Shown: positions 1-32,846 of the stretch, one piece after another
How positions within the stretch are numbered: position 1 is the first letter of the stretch
Layout: each line of letters begins with the position of its first letter
The notes under the pieces: generated by a model
Seen by the model: only the letters and a program-made list of their open reading frames with translations
The model's database searches: none
Told to the model about the DNA's origin: nothing
Translations under genes and position numbers: made by a program
IMG/VR virus record: IMGVR_UViG_3300035181_001051
Coordinates: 1-32,846 of that record
Length of the DNA stretch: 32,846 nucleotides
DNA from: a virus
Strand: one strand, 5' to 3'

Positions 1-18
1 TAAGGGTATCTTATATGG
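1..18 (+). promoter_or_regulatory. Motif A, candidate phage RNA polymerase promoter (copy 1, cut by window start)
   Basis: The core TATCTTATATGG occurs here and at 27914-27940 and 28400-28426, each time just upstream of a gene start. An AT-rich stretch followed by GG resembles the melting and start region of promoters read by T7-type single-subunit RNA polymerases, and such a polymerase is encoded at 2113-4386. The upstream half of this copy lies outside the window. That it is a promoter is inferred from position and repetition. Confidence 0.5.
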
Positions 19-63
19 TAGAAACAAAACAAGCAACTTAACTTAACTAAAGGAGTTCAACAA

Positions 64-273
64 ATGTATCAACGTAGATTTAAAGTATCTGTAGTATCTA
101 AAGGTGTTCGCCAGCTTGAGTTCATGGATGCGACTTCATGGTTTCATGCATGGAGTAAAACAATTGAATTATTTGAAGAAATCTCAAGTATTTCGATAAT
201 ACCTTTAACACCTGCAAAGCCTCCTGTAGATTGGTATAAAAACTATTGCAGAAGTGTTCTAGGGCTTGATTAG
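64..273 (+). CDS. Small unknown protein, first early gene
   Basis: This 69-residue protein starts at an ATG with a good ribosome binding site (AAGGAG, 50-55). It has no motif I can name. The pattern of two beta strands, a conserved SW, a helix and a last strand resembles the 50-residue protein at 29182-29334, so the two may be distant paralogs of one small fold. It follows motif A and is closed by a hairpin at 282-306, which suggests a short early transcript. Confidence 0.75.
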   Translation: MYQRRFKVSVVSKGVRQLEFMDATSWFHAWSKTIELFEEISSISIIPLTPAKPPVDWYKNYCRSVLGLD

Positions 274-281
274 TATTTATT

Positions 282-306
282 ACCGTGAGAATTATATTTT
301 CACGGT
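282..306 (+). terminator. Hairpin after the first gene, weak terminator
   Basis: ACCGTGA (282-288) pairs with TCACGGT (300-306) across an 11-nt loop. The following sequence is TTTAAAATTT rather than a pure T run, so this may be a weak terminator or an RNA-stabilising hairpin. Confidence 0.45.
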
Positions 307-395
307 TTAAAATTTAAACAGTCAAAGAAATTTTGTAGGTGAGTAGCAAAACGTAGTTTTATTTGAAGTACAGACATTTAATAAAGGAAACGAAA

Positions 396-1097
396 ATGAA
401 CAAGTTCACAATAGCAATTCTTGCAACAGTATTACAAGTTACCAATGTAATGGCTTCTGATGTATTGTCTGATAGAATTGATGCTGTTCAACGTTCTAAA
501 GATAATTTATTACTTGCAAAGTCAATGGTAGATGTAGCGCAGAAGAGTCTTTCTGCAAATGAAGAAGAGTTGTCAAGAGTTTTAAATGACGATACCTTGC
601 TTGGCGAAGATAGACATGTAACACAGAAGGATGGCAATTGTGGCGTAGCTGTTACAGTAGTAGAGGCTGGAAAACCTTCTACAATGCAAGTTTTAAAGAT
701 TGCTAACTCGAGTGCAGTTACTGTAGAAGTCGCAAGACCTTTTGTAGTAACTTCATTAGATGGGGAAGATCATGCTGTTGTCAAGATAGATCAACCTGCA
801 GCACCTGCGAAATCTGCAGCATCGAAAGCAATTGAAACTGTAAAGCCGATTGTGCAGGAGTCCGTGCAGAAAGTTGAAACACTTTCAAAGCAGGCAGCTA
901 CTAGCGCAAAATCCGTAGCTGTTAAAACTGCAGACGGAGCAAAATCTGTAGCCACTAAAACTGCAGACGGAGCAAAATCTGTAGCCACTAAAACTGCAGA
1001 TGTAGCAAAATCAGTAGCCACTAAAACTGCAGATAGCGTTAAGTCAGCTACAACATCTGCTGTGAATCATGTTAAATCTTTTTGGGAATCAATTTAA
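396..1097 (+). CDS. Secreted protein with LEA-like 11-residue repeats
   Basis: The protein is 233 residues. I chose the ATG at 396 because AAGGA (384-388) precedes it at good spacing and translation then opens with a signal peptide: MNK, a hydrophobic run, then an AMA-type cleavage context (VMA/SDV) near residue 20. Export to the periplasm is therefore likely. The middle is a small domain with one Cys. The C-terminal third is Ala/Lys/Ser/Thr-rich and built of an 11-residue repeat (AKSVATKTADG) encoded by four 33-bp units. An 11-residue periodicity with Ala, Lys and Asp resembles LEA-type amphipathic helices. Its function is unknown; membrane or envelope association is a guess. Confidence 0.85.
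   Translation: MNKFTIAILATVLQVTNVMASDVLSDRIDAVQRSKDNLLLAKSMVDVAQKSLSANEEELSRVLNDDTLLGEDRHVTQKDGNCGVAVTVVEAGKPSTMQVLKIANSSAVTVEVARPFVVTSLDGEDHAVVKIDQPAAPAKSAASKAIETVKPIVQESVQKVETLSKQAATSAKSVAVKTADGAKSVATKTADGAKSVATKTADVAKSVATKTADSVKSATTSAVNHVKSFWESI
906..1037 (+). repeat. Four in-frame 33-bp tandem repeats
   Basis: Units lie at 906-938, 939-971, 972-1004 and 1005-1037, with a decayed partial unit after them. The central units are nearly identical (GCAAAATCTGTAGCC then ACTAAAACTGCAGA). They encode AKSVAxKTADx and should be prone to copy-number change by slippage or recombination. Confidence 0.95.
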
Positions 1098-1121
1098 AAC
1101 TTAATGAATGGAGTAAATGAT

Positions 1122-1544
1122 ATGTATGCTGTTATAAATTATCAAGCCAAGCCTGTAATAAGCAAAAGAATAATCTTCACTATATTGTTAGCTTTAACAA
1201 TAAACGTTGTTGTTATTAAGACACAATTTTTAGATAAAGCGAGGGTGTTCATAATGGCCAGTTTGCAAACATCTCAGGAAGTAGCGCAAGCTAAATACGA
1301 GAAGAAGCTTATAGATCACCAGGCTGATATTATTGAAAAGCAGGCAATTGTAATAAAATCTTATCAAGCCAAAATAGTAAACATTGAGGCTAAGAATAAG
1401 AAGCTGCAAAAGGCTTTAGGCTCTGCGATAATCCCTGAAGCTACTGTAGGTTCGGCTTTTAGTAATCATGTGTCGAAGCCTACAGGTAATTGGATTTCTA
1501 ATACTTATAATGGTTTCAAAGATTATTTTGGAATTGGGAAATGA
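1122..1544 (+). CDS. Membrane-anchored coiled-coil protein
   Basis: The protein is 140 residues from the ATG at 1122, which has GGAG at suitable spacing; an in-frame ATG at 1104 lacks a site. A basic N-terminus (KRI) precedes one hydrophobic helix at about residues 15-37. A long charged helix at about 50-105, rich in K, E, Q, I and A, suits a coiled coil. The topology recalls inner-membrane spanins (Rz), but the early position and lack of a neighbouring outer-membrane spanin argue against that. The stop overlaps the next gene. Confidence 0.75.
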   Translation: MYAVINYQAKPVISKRIIFTILLALTINVVVIKTQFLDKARVFIMASLQTSQEVAQAKYEKKLIDHQADIIEKQAIVIKSYQAKIVNIEAKNKKLQKALGSAIIPEATVGSAFSNHVSKPTGNWISNTYNGFKDYFGIGK

Positions 1545-1804
1545 GTAAGAAAGACAGTAAGAAAGAAGGGTTCGGGTATTTCCAATCGATGTGGGCGTGG
1601 TTTGGAGGTGCTGGAAGACGTGATGAGTTAAAGATTTATGAGATGTGCTCTAAAGTTGATTCTTTAGCATATGATTTGTTTAAGGAAAATTTAAAAACAA
1701 AGCGTATCATAAGAAAGTGGGAAAAATTTCTTAAGGCTAATTCGAAGGATTTGAAAGAGCCTTATAGTAAGTTTGAAAAGCTTAAAAGGATTCAACTAAT
1801 TTAG
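1541..1804 (+). CDS. Small basic unknown protein, last gene of the early block
   Basis: The protein is 87 residues and starts inside an ATGA overlap with the preceding stop, so translation is probably coupled. It is Lys-rich and helical, with an aromatic/glycine patch (WAWFGGAG) at about residues 18-25. No family is recognised. A strong terminator starts at the next base, so this gene ends the early transcript. Small basic early proteins often bind host enzymes, but nothing here shows that. Confidence 0.75.
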   Translation: MSKKDSKKEGFGYFQSMWAWFGGAGRRDELKIYEMCSKVDSLAYDLFKENLKTKRIIRKWEKFLKANSKDLKEPYSKFEKLKRIQLI

Positions 1805-1835
1805 ACAGCAGACCCTTCGGGGTTTGCTGTGTTTT
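1805..1835 (+). terminator. Strong intrinsic terminator with UUCG loop
   Basis: ACAGCAGACCC (1805-1815) pairs with GGGTTTGCTGT (1820-1830) in an 11-bp stem with one G-U pair, capped by TTCG. GTTTT follows, and then the 30-T run begins 17 bases after the stem. It begins directly after the stop codon of the upstream gene. Confidence 0.9.
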
Positions 1836-1844
1836 CTAGTTTTA

Positions 1845-1876
<32 letters not shown>

Positions 1877-1897
1877 CAAAAGTAGAAGTTTAGCGAT

Positions 1898-1972
1898 AAC
1901 TTTTCAGGAACATGCCAATTAACGAAATTGGCTAAAGACTAACAAAGTCTTTATAGGTAACTCGGAAAAGTT
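1898..1972 (+). ncRNA. Predicted three-way-junction leader RNA upstream of the RNA polymerase operon
   Basis: AACTTTTC (1898-1905) pairs with GAAAAGTT (1965-1972). Inside are two 7-bp hairpins with 5-nt loops: GCCAATT/AATTGGC (1914-1920/1926-1932, loop AACGA) and AAAGACT/AGTCTTT (1934-1940/1946-1952, loop AACAA). The closing stem ends at the base before the ribosome binding site GGAGG (1973-1977) of the 39-residue gene, so folding could control translation. I do not recognise a known riboswitch. An RNase III site or a protein operator is equally possible. Pairing is read by eye. Confidence 0.55.
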
Positions 1973-1981
1973 GGAGGCCTG

Positions 1982-2101
1982 TTGCTTCATATTTATAGAA
2001 TAGCAGTTTCATTTATAGAGAGAATAATTCAACTAGTATTAACAGTAGTAATGCTTATGTTAGGCATTGCAATTATTGAAACGATTTTTTATCTTATTTG
2101 A
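1982..2101 (+). CDS. 39-residue membrane peptide just upstream of RNA polymerase
   Basis: The reading frame starts with TTG at 1982, preceded by GGAGG at 1973-1977, and ends at TGA 2099-2101, 11 bases before the RNA polymerase start. Most of the peptide is one hydrophobic helix (about residues 16-37, VLTVVMLMLGIA) after a short basic, amphipathic N-terminus (HIYRI, ERII). It is probably an inner-membrane miniprotein. Its start region abuts the folded leader at 1898-1972, so its translation may be switched by that RNA. No homolog is recognised. Confidence 0.6.
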   Translation: MLHIYRIAVSFIERIIQLVLTVVMLMLGIAIIETIFYLI

Positions 2102-2112
2102 AAAGGAAATTA

Positions 2113-4386
2113 GTGGATACGACAAAACAAAAATTAGTCGATTCGATTGAGTACCGCATTAGCTCTGAAGTAGCTACACAAAACCCGGTAAAGTTTCTAA
2201 AAGATCCTAGCATTTGCGTAAGTTCAATTGTGGATATCGCAGTGTCGGTTCTTTATTTATTCACAAGGGAGGGCAGAGGCAACGCAAAAGAGCAAACAGC
2301 ATTGGTAGCTGAAGTGGCTGGTATGATAGGCCACAGTATTAGGAATAGCAATAAACTTAAAAGAGATAGCGCACTGGCTGCTAAGTCTGGAGCTTTTATA
2401 CTATACTCATTTGAGTTGTTAGGAATCATTAGAGTAGTACTTGGGAAAGCTTCTAACGGGCATGCTACATACCTTGTCGAGGTTCTAGATGACGACGCTC
2501 TAGTAGAGCTTTGGGAGGGTTTAAATACAGCTAAGACTGAGAAATTACCTTCGACAGTTCCATATGCACCTTGGGAATCTACAAGGCATGCCTCAGGCGC
2601 TATAATGGTTAAGACAGAGAACAAAGCTGTGTTAGCTGCACTTACACCTGATACACATCCGATAGTTTTTAATTGTCTTAATAAAGCGCAAGAAGTAGGT
2701 TGGAATATAAACGAGCCTATCTATAATGTATATACATGGGCGCTTCGTAATAAGACTGACGCATTTGCTGATATTTGGGAGATGCATAATCCTGAAGCTA
2801 AAGCATCTAAGATACGTGAAGCTAAAGCCATAGGTAATATCGCAAAAAGATTTATTGGGAAAAACTTTTATCATTTGTATTACTTCGACTTTAGAGGGCG
2901 TAAATACGCTGCTACAGCTTATCTGCATGAGCAAGGTACAGACTTGGCTAAGGGCTTACTTCTACGAGCAGATGCTAAGGCTATAGGTGAGCAAGGTTTC
3001 TTCTGGTTGATGGTTAGCATTGCATCTAATTGGGCTGGTGATGCTGGTCGTGAAGACGGCGCAAAGACTGATAAAATACCATTGGTTGACCGCGTTCATT
3101 GGTCTGCAGATAATGAAGAAATTCTATTATCATACGCTGAGTCCCCTAAAGTAAATCAAGGTTGGATGAAGGCTGAGAAGCCTTGGCAATTTCTAGCTGC
3201 TTGTATGGAGCTTTTAAAGTTGAGACTTTGGCAAGCTTCTGAGTGCAGAAATAGTAGTAATGATCTTGAAGATATGTTCGGCTACGAATCGCATCTTGAA
3301 TGTTATATTGATGGAAGCAATAATGGTTCACAACATTTGTCTGCATTGACACGTGATGAGATAACTGCACCTCATGTGAATCTAGTGCCTTTGGATTTAC
3401 CTGGGGATCTTTATAAATATGTAGCAGACCATGTGTGGTCTAAGATAGAGGCGGATGTTGCAAAGCTTACGAAGAAGGAGCTAAAGGATTGTGAGAACTT
3501 TATTGACACTCTTACTGATTTCAAAAATCAGATAGCTGCAGCACCTATGAAGTCAGATAGGAGGAAAGAGCTAATAGCTGATATAATTCAATTCAAGAAA
3601 TCCCATGACGGACTATTGGCTAAAGCTGCTCCAGTCTTTTGGAATAGGATTACAGATGGTAAACACCGTAGAAAAATATGCAAGCGAAATATAATGACAC
3701 TTCCGTACGGAGGGACAGCGTATGGGCTTGGTGTGCAACAGATTGAAGATGCTAGAAAACATGGTATAGCTCAGCTTCTCTCAATGGAGCACGCTTGGGG
3801 TAGTTACCTAGGACGTGCGATATTTGAAGATTGCAGAGTATCTTTAAAGCGCCCTATGCAACTTTTATCTGTATTTGAGAGTGCTGGGAAAGTAGCTGAG
3901 AAGGACGGCAGATTCTTGTCATGGAATGTTCCTGTAACAAATTTTCCTGTAGTACAGAACTATGTTGAAGGATCTGTAAAAAAGATTTGGGTTCAATATG
4001 GTCCACCTGTAGGCTTAAGAAATAGTACGGGTTACTTCTCAAATACACTTCAATTAGCTGTATGTTTTATGGAAGATACAAAACCAAGTAAAGGAAAACA
4101 GAGTCAAGGAGCTAGCCCTAATGCAATTCATAGCTTGGATGCAGCCCATTTAGCCTTAGCAGTTACACGCTCGGATTTCCCTGTAACAACTATCCACGAT
4201 TCCTTCGGGTGTCTTTTAGGGGATATGGCAAAACTGTTTGTAATAATACGAGAGACATTTGTAGAGTTATATGCAGCAGACCCGTTAACTTCATTGATTG
4301 CAGATATCGGAGGTAACCTAGAGGGCGTTGAGTTAGGTACACTTGACACAAGTTTGGTATTGGATTCAGAGTATTGTTTTGCTTGA
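2113..4386 (+). CDS. Single-subunit DNA-dependent RNA polymerase (T7 family)
   Basis: The protein is 757 residues; T7 RNA polymerase has 883, so the N-terminal promoter-binding region is reduced. I chose the GTG at 2113 because AAGGA precedes it and the upstream TTG (2098) has no site. Hallmarks in order are FDFRGRKYA (Asp about 259), the palm motif DGSNNGSQH (catalytic Asp about 400), the finger motif KRNIMTLPYGG (Lys524 and Tyr532, matching T7 Lys631 and Tyr639), and HDSFG (second catalytic Asp, 696). It ends in YCFA, like the FAFA end of T7. It should transcribe the later phage genes; motif A sites are its candidate promoters. Confidence 0.97.
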   Translation: MDTTKQKLVDSIEYRISSEVATQNPVKFLKDPSICVSSIVDIAVSVLYLFTREGRGNAKEQTALVAEVAGMIGHSIRNSNKLKRDSALAAKSGAFILYSFELLGIIRVVLGKASNGHATYLVEVLDDDALVELWEGLNTAKTEKLPSTVPYAPWESTRHASGAIMVKTENKAVLAALTPDTHPIVFNCLNKAQEVGWNINEPIYNVYTWALRNKTDAFADIWEMHNPEAKASKIREAKAIGNIAKRFIGKNFYHLYYFDFRGRKYAATAYLHEQGTDLAKGLLLRADAKAIGEQGFFWLMVSIASNWAGDAGREDGAKTDKIPLVDRVHWSADNEEILLSYAESPKVNQGWMKAEKPWQFLAACMELLKLRLWQASECRNSSNDLEDMFGYESHLECYIDGSNNGSQHLSALTRDEITAPHVNLVPLDLPGDLYKYVADHVWSKIEADVAKLTKKELKDCENFIDTLTDFKNQIAAAPMKSDRRKELIADIIQFKKSHDGLLAKAAPVFWNRITDGKHRRKICKRNIMTLPYGGTAYGLGVQQIEDARKHGIAQLLSMEHAWGSYLGRAIFEDCRVSLKRPMQLLSVFESAGKVAEKDGRFLSWNVPVTNFPVVQNYVEGSVKKIWVQYGPPVGLRNSTGYFSNTLQLAVCFMEDTKPSKGKQSQGASPNAIHSLDAAHLALAVTRSDFPVTTIHDSFGCLLGDMAKLFVIIRETFVELYAADPLTSLIADIGGNLEGVELGTLDTSLVLDSEYCFA

Positions 4387-4393
4387 GGATCTT

Positions 4394-4465
4394 ATGGAGT
4401 ACATAACACCATTTCAGTTTATTAACTTTAGGAAATACTATGGCAACTTGGAGAAAGTGCACTGA
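4394..4465 (+). CDS. Possible 23-residue peptide
   Basis: This short frame has a proper site (GAGG, 4385-4388) before ATG 4394 and ends within the next gene. The peptide (MEYITPFQF, then NFRKYYGN) is aromatic and basic. It may exist mainly to couple translation from the RNA polymerase gene to the 4440 gene. Only the ribosome binding site supports it. Confidence 0.35.
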   Translation: MEYITPFQFINFRKYYGNLEKVH

Positions 4466-4769
4466 GCGTTTTTACGAATCGAAAGCTGCAATGAAGGTAT
4501 TGGAAGCTGTAAGGATTAACTATTACGCATTTACGAATAGTGATATCACAGCAATTGCGATGCATATCTTTTATACTAGGTGTAATAAAGGCCACTGCGA
4601 GTATGCTAGAAAGGCTTGGGGGTACCCTTCTCCCGCAGGCTTGACAAGAGTGGAAAATTCCGATAATGTTTGGGATTTTAATAGCAAACATTATCTATTA
4701 GATTTAGGAAAGATTGCTACAATTCGAAAGAGTACGTTAGATCGTTACAGACCTTTTGTGAGAGATTAA
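4440..4769 (+). CDS. Unknown 109-residue protein
   Basis: It starts at ATG with AGGAAA upstream and overlaps the possible peptide at 4394. It has four Cys, one CNKGHC cluster at about residues 49-54, and a C-terminal basic stretch. No family is recognised. It heads a run of seven tightly coupled small genes (4440-6162) behind the RNA polymerase. Confidence 0.7.
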   Translation: MATWRKCTERFYESKAAMKVLEAVRINYYAFTNSDITAIAMHIFYTRCNKGHCEYARKAWGYPSPAGLTRVENSDNVWDFNSKHYLLDLGKIATIRKSTLDRYRPFVRD

Positions 4770-4952
4770 ATGATACTTGTGAGATATTTAATAGGCGCAG
4801 ATAAACCTGCTCGAAAGTTTATTGATGTAACATTTGAAGAGCTCCGCGTGTGGTACGCAACAGGTGTGAGGTCGGCTATTCCTAGAGTTACTGACAATGA
4901 GTTAGAGTTTATTAAATTACCAGCACATCATCCAGATGAGAGATTAAAATGA
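4770..4952 (+). CDS. Unknown 60-residue protein
   Basis: The ATG directly follows the previous stop with no spacer, and the 3' end overlaps the next start. It contains a TFEELRVWYATGV helix that might be a DNA- or protein-contact surface. No family is recognised. Coupling in the operon is the main support. Confidence 0.65.
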   Translation: MILVRYLIGADKPARKFIDVTFEELRVWYATGVRSAIPRVTDNELEFIKLPAHHPDERLK

Positions 4953-5140
4953 ATGTATCTACAAGAATACCTCCTACAGTGATCTTATTAGACTTAGACG
5001 GAATTAAGAGTTTAGTGGCTAGCTGGAGGCCTGAAATTATATTATCGCAATACGTAGATAGCGCTACGATAATAAGCAATACAAGCGAGCTTGAAGAATA
5101 CCCAAATCTTCAAGCTGAATTCATTTTATTTAAATCATGA
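4949..5140 (+). CDS. Unknown 63-residue protein
   Basis: It begins in an ATGA overlap with the upstream stop and ends in another. The N-terminus has a hydrophobic strand ending in LLDLDG. That superficially resembles the HAD motif DxDG, but the protein is far too short to be a HAD phosphatase. Function unknown. Confidence 0.65.
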   Translation: MNVSTRIPPTVILLDLDGIKSLVASWRPEIILSQYVDSATIISNTSELEEYPNLQAEFILFKS

Positions 5141-5544
5141 AGGAGTTATTTTTTCCAGATGCAACTTCGCTAATTTATGATGATTTACAAAGAGCTATTG
5201 CCAAGGAGATATTAGAAAATATTAGGATTGCTTTAGAAGACTGTGAGTATTTGGATGAGACGCCTGAGTATCGGCCGCATATCGTATACTTTGAAGCTGG
5301 TGATGATTTTTATAAAGGCGTACCTTATCTTCCTGATGCAGATAGGGGAATGCTTTGTGCACCACCCTGTGATACTTGGTTTGAAGCTGGCGATGCATGG
5401 GAGTCTGTAGAATACCATGCTGAAGCGAAGCTATTTGAAGTTTGTGTAGTTATGAATGATAGCCTATCTATCGTGTATTTAATCCCTGAAGTACTTGCTG
5501 ATGCAACGCTTCTAAATCTGTTGAAAGAAAAATCATGCAATTAA
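5137..5544 (+). CDS. Unknown acidic 135-residue protein
   Basis: It starts at ATG 5137 overlapping the previous stop. It is acidic and aromatic-rich, with two similar FEAGD segments (about residues 50 and 87), suggesting an internal duplication. A CAPPC pair sits between them at about 73-77. No family is recognised. It overlaps the next gene by 10 bases. Confidence 0.75.
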   Translation: MKELFFPDATSLIYDDLQRAIAKEILENIRIALEDCEYLDETPEYRPHIVYFEAGDDFYKGVPYLPDADRGMLCAPPCDTWFEAGDAWESVEYHAEAKLFEVCVVMNDSLSIVYLIPEVLADATLLNLLKEKSCN

Positions 5545-5738
5545 CTAGGAAAGACCCTTTGACCGGCATCTCTAATACTTTAGAGTTAGATATAACAGAT
5601 CTTCAATTAACACAGTGGCAACAAGGCTTGGGAAAAATTCAAGATATCTTTCCAAACCTAAGTGCTGACGAGCGTGAATTTATAATGACAGGTCTTACAG
5701 CCGAGTCTTGGGATGCATTATTTGCGGAGGATAAATGA
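5535..5738 (+). CDS. Small phage protein with NLSADEREFIMTG motif
   Basis: The protein is 67 residues and overlaps both neighbours. A predicted strand pair (PLTGISNTLELDIT) is followed by a helical half carrying FPNLSADEREFIMTGLT and a WDALF end. I know this LSxxEREFIMTG signature from small proteins of many phages, always without a known role. Confidence 0.75.
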   Translation: MQLTRKDPLTGISNTLELDITDLQLTQWQQGLGKIQDIFPNLSADEREFIMTGLTAESWDALFAEDK

Positions 5739-5926
5739 AGGTTAGTACAGAAGGTGTTAAAGTCGTAATAGAGTTGAGTATAATGGATGCTAAGCGTTTG
5801 AAAGAAATATTATCAATGACTTCATATGATTTCTTTAATCTACAAGGTGTTGCTGATGATGAGACAGGAATGTTAGAAGCATTCTCTACTACACTGTACG
5901 CAAAAATAGGAGAAGCAGCGGTATGA
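5735..5926 (+). CDS. Unknown 63-residue protein
   Basis: It starts in an ATGA overlap with the previous gene and overlaps the next by four bases. A beta strand (VKVVIELSI) precedes an acidic helix. No family is recognised; support comes from its operon position. Confidence 0.65.
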   Translation: MKVSTEGVKVVIELSIMDAKRLKEILSMTSYDFFNLQGVADDETGMLEAFSTTLYAKIGEAAV

Positions 5927-6162
5927 AGAAAGGAGCTTGTGATAAGATTAGAATAGTAGCTGGCTCAAGGTTTCAAGCAGATACGTATTTGGCAGAACGG
6001 GATATATCAAATGTAAGGCTTGCATATATAACATCGGAAGAGCAGCTCAGAGGCTTGGAAAGACCTGAAGTTATTTTCTATGGAGGGTGGGGTATTAATC
6101 CTAAGATTAACGCTATTATAGGTGAAATCTCAAGGCGTAGAGGGAGCATCAAGTTTGAATAA
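5923..6162 (+). CDS. Unknown 79-residue protein, end of the small-gene run
   Basis: It starts in an ATGA overlap. Alternating strands and helices (IRIVAGS, VRLAYITS, VIFYGGWG) resemble a small alpha/beta fold, with a basic C-terminus (SRRRGS). I cannot assign it. Motif B and a hairpin follow, so a transcript boundary probably lies downstream. Confidence 0.7.
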   Translation: MKKGACDKIRIVAGSRFQADTYLAERDISNVRLAYITSEEQLRGLERPEVIFYGGWGINPKINAIIGEISRRRGSIKFE

Positions 6163-6181
6163 CGTACTTTAAACTTTATCA

Positions 6182-6196
6182 ACCCCGTTAAATTAA
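6182..6196 (+). promoter_or_regulatory. Motif B (copy 1): ACCCCGTTAAATTAA
   Basis: The same 15 bases occur at 28215-28229 and 30176-30190, always between genes. A hairpin follows here (6199-6223). Position ahead of the replication block suggests a promoter, processing site or protein-binding site. It does not resemble motif A, so the two are probably not read by the same factor. Confidence 0.5.
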
Positions 6197-6198
6197 CC

Positions 6199-6223
6199 TA
6201 TCATGGGTGAAGTTCCTATGATA
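6199..6223 (+). promoter_or_regulatory. Hairpin in the leader of the replication block
   Basis: TATCATGGG (6199-6207) pairs with CCTATGATA (6215-6223), 9 bp with one G-U and a 7-nt loop. It lies between motif B and the next ribosome binding site. It has no T tract, so RNA processing or stabilisation fits better than termination. Confidence 0.5.
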
Positions 6224-6239
6224 AAATTGAAAGGATCAA

Positions 6240-6875
6240 ATGACTGCAGATATAATTATCACTTATGAGGATTTTCTAAAATGGCCGATAGTTGACATTA
6301 CTCGGGTATTAAAATGCTACCAAATTATTTCTTTCGAAGATTTTGGTTTTTGGGAGTATGAGGAAAATATAGAATTTAGTGGGCTGTCTCTACTTTTGAA
6401 AGGCACTACTGGCGCTCTAACGATAAAGGATATAGAAGGTTACAATATGCTTTGGGGTATTAGAACATTCGAAGATGAAACACGTTCAGCAAAACTTAGG
6501 CTATCAGCAGAGTGGATGTCTTGGTTTGCTCGAAAGATATTGGAGGATATAGATGAAATAAGAGCTGAAGCGGATATTGAAGGGGAAACATTTGTAAGTG
6601 TAGAGGAAGAACTAGAAGACGCGTTAGGCTGTAAGATGGATGCGTGGAAACCTGTCTACGAGAAATCTGTAGATGCTTTCTTAGTAACTGGTAATGATAT
6701 TGCTAAAGGTAGCATAATACATATCAATACTTTTGATGCAGAAGGGCTTTTAGAATATTTCATAAACGAAGGTTTTGAAGCATATCTAGAAGATATCTGC
6801 ATATCGTCTTTGCATGGATTCGCAATTGTAAGGATTGCTGGTGCAAGACAAATGAGCGTAATTAAACAAAACTAA
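6240..6875 (+). CDS. Unknown acidic 211-residue protein
   Basis: The ATG follows AAAGGA. The protein is strongly acidic, with an EVEEELEDAL-like helix in the middle and several aromatic residues. No catalytic motif is visible. It is the first gene after motif B and sits directly upstream of the ssDNA-binding protein, so a role in replication or DNA mimicry is possible but unproven. Confidence 0.8.
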   Translation: MTADIIITYEDFLKWPIVDITRVLKCYQIISFEDFGFWEYEENIEFSGLSLLLKGTTGALTIKDIEGYNMLWGIRTFEDETRSAKLRLSAEWMSWFARKILEDIDEIRAEADIEGETFVSVEEELEDALGCKMDAWKPVYEKSVDAFLVTGNDIAKGSIIHINTFDAEGLLEYFINEGFEAYLEDICISSLHGFAIVRIAGARQMSVIKQN

Positions 6876-6903
6876 TCTAAATTAATTTAAAAAGGAAATA
6901 CAA

Positions 6904-7452
6904 ATGGCTATATTTAAAAATGTTGAAATTCACTTCGCACGTCTTGACCCTAAGCGTCCAAACAAAAAGTTCAATCCATCGAACCCAACGTGGGAACTTC
7001 AAATGCGGACTAAAGATAAAGCTAAGAAGAATGAATGGATTGCAGCAGACCTCGGCGTCAAGGCAGTAATGGATGACGACGATAATGTATTGTACTATCG
7101 TGTAAACTTGAAGAAGAAGAGTATCAAGATTGACGAAAAGACAAAGGTAGAAACACCAGCGGCTCCTGTAGACGTTGTGGATGGTAAAGGTAATCCAGTT
7201 GACCCTAATAGCATTGGTTCAGGTTCTATTGCCAATATCCGTGTATTTCAGCATCCATACACTTTCGAAGGAAAGAAAGGCATTGCATCAGTTCTTATGG
7301 CTGTACAACTTGTTAAGCATATCCTGTATATCCCTAGCCCGATGGAAGACTTTGATAATGACACGGAGACTGAAACAGTCATTCCAGAAGACAACGAAGA
7401 GTCTGGAAGCAGCATTGGCGCCGACATTCCTGATAACGGCAAAGAGTTTTAA
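6904..7452 (+). CDS. Single-stranded DNA-binding protein (T7 gp2.5-like)
   Basis: The protein is 182 residues (T7 gp2.5 has 232). The N-terminal two thirds are basic and beta-rich (KNVEIHFARL, NKKFNPSNPTWEL, YYRVNLKKKS). The last 35 residues are highly acidic and end in Phe (GKEF). An acidic tail with a terminal aromatic is the gp2.5 signature by which it contacts polymerase and helicase. It should coat ssDNA at the fork. It lies upstream of the DNA polymerase, and the start has AAAGGA. Confidence 0.85.
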   Translation: MAIFKNVEIHFARLDPKRPNKKFNPSNPTWELQMRTKDKAKKNEWIAADLGVKAVMDDDDNVLYYRVNLKKKSIKIDEKTKVETPAAPVDVVDGKGNPVDPNSIGSGSIANIRVFQHPYTFEGKKGIASVLMAVQLVKHILYIPSPMEDFDNDTETETVIPEDNEESGSSIGADIPDNGKEF

Positions 7453-7474
7453 TCTAACAACTTAGGGGTTTTTG

Positions 7475-8047
7475 ATGCGATATACATACGACTTGATGGA
7501 AATAGGTAGTGAGAGGCGTCTAGAAAGCACCAGCAGGCTTTCTGATATAATTGGTAAAATTTCTAAAGGCTCTTGTGGGAATCGAACAATAAGAGTCACG
7601 GATCATTTGAAAGCAAATTCTATAAACTTTCTTAATACATTCGAGCAAGCTGAAGAATGGGAAGATAGCTTAGCAAGAGCTTCGCAGTGGGCTAGTAAGG
7701 GCGACCGTGAACGCACTAAAAAGGCTGTAGAGGCACTTAATCTAACACCCCAAGAGCAGCCCCTCGGAGTAATTGATAAAGCTGTAGACCCTAGTCACTA
7801 TCAAGGTTATATACTAGACCTGCAGTGGTTAGAAGCAATGCAGTACTTACCACGATTCAGAAATCCTGAGAACTTCAAAGCTGCTGTAGAGCTTCAGATA
7901 CGTAAGTATCTAGATAGAAATGGGGGGAAAGACGGCGAGCTTCAAGAGCTTAGCAAAGGTCTCTGGTATTATAAGTTCTTAGTAGCATATGTTAAGAACG
8001 GCAATAAGCCTATTCGAGTTGCTGATGTAACAGGTATTTTGGGCTAA
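7475..8047 (+). CDS. DUF3310-containing protein (T7 gp1.7-like)
   Basis: The protein is 190 residues from ATG 7475; TAGGGG (7463-7468) precedes it. The C-terminal part from VDPSHYQ (about residue 104) through LEAMQYLP, KYLDRNGGKDGELQ and LWYYKFL matches the DUF3310 pattern. In T7 this fold forms gp1.7, a nucleotide kinase of similar length (196 residues). The N-terminal half is unassigned and helical. It probably works in dNTP supply, consistent with its place between the ssDNA-binding protein and polymerase. Confidence 0.75.
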   Translation: MRYTYDLMEIGSERRLESTSRLSDIIGKISKGSCGNRTIRVTDHLKANSINFLNTFEQAEEWEDSLARASQWASKGDRERTKKAVEALNLTPQEQPLGVIDKAVDPSHYQGYILDLQWLEAMQYLPRFRNPENFKAAVELQIRKYLDRNGGKDGELQELSKGLWYYKFLVAYVKNGNKPIRVADVTGILG

Positions 8048-8053
8048 GACTGA

Positions 8054-8074
8054 AGGGTAAGTGACAGTTACCCT
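8054..8074 (+). terminator. Short intergenic hairpin
   Basis: AGGGTAA (8054-8060) pairs with TTACCCT (8068-8074) over a 7-nt loop. CATTTAAG follows rather than a T run. It could attenuate transcription or protect the 3' end of the DUF3310 message. Confidence 0.45.
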
Positions 8075-8090
8075 CATTTAAGAGGTTTGT

Positions 8091-8315
8091 ATGAATAGAA
8101 TTTGTATTGTAGACATTGAAACATATAATAAAGATTTATCCAGCTACAAGGATTGGTACGTAACAATACTATCTCTTTCAACATGTGAGGAGACTAAATT
8201 TGAGCCTGGAGATCTTGAATGGATTAAAGCGCTTAAATTCTATGATGAAATAAGAACTACTGATGCTTTTACAAAGCGTCTAATAGTTAAAGCGTTAGAG
8301 GTTAATGATGGCTAA
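8091..8315 (+). CDS. 74-residue fragment resembling the N-terminus of the proofreading exonuclease
   Basis: The start ATG follows AGAGG. The protein opens RICIVDIET, matching the exonuclease I motif of the DNA polymerase next door (RYVVDIET). The similarity continues weakly over about 55 residues (W-V, GDLEW against GDFGW, then Leu at like spacing). It ends before the Exo II motif, so it cannot form a complete exonuclease. It looks like a partial duplication of the polymerase N-terminus, kept open and overlapping that gene. A regulatory or decoy role is speculation. Confidence 0.65.
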   Translation: MNRICIVDIETYNKDLSSYKDWYVTILSLSTCEETKFEPGDLEWIKALKFYDEIRTTDAFTKRLIVKALEVNDG

Positions 8316-10248
8316 ACGTTATGTAGTAGACATAGAAACAGATAGTTTATTAGTTGAGTGTACAAGATGCTGGATAGTAGCAGCATATAATATTGACACA
8401 CGTGAGAAACATTATTGGCTAGAAGGAGACTTTGGTTGGAAAAGCTTCTTAGATGGAGCAGATACAATAATTGGGCATAACCTGTTGGGCTTTGACATGC
8501 CAGCTTTAGAGAAACTTTTTGGGTACAAGTTACCAGCTTCTGTTAGTGTGCATGATACACTAATATTCTCTATTGTACTGAACTACAAACGGTTCGACAA
8601 CGGGAGTCACAACTTAGCTACATGGGGCGAATCCTTAGGTTATCCTAAAGGTCACTTCGAAGACTTTTCTCATTACACCGAAGAAATGCTCACCTACTGT
8701 ATTCGAGATATTGAGTTAACAGCTAAGGTCTACGCAGTAGTATTGAAAGAATTCAGAGCGTTAGCTGAAGTAAGCCCTCAAATAAGGCACTATATGCGTG
8801 CTGAACACGCTGTAGCTAGGTGGTGCGCTATGGCAGAACGTACGGGCTGGCCTTTTAATAAGCCTGAAGCTGAACGATTGATGGCTGAGATTGATGAGGT
8901 TATTAGTAAGACACACGACAAGCTTATGCCATTGCTAGGGAGTAAGGCTATACCTATTGATAAGAAGCTTGGAGTAGTTGAAGCTAAAGCTCCTAAGTGG
9001 AATAAGAATGGTTCTTACGCATCTAATACGGCCAGCTGGTTCGACATCGACCCTCTTACAGGGCAAGATGAAGACCGATTGATTGAGGGTGAATATTGTA
9101 GAGTAGCATTCGCTGATCTTGATGTGAATAGTGTGAATGATGTCAAGATATTCCTATATCGAAACGGGTGGCAACCTACAACTTTCAATTCAAAGAAAGA
9201 CCCTCTAACTGGGAGAAAAGTTAAAACTTCAGCCAAGATAACAGAAGACAGCTTAGAATGTATGGGAGGAAATGGTCAAGTTTATTGCGAATTCCTAACT
9301 AATAAATCTAGATATTCTATTATTAAAGGCTGGGTAGAAGCTTGTAAACCAGACGGAACTATCCATGGCGGTTGTTTTACTATCGGTACGCCTAGTATGA
9401 GAGCTAGGCATTCGTTAATTGTTAACGTACCAGCAGCTGATAGTGTTTGGGGGCCAGAGATAAGGCGTTTGTTTATTAGTAAACCTGGTTGGAAAATGAT
9501 AGGTTGTGATAGTGCTGGTAATCAAGCTCGAGGTCTAGCACATTACTTGAAATCTCCAGAGTATACTAATCTTCTACTGAATGGCGATATACATAGCTAT
9601 AATGCAGCTGCTTTGAATTCTGTGCTAAGAAGTATGGGGATTGATTGGGATGACTACTTAGTGGCGCAAGGTGTTACAGCAGACGCAGACCACACACTAG
9701 CCCAGAATGTAGCCAAACGCAAGCGAGGCAATGCCAAACGCGTGCTGTATGCCTTCCTCTTCGGCGCAGGCGGCGACACGTTGTGGAGTTACATATTTGG
9801 TGCCCCGAATAAAACATTAGGGGATAAGCTCAAAAAAGGATTCTTAAAATCTACTCCAGGGTTTAAAGAGTTAATGTCTAAGTTAGAAAATATTTATGGG
9901 AAGACTAAACAGTACGGGAGTGGTCATGGGTATATCCCTGGAATCGCTGGTAACAGGATTTACTGTGATAGTTTTCACAAGCTTCTTGTGTATCTCCTAC
10001 AGGCATGTGAGAAAGCTACTTGCAGCGCAGCTTTAATGTTAACAATGGAACGTCTCGAGGCTGCTGGAATTCCATATCAGCCATGTATAATGATGCATGA
10101 TGAGGAGGATTTCTTAGTACCTGAAGAGTTCGCAGAGCAAGCTGCAGCAATAGGTAAACAAGCATTTATTGATGGGCCGAAACTATTTGGAGTAGAAATT
10201 ATGGATGGTGAGGCGAAGATTGGCGATAACTGGTATGAAGTTCATTAA
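8308..10248 (+). CDS. Family A DNA polymerase with 3'-5' exonuclease (T7 gp5-like)
   Basis: The protein is 646 residues from ATG 8308 (GAGG at 8298-8301; ATG 8305 is also possible). T7 gp5 has 704. Proofreading motifs are intact: DIE (Asp8, Glu10), HNLLGFD (Asp63), YCIRD (Asp134). Polymerase motif A is CDSAGNQAR (Asp401), motif B RGNAKRVLYAFLFGAG (Arg473, Lys477, Tyr481), motif C MHDEED (Asp598, Glu599). The stretch at about residues 215-290, between the thumb halves, corresponds to the thioredoxin-binding region of T7 and is a little shorter. The motif A position that is Glu480 in T7 is Gln406 here. It is the replicative polymerase. Confidence 0.97.
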   Translation: MAKRYVVDIETDSLLVECTRCWIVAAYNIDTREKHYWLEGDFGWKSFLDGADTIIGHNLLGFDMPALEKLFGYKLPASVSVHDTLIFSIVLNYKRFDNGSHNLATWGESLGYPKGHFEDFSHYTEEMLTYCIRDIELTAKVYAVVLKEFRALAEVSPQIRHYMRAEHAVARWCAMAERTGWPFNKPEAERLMAEIDEVISKTHDKLMPLLGSKAIPIDKKLGVVEAKAPKWNKNGSYASNTASWFDIDPLTGQDEDRLIEGEYCRVAFADLDVNSVNDVKIFLYRNGWQPTTFNSKKDPLTGRKVKTSAKITEDSLECMGGNGQVYCEFLTNKSRYSIIKGWVEACKPDGTIHGGCFTIGTPSMRARHSLIVNVPAADSVWGPEIRRLFISKPGWKMIGCDSAGNQARGLAHYLKSPEYTNLLLNGDIHSYNAAALNSVLRSMGIDWDDYLVAQGVTADADHTLAQNVAKRKRGNAKRVLYAFLFGAGGDTLWSYIFGAPNKTLGDKLKKGFLKSTPGFKELMSKLENIYGKTKQYGSGHGYIPGIAGNRIYCDSFHKLLVYLLQACEKATCSAALMLTMERLEAAGIPYQPCIMMHDEEDFLVPEEFAEQAAAIGKQAFIDGPKLFGVEIMDGEAKIGDNWYEVH

Positions 10249-10258
10249 AGGATATTAA

Positions 10259-10693
10259 ATGGCTTTAGATAATTGGGGTATTATACGCCCAGAAGACTTG
10301 AATATAACGCAGTACTCATCAGACCCTAAGAGAGGGCAGCATGTACATTCCGACAAAAAAGGCGTGACTATTCTTCATATCCCCTCAAAGATTGAAGTTT
10401 CTTCAGATGTGGGAAGAAGCCATTACGCTAACCGCGCGATTGCTATGGGACTACTTTATGATGCTTTGGTTGATTGGGATGGTAAAGTTGTGCCAAGTGA
10501 AATAGATCTTTTAAAGGAGAAGCTAAAGAACCATATAGTAACAATTAACGATCTCTGTCAAAGAGTTTCAAAAACGCTTGATGAAGGCTGCGCGCAAGTT
10601 GATGATGCCTGGATTTGCGATTATTGCGTTGTAGATTCACAATGTGAGTATGCTCATAAACGATATAGAAATAACCCTAAAGGACTCAAATGA
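10259..10693 (+). CDS. Release-factor (RF-1) domain-like protein with degenerate GGQ
   Basis: The protein is 144 residues, with AAAGGAT before the ATG. Residues 24-70 follow the RF-1 peptidyl-hydrolase domain: RGQHVH, then GVTILHIPSKIEV, then GRSHYANRAIAMGLL (compare GVRxTHIPTG and RSQHKNRxxAM). The essential GGQ is RGQ here (Arg25), so peptidyl-tRNA hydrolysis is doubtful. A C-terminal Cys cluster (C120-x2-C123-x5-C129-x3-H133) looks metal-binding. Single-domain RF-like proteins are known from other phages. It may act on stalled ribosomes or have been repurposed. Confidence 0.7.
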   Translation: MALDNWGIIRPEDLNITQYSSDPKRGQHVHSDKKGVTILHIPSKIEVSSDVGRSHYANRAIAMGLLYDALVDWDGKVVPSEIDLLKEKLKNHIVTINDLCQRVSKTLDEGCAQVDDAWICDYCVVDSQCEYAHKRYRNNPKGLK

Positions 10694-10821
10694 AATATAT
10701 TAAACGTATGTATTACACAATGTTTGCAATCCCTGTTACGTGCTTATTGATTATAGGTATGTTGCTCAAGGATACATGGAATGGTAGCGTAGATAACTTA
10801 TCATATAAATTCTGGGAGTAA
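10690..10821 (+). CDS. 43-residue single-pass membrane protein
   Basis: It starts in an ATGA overlap with the upstream stop. A basic N-terminus (KYIKR) and one hydrophobic helix (about residues 11-25, FAIPVTCLLIIGMLL) are followed by a short polar tail. It has the size of a small holin or inner-membrane effector, but nothing else supports lysis. The next gene starts two bases after its stop. Confidence 0.6.
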   Translation: MKYIKRMYYTMFAIPVTCLLIIGMLLKDTWNGSVDNLSYKFWE

Positions 10822-10823
10822 CT

Positions 10824-11060
10824 ATGAGCGAGATTAAACGGTATACCTTAGACATACGTGGAGGGTGCGCAAGCCTCTGTGAAAAAGGTAGTATATGTAA
10901 ATACGCGGATGTAGTACCGCTAATCCAACGCAAAAAAGAGCTTGAACTCGAGGCTGAACAGCTGCGGGCACGCAACAAAGAGCTTGAGGCTGAGCTTATA
11001 CAATTGCGAAAGCAGCTGCCCACCAGCGTTAAAAACTTATCAACCAGATTTTCAGCTTAA
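10824..11060 (+). CDS. Small Cys-containing coiled-coil phage protein
   Basis: The protein is 78 residues, with GGAG before the start. It opens with EIKRYTLD, has three Cys in a short block (residues 15-25), and ends in a Leu/Glu/Lys/Arg heptad helix (about 38-64). This KRY-loop-coiled-coil layout is common in accessory genes of tailed phages without known role. The 94-residue protein at 11653 has the same layout and may be a paralog. Confidence 0.75.
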   Translation: MSEIKRYTLDIRGGCASLCEKGSICKYADVVPLIQRKKELELEAEQLRARNKELEAELIQLRKQLPTSVKNLSTRFSA

Positions 11061-11072
11061 AGGTTCAAAACA

Positions 11073-11660
11073 ATGGATAATGAGTTTGACTTAGAACGGT
11101 TTAAAGCTGGTGAGCCTGCTTACACGGAAAATTGCGAAGAAGCATATTTTATTGCGTATGACGATAAACTAGCTAATCCTTTGATTGTAAGACGTGGTGA
11201 GCGTTCTTTTGAGTATAGTATGAAAGGCAAATCTGTATTTCACGCCACCAGTGATTTGAAGATGAAACCCATGATAAAGCAGATTGATTGGAATAAGTTG
11301 CCCGTAGATACGTGCATCACTCTTTACACTGGAAGCCGTGTACGATATTTCAGCTCGTTTAGCGATGGTATGATTAATTTTTACAGAGACGGTACGACAT
11401 CGAAGACTACACAGAGTGATTCATCCACATTAAAAATCAGTCCATGCGATATGCAAATTTCCCCAGAACAGCCTTGGAATGTGTGGAATGGCGGCAATTG
11501 CCCTATTCCAGATGGGCTGGAGTTTGAATATATGATTCACGAGGAGCCTGGGCAAGTAATGACCAATAAAGAAATCGCAAGCGCATACTTATGGCAGCCT
11601 CGATTAATTTACGCATACAGGCTAACTGGATGTTTACTAGAAGGGTGGAAACATGCTTGA
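11073..11660 (+). CDS. Unknown phage protein with FKAGEPA start
   Basis: The protein is 195 residues. The opening FDLERFKAGEPAYT is a signature I associate with accessory proteins of many phages, typically followed by small beta-rich domains, and the end (YAYRLTGCLLEGWK) also fits. No enzymatic motif is visible. The start has only AAAGG at longer spacing. It overlaps the next start by eight bases. Confidence 0.75.
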   Translation: MDNEFDLERFKAGEPAYTENCEEAYFIAYDDKLANPLIVRRGERSFEYSMKGKSVFHATSDLKMKPMIKQIDWNKLPVDTCITLYTGSRVRYFSSFSDGMINFYRDGTTSKTTQSDSSTLKISPCDMQISPEQPWNVWNGGNCPIPDGLEFEYMIHEEPGQVMTNKEIASAYLWQPRLIYAYRLTGCLLEGWKHA

Positions 11661-11937
11661 TATTAAGAGATACTATCCATCTGACGTTAGATTACAAGCA
11701 GGTGCAACTCTTGTCGCATTTACAGAACATTCATTTGGGCAGCTCTGTCTACACAAAGAAATAGCTCCAATCATACAGGAGCTTCGGGAAGAGCTAGCAA
11801 TACTCCACGAGAAGGCACCTACAAAGATGCCTGCGGGTTTAATTGAATGGGTGCGTATGCAACGTAATGACATACCTGCTACTGGCGAGGAATTTGCTAA
11901 CGCAATTGAGGTATGGCTTGAGGGTAAAATGAAATGA
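11653..11937 (+). CDS. Unknown helical protein, layout like the 10824 protein
   Basis: The protein is 94 residues, opening with LDIKRYYPSD and carrying a helix EIAPIIQELREELAILHEK, which matches the layout of the protein at 10824. The C-terminal half (MPAGLIEWVRMQ, then NAIEVWLEG) is helical. AGAAGG precedes the ATG. Role unknown. Confidence 0.7.
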   Translation: MLDIKRYYPSDVRLQAGATLVAFTEHSFGQLCLHKEIAPIIQELREELAILHEKAPTKMPAGLIEWVRMQRNDIPATGEEFANAIEVWLEGKMK

Positions 11938-12116
11938 AAATAGGTGAAACTTTTAAGCAGGGTGGAAGGACTTATATGGCTAAGGGGCTTAAAAGTCGTG
12001 ATAAGCCTTGCACTGGTTGCGCATTCAGAAATTGCAGCATAGACTGTAATAAGGCACCTGAATGCGGTGGTATAACCTTTGAAGATGAGGTTATTTATGT
12101 AGAGGTGGAGAAATGA
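11934..12116 (+). CDS. Cys-rich miniprotein, copy 1 of a duplicated gene
   Basis: The protein is 60 residues, starting in an ATGA overlap. MKIGETFKQGGRTYMAKG is a beta-rich start, followed by a five-Cys loop (CTGC, then FRNCSIDC, then PEC) and a closing strand (FEDEVIYVEV). The Cys pattern suggests a metal-binding knuckle. It is clearly homologous to the protein at 12395-12577, and the sequence after the stop codon is also shared. Confidence 0.75.
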   Translation: MKIGETFKQGGRTYMAKGLKSRDKPCTGCAFRNCSIDCNKAPECGGITFEDEVIYVEVEK

Positions 12117-12129
12117 TAGGCGGTTCGTG

Positions 12130-12318
12130 ATGGGTGAATATGCTGTGGAATACACGCTAAAGAATTTCGGTGTTGATATAAGTGCGCCAGAAGCTAAAAC
12201 AAAATGGAAATGGCAGTGCGAAAAATGCGGAAAGAAACTATCATCAAAACTTTCGCTAGATAAACACACAAGAGATAAGCACACGAAACCACAACGTAAA
12301 ATGAAAGGTGATGCATGA
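12130..12318 (+). CDS. C2H2 zinc-finger miniprotein
   Basis: The protein is 62 residues from ATG 12130; an in-frame GTG (12127) is an alternative. Residues 30-51 form CEKCGKKLSSKLSLDKHTRD then KH, a classic C-x2-C-x12-H-x4-H finger with the conserved Leu. The C-terminus is basic. Such a finger would bind DNA or a protein partner, possibly as a transcription regulator. Canonical C2H2 fingers are uncommon in phages. The gene sits between the two copies of the Cys-rich miniprotein. Confidence 0.75.
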   Translation: MGEYAVEYTLKNFGVDISAPEAKTKWKWQCEKCGKKLSSKLSLDKHTRDKHTKPQRKMKGDA

Positions 12319-12404
12319 TAATTAGATTTTTATACTGGCTACAAATTAGCTTACGTAGTATTACGCACTACGGCCTAGGCTATGGGATGATAAGATGCGA
12401 ATAG
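12315..12404 (+). CDS. 29-residue peptide linking two genes
   Basis: The frame starts in an ATGA overlap with the zinc-finger gene stop and ends inside the start of the next gene. The peptide is hydrophobic and aromatic at its N-terminus (MIIRFLYWLQIS). It lacks its own strong ribosome binding site, so it would rely on coupling. It may simply carry ribosomes across the gap. Confidence 0.45.
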   Translation: MIIRFLYWLQISLRSITHYGLGYGMIRCE

Positions 12405-12577
12405 GCGAAACTTTCAAGCAGGAGGGTAGGACTTATGTGGCTAAGGGAATTAAAAGCAGAGGCAAGCCTTGTACTGATTGTGCATTTAGGCGTTACTCTG
12501 TAGGCTGCACTCAGGCTCCTAGGTGTATTGGAATAGCTTTCGAGGATGACGTTATTTATGTCGAGGTGACGAAATGA
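12395..12577 (+). CDS. Cys-rich miniprotein, copy 2 of a duplicated gene
   Basis: The protein is 60 residues and collinear with the protein at 11934, with most positions identical or similar (MRIGETFKQEGRTYVAKG start, FEDDVIYVEV end). It keeps four of the five Cys; the central NCS is RYS here. The copies are separated by about 280 bp carrying the zinc-finger and peptide genes, so the duplication was followed by insertion, or the block was duplicated and eroded. Confidence 0.75.
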   Translation: MRIGETFKQEGRTYVAKGIKSRGKPCTDCAFRRYSVGCTQAPRCIGIAFEDDVIYVEVTK

Positions 12578-12587
12578 GAGGCGGGTC

Positions 12588-12812
12588 GTGATAGGTGATA
12601 GAGAAGAAAAATTAATTGACGGTATACTCCATTATCTGAACGAAAAGGGTGTGTATACACAATATTCACTAGAAGCCTTAGCCTCTGCGCTAACCGCTGA
12701 AAGAAGTATGAATCGCACAATGACTGCGAAGTTGCAGGCTATGAGATTACCTGTCTCACAGATTTTATTCATCGCGAAATCACTTGAGGATAACTTTAAA
12801 TCATGCAGGTGA
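12588..12812 (+). CDS. Unknown 74-residue helical protein
   Basis: It starts with GTG at 12588 behind GAGAGGCGG. The same local sequence precedes the zinc-finger gene, because it belongs to the duplicated block. The protein is helical (EKLIDGILHYLNEKG, LEALASALTAERS). No family is recognised. It overlaps the next gene by ten bases. Confidence 0.65.
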   Translation: MIGDREEKLIDGILHYLNEKGVYTQYSLEALASALTAERSMNRTMTAKLQAMRLPVSQILFIAKSLEDNFKSCR

Positions 12813-12949
12813 TTATTCCAATAGACTGCCGCCAGTGCGTTAATTTCATTTGGCGCAAAAATAGATGCGGGTGTATTTACACTTGTGTAAATGGTAGCCA
12901 GTACAAGCCGAGTAACTTTATTCAAATTTTTATAAAGGAATTGGTATGA
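12803..12949 (+). CDS. 48-residue Cys-rich peptide
   Basis: The frame begins inside the end of the upstream gene and encodes CRQCVNFIW, then RCGCIYTC: five Cys in two clusters within 20 residues, a pattern typical of a zinc ribbon or knuckle. The remainder is a hydrophobic beta-like tail. The ribosome binding site is weak, so expression probably depends on coupling. Confidence 0.55.
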   Translation: MQVIIPIDCRQCVNFIWRKNRCGCIYTCVNGSQYKPSNFIQIFIKELV

Positions 12950-13014
12950 GCTCCAAACCTGGCGGATTCGTATCATAGCCTAAATAATTAAACTTTACTA
13001 CAAAGGACTCGAAG

Positions 13015-13677
13015 ATGTTAATCACAGAAGACTTACTCATAGAAAAACTAGCATGCCCAGAATTAATTAAATGGTTCACCGAATACTTCCAAGAAGGTGG
13101 TGAATACCAGGAAGTGCTAAACAAGCTCTCGGAAACTGATGAGCCTGAGTATGCGGAATGGGCACTGAAGACTTTCGGAAGCATGATTACTATTCTTGAA
13201 GTGGACAAGCTAGAGGGTTCCCATTGCTTCTTTGCGGGTGCTATCAGAGTGGCAGGCTCAATAGATCTTACGGGCTATCTCAAAGCAGGCTTAAGTGTCT
13301 CAGGCAGCGATATTAATGTAGGTGACGATATCACCGTAGGTGATTTTATCAATGCAGGAGGTTATATAAACGTAGGTGGTAATATCGAAGCAGGTAGTGG
13401 TGTAACCGCAGTTGGCGATATAGATGTAGGTGGCGATATTTATGCGGGTGGCTGCATAGCTGCAGGCGGAGATCTTAATGCAGACAATGATATTAATGCA
13501 GGTGGTAACATTACTGCAATTTTGAGTATAAGCGCTGGTTGCAATATTAATACTAGAGGTGGAATCAGGTACGGTAAGAGTGTAAGGGCTGGTTGGAGTA
13601 TCACTGGTGGCGATATTGAGATCTATGGAGATAGCCTACCAAGCCAGGAAATATTCCAAAGCGATATAGCTGTTTAA
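13015..13677 (+). CDS. Hexapeptide-repeat beta-helix protein
   Basis: The protein is 220 residues, with AAAGGA before the ATG. Residues 1-65 form a helical head. Residues 77 to about 202 are roughly 20 hexapeptide units of the form I-x-A/V-G-G/D-x (INVGGN, IDVGGD, IYAGGC, IAAGGD), with one five-residue unit at 95-99. This periodicity predicts a left- or right-handed beta-helix, similar in texture to bactofilin-like polymer-forming proteins. Phage proteins with an acidic helical head and IxAGGxI repeats exist without known role. Self-assembly or surface binding is inferred. Confidence 0.8.
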   Translation: MLITEDLLIEKLACPELIKWFTEYFQEGGEYQEVLNKLSETDEPEYAEWALKTFGSMITILEVDKLEGSHCFFAGAIRVAGSIDLTGYLKAGLSVSGSDINVGDDITVGDFINAGGYINVGGNIEAGSGVTAVGDIDVGGDIYAGGCIAAGGDLNADNDINAGGNITAILSISAGCNINTRGGIRYGKSVRAGWSITGGDIEIYGDSLPSQEIFQSDIAV

Positions 13678-13711
13678 GCAGTACCTAAATAACACTTTAA
13701 CGGAGATTGAA

Positions 13712-13900
13712 ATGCAAAAGAAGATGGTAGACCGTAATCCTATAACAGGAGCTTCATTACGTACAGGGGTAGCGTCAAAGTCCTATCAAGATAATTATGA
13801 TGCAATATTTAATGCAGAACGTCAATGTGAGTCCTCATTGACGGCTAATCCTAACAATTTACTAAAGAAGGAAATAATTAATGACAACAGCGATAATTGA
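13712..13900 (+). CDS. Unknown 62-residue protein upstream of exonuclease
   Basis: The ATG follows CGGAG. The protein is polar, with PITGASLRTGVASKSYQDNY near the N-terminus. It overlaps the exonuclease gene by 20 bases, and the exonuclease ribosome binding site (AAGGA) lies within it. No family is recognised. Confidence 0.7.
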   Translation: MQKKMVDRNPITGASLRTGVASKSYQDNYDAIFNAERQCESSLTANPNNLLKKEIINDNSDN

Positions 13901-14828
13901 CGGAGATGTAGTAGCCTACATGTGTTGTAGAAATCGCATCCCTAAGGTTGATGGAAAGGTTTTAATATTAGAGACACTTCCAGAGTACACTCCAGAAGAG
14001 GATGCAGCATACTTCGAAAGCTCTTGGATACGCTTTAAAGAGATTGTAAAAGAGTTGTGTGAGTTGTGTTTCACAGATAACTACCAAATGGCTGTAAAAG
14101 GGGAGGGCAACTTTCGAGATATAATATATCCTGAGTACAAAGCTAATCGGAGTGCTAACGTACAAAAGAAGAACCCCTTTGTTCCTTTGCTCCGACAAAG
14201 AGCTGTAGACGAGGGATTGGCAGTTCCTGCTGATGGTATGGAAGCTGACGACTACCTGCGTATTTGGCAGCAAGAGCACGTTGCGCAAGGAAAAGACTAC
14301 GTGATATGCTCAATCGATAAAGACTTACGTTGTATGCCTGGGCGTCATTATTTAATGCATCAAAATACTTTCTTAAATGTAACTGAGGAGTACGCGATGC
14401 GCTTTTATTATGAACAACTTCTTAAAGGTGACCCGACAGATAACATTAAAGGTATTCCTCGCGTTGGTGATAAGAAGGCTAAAGATTTATTAGTCGGCTG
14501 TATCACTGAGCTGGATTTTCAGACAACAGTTATCCATGCTTATCAGGCAGCTTTTGAAGAAGCTGATTGGAAACGTGAGCTTCTCCTTACAGGACGTTTG
14601 ATTTATTTATTGAAGACGTTTGACGATGAATTCACATTAGATGGCTGGCCTGAGCTTGAATATCAGAGGCCTGTGGAAGCTGAAGTAAAAGCTAAGAAGA
14701 AGAGGAGTGGTAAGGCAGTTGATGTCGAGGAGGCTTTAATTAAAAATTCAGCTACTAGCGAATTCACAACTTCCGTGAAAGCTGCGCCTACAGTAAAAGC
14801 GAGTGATATAAAATGGCCAACATTATAG
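13881..14828 (+). CDS. 5'-3' exonuclease, FEN family (T7 gp6-like)
   Basis: The protein is 315 residues (T7 gp6 has 300). Metal-binding motifs appear in order: IDGD (Asp7, Asp9), FRDIIYPEYKANR (helical-arch basic residues), MEADD (Glu121, Asp123, Asp124), SIDKDL (Asp146, Asp148), and GDPTDNIKGIPRVGDKKA (Asp184, Asp187, then the helix-3-turn-helix). It should remove RNA primers and degrade host DNA. A Lys-rich linker and a less conserved 60-residue tail follow. The end overlaps the next start by 16 bases. Confidence 0.93.
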   Translation: MTTAIIDGDVVAYMCCRNRIPKVDGKVLILETLPEYTPEEDAAYFESSWIRFKEIVKELCELCFTDNYQMAVKGEGNFRDIIYPEYKANRSANVQKKNPFVPLLRQRAVDEGLAVPADGMEADDYLRIWQQEHVAQGKDYVICSIDKDLRCMPGRHYLMHQNTFLNVTEEYAMRFYYEQLLKGDPTDNIKGIPRVGDKKAKDLLVGCITELDFQTTVIHAYQAAFEEADWKRELLLTGRLIYLLKTFDDEFTLDGWPELEYQRPVEAEVKAKKKRSGKAVDVEEALIKNSATSEFTTSVKAAPTVKASDIKWPTL

Positions 14829-15079
14829 AAAGATCTTGGGAGTATTACGAAGGTCTAGAGAGGATACATGAGGGCGACCTGTATGAATTCGCTGTATTTA
14901 ACCCTGGCCATTATAGTACAGTACAAGACGCTGTAGCGAGTGATGCTGTGTATAGTTGTAGATATAATTTTAACTCTAAGATAGCTGTCCATGCTTTTGT
15001 AAATGGAGTAATGACAACGCAAGTTTGCTTGAATACAAGAATTAGAATTATCTATCGATTACTTAGAGCCGCTAAGTGA
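14813..15079 (+). CDS. Unknown 88-residue protein
   Basis: It starts inside the exonuclease gene. Aromatic and acidic at the N-terminus (WEYYEGLERIHEGD), it ends basic (RIRIIYRLLRAAK). No family is recognised. It is followed by a 180-base noncoding stretch with a predicted RNA structure. Confidence 0.65.
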   Translation: MANIIERSWEYYEGLERIHEGDLYEFAVFNPGHYSTVQDAVASDAVYSCRYNFNSKIAVHAFVNGVMTTQVCLNTRIRIIYRLLRAAK

Positions 15080-15080
15080 T

Positions 15081-15098
15081 GTTTAGAGCACTCTAAAC
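15081..15098 (+). promoter_or_regulatory. Perfect inverted repeat GTTTAGAG-CA-CTCTAAAC
   Basis: An 18-base palindrome begins one base after the stop of the upstream gene. As RNA it forms a 7-bp hairpin with a GCAC loop. GCAAAAAGAAA follows, so it is not a standard terminator. It could also be a dimeric protein site on DNA. Confidence 0.6.
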
Positions 15099-15113
15099 GC
15101 AAAAAGAAATCTG

Positions 15114-15211
15114 CTCGGCTAGGTGGGAGTGTCAGGTAGCTCGATACAGCCCCGCCTGCTGCAACCTAGCAAGCCTCTTTTGGGCAACCCGAAGTTACAC
15201 TTCCAAACGAG
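15114..15211 (+). ncRNA. Predicted pseudoknotted RNA in a 180-base noncoding gap
   Basis: GCTAGGT (15118-15124) pairs with ACCTAGC (15164-15170). GGGAGTGT (15125-15132) pairs with ACACTTCC (15197-15204, one G-U), crossing the first helix, which makes a pseudoknot. Nested are GTAGC/GCTGC (15136-15140/15158-15162) and a TTTTGGG-CAA-CCCGAAG hairpin (15178-15194). CTCG/CGAG (15114-15117/15208-15211) may close the whole. The strand order P1-P2-P3-P3-P1-P4-P4-P2 is that of HDV-like ribozymes, and CGAA (15190-15193) lies near where their catalytic C sits. However, I see no P1.1 GG/CC pair and no G-U at the P1 start. Class unknown. Confidence 0.5.
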
Positions 15212-15259
15212 AGCTAGACTTCGAGTTTTACAAATTCATTCATAAGAAGGATTAGCAAT

Positions 15260-15568
15260 ATGTATTCAGCAAAAGGCGCAAGATATTTGTCTGAAGTAGC
15301 GAAAGAGAAGAAGGAGAGGATAGCTTTCTATAAGATTTCTCAGAGTACACATCTTGGGAAAATCTTTGAATTAATTGATGAAAGTGTTGTAAAGGCTGTT
15401 TCGGAAGGACGTGATTCAACCAGCATTCTCTTGCTGGAAATTACAGAAGTGATGGGTGGGAAGCTTCGTAGCACTTCTTCGTTAAGATCCCTCCTTGAAG
15501 ATTTAGGTTATGAAGTAGGCATGACATTCTCTCCTGATAAAATTAAGATCTCTTGGTCTGGAAAATAA
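15260..15568 (+). CDS. Unknown 102-residue protein downstream of the pseudoknot RNA
   Basis: The ATG follows AAGAAGGAT. The protein is a basic helical head (RYLSEVAKEKKERIAFYK), a central helix, then a small alpha/beta end (LRSLLEDLGYEVGMTF, then IKISW). The end resembles a small winged or double-stranded domain found in other phage proteins. Function unknown; it is the gene most likely affected by the upstream RNA. Confidence 0.75.
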   Translation: MYSAKGARYLSEVAKEKKERIAFYKISQSTHLGKIFELIDESVVKAVSEGRDSTSILLLEITEVMGGKLRSTSSLRSLLEDLGYEVGMTFSPDKIKISWSGK

Positions 15569-15593
15569 CTCAAACATAAATAAGGGTACTAAA

Positions 15594-15893
15594 ATGAAAA
15601 AGCAGCATTACAAGTTAGATGGTAAGTTCGTAACAGTTTTTAATAACTTCCAGTATTGTCACGGAGCTTCTGTAAAGAGCGTTGCTGAAGCCACTTCAAC
15701 GGCTTTAGCTAACTACAATAACGTATACGAATTCACCGCAGCTTATCTAAAGCATCTGGTGAAAGACAAAGGCTACTTTATGTATAAGTGCCATTACGTG
15801 AAGATCGTAGAGCCTAATAAGCCAATAAATAATGAATCTAAAATCCGATATGACGGAGCAGATATGACCCTTGGAGCATTACTTGGAGGCTAA
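15594..15893 (+). CDS. Unknown 99-residue protein
   Basis: GGGTAC precedes the ATG, a mediocre site. The protein begins basic (KKQHYKLDGKF) and contains alternating strands and helices with several Tyr and His. Nothing diagnostic is visible. The GTG of the endonuclease gene follows the stop without spacing. Confidence 0.7.
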   Translation: MKKQHYKLDGKFVTVFNNFQYCHGASVKSVAEATSTALANYNNVYEFTAAYLKHLVKDKGYFMYKCHYVKIVEPNKPINNESKIRYDGADMTLGALLGG

Positions 15894-16469
15894 GTGGAAA
15901 AACCTAAGTTTGTACTACCAACTGCGTTAATAGGTATTGCGGCGGTTCCTGTTAAAGCAAAGGTAGTAAAAGTATCATTAGAAGGAAAAGTAGGCTCCAG
16001 AGTAGACCCTACGAAGTATCGCGGAAATGGTCATTGGCAATTTCCTGAGCCTCTAGGTGCTAAAGGTTATATAGGTTTCATTTATATTATTCGTGATGTA
16101 ATGACAGAGAAACTCTATCTAGGCAAGAAGCAATTTAAAGGCCTTGGAAAACTTAACAAAGGCGAAGATTCTAACTGGCGTTGGTATATCAGTTCTAGTA
16201 AAGAATTATCCCAAAGCATAAAGACACATGGCAAGCATAACTTTGAGTTCATAGCAATAGAGCAATATAAGAGTAAGGGCGGCTTAAGTTACGCAGAGAG
16301 CTGGTCATTGTTTGATGTGCAGGCTTCTATTAATCGCGATATTTGGTATAATCTTTTAATTAACAAAGTATCTTGGGTTGTTAAAGAAAATATAACTGAA
16401 CGACATAAAGAGAGAATGCTTATGATGTTAAAGGCTGTGGATGCACACAATCGTGTTACAATTAATTGA
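15894..16469 (+). CDS. GIY-YIG endonuclease, SegE-like
   Basis: The protein is 191 residues with a GTG start directly after the upstream stop; GGAGG lies at 15885-15889. Residues about 62-135 carry the GIY-YIG core in its SegE-type form: GFIYIIRD, then KLYLGKKQF, then WRWYISSSKELSQSIKTHGK and a Glu in YAESW. A basic N-terminal extension and a helical tail flank it. Phage relatives include homing endonucleases, and no intron is evident here. It could also cut host DNA. Confidence 0.75.
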   Translation: MEKPKFVLPTALIGIAAVPVKAKVVKVSLEGKVGSRVDPTKYRGNGHWQFPEPLGAKGYIGFIYIIRDVMTEKLYLGKKQFKGLGKLNKGEDSNWRWYISSSKELSQSIKTHGKHNFEFIAIEQYKSKGGLSYAESWSLFDVQASINRDIWYNLLINKVSWVVKENITERHKERMLMMLKAVDAHNRVTIN

Positions 16470-16478
16470 GGAGGAGAT

Positions 16479-16676
16479 ATGAATTCATATCAAATATTAC
16501 TTATAGCAACTACGCGGGTAGGAACTCTTAGTAGCGTAGCTGTATCTACAGCTGTTACAGTGCTTAACTTTAGCGTATACACAGATGCAAAAAAGGCACT
16601 TAGTAACTTGAAAGAAGCCTATCCTAAACACACTAATACACCAACATTCAGCTTAGAAATAACTGAGCTATTTTAA
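16479..16676 (+). CDS. Unknown 65-residue protein
   Basis: GAGGAGG lies just before the ATG. The protein is a strand-helix-strand unit (TAVTVLNFSVYTDAKKA, then TFSLEITELF). Similar small alpha/beta domains are common in phages; no function is known. Confidence 0.7.
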   Translation: MNSYQILLIATTRVGTLSSVAVSTAVTVLNFSVYTDAKKALSNLKEAYPKHTNTPTFSLEITELF

Positions 16677-16685
16677 AGGATTTAT

Positions 16686-16847
16686 ATGCTTAATATAGTA
16701 AAATTTTTAACAGTACTCGCAGGTTTCTCAGCATTATTCTTAGGAGTCTTATTACTACGTGGTAAAGAGAATTTAGACTCTTCTGATTTTCTATTAATAA
16801 GTCTATTCTTATTCACGGTATCAAGTTTAATTAAAAACGGAGATTAA
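16686..16847 (+). CDS. 53-residue two-helix membrane protein
   Basis: AAAGGA precedes the ATG. Two hydrophobic helices (about residues 4-24 and 35-49) flank a charged loop (RGKENLDSSD), giving the hairpin topology of small holins. Position upstream of the primase-helicase, far from an obvious lysin, means holin identity is uncertain. A replication or superinfection-related membrane role is equally open. Confidence 0.6.
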   Translation: MLNIVKFLTVLAGFSALFLGVLLLRGKENLDSSDFLLISLFLFTVSSLIKNGD

Positions 16848-16852
16848 TATAA

Positions 16853-18517
16853 ATGGGCGTTATTGTAACACGTAATCAGCCCTGCCTTGACCAAGTTGAT
16901 TGCTGCTCTTCTGACGCCAGGCAGATTTATGAAGATGGTGGTAGTAAATGTTTTAGTTGTGGAAAATCATTCAGACCGAATTCTAAAAGTGAGGTGGTAA
17001 AGCCAATGGCAGAAAAGTTTAAATTAAACACTAGTTTTGGAATGTCAATTGAAGACATCCAAGCACTCAGTAGCAGGGGTTTTAAAGAACGACAGATAGA
17101 AAAGCATGTGGCTGAATTCTTTGGAGTAAAGGTTAGCTACAGCGCAAGCGGTGAGATTGATACGCATTATTATCCTTATGTGGAAGGTGATAAGATAGGG
17201 TATAAAGTAAGAAGTCTTCCTAAGCAATTCAGCTTTGTAGGAGATATGGTAGGATTGTTTGGGCAAACACTCTTTCAAGGCGGTGGTAAGAGGTTAATCA
17301 TCACAGAGGGCGAGATAGACGCTATGGCTGTTGCTCAGGCTTCTTACGAGAAATACCAGAAAATCTATCCTGTGGTTTCTCTATCTTCTGCCGCAAACAC
17401 AAAGCCTTTATTAGAGAATAGAGATTGGATTAGAAGCTTTGGAGAGGTAGTATTATGTTTAGATAATGATGCTGCAGGTCAAGAAGCTACGGATAAAGCT
17501 ATTCATATAATAGGCCTAGACAAGGTAAAGATTTGCAAACTACCTTTGAAAGATGCTAGTGATGTATTGCTTAAAAATGGCGGTAATAGGCTCTTACAGG
17601 CTATCTGGGATGCTGAAGTCTTCAAGCCTGCAGGATTCCTAACTAAGGAAGAAATTTGGGAAGAAGTAAAGTCAGCTGAAACTGCACCTGTAATACCTTA
17701 CCCTGCATGCATGTCAGGTGTTAATAAAAAACTTAGAGGTATGCGGTCAGGGGAGATTGTATTATTTATTTCAGGTACAGGCTCTGGAAAGTCTACACTA
17801 TTGCGGGAAATTATCTTGCACTTGTTGGACATGAAAGAGAATAATCCTGATGAACTCTTTGGGAAAGCTGGTATCATAAGCTTAGAGGAATCACCCGCAG
17901 AGACAGCTATAAATCTATCAGGAATGATTCTAAGTCGAAATCCAGAGTATGAGGATGTGCCTATCGAAGATTTGAAGGTTGGCTTTGACAAGGTATTTAA
18001 AGATGACAATCTAATGATCTTGGATCATCAGAATACAATTAAAGACAAGTCAATTGTAGATTTATTAGAGTACATGTGTTTGTCTGGCTGTACACACATC
18101 TTTGTGGATCATATTACAATACTAGTATCAGAAGGCGCTGACGGGCTTACTGGCAACGAGGCTATTGATAAGATTATGAATGATTTGTTACGTGTAGCTA
18201 AGCGGCACAAAGTTTGGATAGGCCTCGTATCACACTTGAGGAAAGCTGCTAATGGCGGCAAATCATTCGAAGAAGGTAATCTACCATCAATAGATGATAT
18301 AAAAGGTAGTGGATCTATTAAGCAAGTAAGTTTTGATATTATTGCTTTTGCAAGAGATCTGACAGCAGAGGATGAGAGAGTTCGTAACACGATGCTAATG
18401 AGTGTTTTAAAGGCACGTAAGACAGGGCGTACTGGGCCAGTAAACGGGTGTATTTATGATTACCCTACTGGGCGTTTATCTGAGTTAACTCAAATAGAAA
18501 GCTTCGATACATTATGA
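16853..18517 (+). CDS. Primase-helicase (T7 gp4-like)
   Basis: The protein is 554 residues (T7 gp4A has 566). The N-terminal zinc domain has Cys11, Cys17, Cys33 and Cys36 around SSDARQIYEDGG. The Toprim primase domain carries ITEGEID (Glu152) and CLDNDAAG (Asp204, Asp206). The RecA-like helicase has Walker A SGTGSGKST (Lys313), EESPAET, a DHITILVSEG motif, SHLRK, and GSGSIKQVSFDIIAF. It should unwind the fork and make primers with the polymerase and ssDNA-binding protein of this phage. GGAG lies ten bases upstream. Confidence 0.97.
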   Translation: MGVIVTRNQPCLDQVDCCSSDARQIYEDGGSKCFSCGKSFRPNSKSEVVKPMAEKFKLNTSFGMSIEDIQALSSRGFKERQIEKHVAEFFGVKVSYSASGEIDTHYYPYVEGDKIGYKVRSLPKQFSFVGDMVGLFGQTLFQGGGKRLIITEGEIDAMAVAQASYEKYQKIYPVVSLSSAANTKPLLENRDWIRSFGEVVLCLDNDAAGQEATDKAIHIIGLDKVKICKLPLKDASDVLLKNGGNRLLQAIWDAEVFKPAGFLTKEEIWEEVKSAETAPVIPYPACMSGVNKKLRGMRSGEIVLFISGTGSGKSTLLREIILHLLDMKENNPDELFGKAGIISLEESPAETAINLSGMILSRNPEYEDVPIEDLKVGFDKVFKDDNLMILDHQNTIKDKSIVDLLEYMCLSGCTHIFVDHITILVSEGADGLTGNEAIDKIMNDLLRVAKRHKVWIGLVSHLRKAANGGKSFEEGNLPSIDDIKGSGSIKQVSFDIIAFARDLTAEDERVRNTMLMSVLKARKTGRTGPVNGCIYDYPTGRLSELTQIESFDTL

Positions 18518-18696
18518 AAGATGTTAAAATAACAGACCTTTTAGGATCCACTAAGAGTCCTTGCGATAAGCGGCTACTAGTAGACATTAATAAGGAGAAA
18601 GTCTATGTTGTACAAAAACGTCACGATGGTTTAAAGGTGTTAGGTGTCTGGGATTTTGACAGACTTATTAATGAAATTTTAGCGAAGGTTGAATAA
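18514..18696 (+). CDS. Unknown 60-residue protein after primase-helicase
   Basis: It starts in an ATGA overlap with the primase-helicase stop. The protein has two strands (LLVDINKEKVYVVQK) and an end helix. No family is recognised. Tight coupling suggests a role with replication. Confidence 0.65.
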   Translation: MKDVKITDLLGSTKSPCDKRLLVDINKEKVYVVQKRHDGLKVLGVWDFDRLINEILAKVE

Positions 18697-18697
18697 G

Positions 18698-19102
18698 ATG
18701 GATGACAAAGTTGCCTCAATGTTTTTAGCTGATCTTGGGAATACTCCTGAAACTATTAAGATACTTCTAAATTTGCTTGTAAGTGAAATCGAAGAACTTA
18801 GGAAAGATCTGGAATACTCCTTTGAAATAGATGGGAAGCCTGTTAAAGCTACACATCGAAAGAAAGGGTATAATGCTCTGGCAGTAAAGTGGGATGGCAC
18901 AAATCGAGAAGAAATAGAACGATTATATGCGGGTAACGCTGTGCTATCCGCAACGCCATTATACTTAACTATAAGATATAAGGATGCAATAAATACGTTA
19001 CTCCACGGAGACTTTGTTGTTCGAGGTGAAAACGGATCAATGAAGATTTATAAACCTGATGCTATGCAAGTAAAATACGAAAGTGTAAATGGCGCCTCTT
19101 AA
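18698..19102 (+). CDS. Phage protein with GDFVVRGENG-type C-terminus
   Basis: The protein is 134 residues from ATG 18698 (AAGG upstream). Residues from HRKKGYNALAVKWDGT through GDFVVRGENGSMKIYKPD follow a small domain common in phages, usually seen as AVQWDGTN then GDWIIKGVKGEFYPCKPD. The N-terminal 50 residues are an added acidic helix pair. No function is known for the domain. Confidence 0.75.
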   Translation: MDDKVASMFLADLGNTPETIKILLNLLVSEIEELRKDLEYSFEIDGKPVKATHRKKGYNALAVKWDGTNREEIERLYAGNAVLSATPLYLTIRYKDAINTLLHGDFVVRGENGSMKIYKPDAMQVKYESVNGAS

Positions 19103-19262
19103 ACATTTCAGTTCTAATGAAAGGAAAATAATAGAATTAAATAAAAGACTTTCAAATATGCGTACTGAATCAATTCTGTTATTGACACAGATAATAGAAT
19201 TGAAAGAGACTAAAGCTATACTTCAGACGGAATTCGACGAATACCGCAAAAACCACCCATAA
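19089..19262 (+). CDS. 57-residue coiled-coil protein
   Basis: The frame overlaps the upstream gene end by 14 bases and fills the otherwise empty interval to 19274. It encodes one long helix with Leu/Ile heptads (IIELNKRLSNMR, LLLTQIIELKET). The ribosome binding site is weak. It may be a small dimeric accessory protein. Confidence 0.55.
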   Translation: MAPLKHFSSNERKIIELNKRLSNMRTESILLLTQIIELKETKAILQTEFDEYRKNHP

Positions 19263-19273
19263 GGAGATTTACC

Positions 19274-19561
19274 ATGAAATACATATTAATAATGATTCTC
19301 GCTGCAATATCCCTAAATGCTCAAGCCGTTGATAAGGAGCTTATCTGCAAAAACGGAAGTGATCTTTCTGGTGTTATTGCTGCAATGCGAGATCTAGGCG
19401 TAAAGCAACAAGATATCAATGCTGAGTTACGTTATCAGAAACTGGATATATTGCCTACAGCAACTGCAGATACTCTGACTAAACTTATTTTTAATGAACT
19501 AAAAAGCTTTTCTCCTCACGCTACAAGTAGTATTATTTTTGATGCGTGTATGGGGAATTAA
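19274..19561 (+). CDS. Small secreted protein with two Cys
   Basis: AAGGAG precedes the ATG. The N-terminus is a clear signal peptide (MKYILIMILAAISLNAQA, cleavage before VDKE). The mature part is about 77 residues with one Cys near each end, which could form a periplasmic disulfide. An early envelope role such as superinfection exclusion is possible, but nothing proves it. Confidence 0.75.
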   Translation: MKYILIMILAAISLNAQAVDKELICKNGSDLSGVIAAMRDLGVKQQDINAELRYQKLDILPTATADTLTKLIFNELKSFSPHATSSIIFDACMGN

Positions 19562-19573
19562 ACAAGGAGTGGT

Positions 19574-19801
19574 ATGACCAATAATAGAGAACAAATAGTA
19601 ATAGGTGCATTTAACAGACTAGATAAATTACACTTCCTGATAAAAGGTGAAAGCCATATACCAGCTAGGACAGCCACTAAACTTTTGAATGACACCTTAC
19701 TAGATTTTATTAGAGAATTTCCAGAGCTACATTTTAAATTAACAGAAGAGGAACATCTAAATGTTAAACCTTACAGACCTATCGGCGAAATTGCAATCTG
19801 A
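19574..19801 (+). CDS. Unknown 75-residue protein
   Basis: AAGGAGTGG precedes the ATG. The protein is mostly helical (ATKLLNDTLLDFIREFPEL) with an acidic middle. It overlaps the next gene by 41 bases, unusually long for this genome. No family is recognised. Confidence 0.65.
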   Translation: MTNNREQIVIGAFNRLDKLHFLIKGESHIPARTATKLLNDTLLDFIREFPELHFKLTEEEHLNVKPYRPIGEIAI

Positions 19802-20009
19802 GTACACATTCGCCCATACCTTAACAAGCCTTATTGATGTATTATATGAAGCTGAAAAATCAGAAATACCAGAGGGTACTCAAATAGTTATGGATGTACC
19901 CGAAGTGTTTGCTGTAAGAGTTAAAGCTTATTTACGTACGCAGTTTAATCTGCAAGCAGACATTGTAGTACCTGGCCAACTCTTAATAACACTTGTAAAC
20001 CCACTCTAA
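19761..20009 (+). CDS. Unknown 82-residue protein
   Basis: GAGGAA lies at good spacing before ATG 19761, inside the upstream gene. The protein is helix then strand-helix-strand (VMDVPEVFAVRVKAYLRTQF, then PGQLLITLVNPL), perhaps a ferredoxin-like half. Function unknown. Confidence 0.65.
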   Translation: MLNLTDLSAKLQSEYTFAHTLTSLIDVLYEAEKSEIPEGTQIVMDVPEVFAVRVKAYLRTQFNLQADIVVPGQLLITLVNPL

Positions 20010-20019
20010 AGGAAACATA

Positions 20020-20346
20020 ATGAAAGCCCTAGATATTCTAAATGTATTATATTTTGAAGCAGCATTGGCTAGATATAAATTCGATGTAACTAACTTTATT
20101 ATTAAAGCTTTAGAATCTCGTAATTCTGCTGATATATCATTTTCTTGCAACCCGAAGTTTTCTGAAATCCTGCGTGAATTCATTCATTCAAATTTATTTA
20201 TGCAAACTACAGATGGCCATATGCCAGAGGTATTTTTCATTAAGATGGTAGCTGATGAAAAAGATTGGGAAGAATCTAAACGTAGTGGATACTTTAAGCG
20301 GCAAGTAGAGTATGCTGAATATGTCGCTGATATCTTGAAAGGTTAA
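20020..20346 (+). CDS. Unknown 108-residue helical protein
   Basis: AAAGGAAA precedes the ATG. It is mainly helical with several Phe and Tyr, ending in a charged helix. Nothing identifies it. It ends one base before the MazG-like gene. Confidence 0.7.
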   Translation: MKALDILNVLYFEAALARYKFDVTNFIIKALESRNSADISFSCNPKFSEILREFIHSNLFMQTTDGHMPEVFFIKMVADEKDWEESKRSGYFKRQVEYAEYVADILKG

Positions 20347-20347
20347 T

Positions 20348-20647
20348 ATGTTGAATATGCAAGAACACCTCCTAACGATCTTAGGCGAAGAAGGCGCAGA
20401 AGTTAGTCAAGCTGTTTCTAAGATTATGAGATTCGGTCTGAATGATATAAATCCTAAGACTGATCAAACAAATTATGGAGCACTCATAACAGAGCTCAAT
20501 GATGTTGCGGCTATATTAGAAATGTTAAGTGAAGCTGGAATGGGCTTTCCTGGACTTTATGACAGGGCTGAAATGGATGCAAAGAAAGCACGTGTGCGCA
20601 ATATGATGGAATACTCTTATTCTCGTGGTCGTTTAATTAAGGAATAA
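20348..20647 (+). CDS. MazG-like NTP pyrophosphohydrolase (all-alpha)
   Basis: The protein is 99 residues. Helix 1 carries LGEEGAEVSQAVSK and a later helix ALITELNDVAAILEML, matching the EExxE and ExxD metal-binding pairs of the all-alpha NTP pyrophosphatase fold. Such enzymes hydrolyse (d)NTPs to monophosphates and may clean the nucleotide pool or lower alarmone levels. It sits directly upstream of the DNA ligase. AAAGG precedes the ATG; ATG 20357 is an alternative. Confidence 0.75.
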   Translation: MLNMQEHLLTILGEEGAEVSQAVSKIMRFGLNDINPKTDQTNYGALITELNDVAAILEMLSEAGMGFPGLYDRAEMDAKKARVRNMMEYSYSRGRLIKE

Positions 20648-20649
20648 AA

Positions 20650-21591
20650 ATGTTTAAGCCGATGTTAGCTCCAAATGAAGATCCGATGAAGATGCGGGAT
20701 TACTTTGAAAGATTACGCTATCCGCTGTCTTGTTCTCCAAAACTAGATGGTATCCGTAATATTGTTAAGGAAGAAGCTTGTAAGAGCCGTACGTATATAA
20801 ATCTTCCTAGCAAACAGGTACAAGAGCTTTTCAGCTGTTATGCAGAGCTCGATGGTGAGATTATTGTTGGTGATGAAACAGATCATGATGTCTATAACCG
20901 TACTCAGTCGCATATCATGTCTAAGGATAAAACTGCTGAAAATATCTCGTTTCGTGTGTTTGATTGTGCTGATGAAGCAATCTCTAACGAGCCTTTTACA
21001 GCTAGACTGCAACATGCTAAGAAGCTTATTCAAGAGTATGAAATGGTCTACAATGCAGCAGGCATCGTTGTAGGCAATGTTTCACTCATACCACACACAA
21101 TATGTAAAAGTTATGAGGAGCTTATTGCGTATGAGGGTGAAAACCTTGAGCTAGGGTACGAGGGGATTATGATGCGTGATCCTCTAGGAAAATATAAGCA
21201 TGGCCGCGGTACTTTCAACGAGGGTTTGATATATAAGCTTAAACGGTTCCAAGATGATGAAGCTATTGTATTAGGCTTTGTAGAGCAGCTGACAAACGGA
21301 AATGAAAAAGTCCGTGATAACCTAGGTAATGCTAAACGCTCAACCTGCAAAGAAGGTATGATACCTGCTGATACAATGGGTAAGATTGTTGTAGATTTCC
21401 AAGGGGCTTTGCTTGAAGTAGCTCCTGGTGCAATGAAGCATGATGAACGTAAGTGGACTTGGGAGAATCAAGACTTATGTGTTGGCAAATACATAAAGTT
21501 TAGACACTTCCCGCATGGTGCAAAAGACATGCCAAGATTTCCTAGATTTGTAGGTTGGCGAAACCCGATGGATTTTGGAGAATTAAAATGA
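20650..21591 (+). CDS. ATP-dependent DNA ligase
   Basis: The protein is 313 residues (T7 ligase has 359). The adenylation motif is SPKLDGIR with nucleophile Lys31. Other nucleotidyltransferase motifs follow: ELDGEII, FRVFDC, YEGIMMRDP, and IYKLKRFQDDEAIVLG. The C-terminal OB-fold region ends with a basic, aromatic block. It seals nicks after primer removal by the phage exonuclease. The start is one spacer after the MazG-like stop. Confidence 0.95.
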   Translation: MFKPMLAPNEDPMKMRDYFERLRYPLSCSPKLDGIRNIVKEEACKSRTYINLPSKQVQELFSCYAELDGEIIVGDETDHDVYNRTQSHIMSKDKTAENISFRVFDCADEAISNEPFTARLQHAKKLIQEYEMVYNAAGIVVGNVSLIPHTICKSYEELIAYEGENLELGYEGIMMRDPLGKYKHGRGTFNEGLIYKLKRFQDDEAIVLGFVEQLTNGNEKVRDNLGNAKRSTCKEGMIPADTMGKIVVDFQGALLEVAPGAMKHDERKWTWENQDLCVGKYIKFRHFPHGAKDMPRFPRFVGWRNPMDFGELK

Positions 21592-21821
21592 ATAGTGAAT
21601 CAATACCTGAACGCGAGTACGTGTTAGCTGCTTGCCCTTTCTGTGGAGCTACTGAGAACGTAAAGCTACTACCTGCCGCTGCTGTTTTAGATAACCCTGA
21701 TCTATTGAGTGAATTCGGGGTAATTTGTAGTGCTAGATTAGAGGGTTGCGGGTCGTCATCAGGCATTCGCCCTACTAAAGAGGAAGCTGCAGCACTTTGG
21801 AATACACGATCATCTAATTGA
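21588..21821 (+). CDS. Lar-like restriction alleviation family protein
   Basis: The protein is 77 residues from ATG 21588, in an ATGA overlap with the ligase stop and with GGAG upstream. CPFCGA near the N-terminus, a second Cys pair (VICSARLEGC) and a final KEEAAALWNTR match the Lar family zinc-ribbon pattern (PCPFCG, then ALWNxR). Lar of the Rac prophage lowers type I restriction; most phage relatives are uncharacterised, so antirestriction here is only suggested. Confidence 0.75.
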   Translation: MNSESIPEREYVLAACPFCGATENVKLLPAAAVLDNPDLLSEFGVICSARLEGCGSSSGIRPTKEEAAALWNTRSSN

Positions 21822-21887
21822 AATTAACTCTACAGATGACAGTGTTATCGTATTTTGAACTTTAGCAGTATTATAGAGGATACTAAA

Positions 21888-22034
21888 ATGAAAGCTACTC
21901 TTTGGTTTTATAGGCAAGGGCAATCAGCGAGGGCTCGAGGCGTGTCTATTCAATATTCTGGAATTTGGTCTGTAAATGGCAAGCTGCCTTATTGGGCATG
22001 GATAAGCTTTGCTAATGGGTTTGAGAATTTATGA
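21888..22034 (+). CDS. 48-residue aromatic peptide
   Basis: GAGGA lies before ATG 21888 and the stop overlaps the next start (ATGA). The peptide is Trp/Tyr-rich and basic in its first half (LWFYRQGQSARARGVS). The 66 bases before it show nothing else. No family is recognised. Confidence 0.55.
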   Translation: MKATLWFYRQGQSARARGVSIQYSGIWSVNGKLPYWAWISFANGFENL

Positions 22035-22558
22035 ACTACTTAAAACCATATTATTCTATAAAGGGTTACCTAGAGCGATTCACAATTTTCGCAGTAGGCC
22101 GTCTGCATGTAAGAATTCACAAGATTCTTCAAGCTGATGGAACTCCGTATTTCCATAACCACCCATTCAATTACATATCAATAATCTTGGCAGGCAATTA
22201 CACTGAGTGTATCTTAAACGCTCAGGGGTGTTTAGAGTATAAATATCATGCAGTAGGCTCTGTGATTTTCAGATCTTCTAAGGTTCACCATTATATCTCA
22301 GATGCTGAAAATTGTAGAACTTTATTTATAGCTTGGCGTGTGGACAAACCTTGGTCACTTAAAGATTCACCTCTAATTACTGTAGAGGGTTTTAAAAGAC
22401 CACGTGAAAACGGAATTTATTTTCGATACATCAATGGTAAATTCTTATATTGCAAATTTATGGAATATTGGTATATAGGCCACTATAACTATGATGATGC
22501 CGATAAAGAACACCGTCTAAGTATTTATCAAAATACAAAATGGAAAGAAATCAAATGA
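22031..22558 (+). CDS. Cupin-fold phage protein
   Basis: The protein is 175 residues. FHNHPFNYISIILAGNYTE, then VGSVIFRSSKVHHYIS, are the two cupin motif regions with His ligands and the conserved Gly. Cupins bind metals or small ligands and act as dioxygenases, isomerases or binding proteins; phage examples are unassigned. The C-terminal third is aromatic and beta-rich. Confidence 0.65.
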   Translation: MNYLKPYYSIKGYLERFTIFAVGRLHVRIHKILQADGTPYFHNHPFNYISIILAGNYTECILNAQGCLEYKYHAVGSVIFRSSKVHHYISDAENCRTLFIAWRVDKPWSLKDSPLITVEGFKRPRENGIYFRYINGKFLYCKFMEYWYIGHYNYDDADKEHRLSIYQNTKWKEIK

Positions 22559-22782
22559 AGTTCAAAATAGGAGATATCGTATTACACTTAGCATCAGAAC
22601 GTAAATACGTAATCGCAGGCTGCCCTGACCAATATAGGATTGAGAGTAGCAATCAATTAGCTTATGTTTATCATTCTATAGCAGGTGATTGGCATTGGGT
22701 AAGATCTCAGTCTGAAATGGAAGATGGTAGATTTATAAAAGTAGATCGTGTTGATAATCAACTAACCTTAGAAGGTATTTAA
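22555..22782 (+). CDS. Small SH3-like protein
   Basis: The protein is 75 residues from ATG 22555, in an ATGA overlap. The opening KFKIGDIVLHLASERKYVI is the first two strands of small SH3-like barrel proteins common in phages and prophages. The rest is strand-rich with acidic loops. Function unknown. Confidence 0.65.
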   Translation: MKFKIGDIVLHLASERKYVIAGCPDQYRIESSNQLAYVYHSIAGDWHWVRSQSEMEDGRFIKVDRVDNQLTLEGI

Positions 22783-23577
22783 ATGAATAATGCGCGTGAA
22801 GAATATGAAATCAACGAGACCCTTGGAAAGTTCTTTGGGATTGATTTAATCCAAGCTCACAAGGAAAATGAAACAGATGCTACACAAAAAGAACTTCTTA
22901 AATCAATTAGAGAAGAGTTAGCCAACATGCAATTAATGTTAGCAGGAGGCGCTATAGTCAGCATCATGACGGGTCAGACCGTTAATGATTTAGATTTCTA
23001 TCTAAAAGATGCTGAAATGGAATCTAAAGCAGTTGAGTACTTTCAAAGATGGTTTCCTGAGCAGCCCTTCTTCAGTCCTAATGCTATAACCTTCAAGCGA
23101 AAATCGCAACGTAGTAATAAAGTTTGGACTGTGCAGCTGATAAAAAGATTCAAAGGAACGCCTGAAGAAATATTCAGCACATTTGATTTTACAATAACCC
23201 AAGCATTGTATGACTTCTCTAATGCTGAGTTTGTATTTGGTGAAAGATTCTTTCAAGACTTAGCTCAACGCCGTTTGGTATATTTAGGAGGAAGCCGTTA
23301 TCCTATTTGTGCAATGTATCGCACTAAGAAATATCAAGACAGAGGTTTCAAGTTACCAGGCAGTACTATCATGCACATAGCTTTAAGTATTGTGCAATTG
23401 GATATAAAAACGTACGGGCAGTTAAAAGATCAACTGATGGGCGTTGACACAATGTATCTGCAAGGTTTGCTAGGGCAAGATCGATATGCTCAAGAGCTCC
23501 CTGTAGATTATGGAATGTTCTTGGAAGAAATTTTTAGTGCATTCGATGGCGAAGCTTTTAAGATTGACAAAGAATGA
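22783..23577 (+). CDS. Nucleotidyltransferase, DNA polymerase beta superfamily
   Basis: The protein is 264 residues. After a helical N-terminus, LAGGAIVSIMTG, then NDLDFYL, give the hallmark hGG followed by DxD (Asp69, Asp71). A third acidic residue lies in FSTFDFTIT (Asp135). This is the minimal polymerase beta-type transferase core. The 120-residue C-terminal helical domain is specific to this protein. It would transfer a nucleotide to an unknown target. Its start directly follows the upstream stop. Confidence 0.75.
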   Translation: MNNAREEYEINETLGKFFGIDLIQAHKENETDATQKELLKSIREELANMQLMLAGGAIVSIMTGQTVNDLDFYLKDAEMESKAVEYFQRWFPEQPFFSPNAITFKRKSQRSNKVWTVQLIKRFKGTPEEIFSTFDFTITQALYDFSNAEFVFGERFFQDLAQRRLVYLGGSRYPICAMYRTKKYQDRGFKLPGSTIMHIALSIVQLDIKTYGQLKDQLMGVDTMYLQGLLGQDRYAQELPVDYGMFLEEIFSAFDGEAFKIDKE

Positions 23578-23795
23578 ATACTACATTCAAGGTAGTAACA
23601 ACATATAAGGACGGTTCGAGCAACGGAAGATCTATCGTAGACGAAAAAGGTAACGTCTATGCTAGTGTGTTTTATGATGTGGTAGATACACCCTTGAAAG
23701 AACTTTTCGAAAGTATTCTACCATCACTAGTAGCAGGGCTTGTAGAAGCAGTAAACAATGAATCAGATATTATCTCATTATTATTAAAGGATTAA
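23574..23795 (+). CDS. Unknown 73-residue protein
   Basis: It starts in an ATGA overlap with the nucleotidyltransferase gene. Two strands with a polar loop (FKVVTTYKDGSSNGRSIVD) are followed by an amphipathic helix. Coupling with the transferase hints at a partner role, without sequence proof. Confidence 0.65.
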   Translation: MNTTFKVVTTYKDGSSNGRSIVDEKGNVYASVFYDVVDTPLKELFESILPSLVAGLVEAVNNESDIISLLLKD

Positions 23796-23796
23796 A

Positions 23797-24336
23797 ATGG
23801 AAAACAAATCAATATATTTTGCAAACGGTTACGAAGAAGTAGCTAAACACTTTTGGCAAGTTGAATTCAATAGCTACCTTGAATGCCCTTTCTGGGTGCA
23901 CCGAGGTGTTGTACTGTTAAATGAAGAAGACCCCTTGATGAATGAACTAAAAGATCAGTTATCAGGGAAGCACGAAGTTATCACTAAAGTGACATTAACC
24001 GGAATCACATTCGATGCATTTGAGCTGGTGGATAATTGCGGTTTAAATACTATCTTAATACCTGAGAATGTTGCAAAACAATTAGGCTTGCTCCCAGAGT
24101 CAGCTGTAAAGACTAACGAAGAGTTTGTTTTAGAGCTTATGAATTACTCACCCTTTGGTACGTTATCTCAAGTCTTCATTATCGAAGCTATTCGTTTCTA
24201 CTCAGAAGCTGTGGAACGAGAAGGCACTGAAGCTTCAGATGAAGATTCTACTAAGGTGATATTTCCAGCAGCTTGGCACGGGATAGCTGTTGACATTTCA
24301 CGCCGTCTGAAAGCTAACTACGAAGAGAAGCAATAA
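23797..24336 (+). CDS. Unknown 179-residue phage protein
   Basis: The C-terminal 70 residues (MNYSPFGTLSQVFIIEAI, then PAAWHGIAVDISRRL) match a helical domain widespread among phage accessory proteins. The N-terminal part is a separate alpha/beta domain. No activity is known. AAAGG precedes the ATG. Confidence 0.75.
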   Translation: MENKSIYFANGYEEVAKHFWQVEFNSYLECPFWVHRGVVLLNEEDPLMNELKDQLSGKHEVITKVTLTGITFDAFELVDNCGLNTILIPENVAKQLGLLPESAVKTNEEFVLELMNYSPFGTLSQVFIIEAIRFYSEAVEREGTEASDEDSTKVIFPAAWHGIAVDISRRLKANYEEKQ

Positions 24337-24337
24337 G

Positions 24338-24562
24338 ATGGATTGGGGTGCTATCAATTGTGCAGCTCTGTGGTATGAGTCTCAAAATCAACGCGGCTGT
24401 TTTGTTGTTTCAAGAGTGACATACTCGTGGGTTAACAGTAAGTTTTGGTGGTATAACCCCAATATTCCTTTTGAAATATCTAAAAGCAAATCAGGATATT
24501 GGTACCAAAGGTGTGTAATAAAGATTTTCTTTAAATTTAAAAAATTAACCACAAAGGGATAA
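24338..24562 (+). CDS. Unknown Trp/Tyr-rich 74-residue protein
   Basis: It begins one base after the previous stop (AAGCAATAAG upstream is a poor site). It carries seven Trp and a basic C-terminus (KIFFKFKKLTTKG). No family is recognised. It could be a nucleic acid-binding or membrane-surface protein. Confidence 0.6.
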   Translation: MDWGAINCAALWYESQNQRGCFVVSRVTYSWVNSKFWWYNPNIPFEISKSKSGYWYQRCVIKIFFKFKKLTTKG

Positions 24563-24566
24563 TAAA

Positions 24567-25418
24567 ATGGAATCTAAACCTCTTGTAATATACCATAGTA
24601 ATTGCACCGATGGATTCGCCGCAGCTTGGTGCTTCTGGAGAAAGTTCAAAGACACATTTGATTACATGCCAGCTGGATATTCTGAAAAAGCGCCTGATGT
24701 GTTAGGGCGCGATGTTTATCTTCTAGATTTCAGCTATCCCGCTGAGGTTGTTGAGGAGATGCTTTTATTTGCTAAATCTGTAACGCTTATTGATCATCAC
24801 GCTACAGCTATCGATGCATTATGGCATTTAATTCCAAAAGGATTAAATATGCGTTGGTGTAACTTAAAGCAATCAGGAGCTACACTTGCTTGGGATTATA
24901 TACAGGCTATATCAGGAACTAAGGAGAAACTCCCAAGACTGCTAGAGCATGTGCAGGATCGTGACCTTTGGCTTTTTGAGTTACCTGGTACTAAAGCTAT
25001 TTTGGCGTATATGAATTCATTTGAGTTTGACTTCAAAGTCTGGAATAATCTTATGCAGTATACTAGACGTGATTACCAAACAGTAGCGCCAAAGGGTGAG
25101 GCTATTTTGAGAAGTAACGGGCTTCGTCAAAAAGCACTAGTAAAGCAATGTACTCGCGAAATAGAGCTTTGCGGCTATACTGTGCCTCTTGCTAATATTA
25201 GCGGATTTGATGCAAGTGATGTTGGTGCAATTTTATCAAAAGGGTTTCCATTCTCAGTTACATATTTTGATACGGAGGTTCACCGTGTATTTAGTTTAAG
25301 ATCTTCAGGGGAGTTTGCGGTAGACGTCTCAGAGATATGCAAGAAATTTAATGGCGGTGGCCATAAGCATGCAGCAGGTTTCAAAGTTCTCAGGGATTCA
25401 CCATTAGCTAAGTTGTAA
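24567..25418 (+). CDS. DHH/DHHA1 family phosphoesterase
   Basis: The protein is 283 residues. Motifs in order are YHSNCTDGFAAAW (first metal site), LLDFSYP, IDHHATA (the DHH motif), and FNGGGHKHAAGF near residue 270 (DHHA1 substrate site). Relatives include RecJ exonuclease, nanoRNases and cyclic-dinucleotide phosphodiesterases. The short length fits an oligonucleotide or small-nucleotide phosphodiesterase rather than RecJ. It could recycle nucleotides or remove host signalling nucleotides; which is not visible. Confidence 0.9.
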   Translation: MESKPLVIYHSNCTDGFAAAWCFWRKFKDTFDYMPAGYSEKAPDVLGRDVYLLDFSYPAEVVEEMLLFAKSVTLIDHHATAIDALWHLIPKGLNMRWCNLKQSGATLAWDYIQAISGTKEKLPRLLEHVQDRDLWLFELPGTKAILAYMNSFEFDFKVWNNLMQYTRRDYQTVAPKGEAILRSNGLRQKALVKQCTREIELCGYTVPLANISGFDASDVGAILSKGFPFSVTYFDTEVHRVFSLRSSGEFAVDVSEICKKFNGGGHKHAAGFKVLRDSPLAKL

Positions 25419-25439
25419 TTAAATCGTATAGGATAAATC

Positions 25440-25799
25440 ATGAATTTAACATTTTATTTAATAGGCGCACCAACAGTAGACTTTCAGCCTGACCCTGTTG
25501 GGCAGCCAGAGTTATTCGAAAAAGTTAACGCAGAGGGCTTTAATGATTTGAGGGTAAAGGCTTCTGATTGTATTAACATGCTGCAGATGTTGAAATACCA
25601 GAAAGAGTCTATAGAGCTTTACGTTTTGTGGGACTCAGCTGATATACAAGGCGCAATAAAAAGGGCAACGAATCTTCACAAAGGTGGAAACAAAGGGTAT
25701 GGTCTAGGCTATGATGCAGCATTCCTTAGGCTGCTCGAGAGGTTTATTCGTTTCTTAAATGTAGCAATTGAACATAACTTGAAGGTGTTATTATCATGA
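25440..25799 (+). CDS. Unknown 119-residue protein
   Basis: AGGAT precedes the ATG. The protein has a long helical middle (ASDCINMLQMLKYQ) and a Gly-rich segment (HKGGNKGYGLGY). No family is recognised. The end overlaps the next start. Confidence 0.7.
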   Translation: MNLTFYLIGAPTVDFQPDPVGQPELFEKVNAEGFNDLRVKASDCINMLQMLKYQKESIELYVLWDSADIQGAIKRATNLHKGGNKGYGLGYDAAFLRLLERFIRFLNVAIEHNLKVLLS

Positions 25800-26062
25800 G
25801 AAGGAATTCTTCCAAATTAGTCCGTAGACATTTCAATGATTTGCGATTTATGGTATCACTCTACAATAAGAGATTAAACCTGTATGTTACAACAACAGGT
25901 TTAAGTTTACAAAGAAGTTCGGCAGCTTGGTGCGAAGTAGGTGCATACGGTCTTACCGTAACCGAATTGAAAGATTATTTCATTCAAGAGTATAATATGA
26001 AATGGCTTGACAAGGTGTCTTCAAGAGACCTTGAAGTTATATCTACAATAAGCAAAGACTAA
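25796..26062 (+). CDS. Unknown basic 88-residue protein
   Basis: It starts in an ATGA overlap. The N-terminus is strongly basic (MRRNSSKLVRRHFNDLR), suggesting nucleic acid contact. The rest is mixed strand and helix. Function unknown. Confidence 0.7.
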   Translation: MRRNSSKLVRRHFNDLRFMVSLYNKRLNLYVTTTGLSLQRSSAAWCEVGAYGLTVTELKDYFIQEYNMKWLDKVSSRDLEVISTISKD

Positions 26063-26081
26063 ATCTAATAAAGGAAACTAA

Positions 26082-26336
26082 ATGTCATACGAATTTTACA
26101 AACGCGATGGTGAAACATATCTTGCAGTATTTCAATCAACACCTGGTAACCATGATGGAGATTTCAGCTTAGGCAATATCGTTGGTAGTAACCGTTCTTG
26201 GAAAGCGTTTGATAAAGCTGGCAAAGATATGGGCGTATTTAACTCCCGCACCAAAGCCGCCAACAAGCTCTATACACATCTTACAGGTAAACATCCTGAG
26301 CCTATTCCTAGTCTTGGTAAGAACTACTGGAAGTAA
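26082..26336 (+). CDS. Unknown 84-residue protein
   Basis: AAAGGAAA precedes the ATG. It is aromatic and basic, with a central SWKAFDKAGKDMGVF segment and a C-terminal helix. The Thr/Lys-rich middle (SRTKAANKLY) may contact DNA. No family is recognised. Confidence 0.7.
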   Translation: MSYEFYKRDGETYLAVFQSTPGNHDGDFSLGNIVGSNRSWKAFDKAGKDMGVFNSRTKAANKLYTHLTGKHPEPIPSLGKNYWK

Positions 26337-26338
26337 TC

Positions 26339-26737
26339 ATGAAGAAAATTGTTAAGTATGAAATTGGTGAAGGTGAGAAAACTTTAGAGATGCCAGTAGG
26401 GGCTAAAGTACTCTCAGCTTATTTCCAACAAGGGCGCGTTTGCGTTTCAGCATTAGTAGATATAGACGCTACTGTAGACTTTAGGTACTTTGTAGGGTTT
26501 ACTGATGGTGCTTTTGTAGACTATAATTCTTTGATTTACATCGGAACAGCATCTATAGGGAATGGCATCAAGCTTATCCATATCTTTGAGAGTTTAAAAC
26601 CTTTTGGAGGGGCAATTGAAGTACTAAATAAGTGCGAAGTGGAGGAGCTAGCGCTACCTGTAAAAGAAGTAGTATCAACGCCTGAAACTACTGTGGGCAT
26701 ATCTAAAGGTTTTACATTTAAAGGAAAGTCAAAATGA
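26339..26737 (+). CDS. DUF7352-like phage protein
   Basis: The protein is 132 residues. KKIVKYEIGEGEKTLEMP, then a beta-rich body with YIGTAS and HIFE, follow the pattern of a small phage domain (MKxIhKYEI, then IEMPxGAKIL, then WHVFE). I assign the family by pattern memory only. The C-terminal tail is Thr/Val-rich and ends basic. It overlaps the next gene. Confidence 0.65.
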   Translation: MKKIVKYEIGEGEKTLEMPVGAKVLSAYFQQGRVCVSALVDIDATVDFRYFVGFTDGAFVDYNSLIYIGTASIGNGIKLIHIFESLKPFGGAIEVLNKCEVEELALPVKEVVSTPETTVGISKGFTFKGKSK

Positions 26738-27357
26738 GTAATTTCGTAGATGATTTACGTGCAACTGCAAAAATGAGTCAAGATTCAAATATTGCAAATA
26801 CTTTAAGAAGTGCCGCTAGCCGCATTGAAGCTCTGGAAGCCGCAGCAATTATGACTTACCAAAGGGTTGTTATCCAAGGCGAGGAACTTGTGGAGCTTAT
26901 GAAAGCTAAAAAAGCTTTAGAATCTTCCAACAAAACTAAGCAGGCGCAGATTGAGTTCTTGCAGGACGGTATAACAGCTCTTAATAGTCAACATAATACT
27001 GCACTAAGGGAGGCTGGCACTTATAATAAGCCTGAAGATAAACTAGAGTTCAATGCAGAGTATGCGAAAAAGGTTGCAAAATCAATTTCAGCTCTACAAG
27101 ATGAAGTTGCTATGTTAAAAATTGCCTTAGAAGAAACTTATGCTAGTCATGCTAAAATTCGGAAAGAATCAGTTAAAGCCTTCCAAGAAGTATTAGCTAA
27201 ACAGCGATTAGAAATTGCTGTAGATTATTCTATTAGTTGCTCGAGTAGCCTTTCTAAAGAGCAAGTAGCAATTCTTATAAAGCTTTATGGAATTGCTGTA
27301 ACAGACGAGCAATCGAGCACACCTGATGATATTATTGATAGCTTTAAATTTAAATGA
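26734..27357 (+). CDS. Coiled-coil phage protein
   Basis: The protein is 207 residues. The opening DDLRATAKMSQDSNIANTLR, then ASRIEALE, is a signature common to phage accessory proteins (LRxxA, then AADRIEELE). Residues about 45-155 form a long Glu/Lys-rich coiled coil. No catalytic motif is visible. Confidence 0.75.
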   Translation: MSNFVDDLRATAKMSQDSNIANTLRSAASRIEALEAAAIMTYQRVVIQGEELVELMKAKKALESSNKTKQAQIEFLQDGITALNSQHNTALREAGTYNKPEDKLEFNAEYAKKVAKSISALQDEVAMLKIALEETYASHAKIRKESVKAFQEVLAKQRLEIAVDYSISCSSSLSKEQVAILIKLYGIAVTDEQSSTPDDIIDSFKFK

Positions 27358-27452
27358 GTTGCTTTCGGGATTTTGAGATTAATCTCGAAGATAACTTACG
27401 GCTAGATATGGAAAGTATATTAATTGAATTATATCTGAAGGCTTCTACATGA
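27354..27452 (+). CDS. 32-residue peptide between two genes
   Basis: It starts and ends in ATGA overlaps, filling the gap between the coiled-coil gene and the 27449 gene. The peptide is acidic (MSCFRDFEINLEDNLRLDM). Translational coupling may be its main role. Confidence 0.5.
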   Translation: MSCFRDFEINLEDNLRLDMESILIELYLKAST

Positions 27453-27643
27453 CAACAGTAATATTAGCTGGCGGTAAGTATAAGGTCGTCCTTGAGAACG
27501 GGGTGAACCTTCGCGCAAAGCGGCGCGGTGAGGAGTGGAAAGATCTTTCAGGTGCCGATTTAATAATAGCACTTGTACAGCGTATTGAAGAACTCGGAGG
27601 AGCTGTAGAAGATAAACCTAAGAAAAGAAAGGCGGGTTGGTAA
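27449..27643 (+). CDS. Unknown 64-residue protein
   Basis: GAAGG precedes the ATG. Two strands around KYKVVLENGVNLRAKRRG, a helix, and a basic end (KPKKRKAGW). The composition suits nucleic acid binding. Base composition is richer in GC than its neighbours. The stop shares a base with the next start. Confidence 0.7.
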   Translation: MTTVILAGGKYKVVLENGVNLRAKRRGEEWKDLSGADLIIALVQRIEELGGAVEDKPKKRKAGW

Positions 27644-27900
27644 TGGAGATAACAGTAAGCACAAAACATAAAATATCATTTTATATTGCGTATTTTGAGA
27701 ATACTGAAAGCGGTATGCAGACTGCTGTATTTAAAGCTGCAATACCAGACTTGGAGCAAGCTCTAACATATCTCCAATTAGCTGAGTATAGCAGGCCTGA
27801 GTTTGATTGGGTTATTGTTATAGATGTTCAAAGTTCTAAAGTTAATAAGCAAGAGTATGGTATAGTACCGCATATCGATAATGTGAGAATCACTTTATAG
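27643..27900 (+). CDS. Unknown 85-residue protein, last gene of the middle operon
   Basis: I place the start at ATG 27643, sharing a base with the upstream stop, with AGGCGGG nearby. The protein is beta-rich (EITVSTKHKISFYIAYF) with an acidic helix. It is the last gene before the regulatory region at 27901-28476. Confidence 0.7.
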   Translation: MEITVSTKHKISFYIAYFENTESGMQTAVFKAAIPDLEQALTYLQLAEYSRPEFDWVIVIDVQSSKVNKQEYGIVPHIDNVRITL

Positions 27901-27913
27901 CGACCAAAGACGA

Positions 27914-27940
27914 CTGCGCAAAATAGGGTATCTTATATGG
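27914..27940 (+). promoter_or_regulatory. Motif A, candidate phage RNA polymerase promoter (copy 2)
   Basis: This 27-base element ends in TATCTTATATGG and begins CTGCGCAAA. It matches the copy at 28400-28426 over its full length apart from the central AATAGG/ATAGTA variation. It lies 55 bases before the 33-residue membrane gene at 27995. Equal spacing between the CTGCGCAAA and TATATGG blocks in both copies supports a single protein footprint. Confidence 0.6.
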
Positions 27941-27994
27941 AAGTAGAAATACCCTGGTTTAAGCTTAATCAATACATCTATAGGAGTTAAAATA

Positions 27995-28096
27995 ATGGCA
28001 ATATTTCTAGGTATAGTAGTTTTAATCGCAGCTATCGTATTTGTTATATTTGTGAAGAATCCGCCGCTGAAGGAAGATGACAGAGGCGATTTCTAA
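27995..28096 (+). CDS. 33-residue membrane peptide
   Basis: AGGAG precedes the ATG at good spacing. One hydrophobic helix (residues 2-20, IFLGIVVLIAAIVFVIF) is followed by a short charged tail (KNPPLKEDDRGDF). It is the only gene between promoter copies A2 and A3. It could be a small membrane effector, but its function is unknown. Confidence 0.65.
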   Translation: MAIFLGIVVLIAAIVFVIFVKNPPLKEDDRGDF

Positions 28097-28100
28097 CTCT

Positions 28101-28203
28101 TGTAACCTGCTGCGAGGTTGGTGCTGTCGGAGCTTTTAGGGTGCGCCTGAGAGGGTAGCCATCCTGAAGTTCTGAAGTGTGCAGGGAGTGTCCTGTTGTT
28201 ACA
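28101..28203 (+). ncRNA. Predicted multi-hairpin RNA region
   Basis: TGTAAC (28101-28106) can pair with GTTACA (28198-28203). Inside are GGTGC/GCGCC (28120-28124/28143-28147), AGGGT/ATCCT with an AGCC loop (28152-28156/28161-28165) and CAGG/CCTG (28182-28185/28192-28195). AACCT/AGGTT (28104-28108/28115-28119) competes with the outer helix. No long reading frame spans it, and AGTTCTGA is repeated at 28168 and 28208. It may be a structured leader or an RNA gene; I recognise no class. Confidence 0.4.
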
Positions 28204-28214
28204 GCGGAGTTCTG

Positions 28215-28229
28215 ACCCCGTTAAATTAA
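28215..28229 (+). promoter_or_regulatory. Motif B (copy 2): ACCCCGTTAAATTAA
   Basis: Identical over 15 bases to copies at 6182 and 30176, and it shares TGATA downstream with the 30176 copy. A hairpin follows at 28253-28289. Function is unknown. Confidence 0.5.
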
Positions 28230-28252
28230 TGATATACAGTTTTAGAAATACA

Positions 28253-28289
28253 CCCGTTGAGCTGACGCCTAAATAGTGTCCACAACGGG
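28253..28289 (+). promoter_or_regulatory. Hairpin downstream of motif B
   Basis: CCCGTTG (28253-28259) pairs with CAACGGG (28283-28289) across a 23-nt loop. A smaller GCGG/CCGC stem (28292-28295/28303-28306) follows. There is no T tract, so termination is unlikely. Confidence 0.45.
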
Positions 28290-28399
28290 ATGCGGCTAGT
28301 ACCCGCCTTAAGTTCGTTGAAGAAAAGCGTTATGAGAAAGCCTGGAAACAGTAGCGAACAATACGGCTTGACTTTTAATTATTTCAGAGCAAATAATAA

Positions 28400-28426
28400 C
28401 TGCGCAAATAGTAGTATCTTATATGG
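28400..28426 (+). promoter_or_regulatory. Motif A, candidate phage RNA polymerase promoter (copy 3)
   Basis: This copy carries CTGCGCAAA and TATCTTATATGG at the same spacing as copy 2. If transcription begins at the final GG, the leader is only about 12 nt before the leader peptide ATG (28437). GGAG at the end of the motif would then serve as a ribosome binding site. It drives the 28477 gene. Confidence 0.6.
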
Positions 28427-28436
28427 AGAAGCAATA

Positions 28437-28475
28437 ATGCATATCCAAACTCAATTTTATAAAGGAAGTAAATAA
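28437..28475 (+). CDS. 12-residue leader peptide candidate
   Basis: ATG 28437 lies ten bases after GGAG of motif A. The peptide MHIQTQFYKGSK ends one base before the next ATG and covers its ribosome binding site (AAAGGAAG). Translation of the leader would deliver ribosomes to the 28477 gene. Confidence 0.4.
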   Translation: MHIQTQFYKGSK

Positions 28476-28476
28476 C

Positions 28477-29064
28477 ATGGCTAACCCACAATTGAAACAA
28501 GGTTTTATCACAGAAGATGGTTCAGTATTCGCAACAGCAGCAGAGGCTCACGCTCACATCCGTGCTCCATTAGTAGCTGCAGCAATGTTGGCTGTTGCAG
28601 GTGGTGACCAGAGTCTTGCTACATTCCTTATCGAAAATAAAGAAGAGCTTGTAGACGCATTCGAAGTCGGCACCGTGGCTCGCGTCACAAAACAAGAGAA
28701 GAAGAAATTAGCTAAGGCTTTGGAAGAGTTGGCAACGATTGATAACCCTAAGCTGGCATTCTTGAAAGATAATGCTTCTGCTATTGAATCTTCATTCCGT
28801 TGGCCTGCTGTTAAACGCATGTCACCAGAAGAAAAAGATCAAGCTACTTTTGAAACATTAACAGCTATGGCAGATGAAAATGCTGCTAAGTGGATTATTG
28901 CTAATAAAGATGCTATCTTGGCTTCTTATCAGGCAGGTATCGAGAAACGCGCACCTAATCCAAAAGCTATGGAAGCTCTCGCAGCTAGCCGTGAAAAGCG
29001 TATGGCTGAAACAGCAGCACGTAAAGCAGCTGAAGAAGCTGCATCACCAGTAGCAGCAGTGTAA
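28477..29064 (+). CDS. Abundant Ala/Lys/Glu-rich 195-residue protein of unknown role
   Basis: The gene has its own candidate promoter (motif A) and terminator (29134-29166), and uses GCT, CGT and GAA-type codons more regularly than its neighbours, so high expression is likely. The protein is helical, with repeated segments of similar layout (IENKEELVDAF, LKDNASAIESSF, IANKDAILASY) about 50-60 residues apart, suggesting three related helical units. The C-terminus is a charged helix ending in an Ala/Pro tail. No family is recognised. A structural scaffold or DNA-protein role would fit abundance. Confidence 0.85.
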   Translation: MANPQLKQGFITEDGSVFATAAEAHAHIRAPLVAAAMLAVAGGDQSLATFLIENKEELVDAFEVGTVARVTKQEKKKLAKALEELATIDNPKLAFLKDNASAIESSFRWPAVKRMSPEEKDQATFETLTAMADENAAKWIIANKDAILASYQAGIEKRAPNPKAMEALAASREKRMAETAARKAAEEAASPVAAV

Positions 29065-29133
29065 AGAAACCACTTAGGCATCAAGCCTGTGTCATTCTTA
29101 CATTAGCTAGACTTGGTGTACAAAGTAGTAAAT

Positions 29134-29166
29134 ACCCTGATTGCCCTAAAAGCTCTCAGGGTTTTT
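29134..29166 (+). terminator. Intrinsic terminator after the 28477 gene
   Basis: ACCCTGA (29134-29140) pairs with TCAGGGT (29156-29162), loop 15 nt, followed by TTTTT. It ends the unit that starts at promoter copy A3. Confidence 0.8.
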
Positions 29167-29181
29167 AATGTAAAGGCTGGT

Positions 29182-29334
29182 ATGACAAAGACTTATCATG
29201 TGGCCGTGCGATTCTTAGACGGCACCAAACAGTTGTACAAAGTAACAGAGGTAAACAGCTGGGAAGCTGCAGTAGCTGAATTAAATGTAATAAAATCGAA
29301 GGCTGTAACACTAGTAAGTGTTAAAGGCTATTAA
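29182..29334 (+). CDS. Small unknown 50-residue protein
   Basis: I start at ATG 29182 with AAAGG upstream; a longer in-frame version from GTG 29113 would have to run through the terminator at 29134-29166. The protein is two strands (YHVAVRFLDGTKQLYKV), a SWEAAVAEL helix and a last strand, a pattern shared with the first gene of the window (64-273). Confidence 0.65.
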   Translation: MTKTYHVAVRFLDGTKQLYKVTEVNSWEAAVAELNVIKSKAVTLVSVKGY

Positions 29335-29354
29335 ATACTCTTTAAGGGAAATAA

Positions 29355-29606
29355 ATGTTAAATTCTAATCGTAGTTATGCAAAAAATGTCTCATCACATG
29401 AATTACTAGCTCTAGCTAATGATCTATTTATTCAGAGTGTTGAAGTTAGAAAGCGTGAGGCTGTTTCAGTAAATACAGTCAAGCCCTCCTTTAGCGCATT
29501 TATCAGGACTTACCAAGAAATGTTATGTGGCGAGTACGAGGAGATGGAGTGTTATTGTTCATTCGTAACATACTGCAAAATACGCTATAAATGGTTCTAC
29601 AAGTAA
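29355..29606 (+). CDS. Unknown 83-residue protein
   Basis: AAGGGAAA precedes the ATG. The N-terminal half is helical (HELLALANDLFIQSVEVRKRE); the C-terminal half holds EMECYCSFVTYCKIRYKWF, Cys- and Tyr-rich. No family is recognised. The large terminator hairpin begins 12 bases after the stop. Confidence 0.7.
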   Translation: MLNSNRSYAKNVSSHELLALANDLFIQSVEVRKREAVSVNTVKPSFSAFIRTYQEMLCGEYEEMECYCSFVTYCKIRYKWFYK

Positions 29607-29617
29607 TTACTAAAGCC

Positions 29618-29699
29618 GCCCACTGCTGCACATATATTTCCCTTAATTGGGCGATATATGTGCAGCAGTGGGCTTCTTTTTTTTTTTTTTTTTTTTTTT
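29618..29699 (+). terminator. 20-bp perfect hairpin plus 23 T
   Basis: The 20 bases 29618-29637 (GCCCACTGCTGCACATATAT) are exactly complementary to 29654-29673. The loop carries an additional CCC/GGG pair (29640-29642/29649-29651). GGCTTC then leads into 23 T (29677-29699). This is the strongest terminator in the window, and its stem is long enough for RNase III. It separates the regulatory region from the metallopeptidase-like gene. Confidence 0.92.
29677..29699 (+). repeat. Homopolymer of 23 T
   Basis: The run directly follows the hairpin at 29618-29673 and precedes GAGG (29700-29703), the ribosome binding site of the next gene. Together with the 30-T run at 1847 it makes two extreme T tracts in one genome. 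Confidence 0.95.
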
Positions 29700-29709
29700 G
29701 AGGTTAGCT

Positions 29710-30090
29710 ATGAAACGATGGATGGATAAGAGTCTTATAACTTCCCCTATTAACTATGCCCTGTGTACTACCCAGAAGGCATTTAAAAGGGAGCTTAGAG
29801 AGCTTGGTATAGAAGATAACTCAGACTTCATTGTTGGTAACGCTCATGCAATGATACATTTCTATGAGGATACTATTACGGGAGGCACTTGTGCTATAGT
29901 CTGTATCGATGGAAGAGACAAAACCTTAGAGCAAGTTTACGCATTATTAACTCATGAAGCCATGCACTTATGGAGAGAAATCAAGACTGAGCTAGGAGAA
30001 AAGTTCCCTAGTGAAGAGTTTGAAGCATACGCGATGCAGCACATTGTTAGCAACCTTTTTGAGTCTTATAAACATCAGACTAAGAGGTAA
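29710..30090 (+). CDS. HExxH metallopeptidase-like protein
   Basis: The protein is 126 residues from ATG 29710 (GAGG upstream). THEAMHLW (about residues 82-89) fits HExxH, with a Glu-rich helix EEFEAYAMQHIV about 20 residues later that could supply the third ligand. Proteins of this type, one small domain with HExxH and EAYA, are seen in several phages. Protease activity is inferred. It sits on the far side of the T tract from the preceding genes, so it may need its own promoter. Confidence 0.65.
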   Translation: MKRWMDKSLITSPINYALCTTQKAFKRELRELGIEDNSDFIVGNAHAMIHFYEDTITGGTCAIVCIDGRDKTLEQVYALLTHEAMHLWREIKTELGEKFPSEEFEAYAMQHIVSNLFESYKHQTKR

Positions 30091-30175
30091 CTACAGAAAG
30101 GGTCACGATGTAATCTCTTCTGACCGATAACGGAGTCCTTAAAACAAAGGGTTTGTATCTATTTCTGCTTACCAG

Positions 30176-30190
30176 ACCCCGTTAAATTAA
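30176..30190 (+). promoter_or_regulatory. Motif B (copy 3): ACCCCGTTAAATTAA
   Basis: The third identical copy, within the 329-base gap 30091-30419. As in copy 2, TGATA follows. Base-paired segments at 30206-30252 lie downstream. Confidence 0.5.
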
Positions 30191-30205
30191 TGATAAGGCT
30201 GCTCT

Positions 30206-30252
30206 CCCCTGTATCTAAGGGTATCCTAGAGGGGTGCCCTAAGACCCCTTAG
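30206..30252 (+). promoter_or_regulatory. Overlapping alternative hairpins, possible attenuator
   Basis: CCCCT (30206-30210) can pair with AGGGG (30230-30234), but the same bases form AGGGGT/ACCCCT (30230-30235/30244-30249), and CTAAGGG/CCCTTAG (30215-30221/30246-30252) competes with both. TAAGGGTATC, followed by a degenerate TATGG, resembles motif A here. An AT-rich tail, not a T run, follows. Confidence 0.35.
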
Positions 30253-30419
30253 TTATTAGTTATTATATAATATAATATAAGAATATAAAAATAAAAGAAA
30301 TATTATAAATTCTTGTTACACTGCTAGGTTGTTGAAGTAGCCTACGGATTATTTCCCTCCGATTGAGGTTGAATATAAAGCAAATTGCTTTCCTATAGGT
30401 CAAATTGAAAGGAACAAAA

Positions 30420-30863
30420 ATGGTAGATGAAAGTCAATTACGACATCAACCAAGCTCTGGTGAGATAGCATTGCTCTCCTCAGTGATTGCAAGTAACCAT
30501 AAGATAACACTATCAAAACTAGATAGTCTATCACGAAGAATAGAAGCACTTGACGCAAAACAAGATGCACATGATGTAAGATTACACGCACACATTGAGA
30601 TCGAAAACAAGAAAATAGAGGAAATTCGTGAGATAGTTGCAACTGCAGCTTCTGCTTTAGAAGATAAAGTACTAAGCGGTTTTCCTGAAAATGACCCAAA
30701 GAAACATTGCGAATACCATGTAGAGATAATTGAAGATGCCGACAGAGGCAAGAAGCGTCGTGATGAAGTCATTACATTCGCTGTAAAACAAGTAGTTTGG
30801 GGTGGTGTCAGTTTGGTTGCATTTGCATTGTGGTTATATACTAAAGCGCAAATAAAACTTTAA
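30420..30863 (+). CDS. Tail-anchored coiled-coil membrane protein, XhlA-like layout
   Basis: The protein is 147 residues from ATG 30420 (AAAGGA upstream). A helical body with heptads (LSRRIEALDAKQDAHDVRL) is followed by a single C-terminal membrane helix (VVWGGVSLVAFALWLYT). This coiled coil plus C-terminal anchor layout resembles the haemolysin XhlA family, which assists holins. It sits just before the terminase genes, a place often used for lysis genes. Lysis function is inferred. Confidence 0.65.
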   Translation: MVDESQLRHQPSSGEIALLSSVIASNHKITLSKLDSLSRRIEALDAKQDAHDVRLHAHIEIENKKIEEIREIVATAASALEDKVLSGFPENDPKKHCEYHVEIIEDADRGKKRRDEVITFAVKQVVWGGVSLVAFALWLYTKAQIKL

Positions 30864-30888
30864 TTGTAACGAACATGCATTGTGATTG

Positions 30889-30918
30889 CCCCTAAGCTGG
30901 TGATTTTTAAGGGTTTTT
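30889..30918 (+). terminator. Intrinsic terminator after the membrane protein gene
   Basis: CCCTAA (30890-30895) pairs with TTAAGGG (30907-30913, one A bulged), then TTTTT. Stem 6 bp, so moderate strength. Confidence 0.6.
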
Positions 30919-31004
30919 GGAAGGGTGCGTTGAGGTGAGCCTTGGGGTTGAACACAGACGCTATCCGCAGAAACTATTTTTTTCTAATATAAAGGAGTCC
31001 TCGA

Positions 31005-31460
31005 TTGACAACTGACTATAATGAGGTTGAAGTATTACCTCCAACAGATAATTATGCTGCCAGAGCTGGTGTAGGAAGACCCGCTGGAAGCCAGAATATG
31101 ACCAAGAATAAAGCTTCCGCGAGGCTTGCTGAATTAGGATTTGATCCTATCGGTGAAATGGTTGCATTGCATAGACAAATAGAATACGATATAGCAAATT
31201 TGATGTATGATGAAGATGGAGAGCCGCGTGAGAAATATTCACAAATGGCCTTTGCAACGCTAGTCAATGCAAAACAACGAGTAATATCAGATTTGTTGAG
31301 ATATGGTTATGCCAGAATACCTGAAGGTGGCTTGAATGAAAATAAACCAGCTGCTAAGATATCTATAACACTGAGCTCCTCACAACCAGAGTTCGAAAGA
31401 CTTCAAGCTGCTCGTTCGGAATATGATGAGAACCAGCCATTTAAAGGTGCTGACGAATGA
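31005..31460 (+). CDS. Small terminase subunit candidate
   Basis: The protein is 151 residues, starting with TTG 31005 behind AAGGAG; no in-frame ATG fits. The N-terminus is polar with AGVGRPAGSQNMTKNKASARL, a basic helix typical of phage DNA-binding heads. A central helix pair and an acidic tail follow. Position immediately before the large terminase supports packaging initiation. No family match was verified. Confidence 0.6.
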   Translation: MTTDYNEVEVLPPTDNYAARAGVGRPAGSQNMTKNKASARLAELGFDPIGEMVALHRQIEYDIANLMYDEDGEPREKYSQMAFATLVNAKQRVISDLLRYGYARIPEGGLNENKPAAKISITLSSSQPEFERLQAARSEYDENQPFKGADE

Positions 31461-31585
31461 AACCTTACCAATTAGTTATATCAAAGTCTATCAAGGCTGA
31501 TAAAGTTATTATTCATCAATGTAGAGTTGGGAAGAGTAAGATAATTATTATGCCCCAATGCAGAGCTGGGAAGACTATAAAATGA
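31457..31585 (+). CDS. 42-residue protein between terminase subunits
   Basis: It overlaps both neighbours by ATGA, so it is part of a coupled chain. The peptide is basic and holds two copies of QCR(V/A)GK(S/T) encoded by a 39-bp tandem repeat (units from 31517 and 31556). The half-motif resembles a Walker A end. Function unknown. Confidence 0.6.
   Translation: MKPYQLVISKSIKADKVIIHQCRVGKSKIIIMPQCRAGKTIK
31517..31575 (+). repeat. Two-unit 39-bp in-frame repeat
   Basis: CAATGTAGAGTTGGGAAGAG (31517-31536) and CAATGCAGAGCTGGGAAGAC (31556-31575) match at 17 of 20 positions and are 13 codons apart. They form the body of the 42-residue gene. Confidence 0.8.
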
Positions 31586-32846
31586 GCGCGATGGACTTAC
31601 ACCCAGGGCAATCTGAAGTCTTTACAGAGCTGTTCATAGCAAAGAGCATTAGAAATGCCGTAGCTGTGTGTAGTCGTGGTTGGGGTAAGTCACACTTTGC
31701 TGCAGTATGCGCTATTAACGCTGTATGTGAATTAATGGAGTTATCTCCAGATGTTCCCAACAAGGTTGTTTATATCATTGCTCCAACATACGCTCAGGTT
31801 ACTGATATTTATCATCCACTACTTGTCTACCAATTAGGTATGGATGCACATGTAATAAAGCATAGTAAAGACGCTGGTCGTTTGTGGTTCCCTAATAATG
31901 TAGAGTTGAGATTAGTCTCATATGAAGCTGTAGAACGTCTACGAGGTCTTGGAGCTTACTTTGTTGTTCTTGATGAAGTATCATCATGGACTAAAGGTGG
32001 AGGCTTTCAGGAAGCATGGCAAGGTGTGATACAGCCTTGTATAGCTACTCGTTGGAGTCCTAAACAAGCTGCTCGTTATGGTGCAGTGAGCCCTGGTCGA
32101 TCATTAACTATTAGTACACCTAAGGGTTATAATTTCTTATATGATATGTACAACTATCAAGAGAAAGACGATACATGGGGCTCATTTCACTTTGACTACA
32201 AATCTTCTCCATTACTAGATTCTGAAGAGATTGATAGGATTAGACACAACATTGACCCTTTAGAGTTCAATCGAGAGTATAAGGCAACATTCGAAGACTC
32301 AGGGAACAGTATATTCTATTGCTTTGATCGTAAACTACATGTCAGAAAAGACTTAGATTATTTCCGCCAAGCTACTGAGAAAGATGCTGGTGAAGATGTG
32401 CACATAGGTATTGACTTTAACGTTGGTCTTCAATGCTCTAGCGCATTTGCCCGAAGGGGTAATCAAGTACATTACCTTGATGAGTTCAAAGGTCACCCAG
32501 ACACAGAACAACTAGCAGTAGCTATTAAGGCTAAATTCTGGCCTTTCTTTAACACAATAGGACACCCATTATATGGTAAAAAGGCTTGTAAAATATTTGT
32601 TTATCCTGACCCTAGCGGCAACTCCCGTAAGACTAGTGCCCCAGTCGGTCAAACAGACTTCACCATATTGGAAAGTCACGGCTTTGTAGTATTAGCACAT
32701 CGTAAAGCGCCTCCAATAATTGATAGTGTTGCATGTGTTAATAGACTATTAAAGACTGCTGCGGGTGAGACCTACATGTATATTTCAGCTAATTGTACAG
32801 GACTAATTCAGTCGCTTGAGAGAACTTCTTGGGTCGACAATAACGT
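31582..32846 (+). CDS. Large terminase subunit (ATPase and nuclease), partial
   Basis: The gene runs off the window after about 421 codons. Walker A is CSRGWGKS (Lys36), Walker B FVVLDEV (Asp131, Glu132), a coupling motif TISTP lies at 177-181, and the nuclease start IGIDFN has Asp278. The ATPase drives DNA into the procapsid and the nuclease cuts concatemers. The sequence around motifs does not resemble the T7 gp19 type. The start shares ATGA with the 42-residue gene. Confidence 0.92.
   Translation, partial: MSAMDLHPGQSEVFTELFIAKSIRNAVAVCSRGWGKSHFAAVCAINAVCELMELSPDVPNKVVYIIAPTYAQVTDIYHPLLVYQLGMDAHVIKHSKDAGRLWFPNNVELRLVSYEAVERLRGLGAYFVVLDEVSSWTKGGGFQEAWQGVIQPCIATRWSPKQAARYGAVSPGRSLTISTPKGYNFLYDMYNYQEKDDTWGSFHFDYKSSPLLDSEEIDRIRHNIDPLEFNREYKATFEDSGNSIFYCFDRKLHVRKDLDYFRQATEKDAGEDVHIGIDFNVGLQCSSAFARRGNQVHYLDEFKGHPDTEQLAVAIKAKFWPFFNTIGHPLYGKKACKIFVYPDPSGNSRKTSAPVGQTDFTILESHGFVVLAHRKAPPIIDSVACVNRLLKTAAGETYMYISANCTGLIQSLERTSWVDNN

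Follow-up and report, generated by a model that had tools for sequence, protein, structure and literature searches.

A candidate structured, probably pseudoknotted non-coding RNA in the exonuclease/GIY-YIG interval of a clade of phages

Introduction

In T7-type phages, intergenic mRNA structures such as RNase III sites are found between genes, and gene 32 of phage T4 has a pseudoknot operator. In HDV-like ribozymes the first base pair is usually a G-U wobble. Among the theta ribozymes, a tRNA-associated subset cleaves at most 5 nt from the 3' end of the tRNA (PMC10879173).

The DNA analysed here is a stretch of 32,846 nt from a virus (IMG/VR record IMGVR_UViG_3300035181_001051), in the following called the window. 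A preliminary description had drawn a pseudoknotted RNA at 15081-15211, with the strand order of HDV-like ribozymes. We compared this locus with related phages and with the described systems. The element is clade-conserved, non-coding and probably pseudoknotted, with no ribozyme recognisable in it.

Genomic setting and conservation

The window is tightly packed with genes, and the element lies in a non-coding gap of 180 nt. The element and all neighbouring genes share one strand. The features of the locus are as follows.

13881 to 14828, plus strand: 5'-3' exonuclease gene, one border of the syntenic interval
14813 to 15079: 88-aa ORF upstream of the gap
15080 to 15259, plus strand: non-coding gap of 180 nt, from the 88-aa ORF to the 102-aa ORF; the three plus frames score as non-coding
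15110 to 15211, plus strand: GC-rich core holding the proposed RNA (57% GC; genome 39%)
15260 to 15568: 102-aa ORF downstream of the gap
15894 to 16469, plus strand: SegE-like GIY-YIG endonuclease gene, other border of the syntenic interval

The coding scores of the forward frames of the gap range from -0.28 to -0.54, compared to 0.55 +/- 0.21 for pieces of genes.

Related contigs were gathered via three proteins (exonuclease, GIY-YIG and primase); several of the long ones were inspected over their full length. The gene order exonuclease, GIY-YIG, primase is maintained in this block. Where the exonuclease is at least 53% identical, the interval from the exonuclease to the GIY-YIG gene contains a non-coding segment rich in GC in all sampled phages (8/8, a count that takes in the window by construction). 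These are the window, G001 (L002/L057), G002 (L016/L067/L068), L058, L060, L061, L066 and L105/G006; L058 is counted among the eight although two reading frames are open across its segment. With exonucleases less than 53% identical, GC-rich gaps in this interval were seen in one of 70 loci (L091), where they look like missed ORFs bearing their own ribosome-binding sites. A GIY search of bacterial genomes returned none. The segment is hence GC-rich and non-coding, its position is kept in the eight sampled clade members, and it is absent from more distant relatives. Since phages pack their genes tightly, a GC-rich non-coding segment kept by all sampled members of the clade points to a working RNA.

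The genes beside the element are not the same throughout the clade. The window has the 88-aa and 102-aa ORFs there, G002 has genes for an HNH endonuclease and a protein of 149 aa, and in L066 the element is adjoined by the GIY gene itself. Such differences between neighbours argue against a riboswitch or operator of one gene, and for an mRNA element at the operon level or a trans-acting RNA. In several clade members, the start codon of the next gene follows soon after the element.

Database searches left the element unassigned. Rfam gave no match to the window element at gathering thresholds or at E 10, and most of the related elements were likewise unmatched at gathering or permissive thresholds. 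BLASTN against phage records, with the window and L066 elements as queries, yielded no match. The gap has no match to either of two motifs taken as phage promoters, and neither a promoter nor a terminator of its own was recognised in it.

Promoter-like and terminator-like sequences were observed elsewhere. The motif GTATCTTATATGG occurs in three exact copies in the window (6-18, 27928-27940 and 28414-28426), two of them preceded by CTGCGCAAA; it is also present in G001, G002 and G003, and it has the look of a promoter used by this group of phages. An identical 21-mer, GACCCCGTTAAATTAATGATA, is found at 28214-28234 and 30175-30195 of the window and nearly identical in G001 and G002; it is likely a promoter of the phage RNA polymerase. 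Further GC-rich or structured non-coding gaps surround these promoter-like repeats (28097-28476 and 30091-30404). Probable terminators lie at 1805-1877 and 29615-29699, each a strong hairpin with a T run of ~20-30 bases behind it, and G001 and G002 have hairpins with T runs of like design.

Neither ARAGORN nor Rfam found a tRNA or a tRNA-like cloverleaf in the element, and the window is without tRNA. A tRNA-like reading, based on the acceptor-like 7-bp P1 and a GGUA loop, was rejected, as ARAGORN finds none and L066 lacks these features. In another locus, L046 14577-14977 (G001 73977-74377), a large structured non-coding segment lies beside a tRNA cluster; it has a T-arm-like end that ARAGORN does not call.

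When examined as a possible fragment of a group I intron, the window element did not match Rfam Intron_gpI. Elsewhere in these phages, genes seem to be interrupted. The RNA polymerase gene of G006, G008 and G010 is split into three or four parts, in the manner of introns, and that of G009 (61142-64102) forms one frame of 1022 aa that carries an intein-like insert. The primase/helicase is interrupted by about 0.9 kb in L020/L021 (L021 8873-9783) and read as an unusually long frame in L066 (6427-9033) and L078 (5592-8195), which suggests an intron or inteins.

Similarity between the elements

The elements of the window, L066 and G002 resemble each other more than expected by chance. The similarity of the window to L066 and to G002 is reached in 1 of 400 shuffles each, and that between L066 and G002 in none of 400. 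When the L066 element was compared with 191 non-coding gaps of eight genomes, its two best matches were the window and G002 elements. The conserved letters are GTCAGGTARC in the window and L066 (GTCAG in G002), together with a G-rich run preceding them.

15131 to 15140, plus strand: GTCAGGTAGC, best conserved stretch; L066 counterpart GTCAGGTAAC, G002 GTCAG

Five 6-mers are present in at least four of seven elements (0.8 expected; 0/200 shuffles), and GTCAGG, CACTCT and CTGGCC are among the recurrent ones. In addition, GAGCACTC, from the hairpin at 15080-15099, is common to the window, L060 and G001 elements.

The elements of L060, L061, G001 and L105 could not be aligned confidently to that of the window. 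An apparent similarity to L105 was discarded, as it comes from the AT-rich flanks (p 0.30 for the core). L105 itself holds a structured segment at 8408-8525 (46% GC in a locus of 30% GC), in which CCTGAAGTGT/ATACTTCAGG crosses TGCAAG/CTTGCA. A covariance model of the trio of window, L066 and G002 (R1) found only its three source members in 1.4 Mb of related sequence. A DNA pattern for the 3' motif gave no match, and one for the 5' motif of L066 and G002 gave 37, of which those that look homologous lie only in contigs already known.

Predicted fold of the window element

All four helices of the preliminary description (P1, P2, a nested stem and a hairpin) were found in the letters at their positions. 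P1 (7/7 Watson-Crick pairs) and P2 (8 pairs, one G-U) do cross, and they abut without a gap.

15080 to 15099, plus strand: hairpin TGTTTAGA-GCAC-TCTAAACG, strong, 7-8 bp, directly after the stop codon and within the range first described
15118 to 15124, plus strand: predicted P1 5' strand, GCTAGGT, pairing with 15164-15170
15164 to 15170, plus strand: predicted P1 3' strand, ACCTAGC
15125 to 15132, plus strand: predicted P2 5' strand, GGGAGTGT, pairing with 15197-15204 and crossing P1
15197 to 15204, plus strand: predicted P2 3' strand, ACACTTCC
15133 to 15158, plus strand: P3, nested stem of 4 bp, CAGG (15133-15136) with CCTG (15155-15158)
15178 to 15194, plus strand: P4, hairpin TTTTGGG-CAA-CCCGAAG, arms 15178-15184 and 15188-15194
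15138 to 15144, plus strand: AGCTCGA, predicted 5' strand of a possible third crossing helix, marginal
15221 to 15227, plus strand: TCGAGTT, predicted 3' strand of the same helix, marginal

P4 has seven pairs, two of them G-U, with a stacking energy of -10.9; at the aligned place, L066 has TGGC-CTA-GCCGAA.

The summed stacking energy of P1 and P2 is -28.1 kcal/mol. A crossing pair at least as stable was obtained in 53 of 500 dinucleotide shuffles of the 180-nt gap, and the energy was matched in 47 of 500 shuffles of the 131 nt first described and in 11 of 364 genomic segments of 180 nt. By these counts P1 and P2 alone are not significant, and at such rates a scan of 33 kb would yield a figure of this kind by chance. 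The window ladder of P1, P2 and AGCTCGA/TCGAGTT is marginal (34/1000 shuffles; 16-46/1000 across four parameter settings). Nested minimum free energy folding gives another fold than the one drawn, with z scores of -1.97 (180-nt gap) and -1.19 (core).

Crossing helices in related elements

The clearest pseudoknot was seen in L066, where TACGGCAT/ATGCCGTA (8 bp) crosses GGTCAGGTAACAGTCG/CGACTGTAACTTGACC (15 pairs, one mismatch). This crossing pair reaches -41.4 kcal/mol compared to a shuffle mean of -27.0 (0/150 shuffles). A further helix, CTGTGAGGGGCA/TGCCGCTCGTGG, precedes it and extends the crossing to a three-helix ladder (0/1000 shuffles). The ladder test was designed after L066 had been seen, and the window figure of 34/1000 is the fairer one; the ladder of G002 is not significant (about 100-180/1000 shuffles).

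The check for covariation that had been proposed was carried out by scoring the drawn structure against an alignment of the three elements. Three pairs are changed on both sides, where 1.5 are expected (53/500), a weak signal. The drawn structure pairs 72% of the cells compared to 33-45% when slid, the window being its own template and contributing one third of the cells. At several aligned positions of G002 and L066, the P2 pairing is lost. Any helix-to-helix correspondence between L066 and the window is tentative, and several folds compete. It is likely that the family shares a crossing fold.

The claim of a pseudoknotted RNA thus stands in part: it is backed by the clade-wide position, GC content and non-coding character and by the L066 pseudoknot, and the helices in the window are at chance level. 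A structured, probably pseudoknotted RNA is predicted within 15080-15259, and we infer that the window copy folds by P1 and P2. A more specific model, which we regard as doubtful, is a new clade-specific RNA family exemplified best by L066. Its three helices would all cross one another, the 5' strands following in the order a-b-c and the 3' strands after them in the order A-B-C, and the RNA would either adopt a higher-order pseudoknot of a rare type or act as a relay that exchanges strands while it is being transcribed. L066 is a clean candidate for the probing of a complex pseudoknot.

A proposed role on the polycistronic mRNA

The reading that we prefer, with a probability of roughly 0.5, is a clade-specific structured RNA that acts on its own polycistronic mRNA. 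It would be a non-coding RNA confined to a single clade of phages that have a T7-type RNA polymerase, located in the exonuclease/GIY-YIG interval and presumably transcribed within the polycistronic mRNA of the gene block. The RNA probably folds into a pseudoknot and would work as RNA, in cis. As a stable block between the upstream genes and the next cistron, it could set an mRNA end, or limit decay or ribosome access. Such an element would be a previously undescribed structured RNA of phages with T7-type polymerases; if it is merely a cis element of the mRNA, its interest is modest.

Alternative explanations

A small RNA or decoy acting in trans, for instance against host defence, and processed from the operon transcript, is a tentative possibility. 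The RNA stays where neighbouring genes vary, and its sequence diverges fast, as an arms race would give. However, the gap has no recognised promoter or terminator of its own, and no long complementarity to the remainder of the phage was found. With moderate confidence, we favour a cis element over a trans-acting RNA.

That the segment is a GC-rich spacer with no functional fold, its helices being chance pairings, appears rather unlikely. It would agree with the 10% of shuffles that match the helices first drawn, with the weak covariation and with the several competing folds, but it leaves unexplained that genomes with few gaps keep the segment in 8/8 sampled members, that no shuffle in 1000 equals the L066 fold, and that short motifs are common to the elements.

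A self-cleaving ribozyme, HDV-like or of another class, had been offered as one option. The HDV-like features were taken from the theta ribozyme paper (PMC10879173) and from general knowledge. The strand order P1-P2-P3-P3'-P1'-P4-P4'-P2' is present as drawn, with a 7-bp P1 (GCTAGGT/ACCTAGC) that has a G, 15118, at the cleavage site, and a crossing P2 of 8 bp, though at chance level. The absence of P1.1 and of the cleavage-site G-U, already noticed, holds: the first pair is G15118-C15170, AA follows P1, and L3 has no UU that could form P1.1 with the nucleotides just after P1. Instead of a 3-bp P3 whose 3' strand abuts P1, the window has 4 bp and CTGCA between P3 and P1. CGAA had been placed in the joining region; it lies at 15190-15193, on the 3' side of the 7-bp stem P4 with its C paired, and falls into a junction, seven nt ahead of P2, only if P4 is shortened. 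In the aligned G002 it is lost (CTGAA). The tRNA proximity of the tRNA-associated theta ribozymes is missing, and Rfam ribozyme models gave no match at E 10. A descriptor of P1, P2, P3, P1.1 and CNRA had no match in the seven elements, which by itself is weak evidence, the descriptor being self-made and run without a positive control. Taken together, an HDV-like ribozyme is not supported, and a ribozyme of any class is very improbable.

Equally improbable is a riboswitch or autoregulatory operator of the next gene. The element does precede a start codon that has a Shine-Dalgarno sequence, but the next gene varies among most members and Rfam is unmatched. G002 and L061 have a downstream gene in common, and a link of the RNA to this gene was rejected, because L283 carries a homologue with no such RNA upstream. 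A short GC-rich coding gene overlooked by gene callers is hardly credible: there is a 40-codon GTG ORF at 15123 and L058 and L066 have open frames, but all plus frames of the window score negative, stops occur, and no peptide is conserved across the members.

Comparison with known systems

The cis-acting element that we propose resembles the RNase III sites of T7-type phages and the T4 gene 32 operator in being a structured segment that separates genes on a polycistronic phage mRNA; some of the known segments are pseudoknots as well. It differs from them in its larger size and higher GC content, bears no demonstrated resemblance to them in sequence, and is followed by a gene that is not conserved. 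Compared to HDV-like and theta ribozymes (PMC10879173), the window lacks P1.1 and an abutting P3, the first pair is G-C, no tRNA lies at the cleavage side, no covariance model matches and CNRA is not conserved; it shares with them crossing P1 and P2 helices, a nested P3, a P4 (optional there) and an intergenic site in a phage. ToxI-type RNAs (PMC3475682) differ from the window element, which has no tandem repeats and no recognised toxin gene adjacent; like them and their phage mimics, it would be a small phage RNA pseudoknot.
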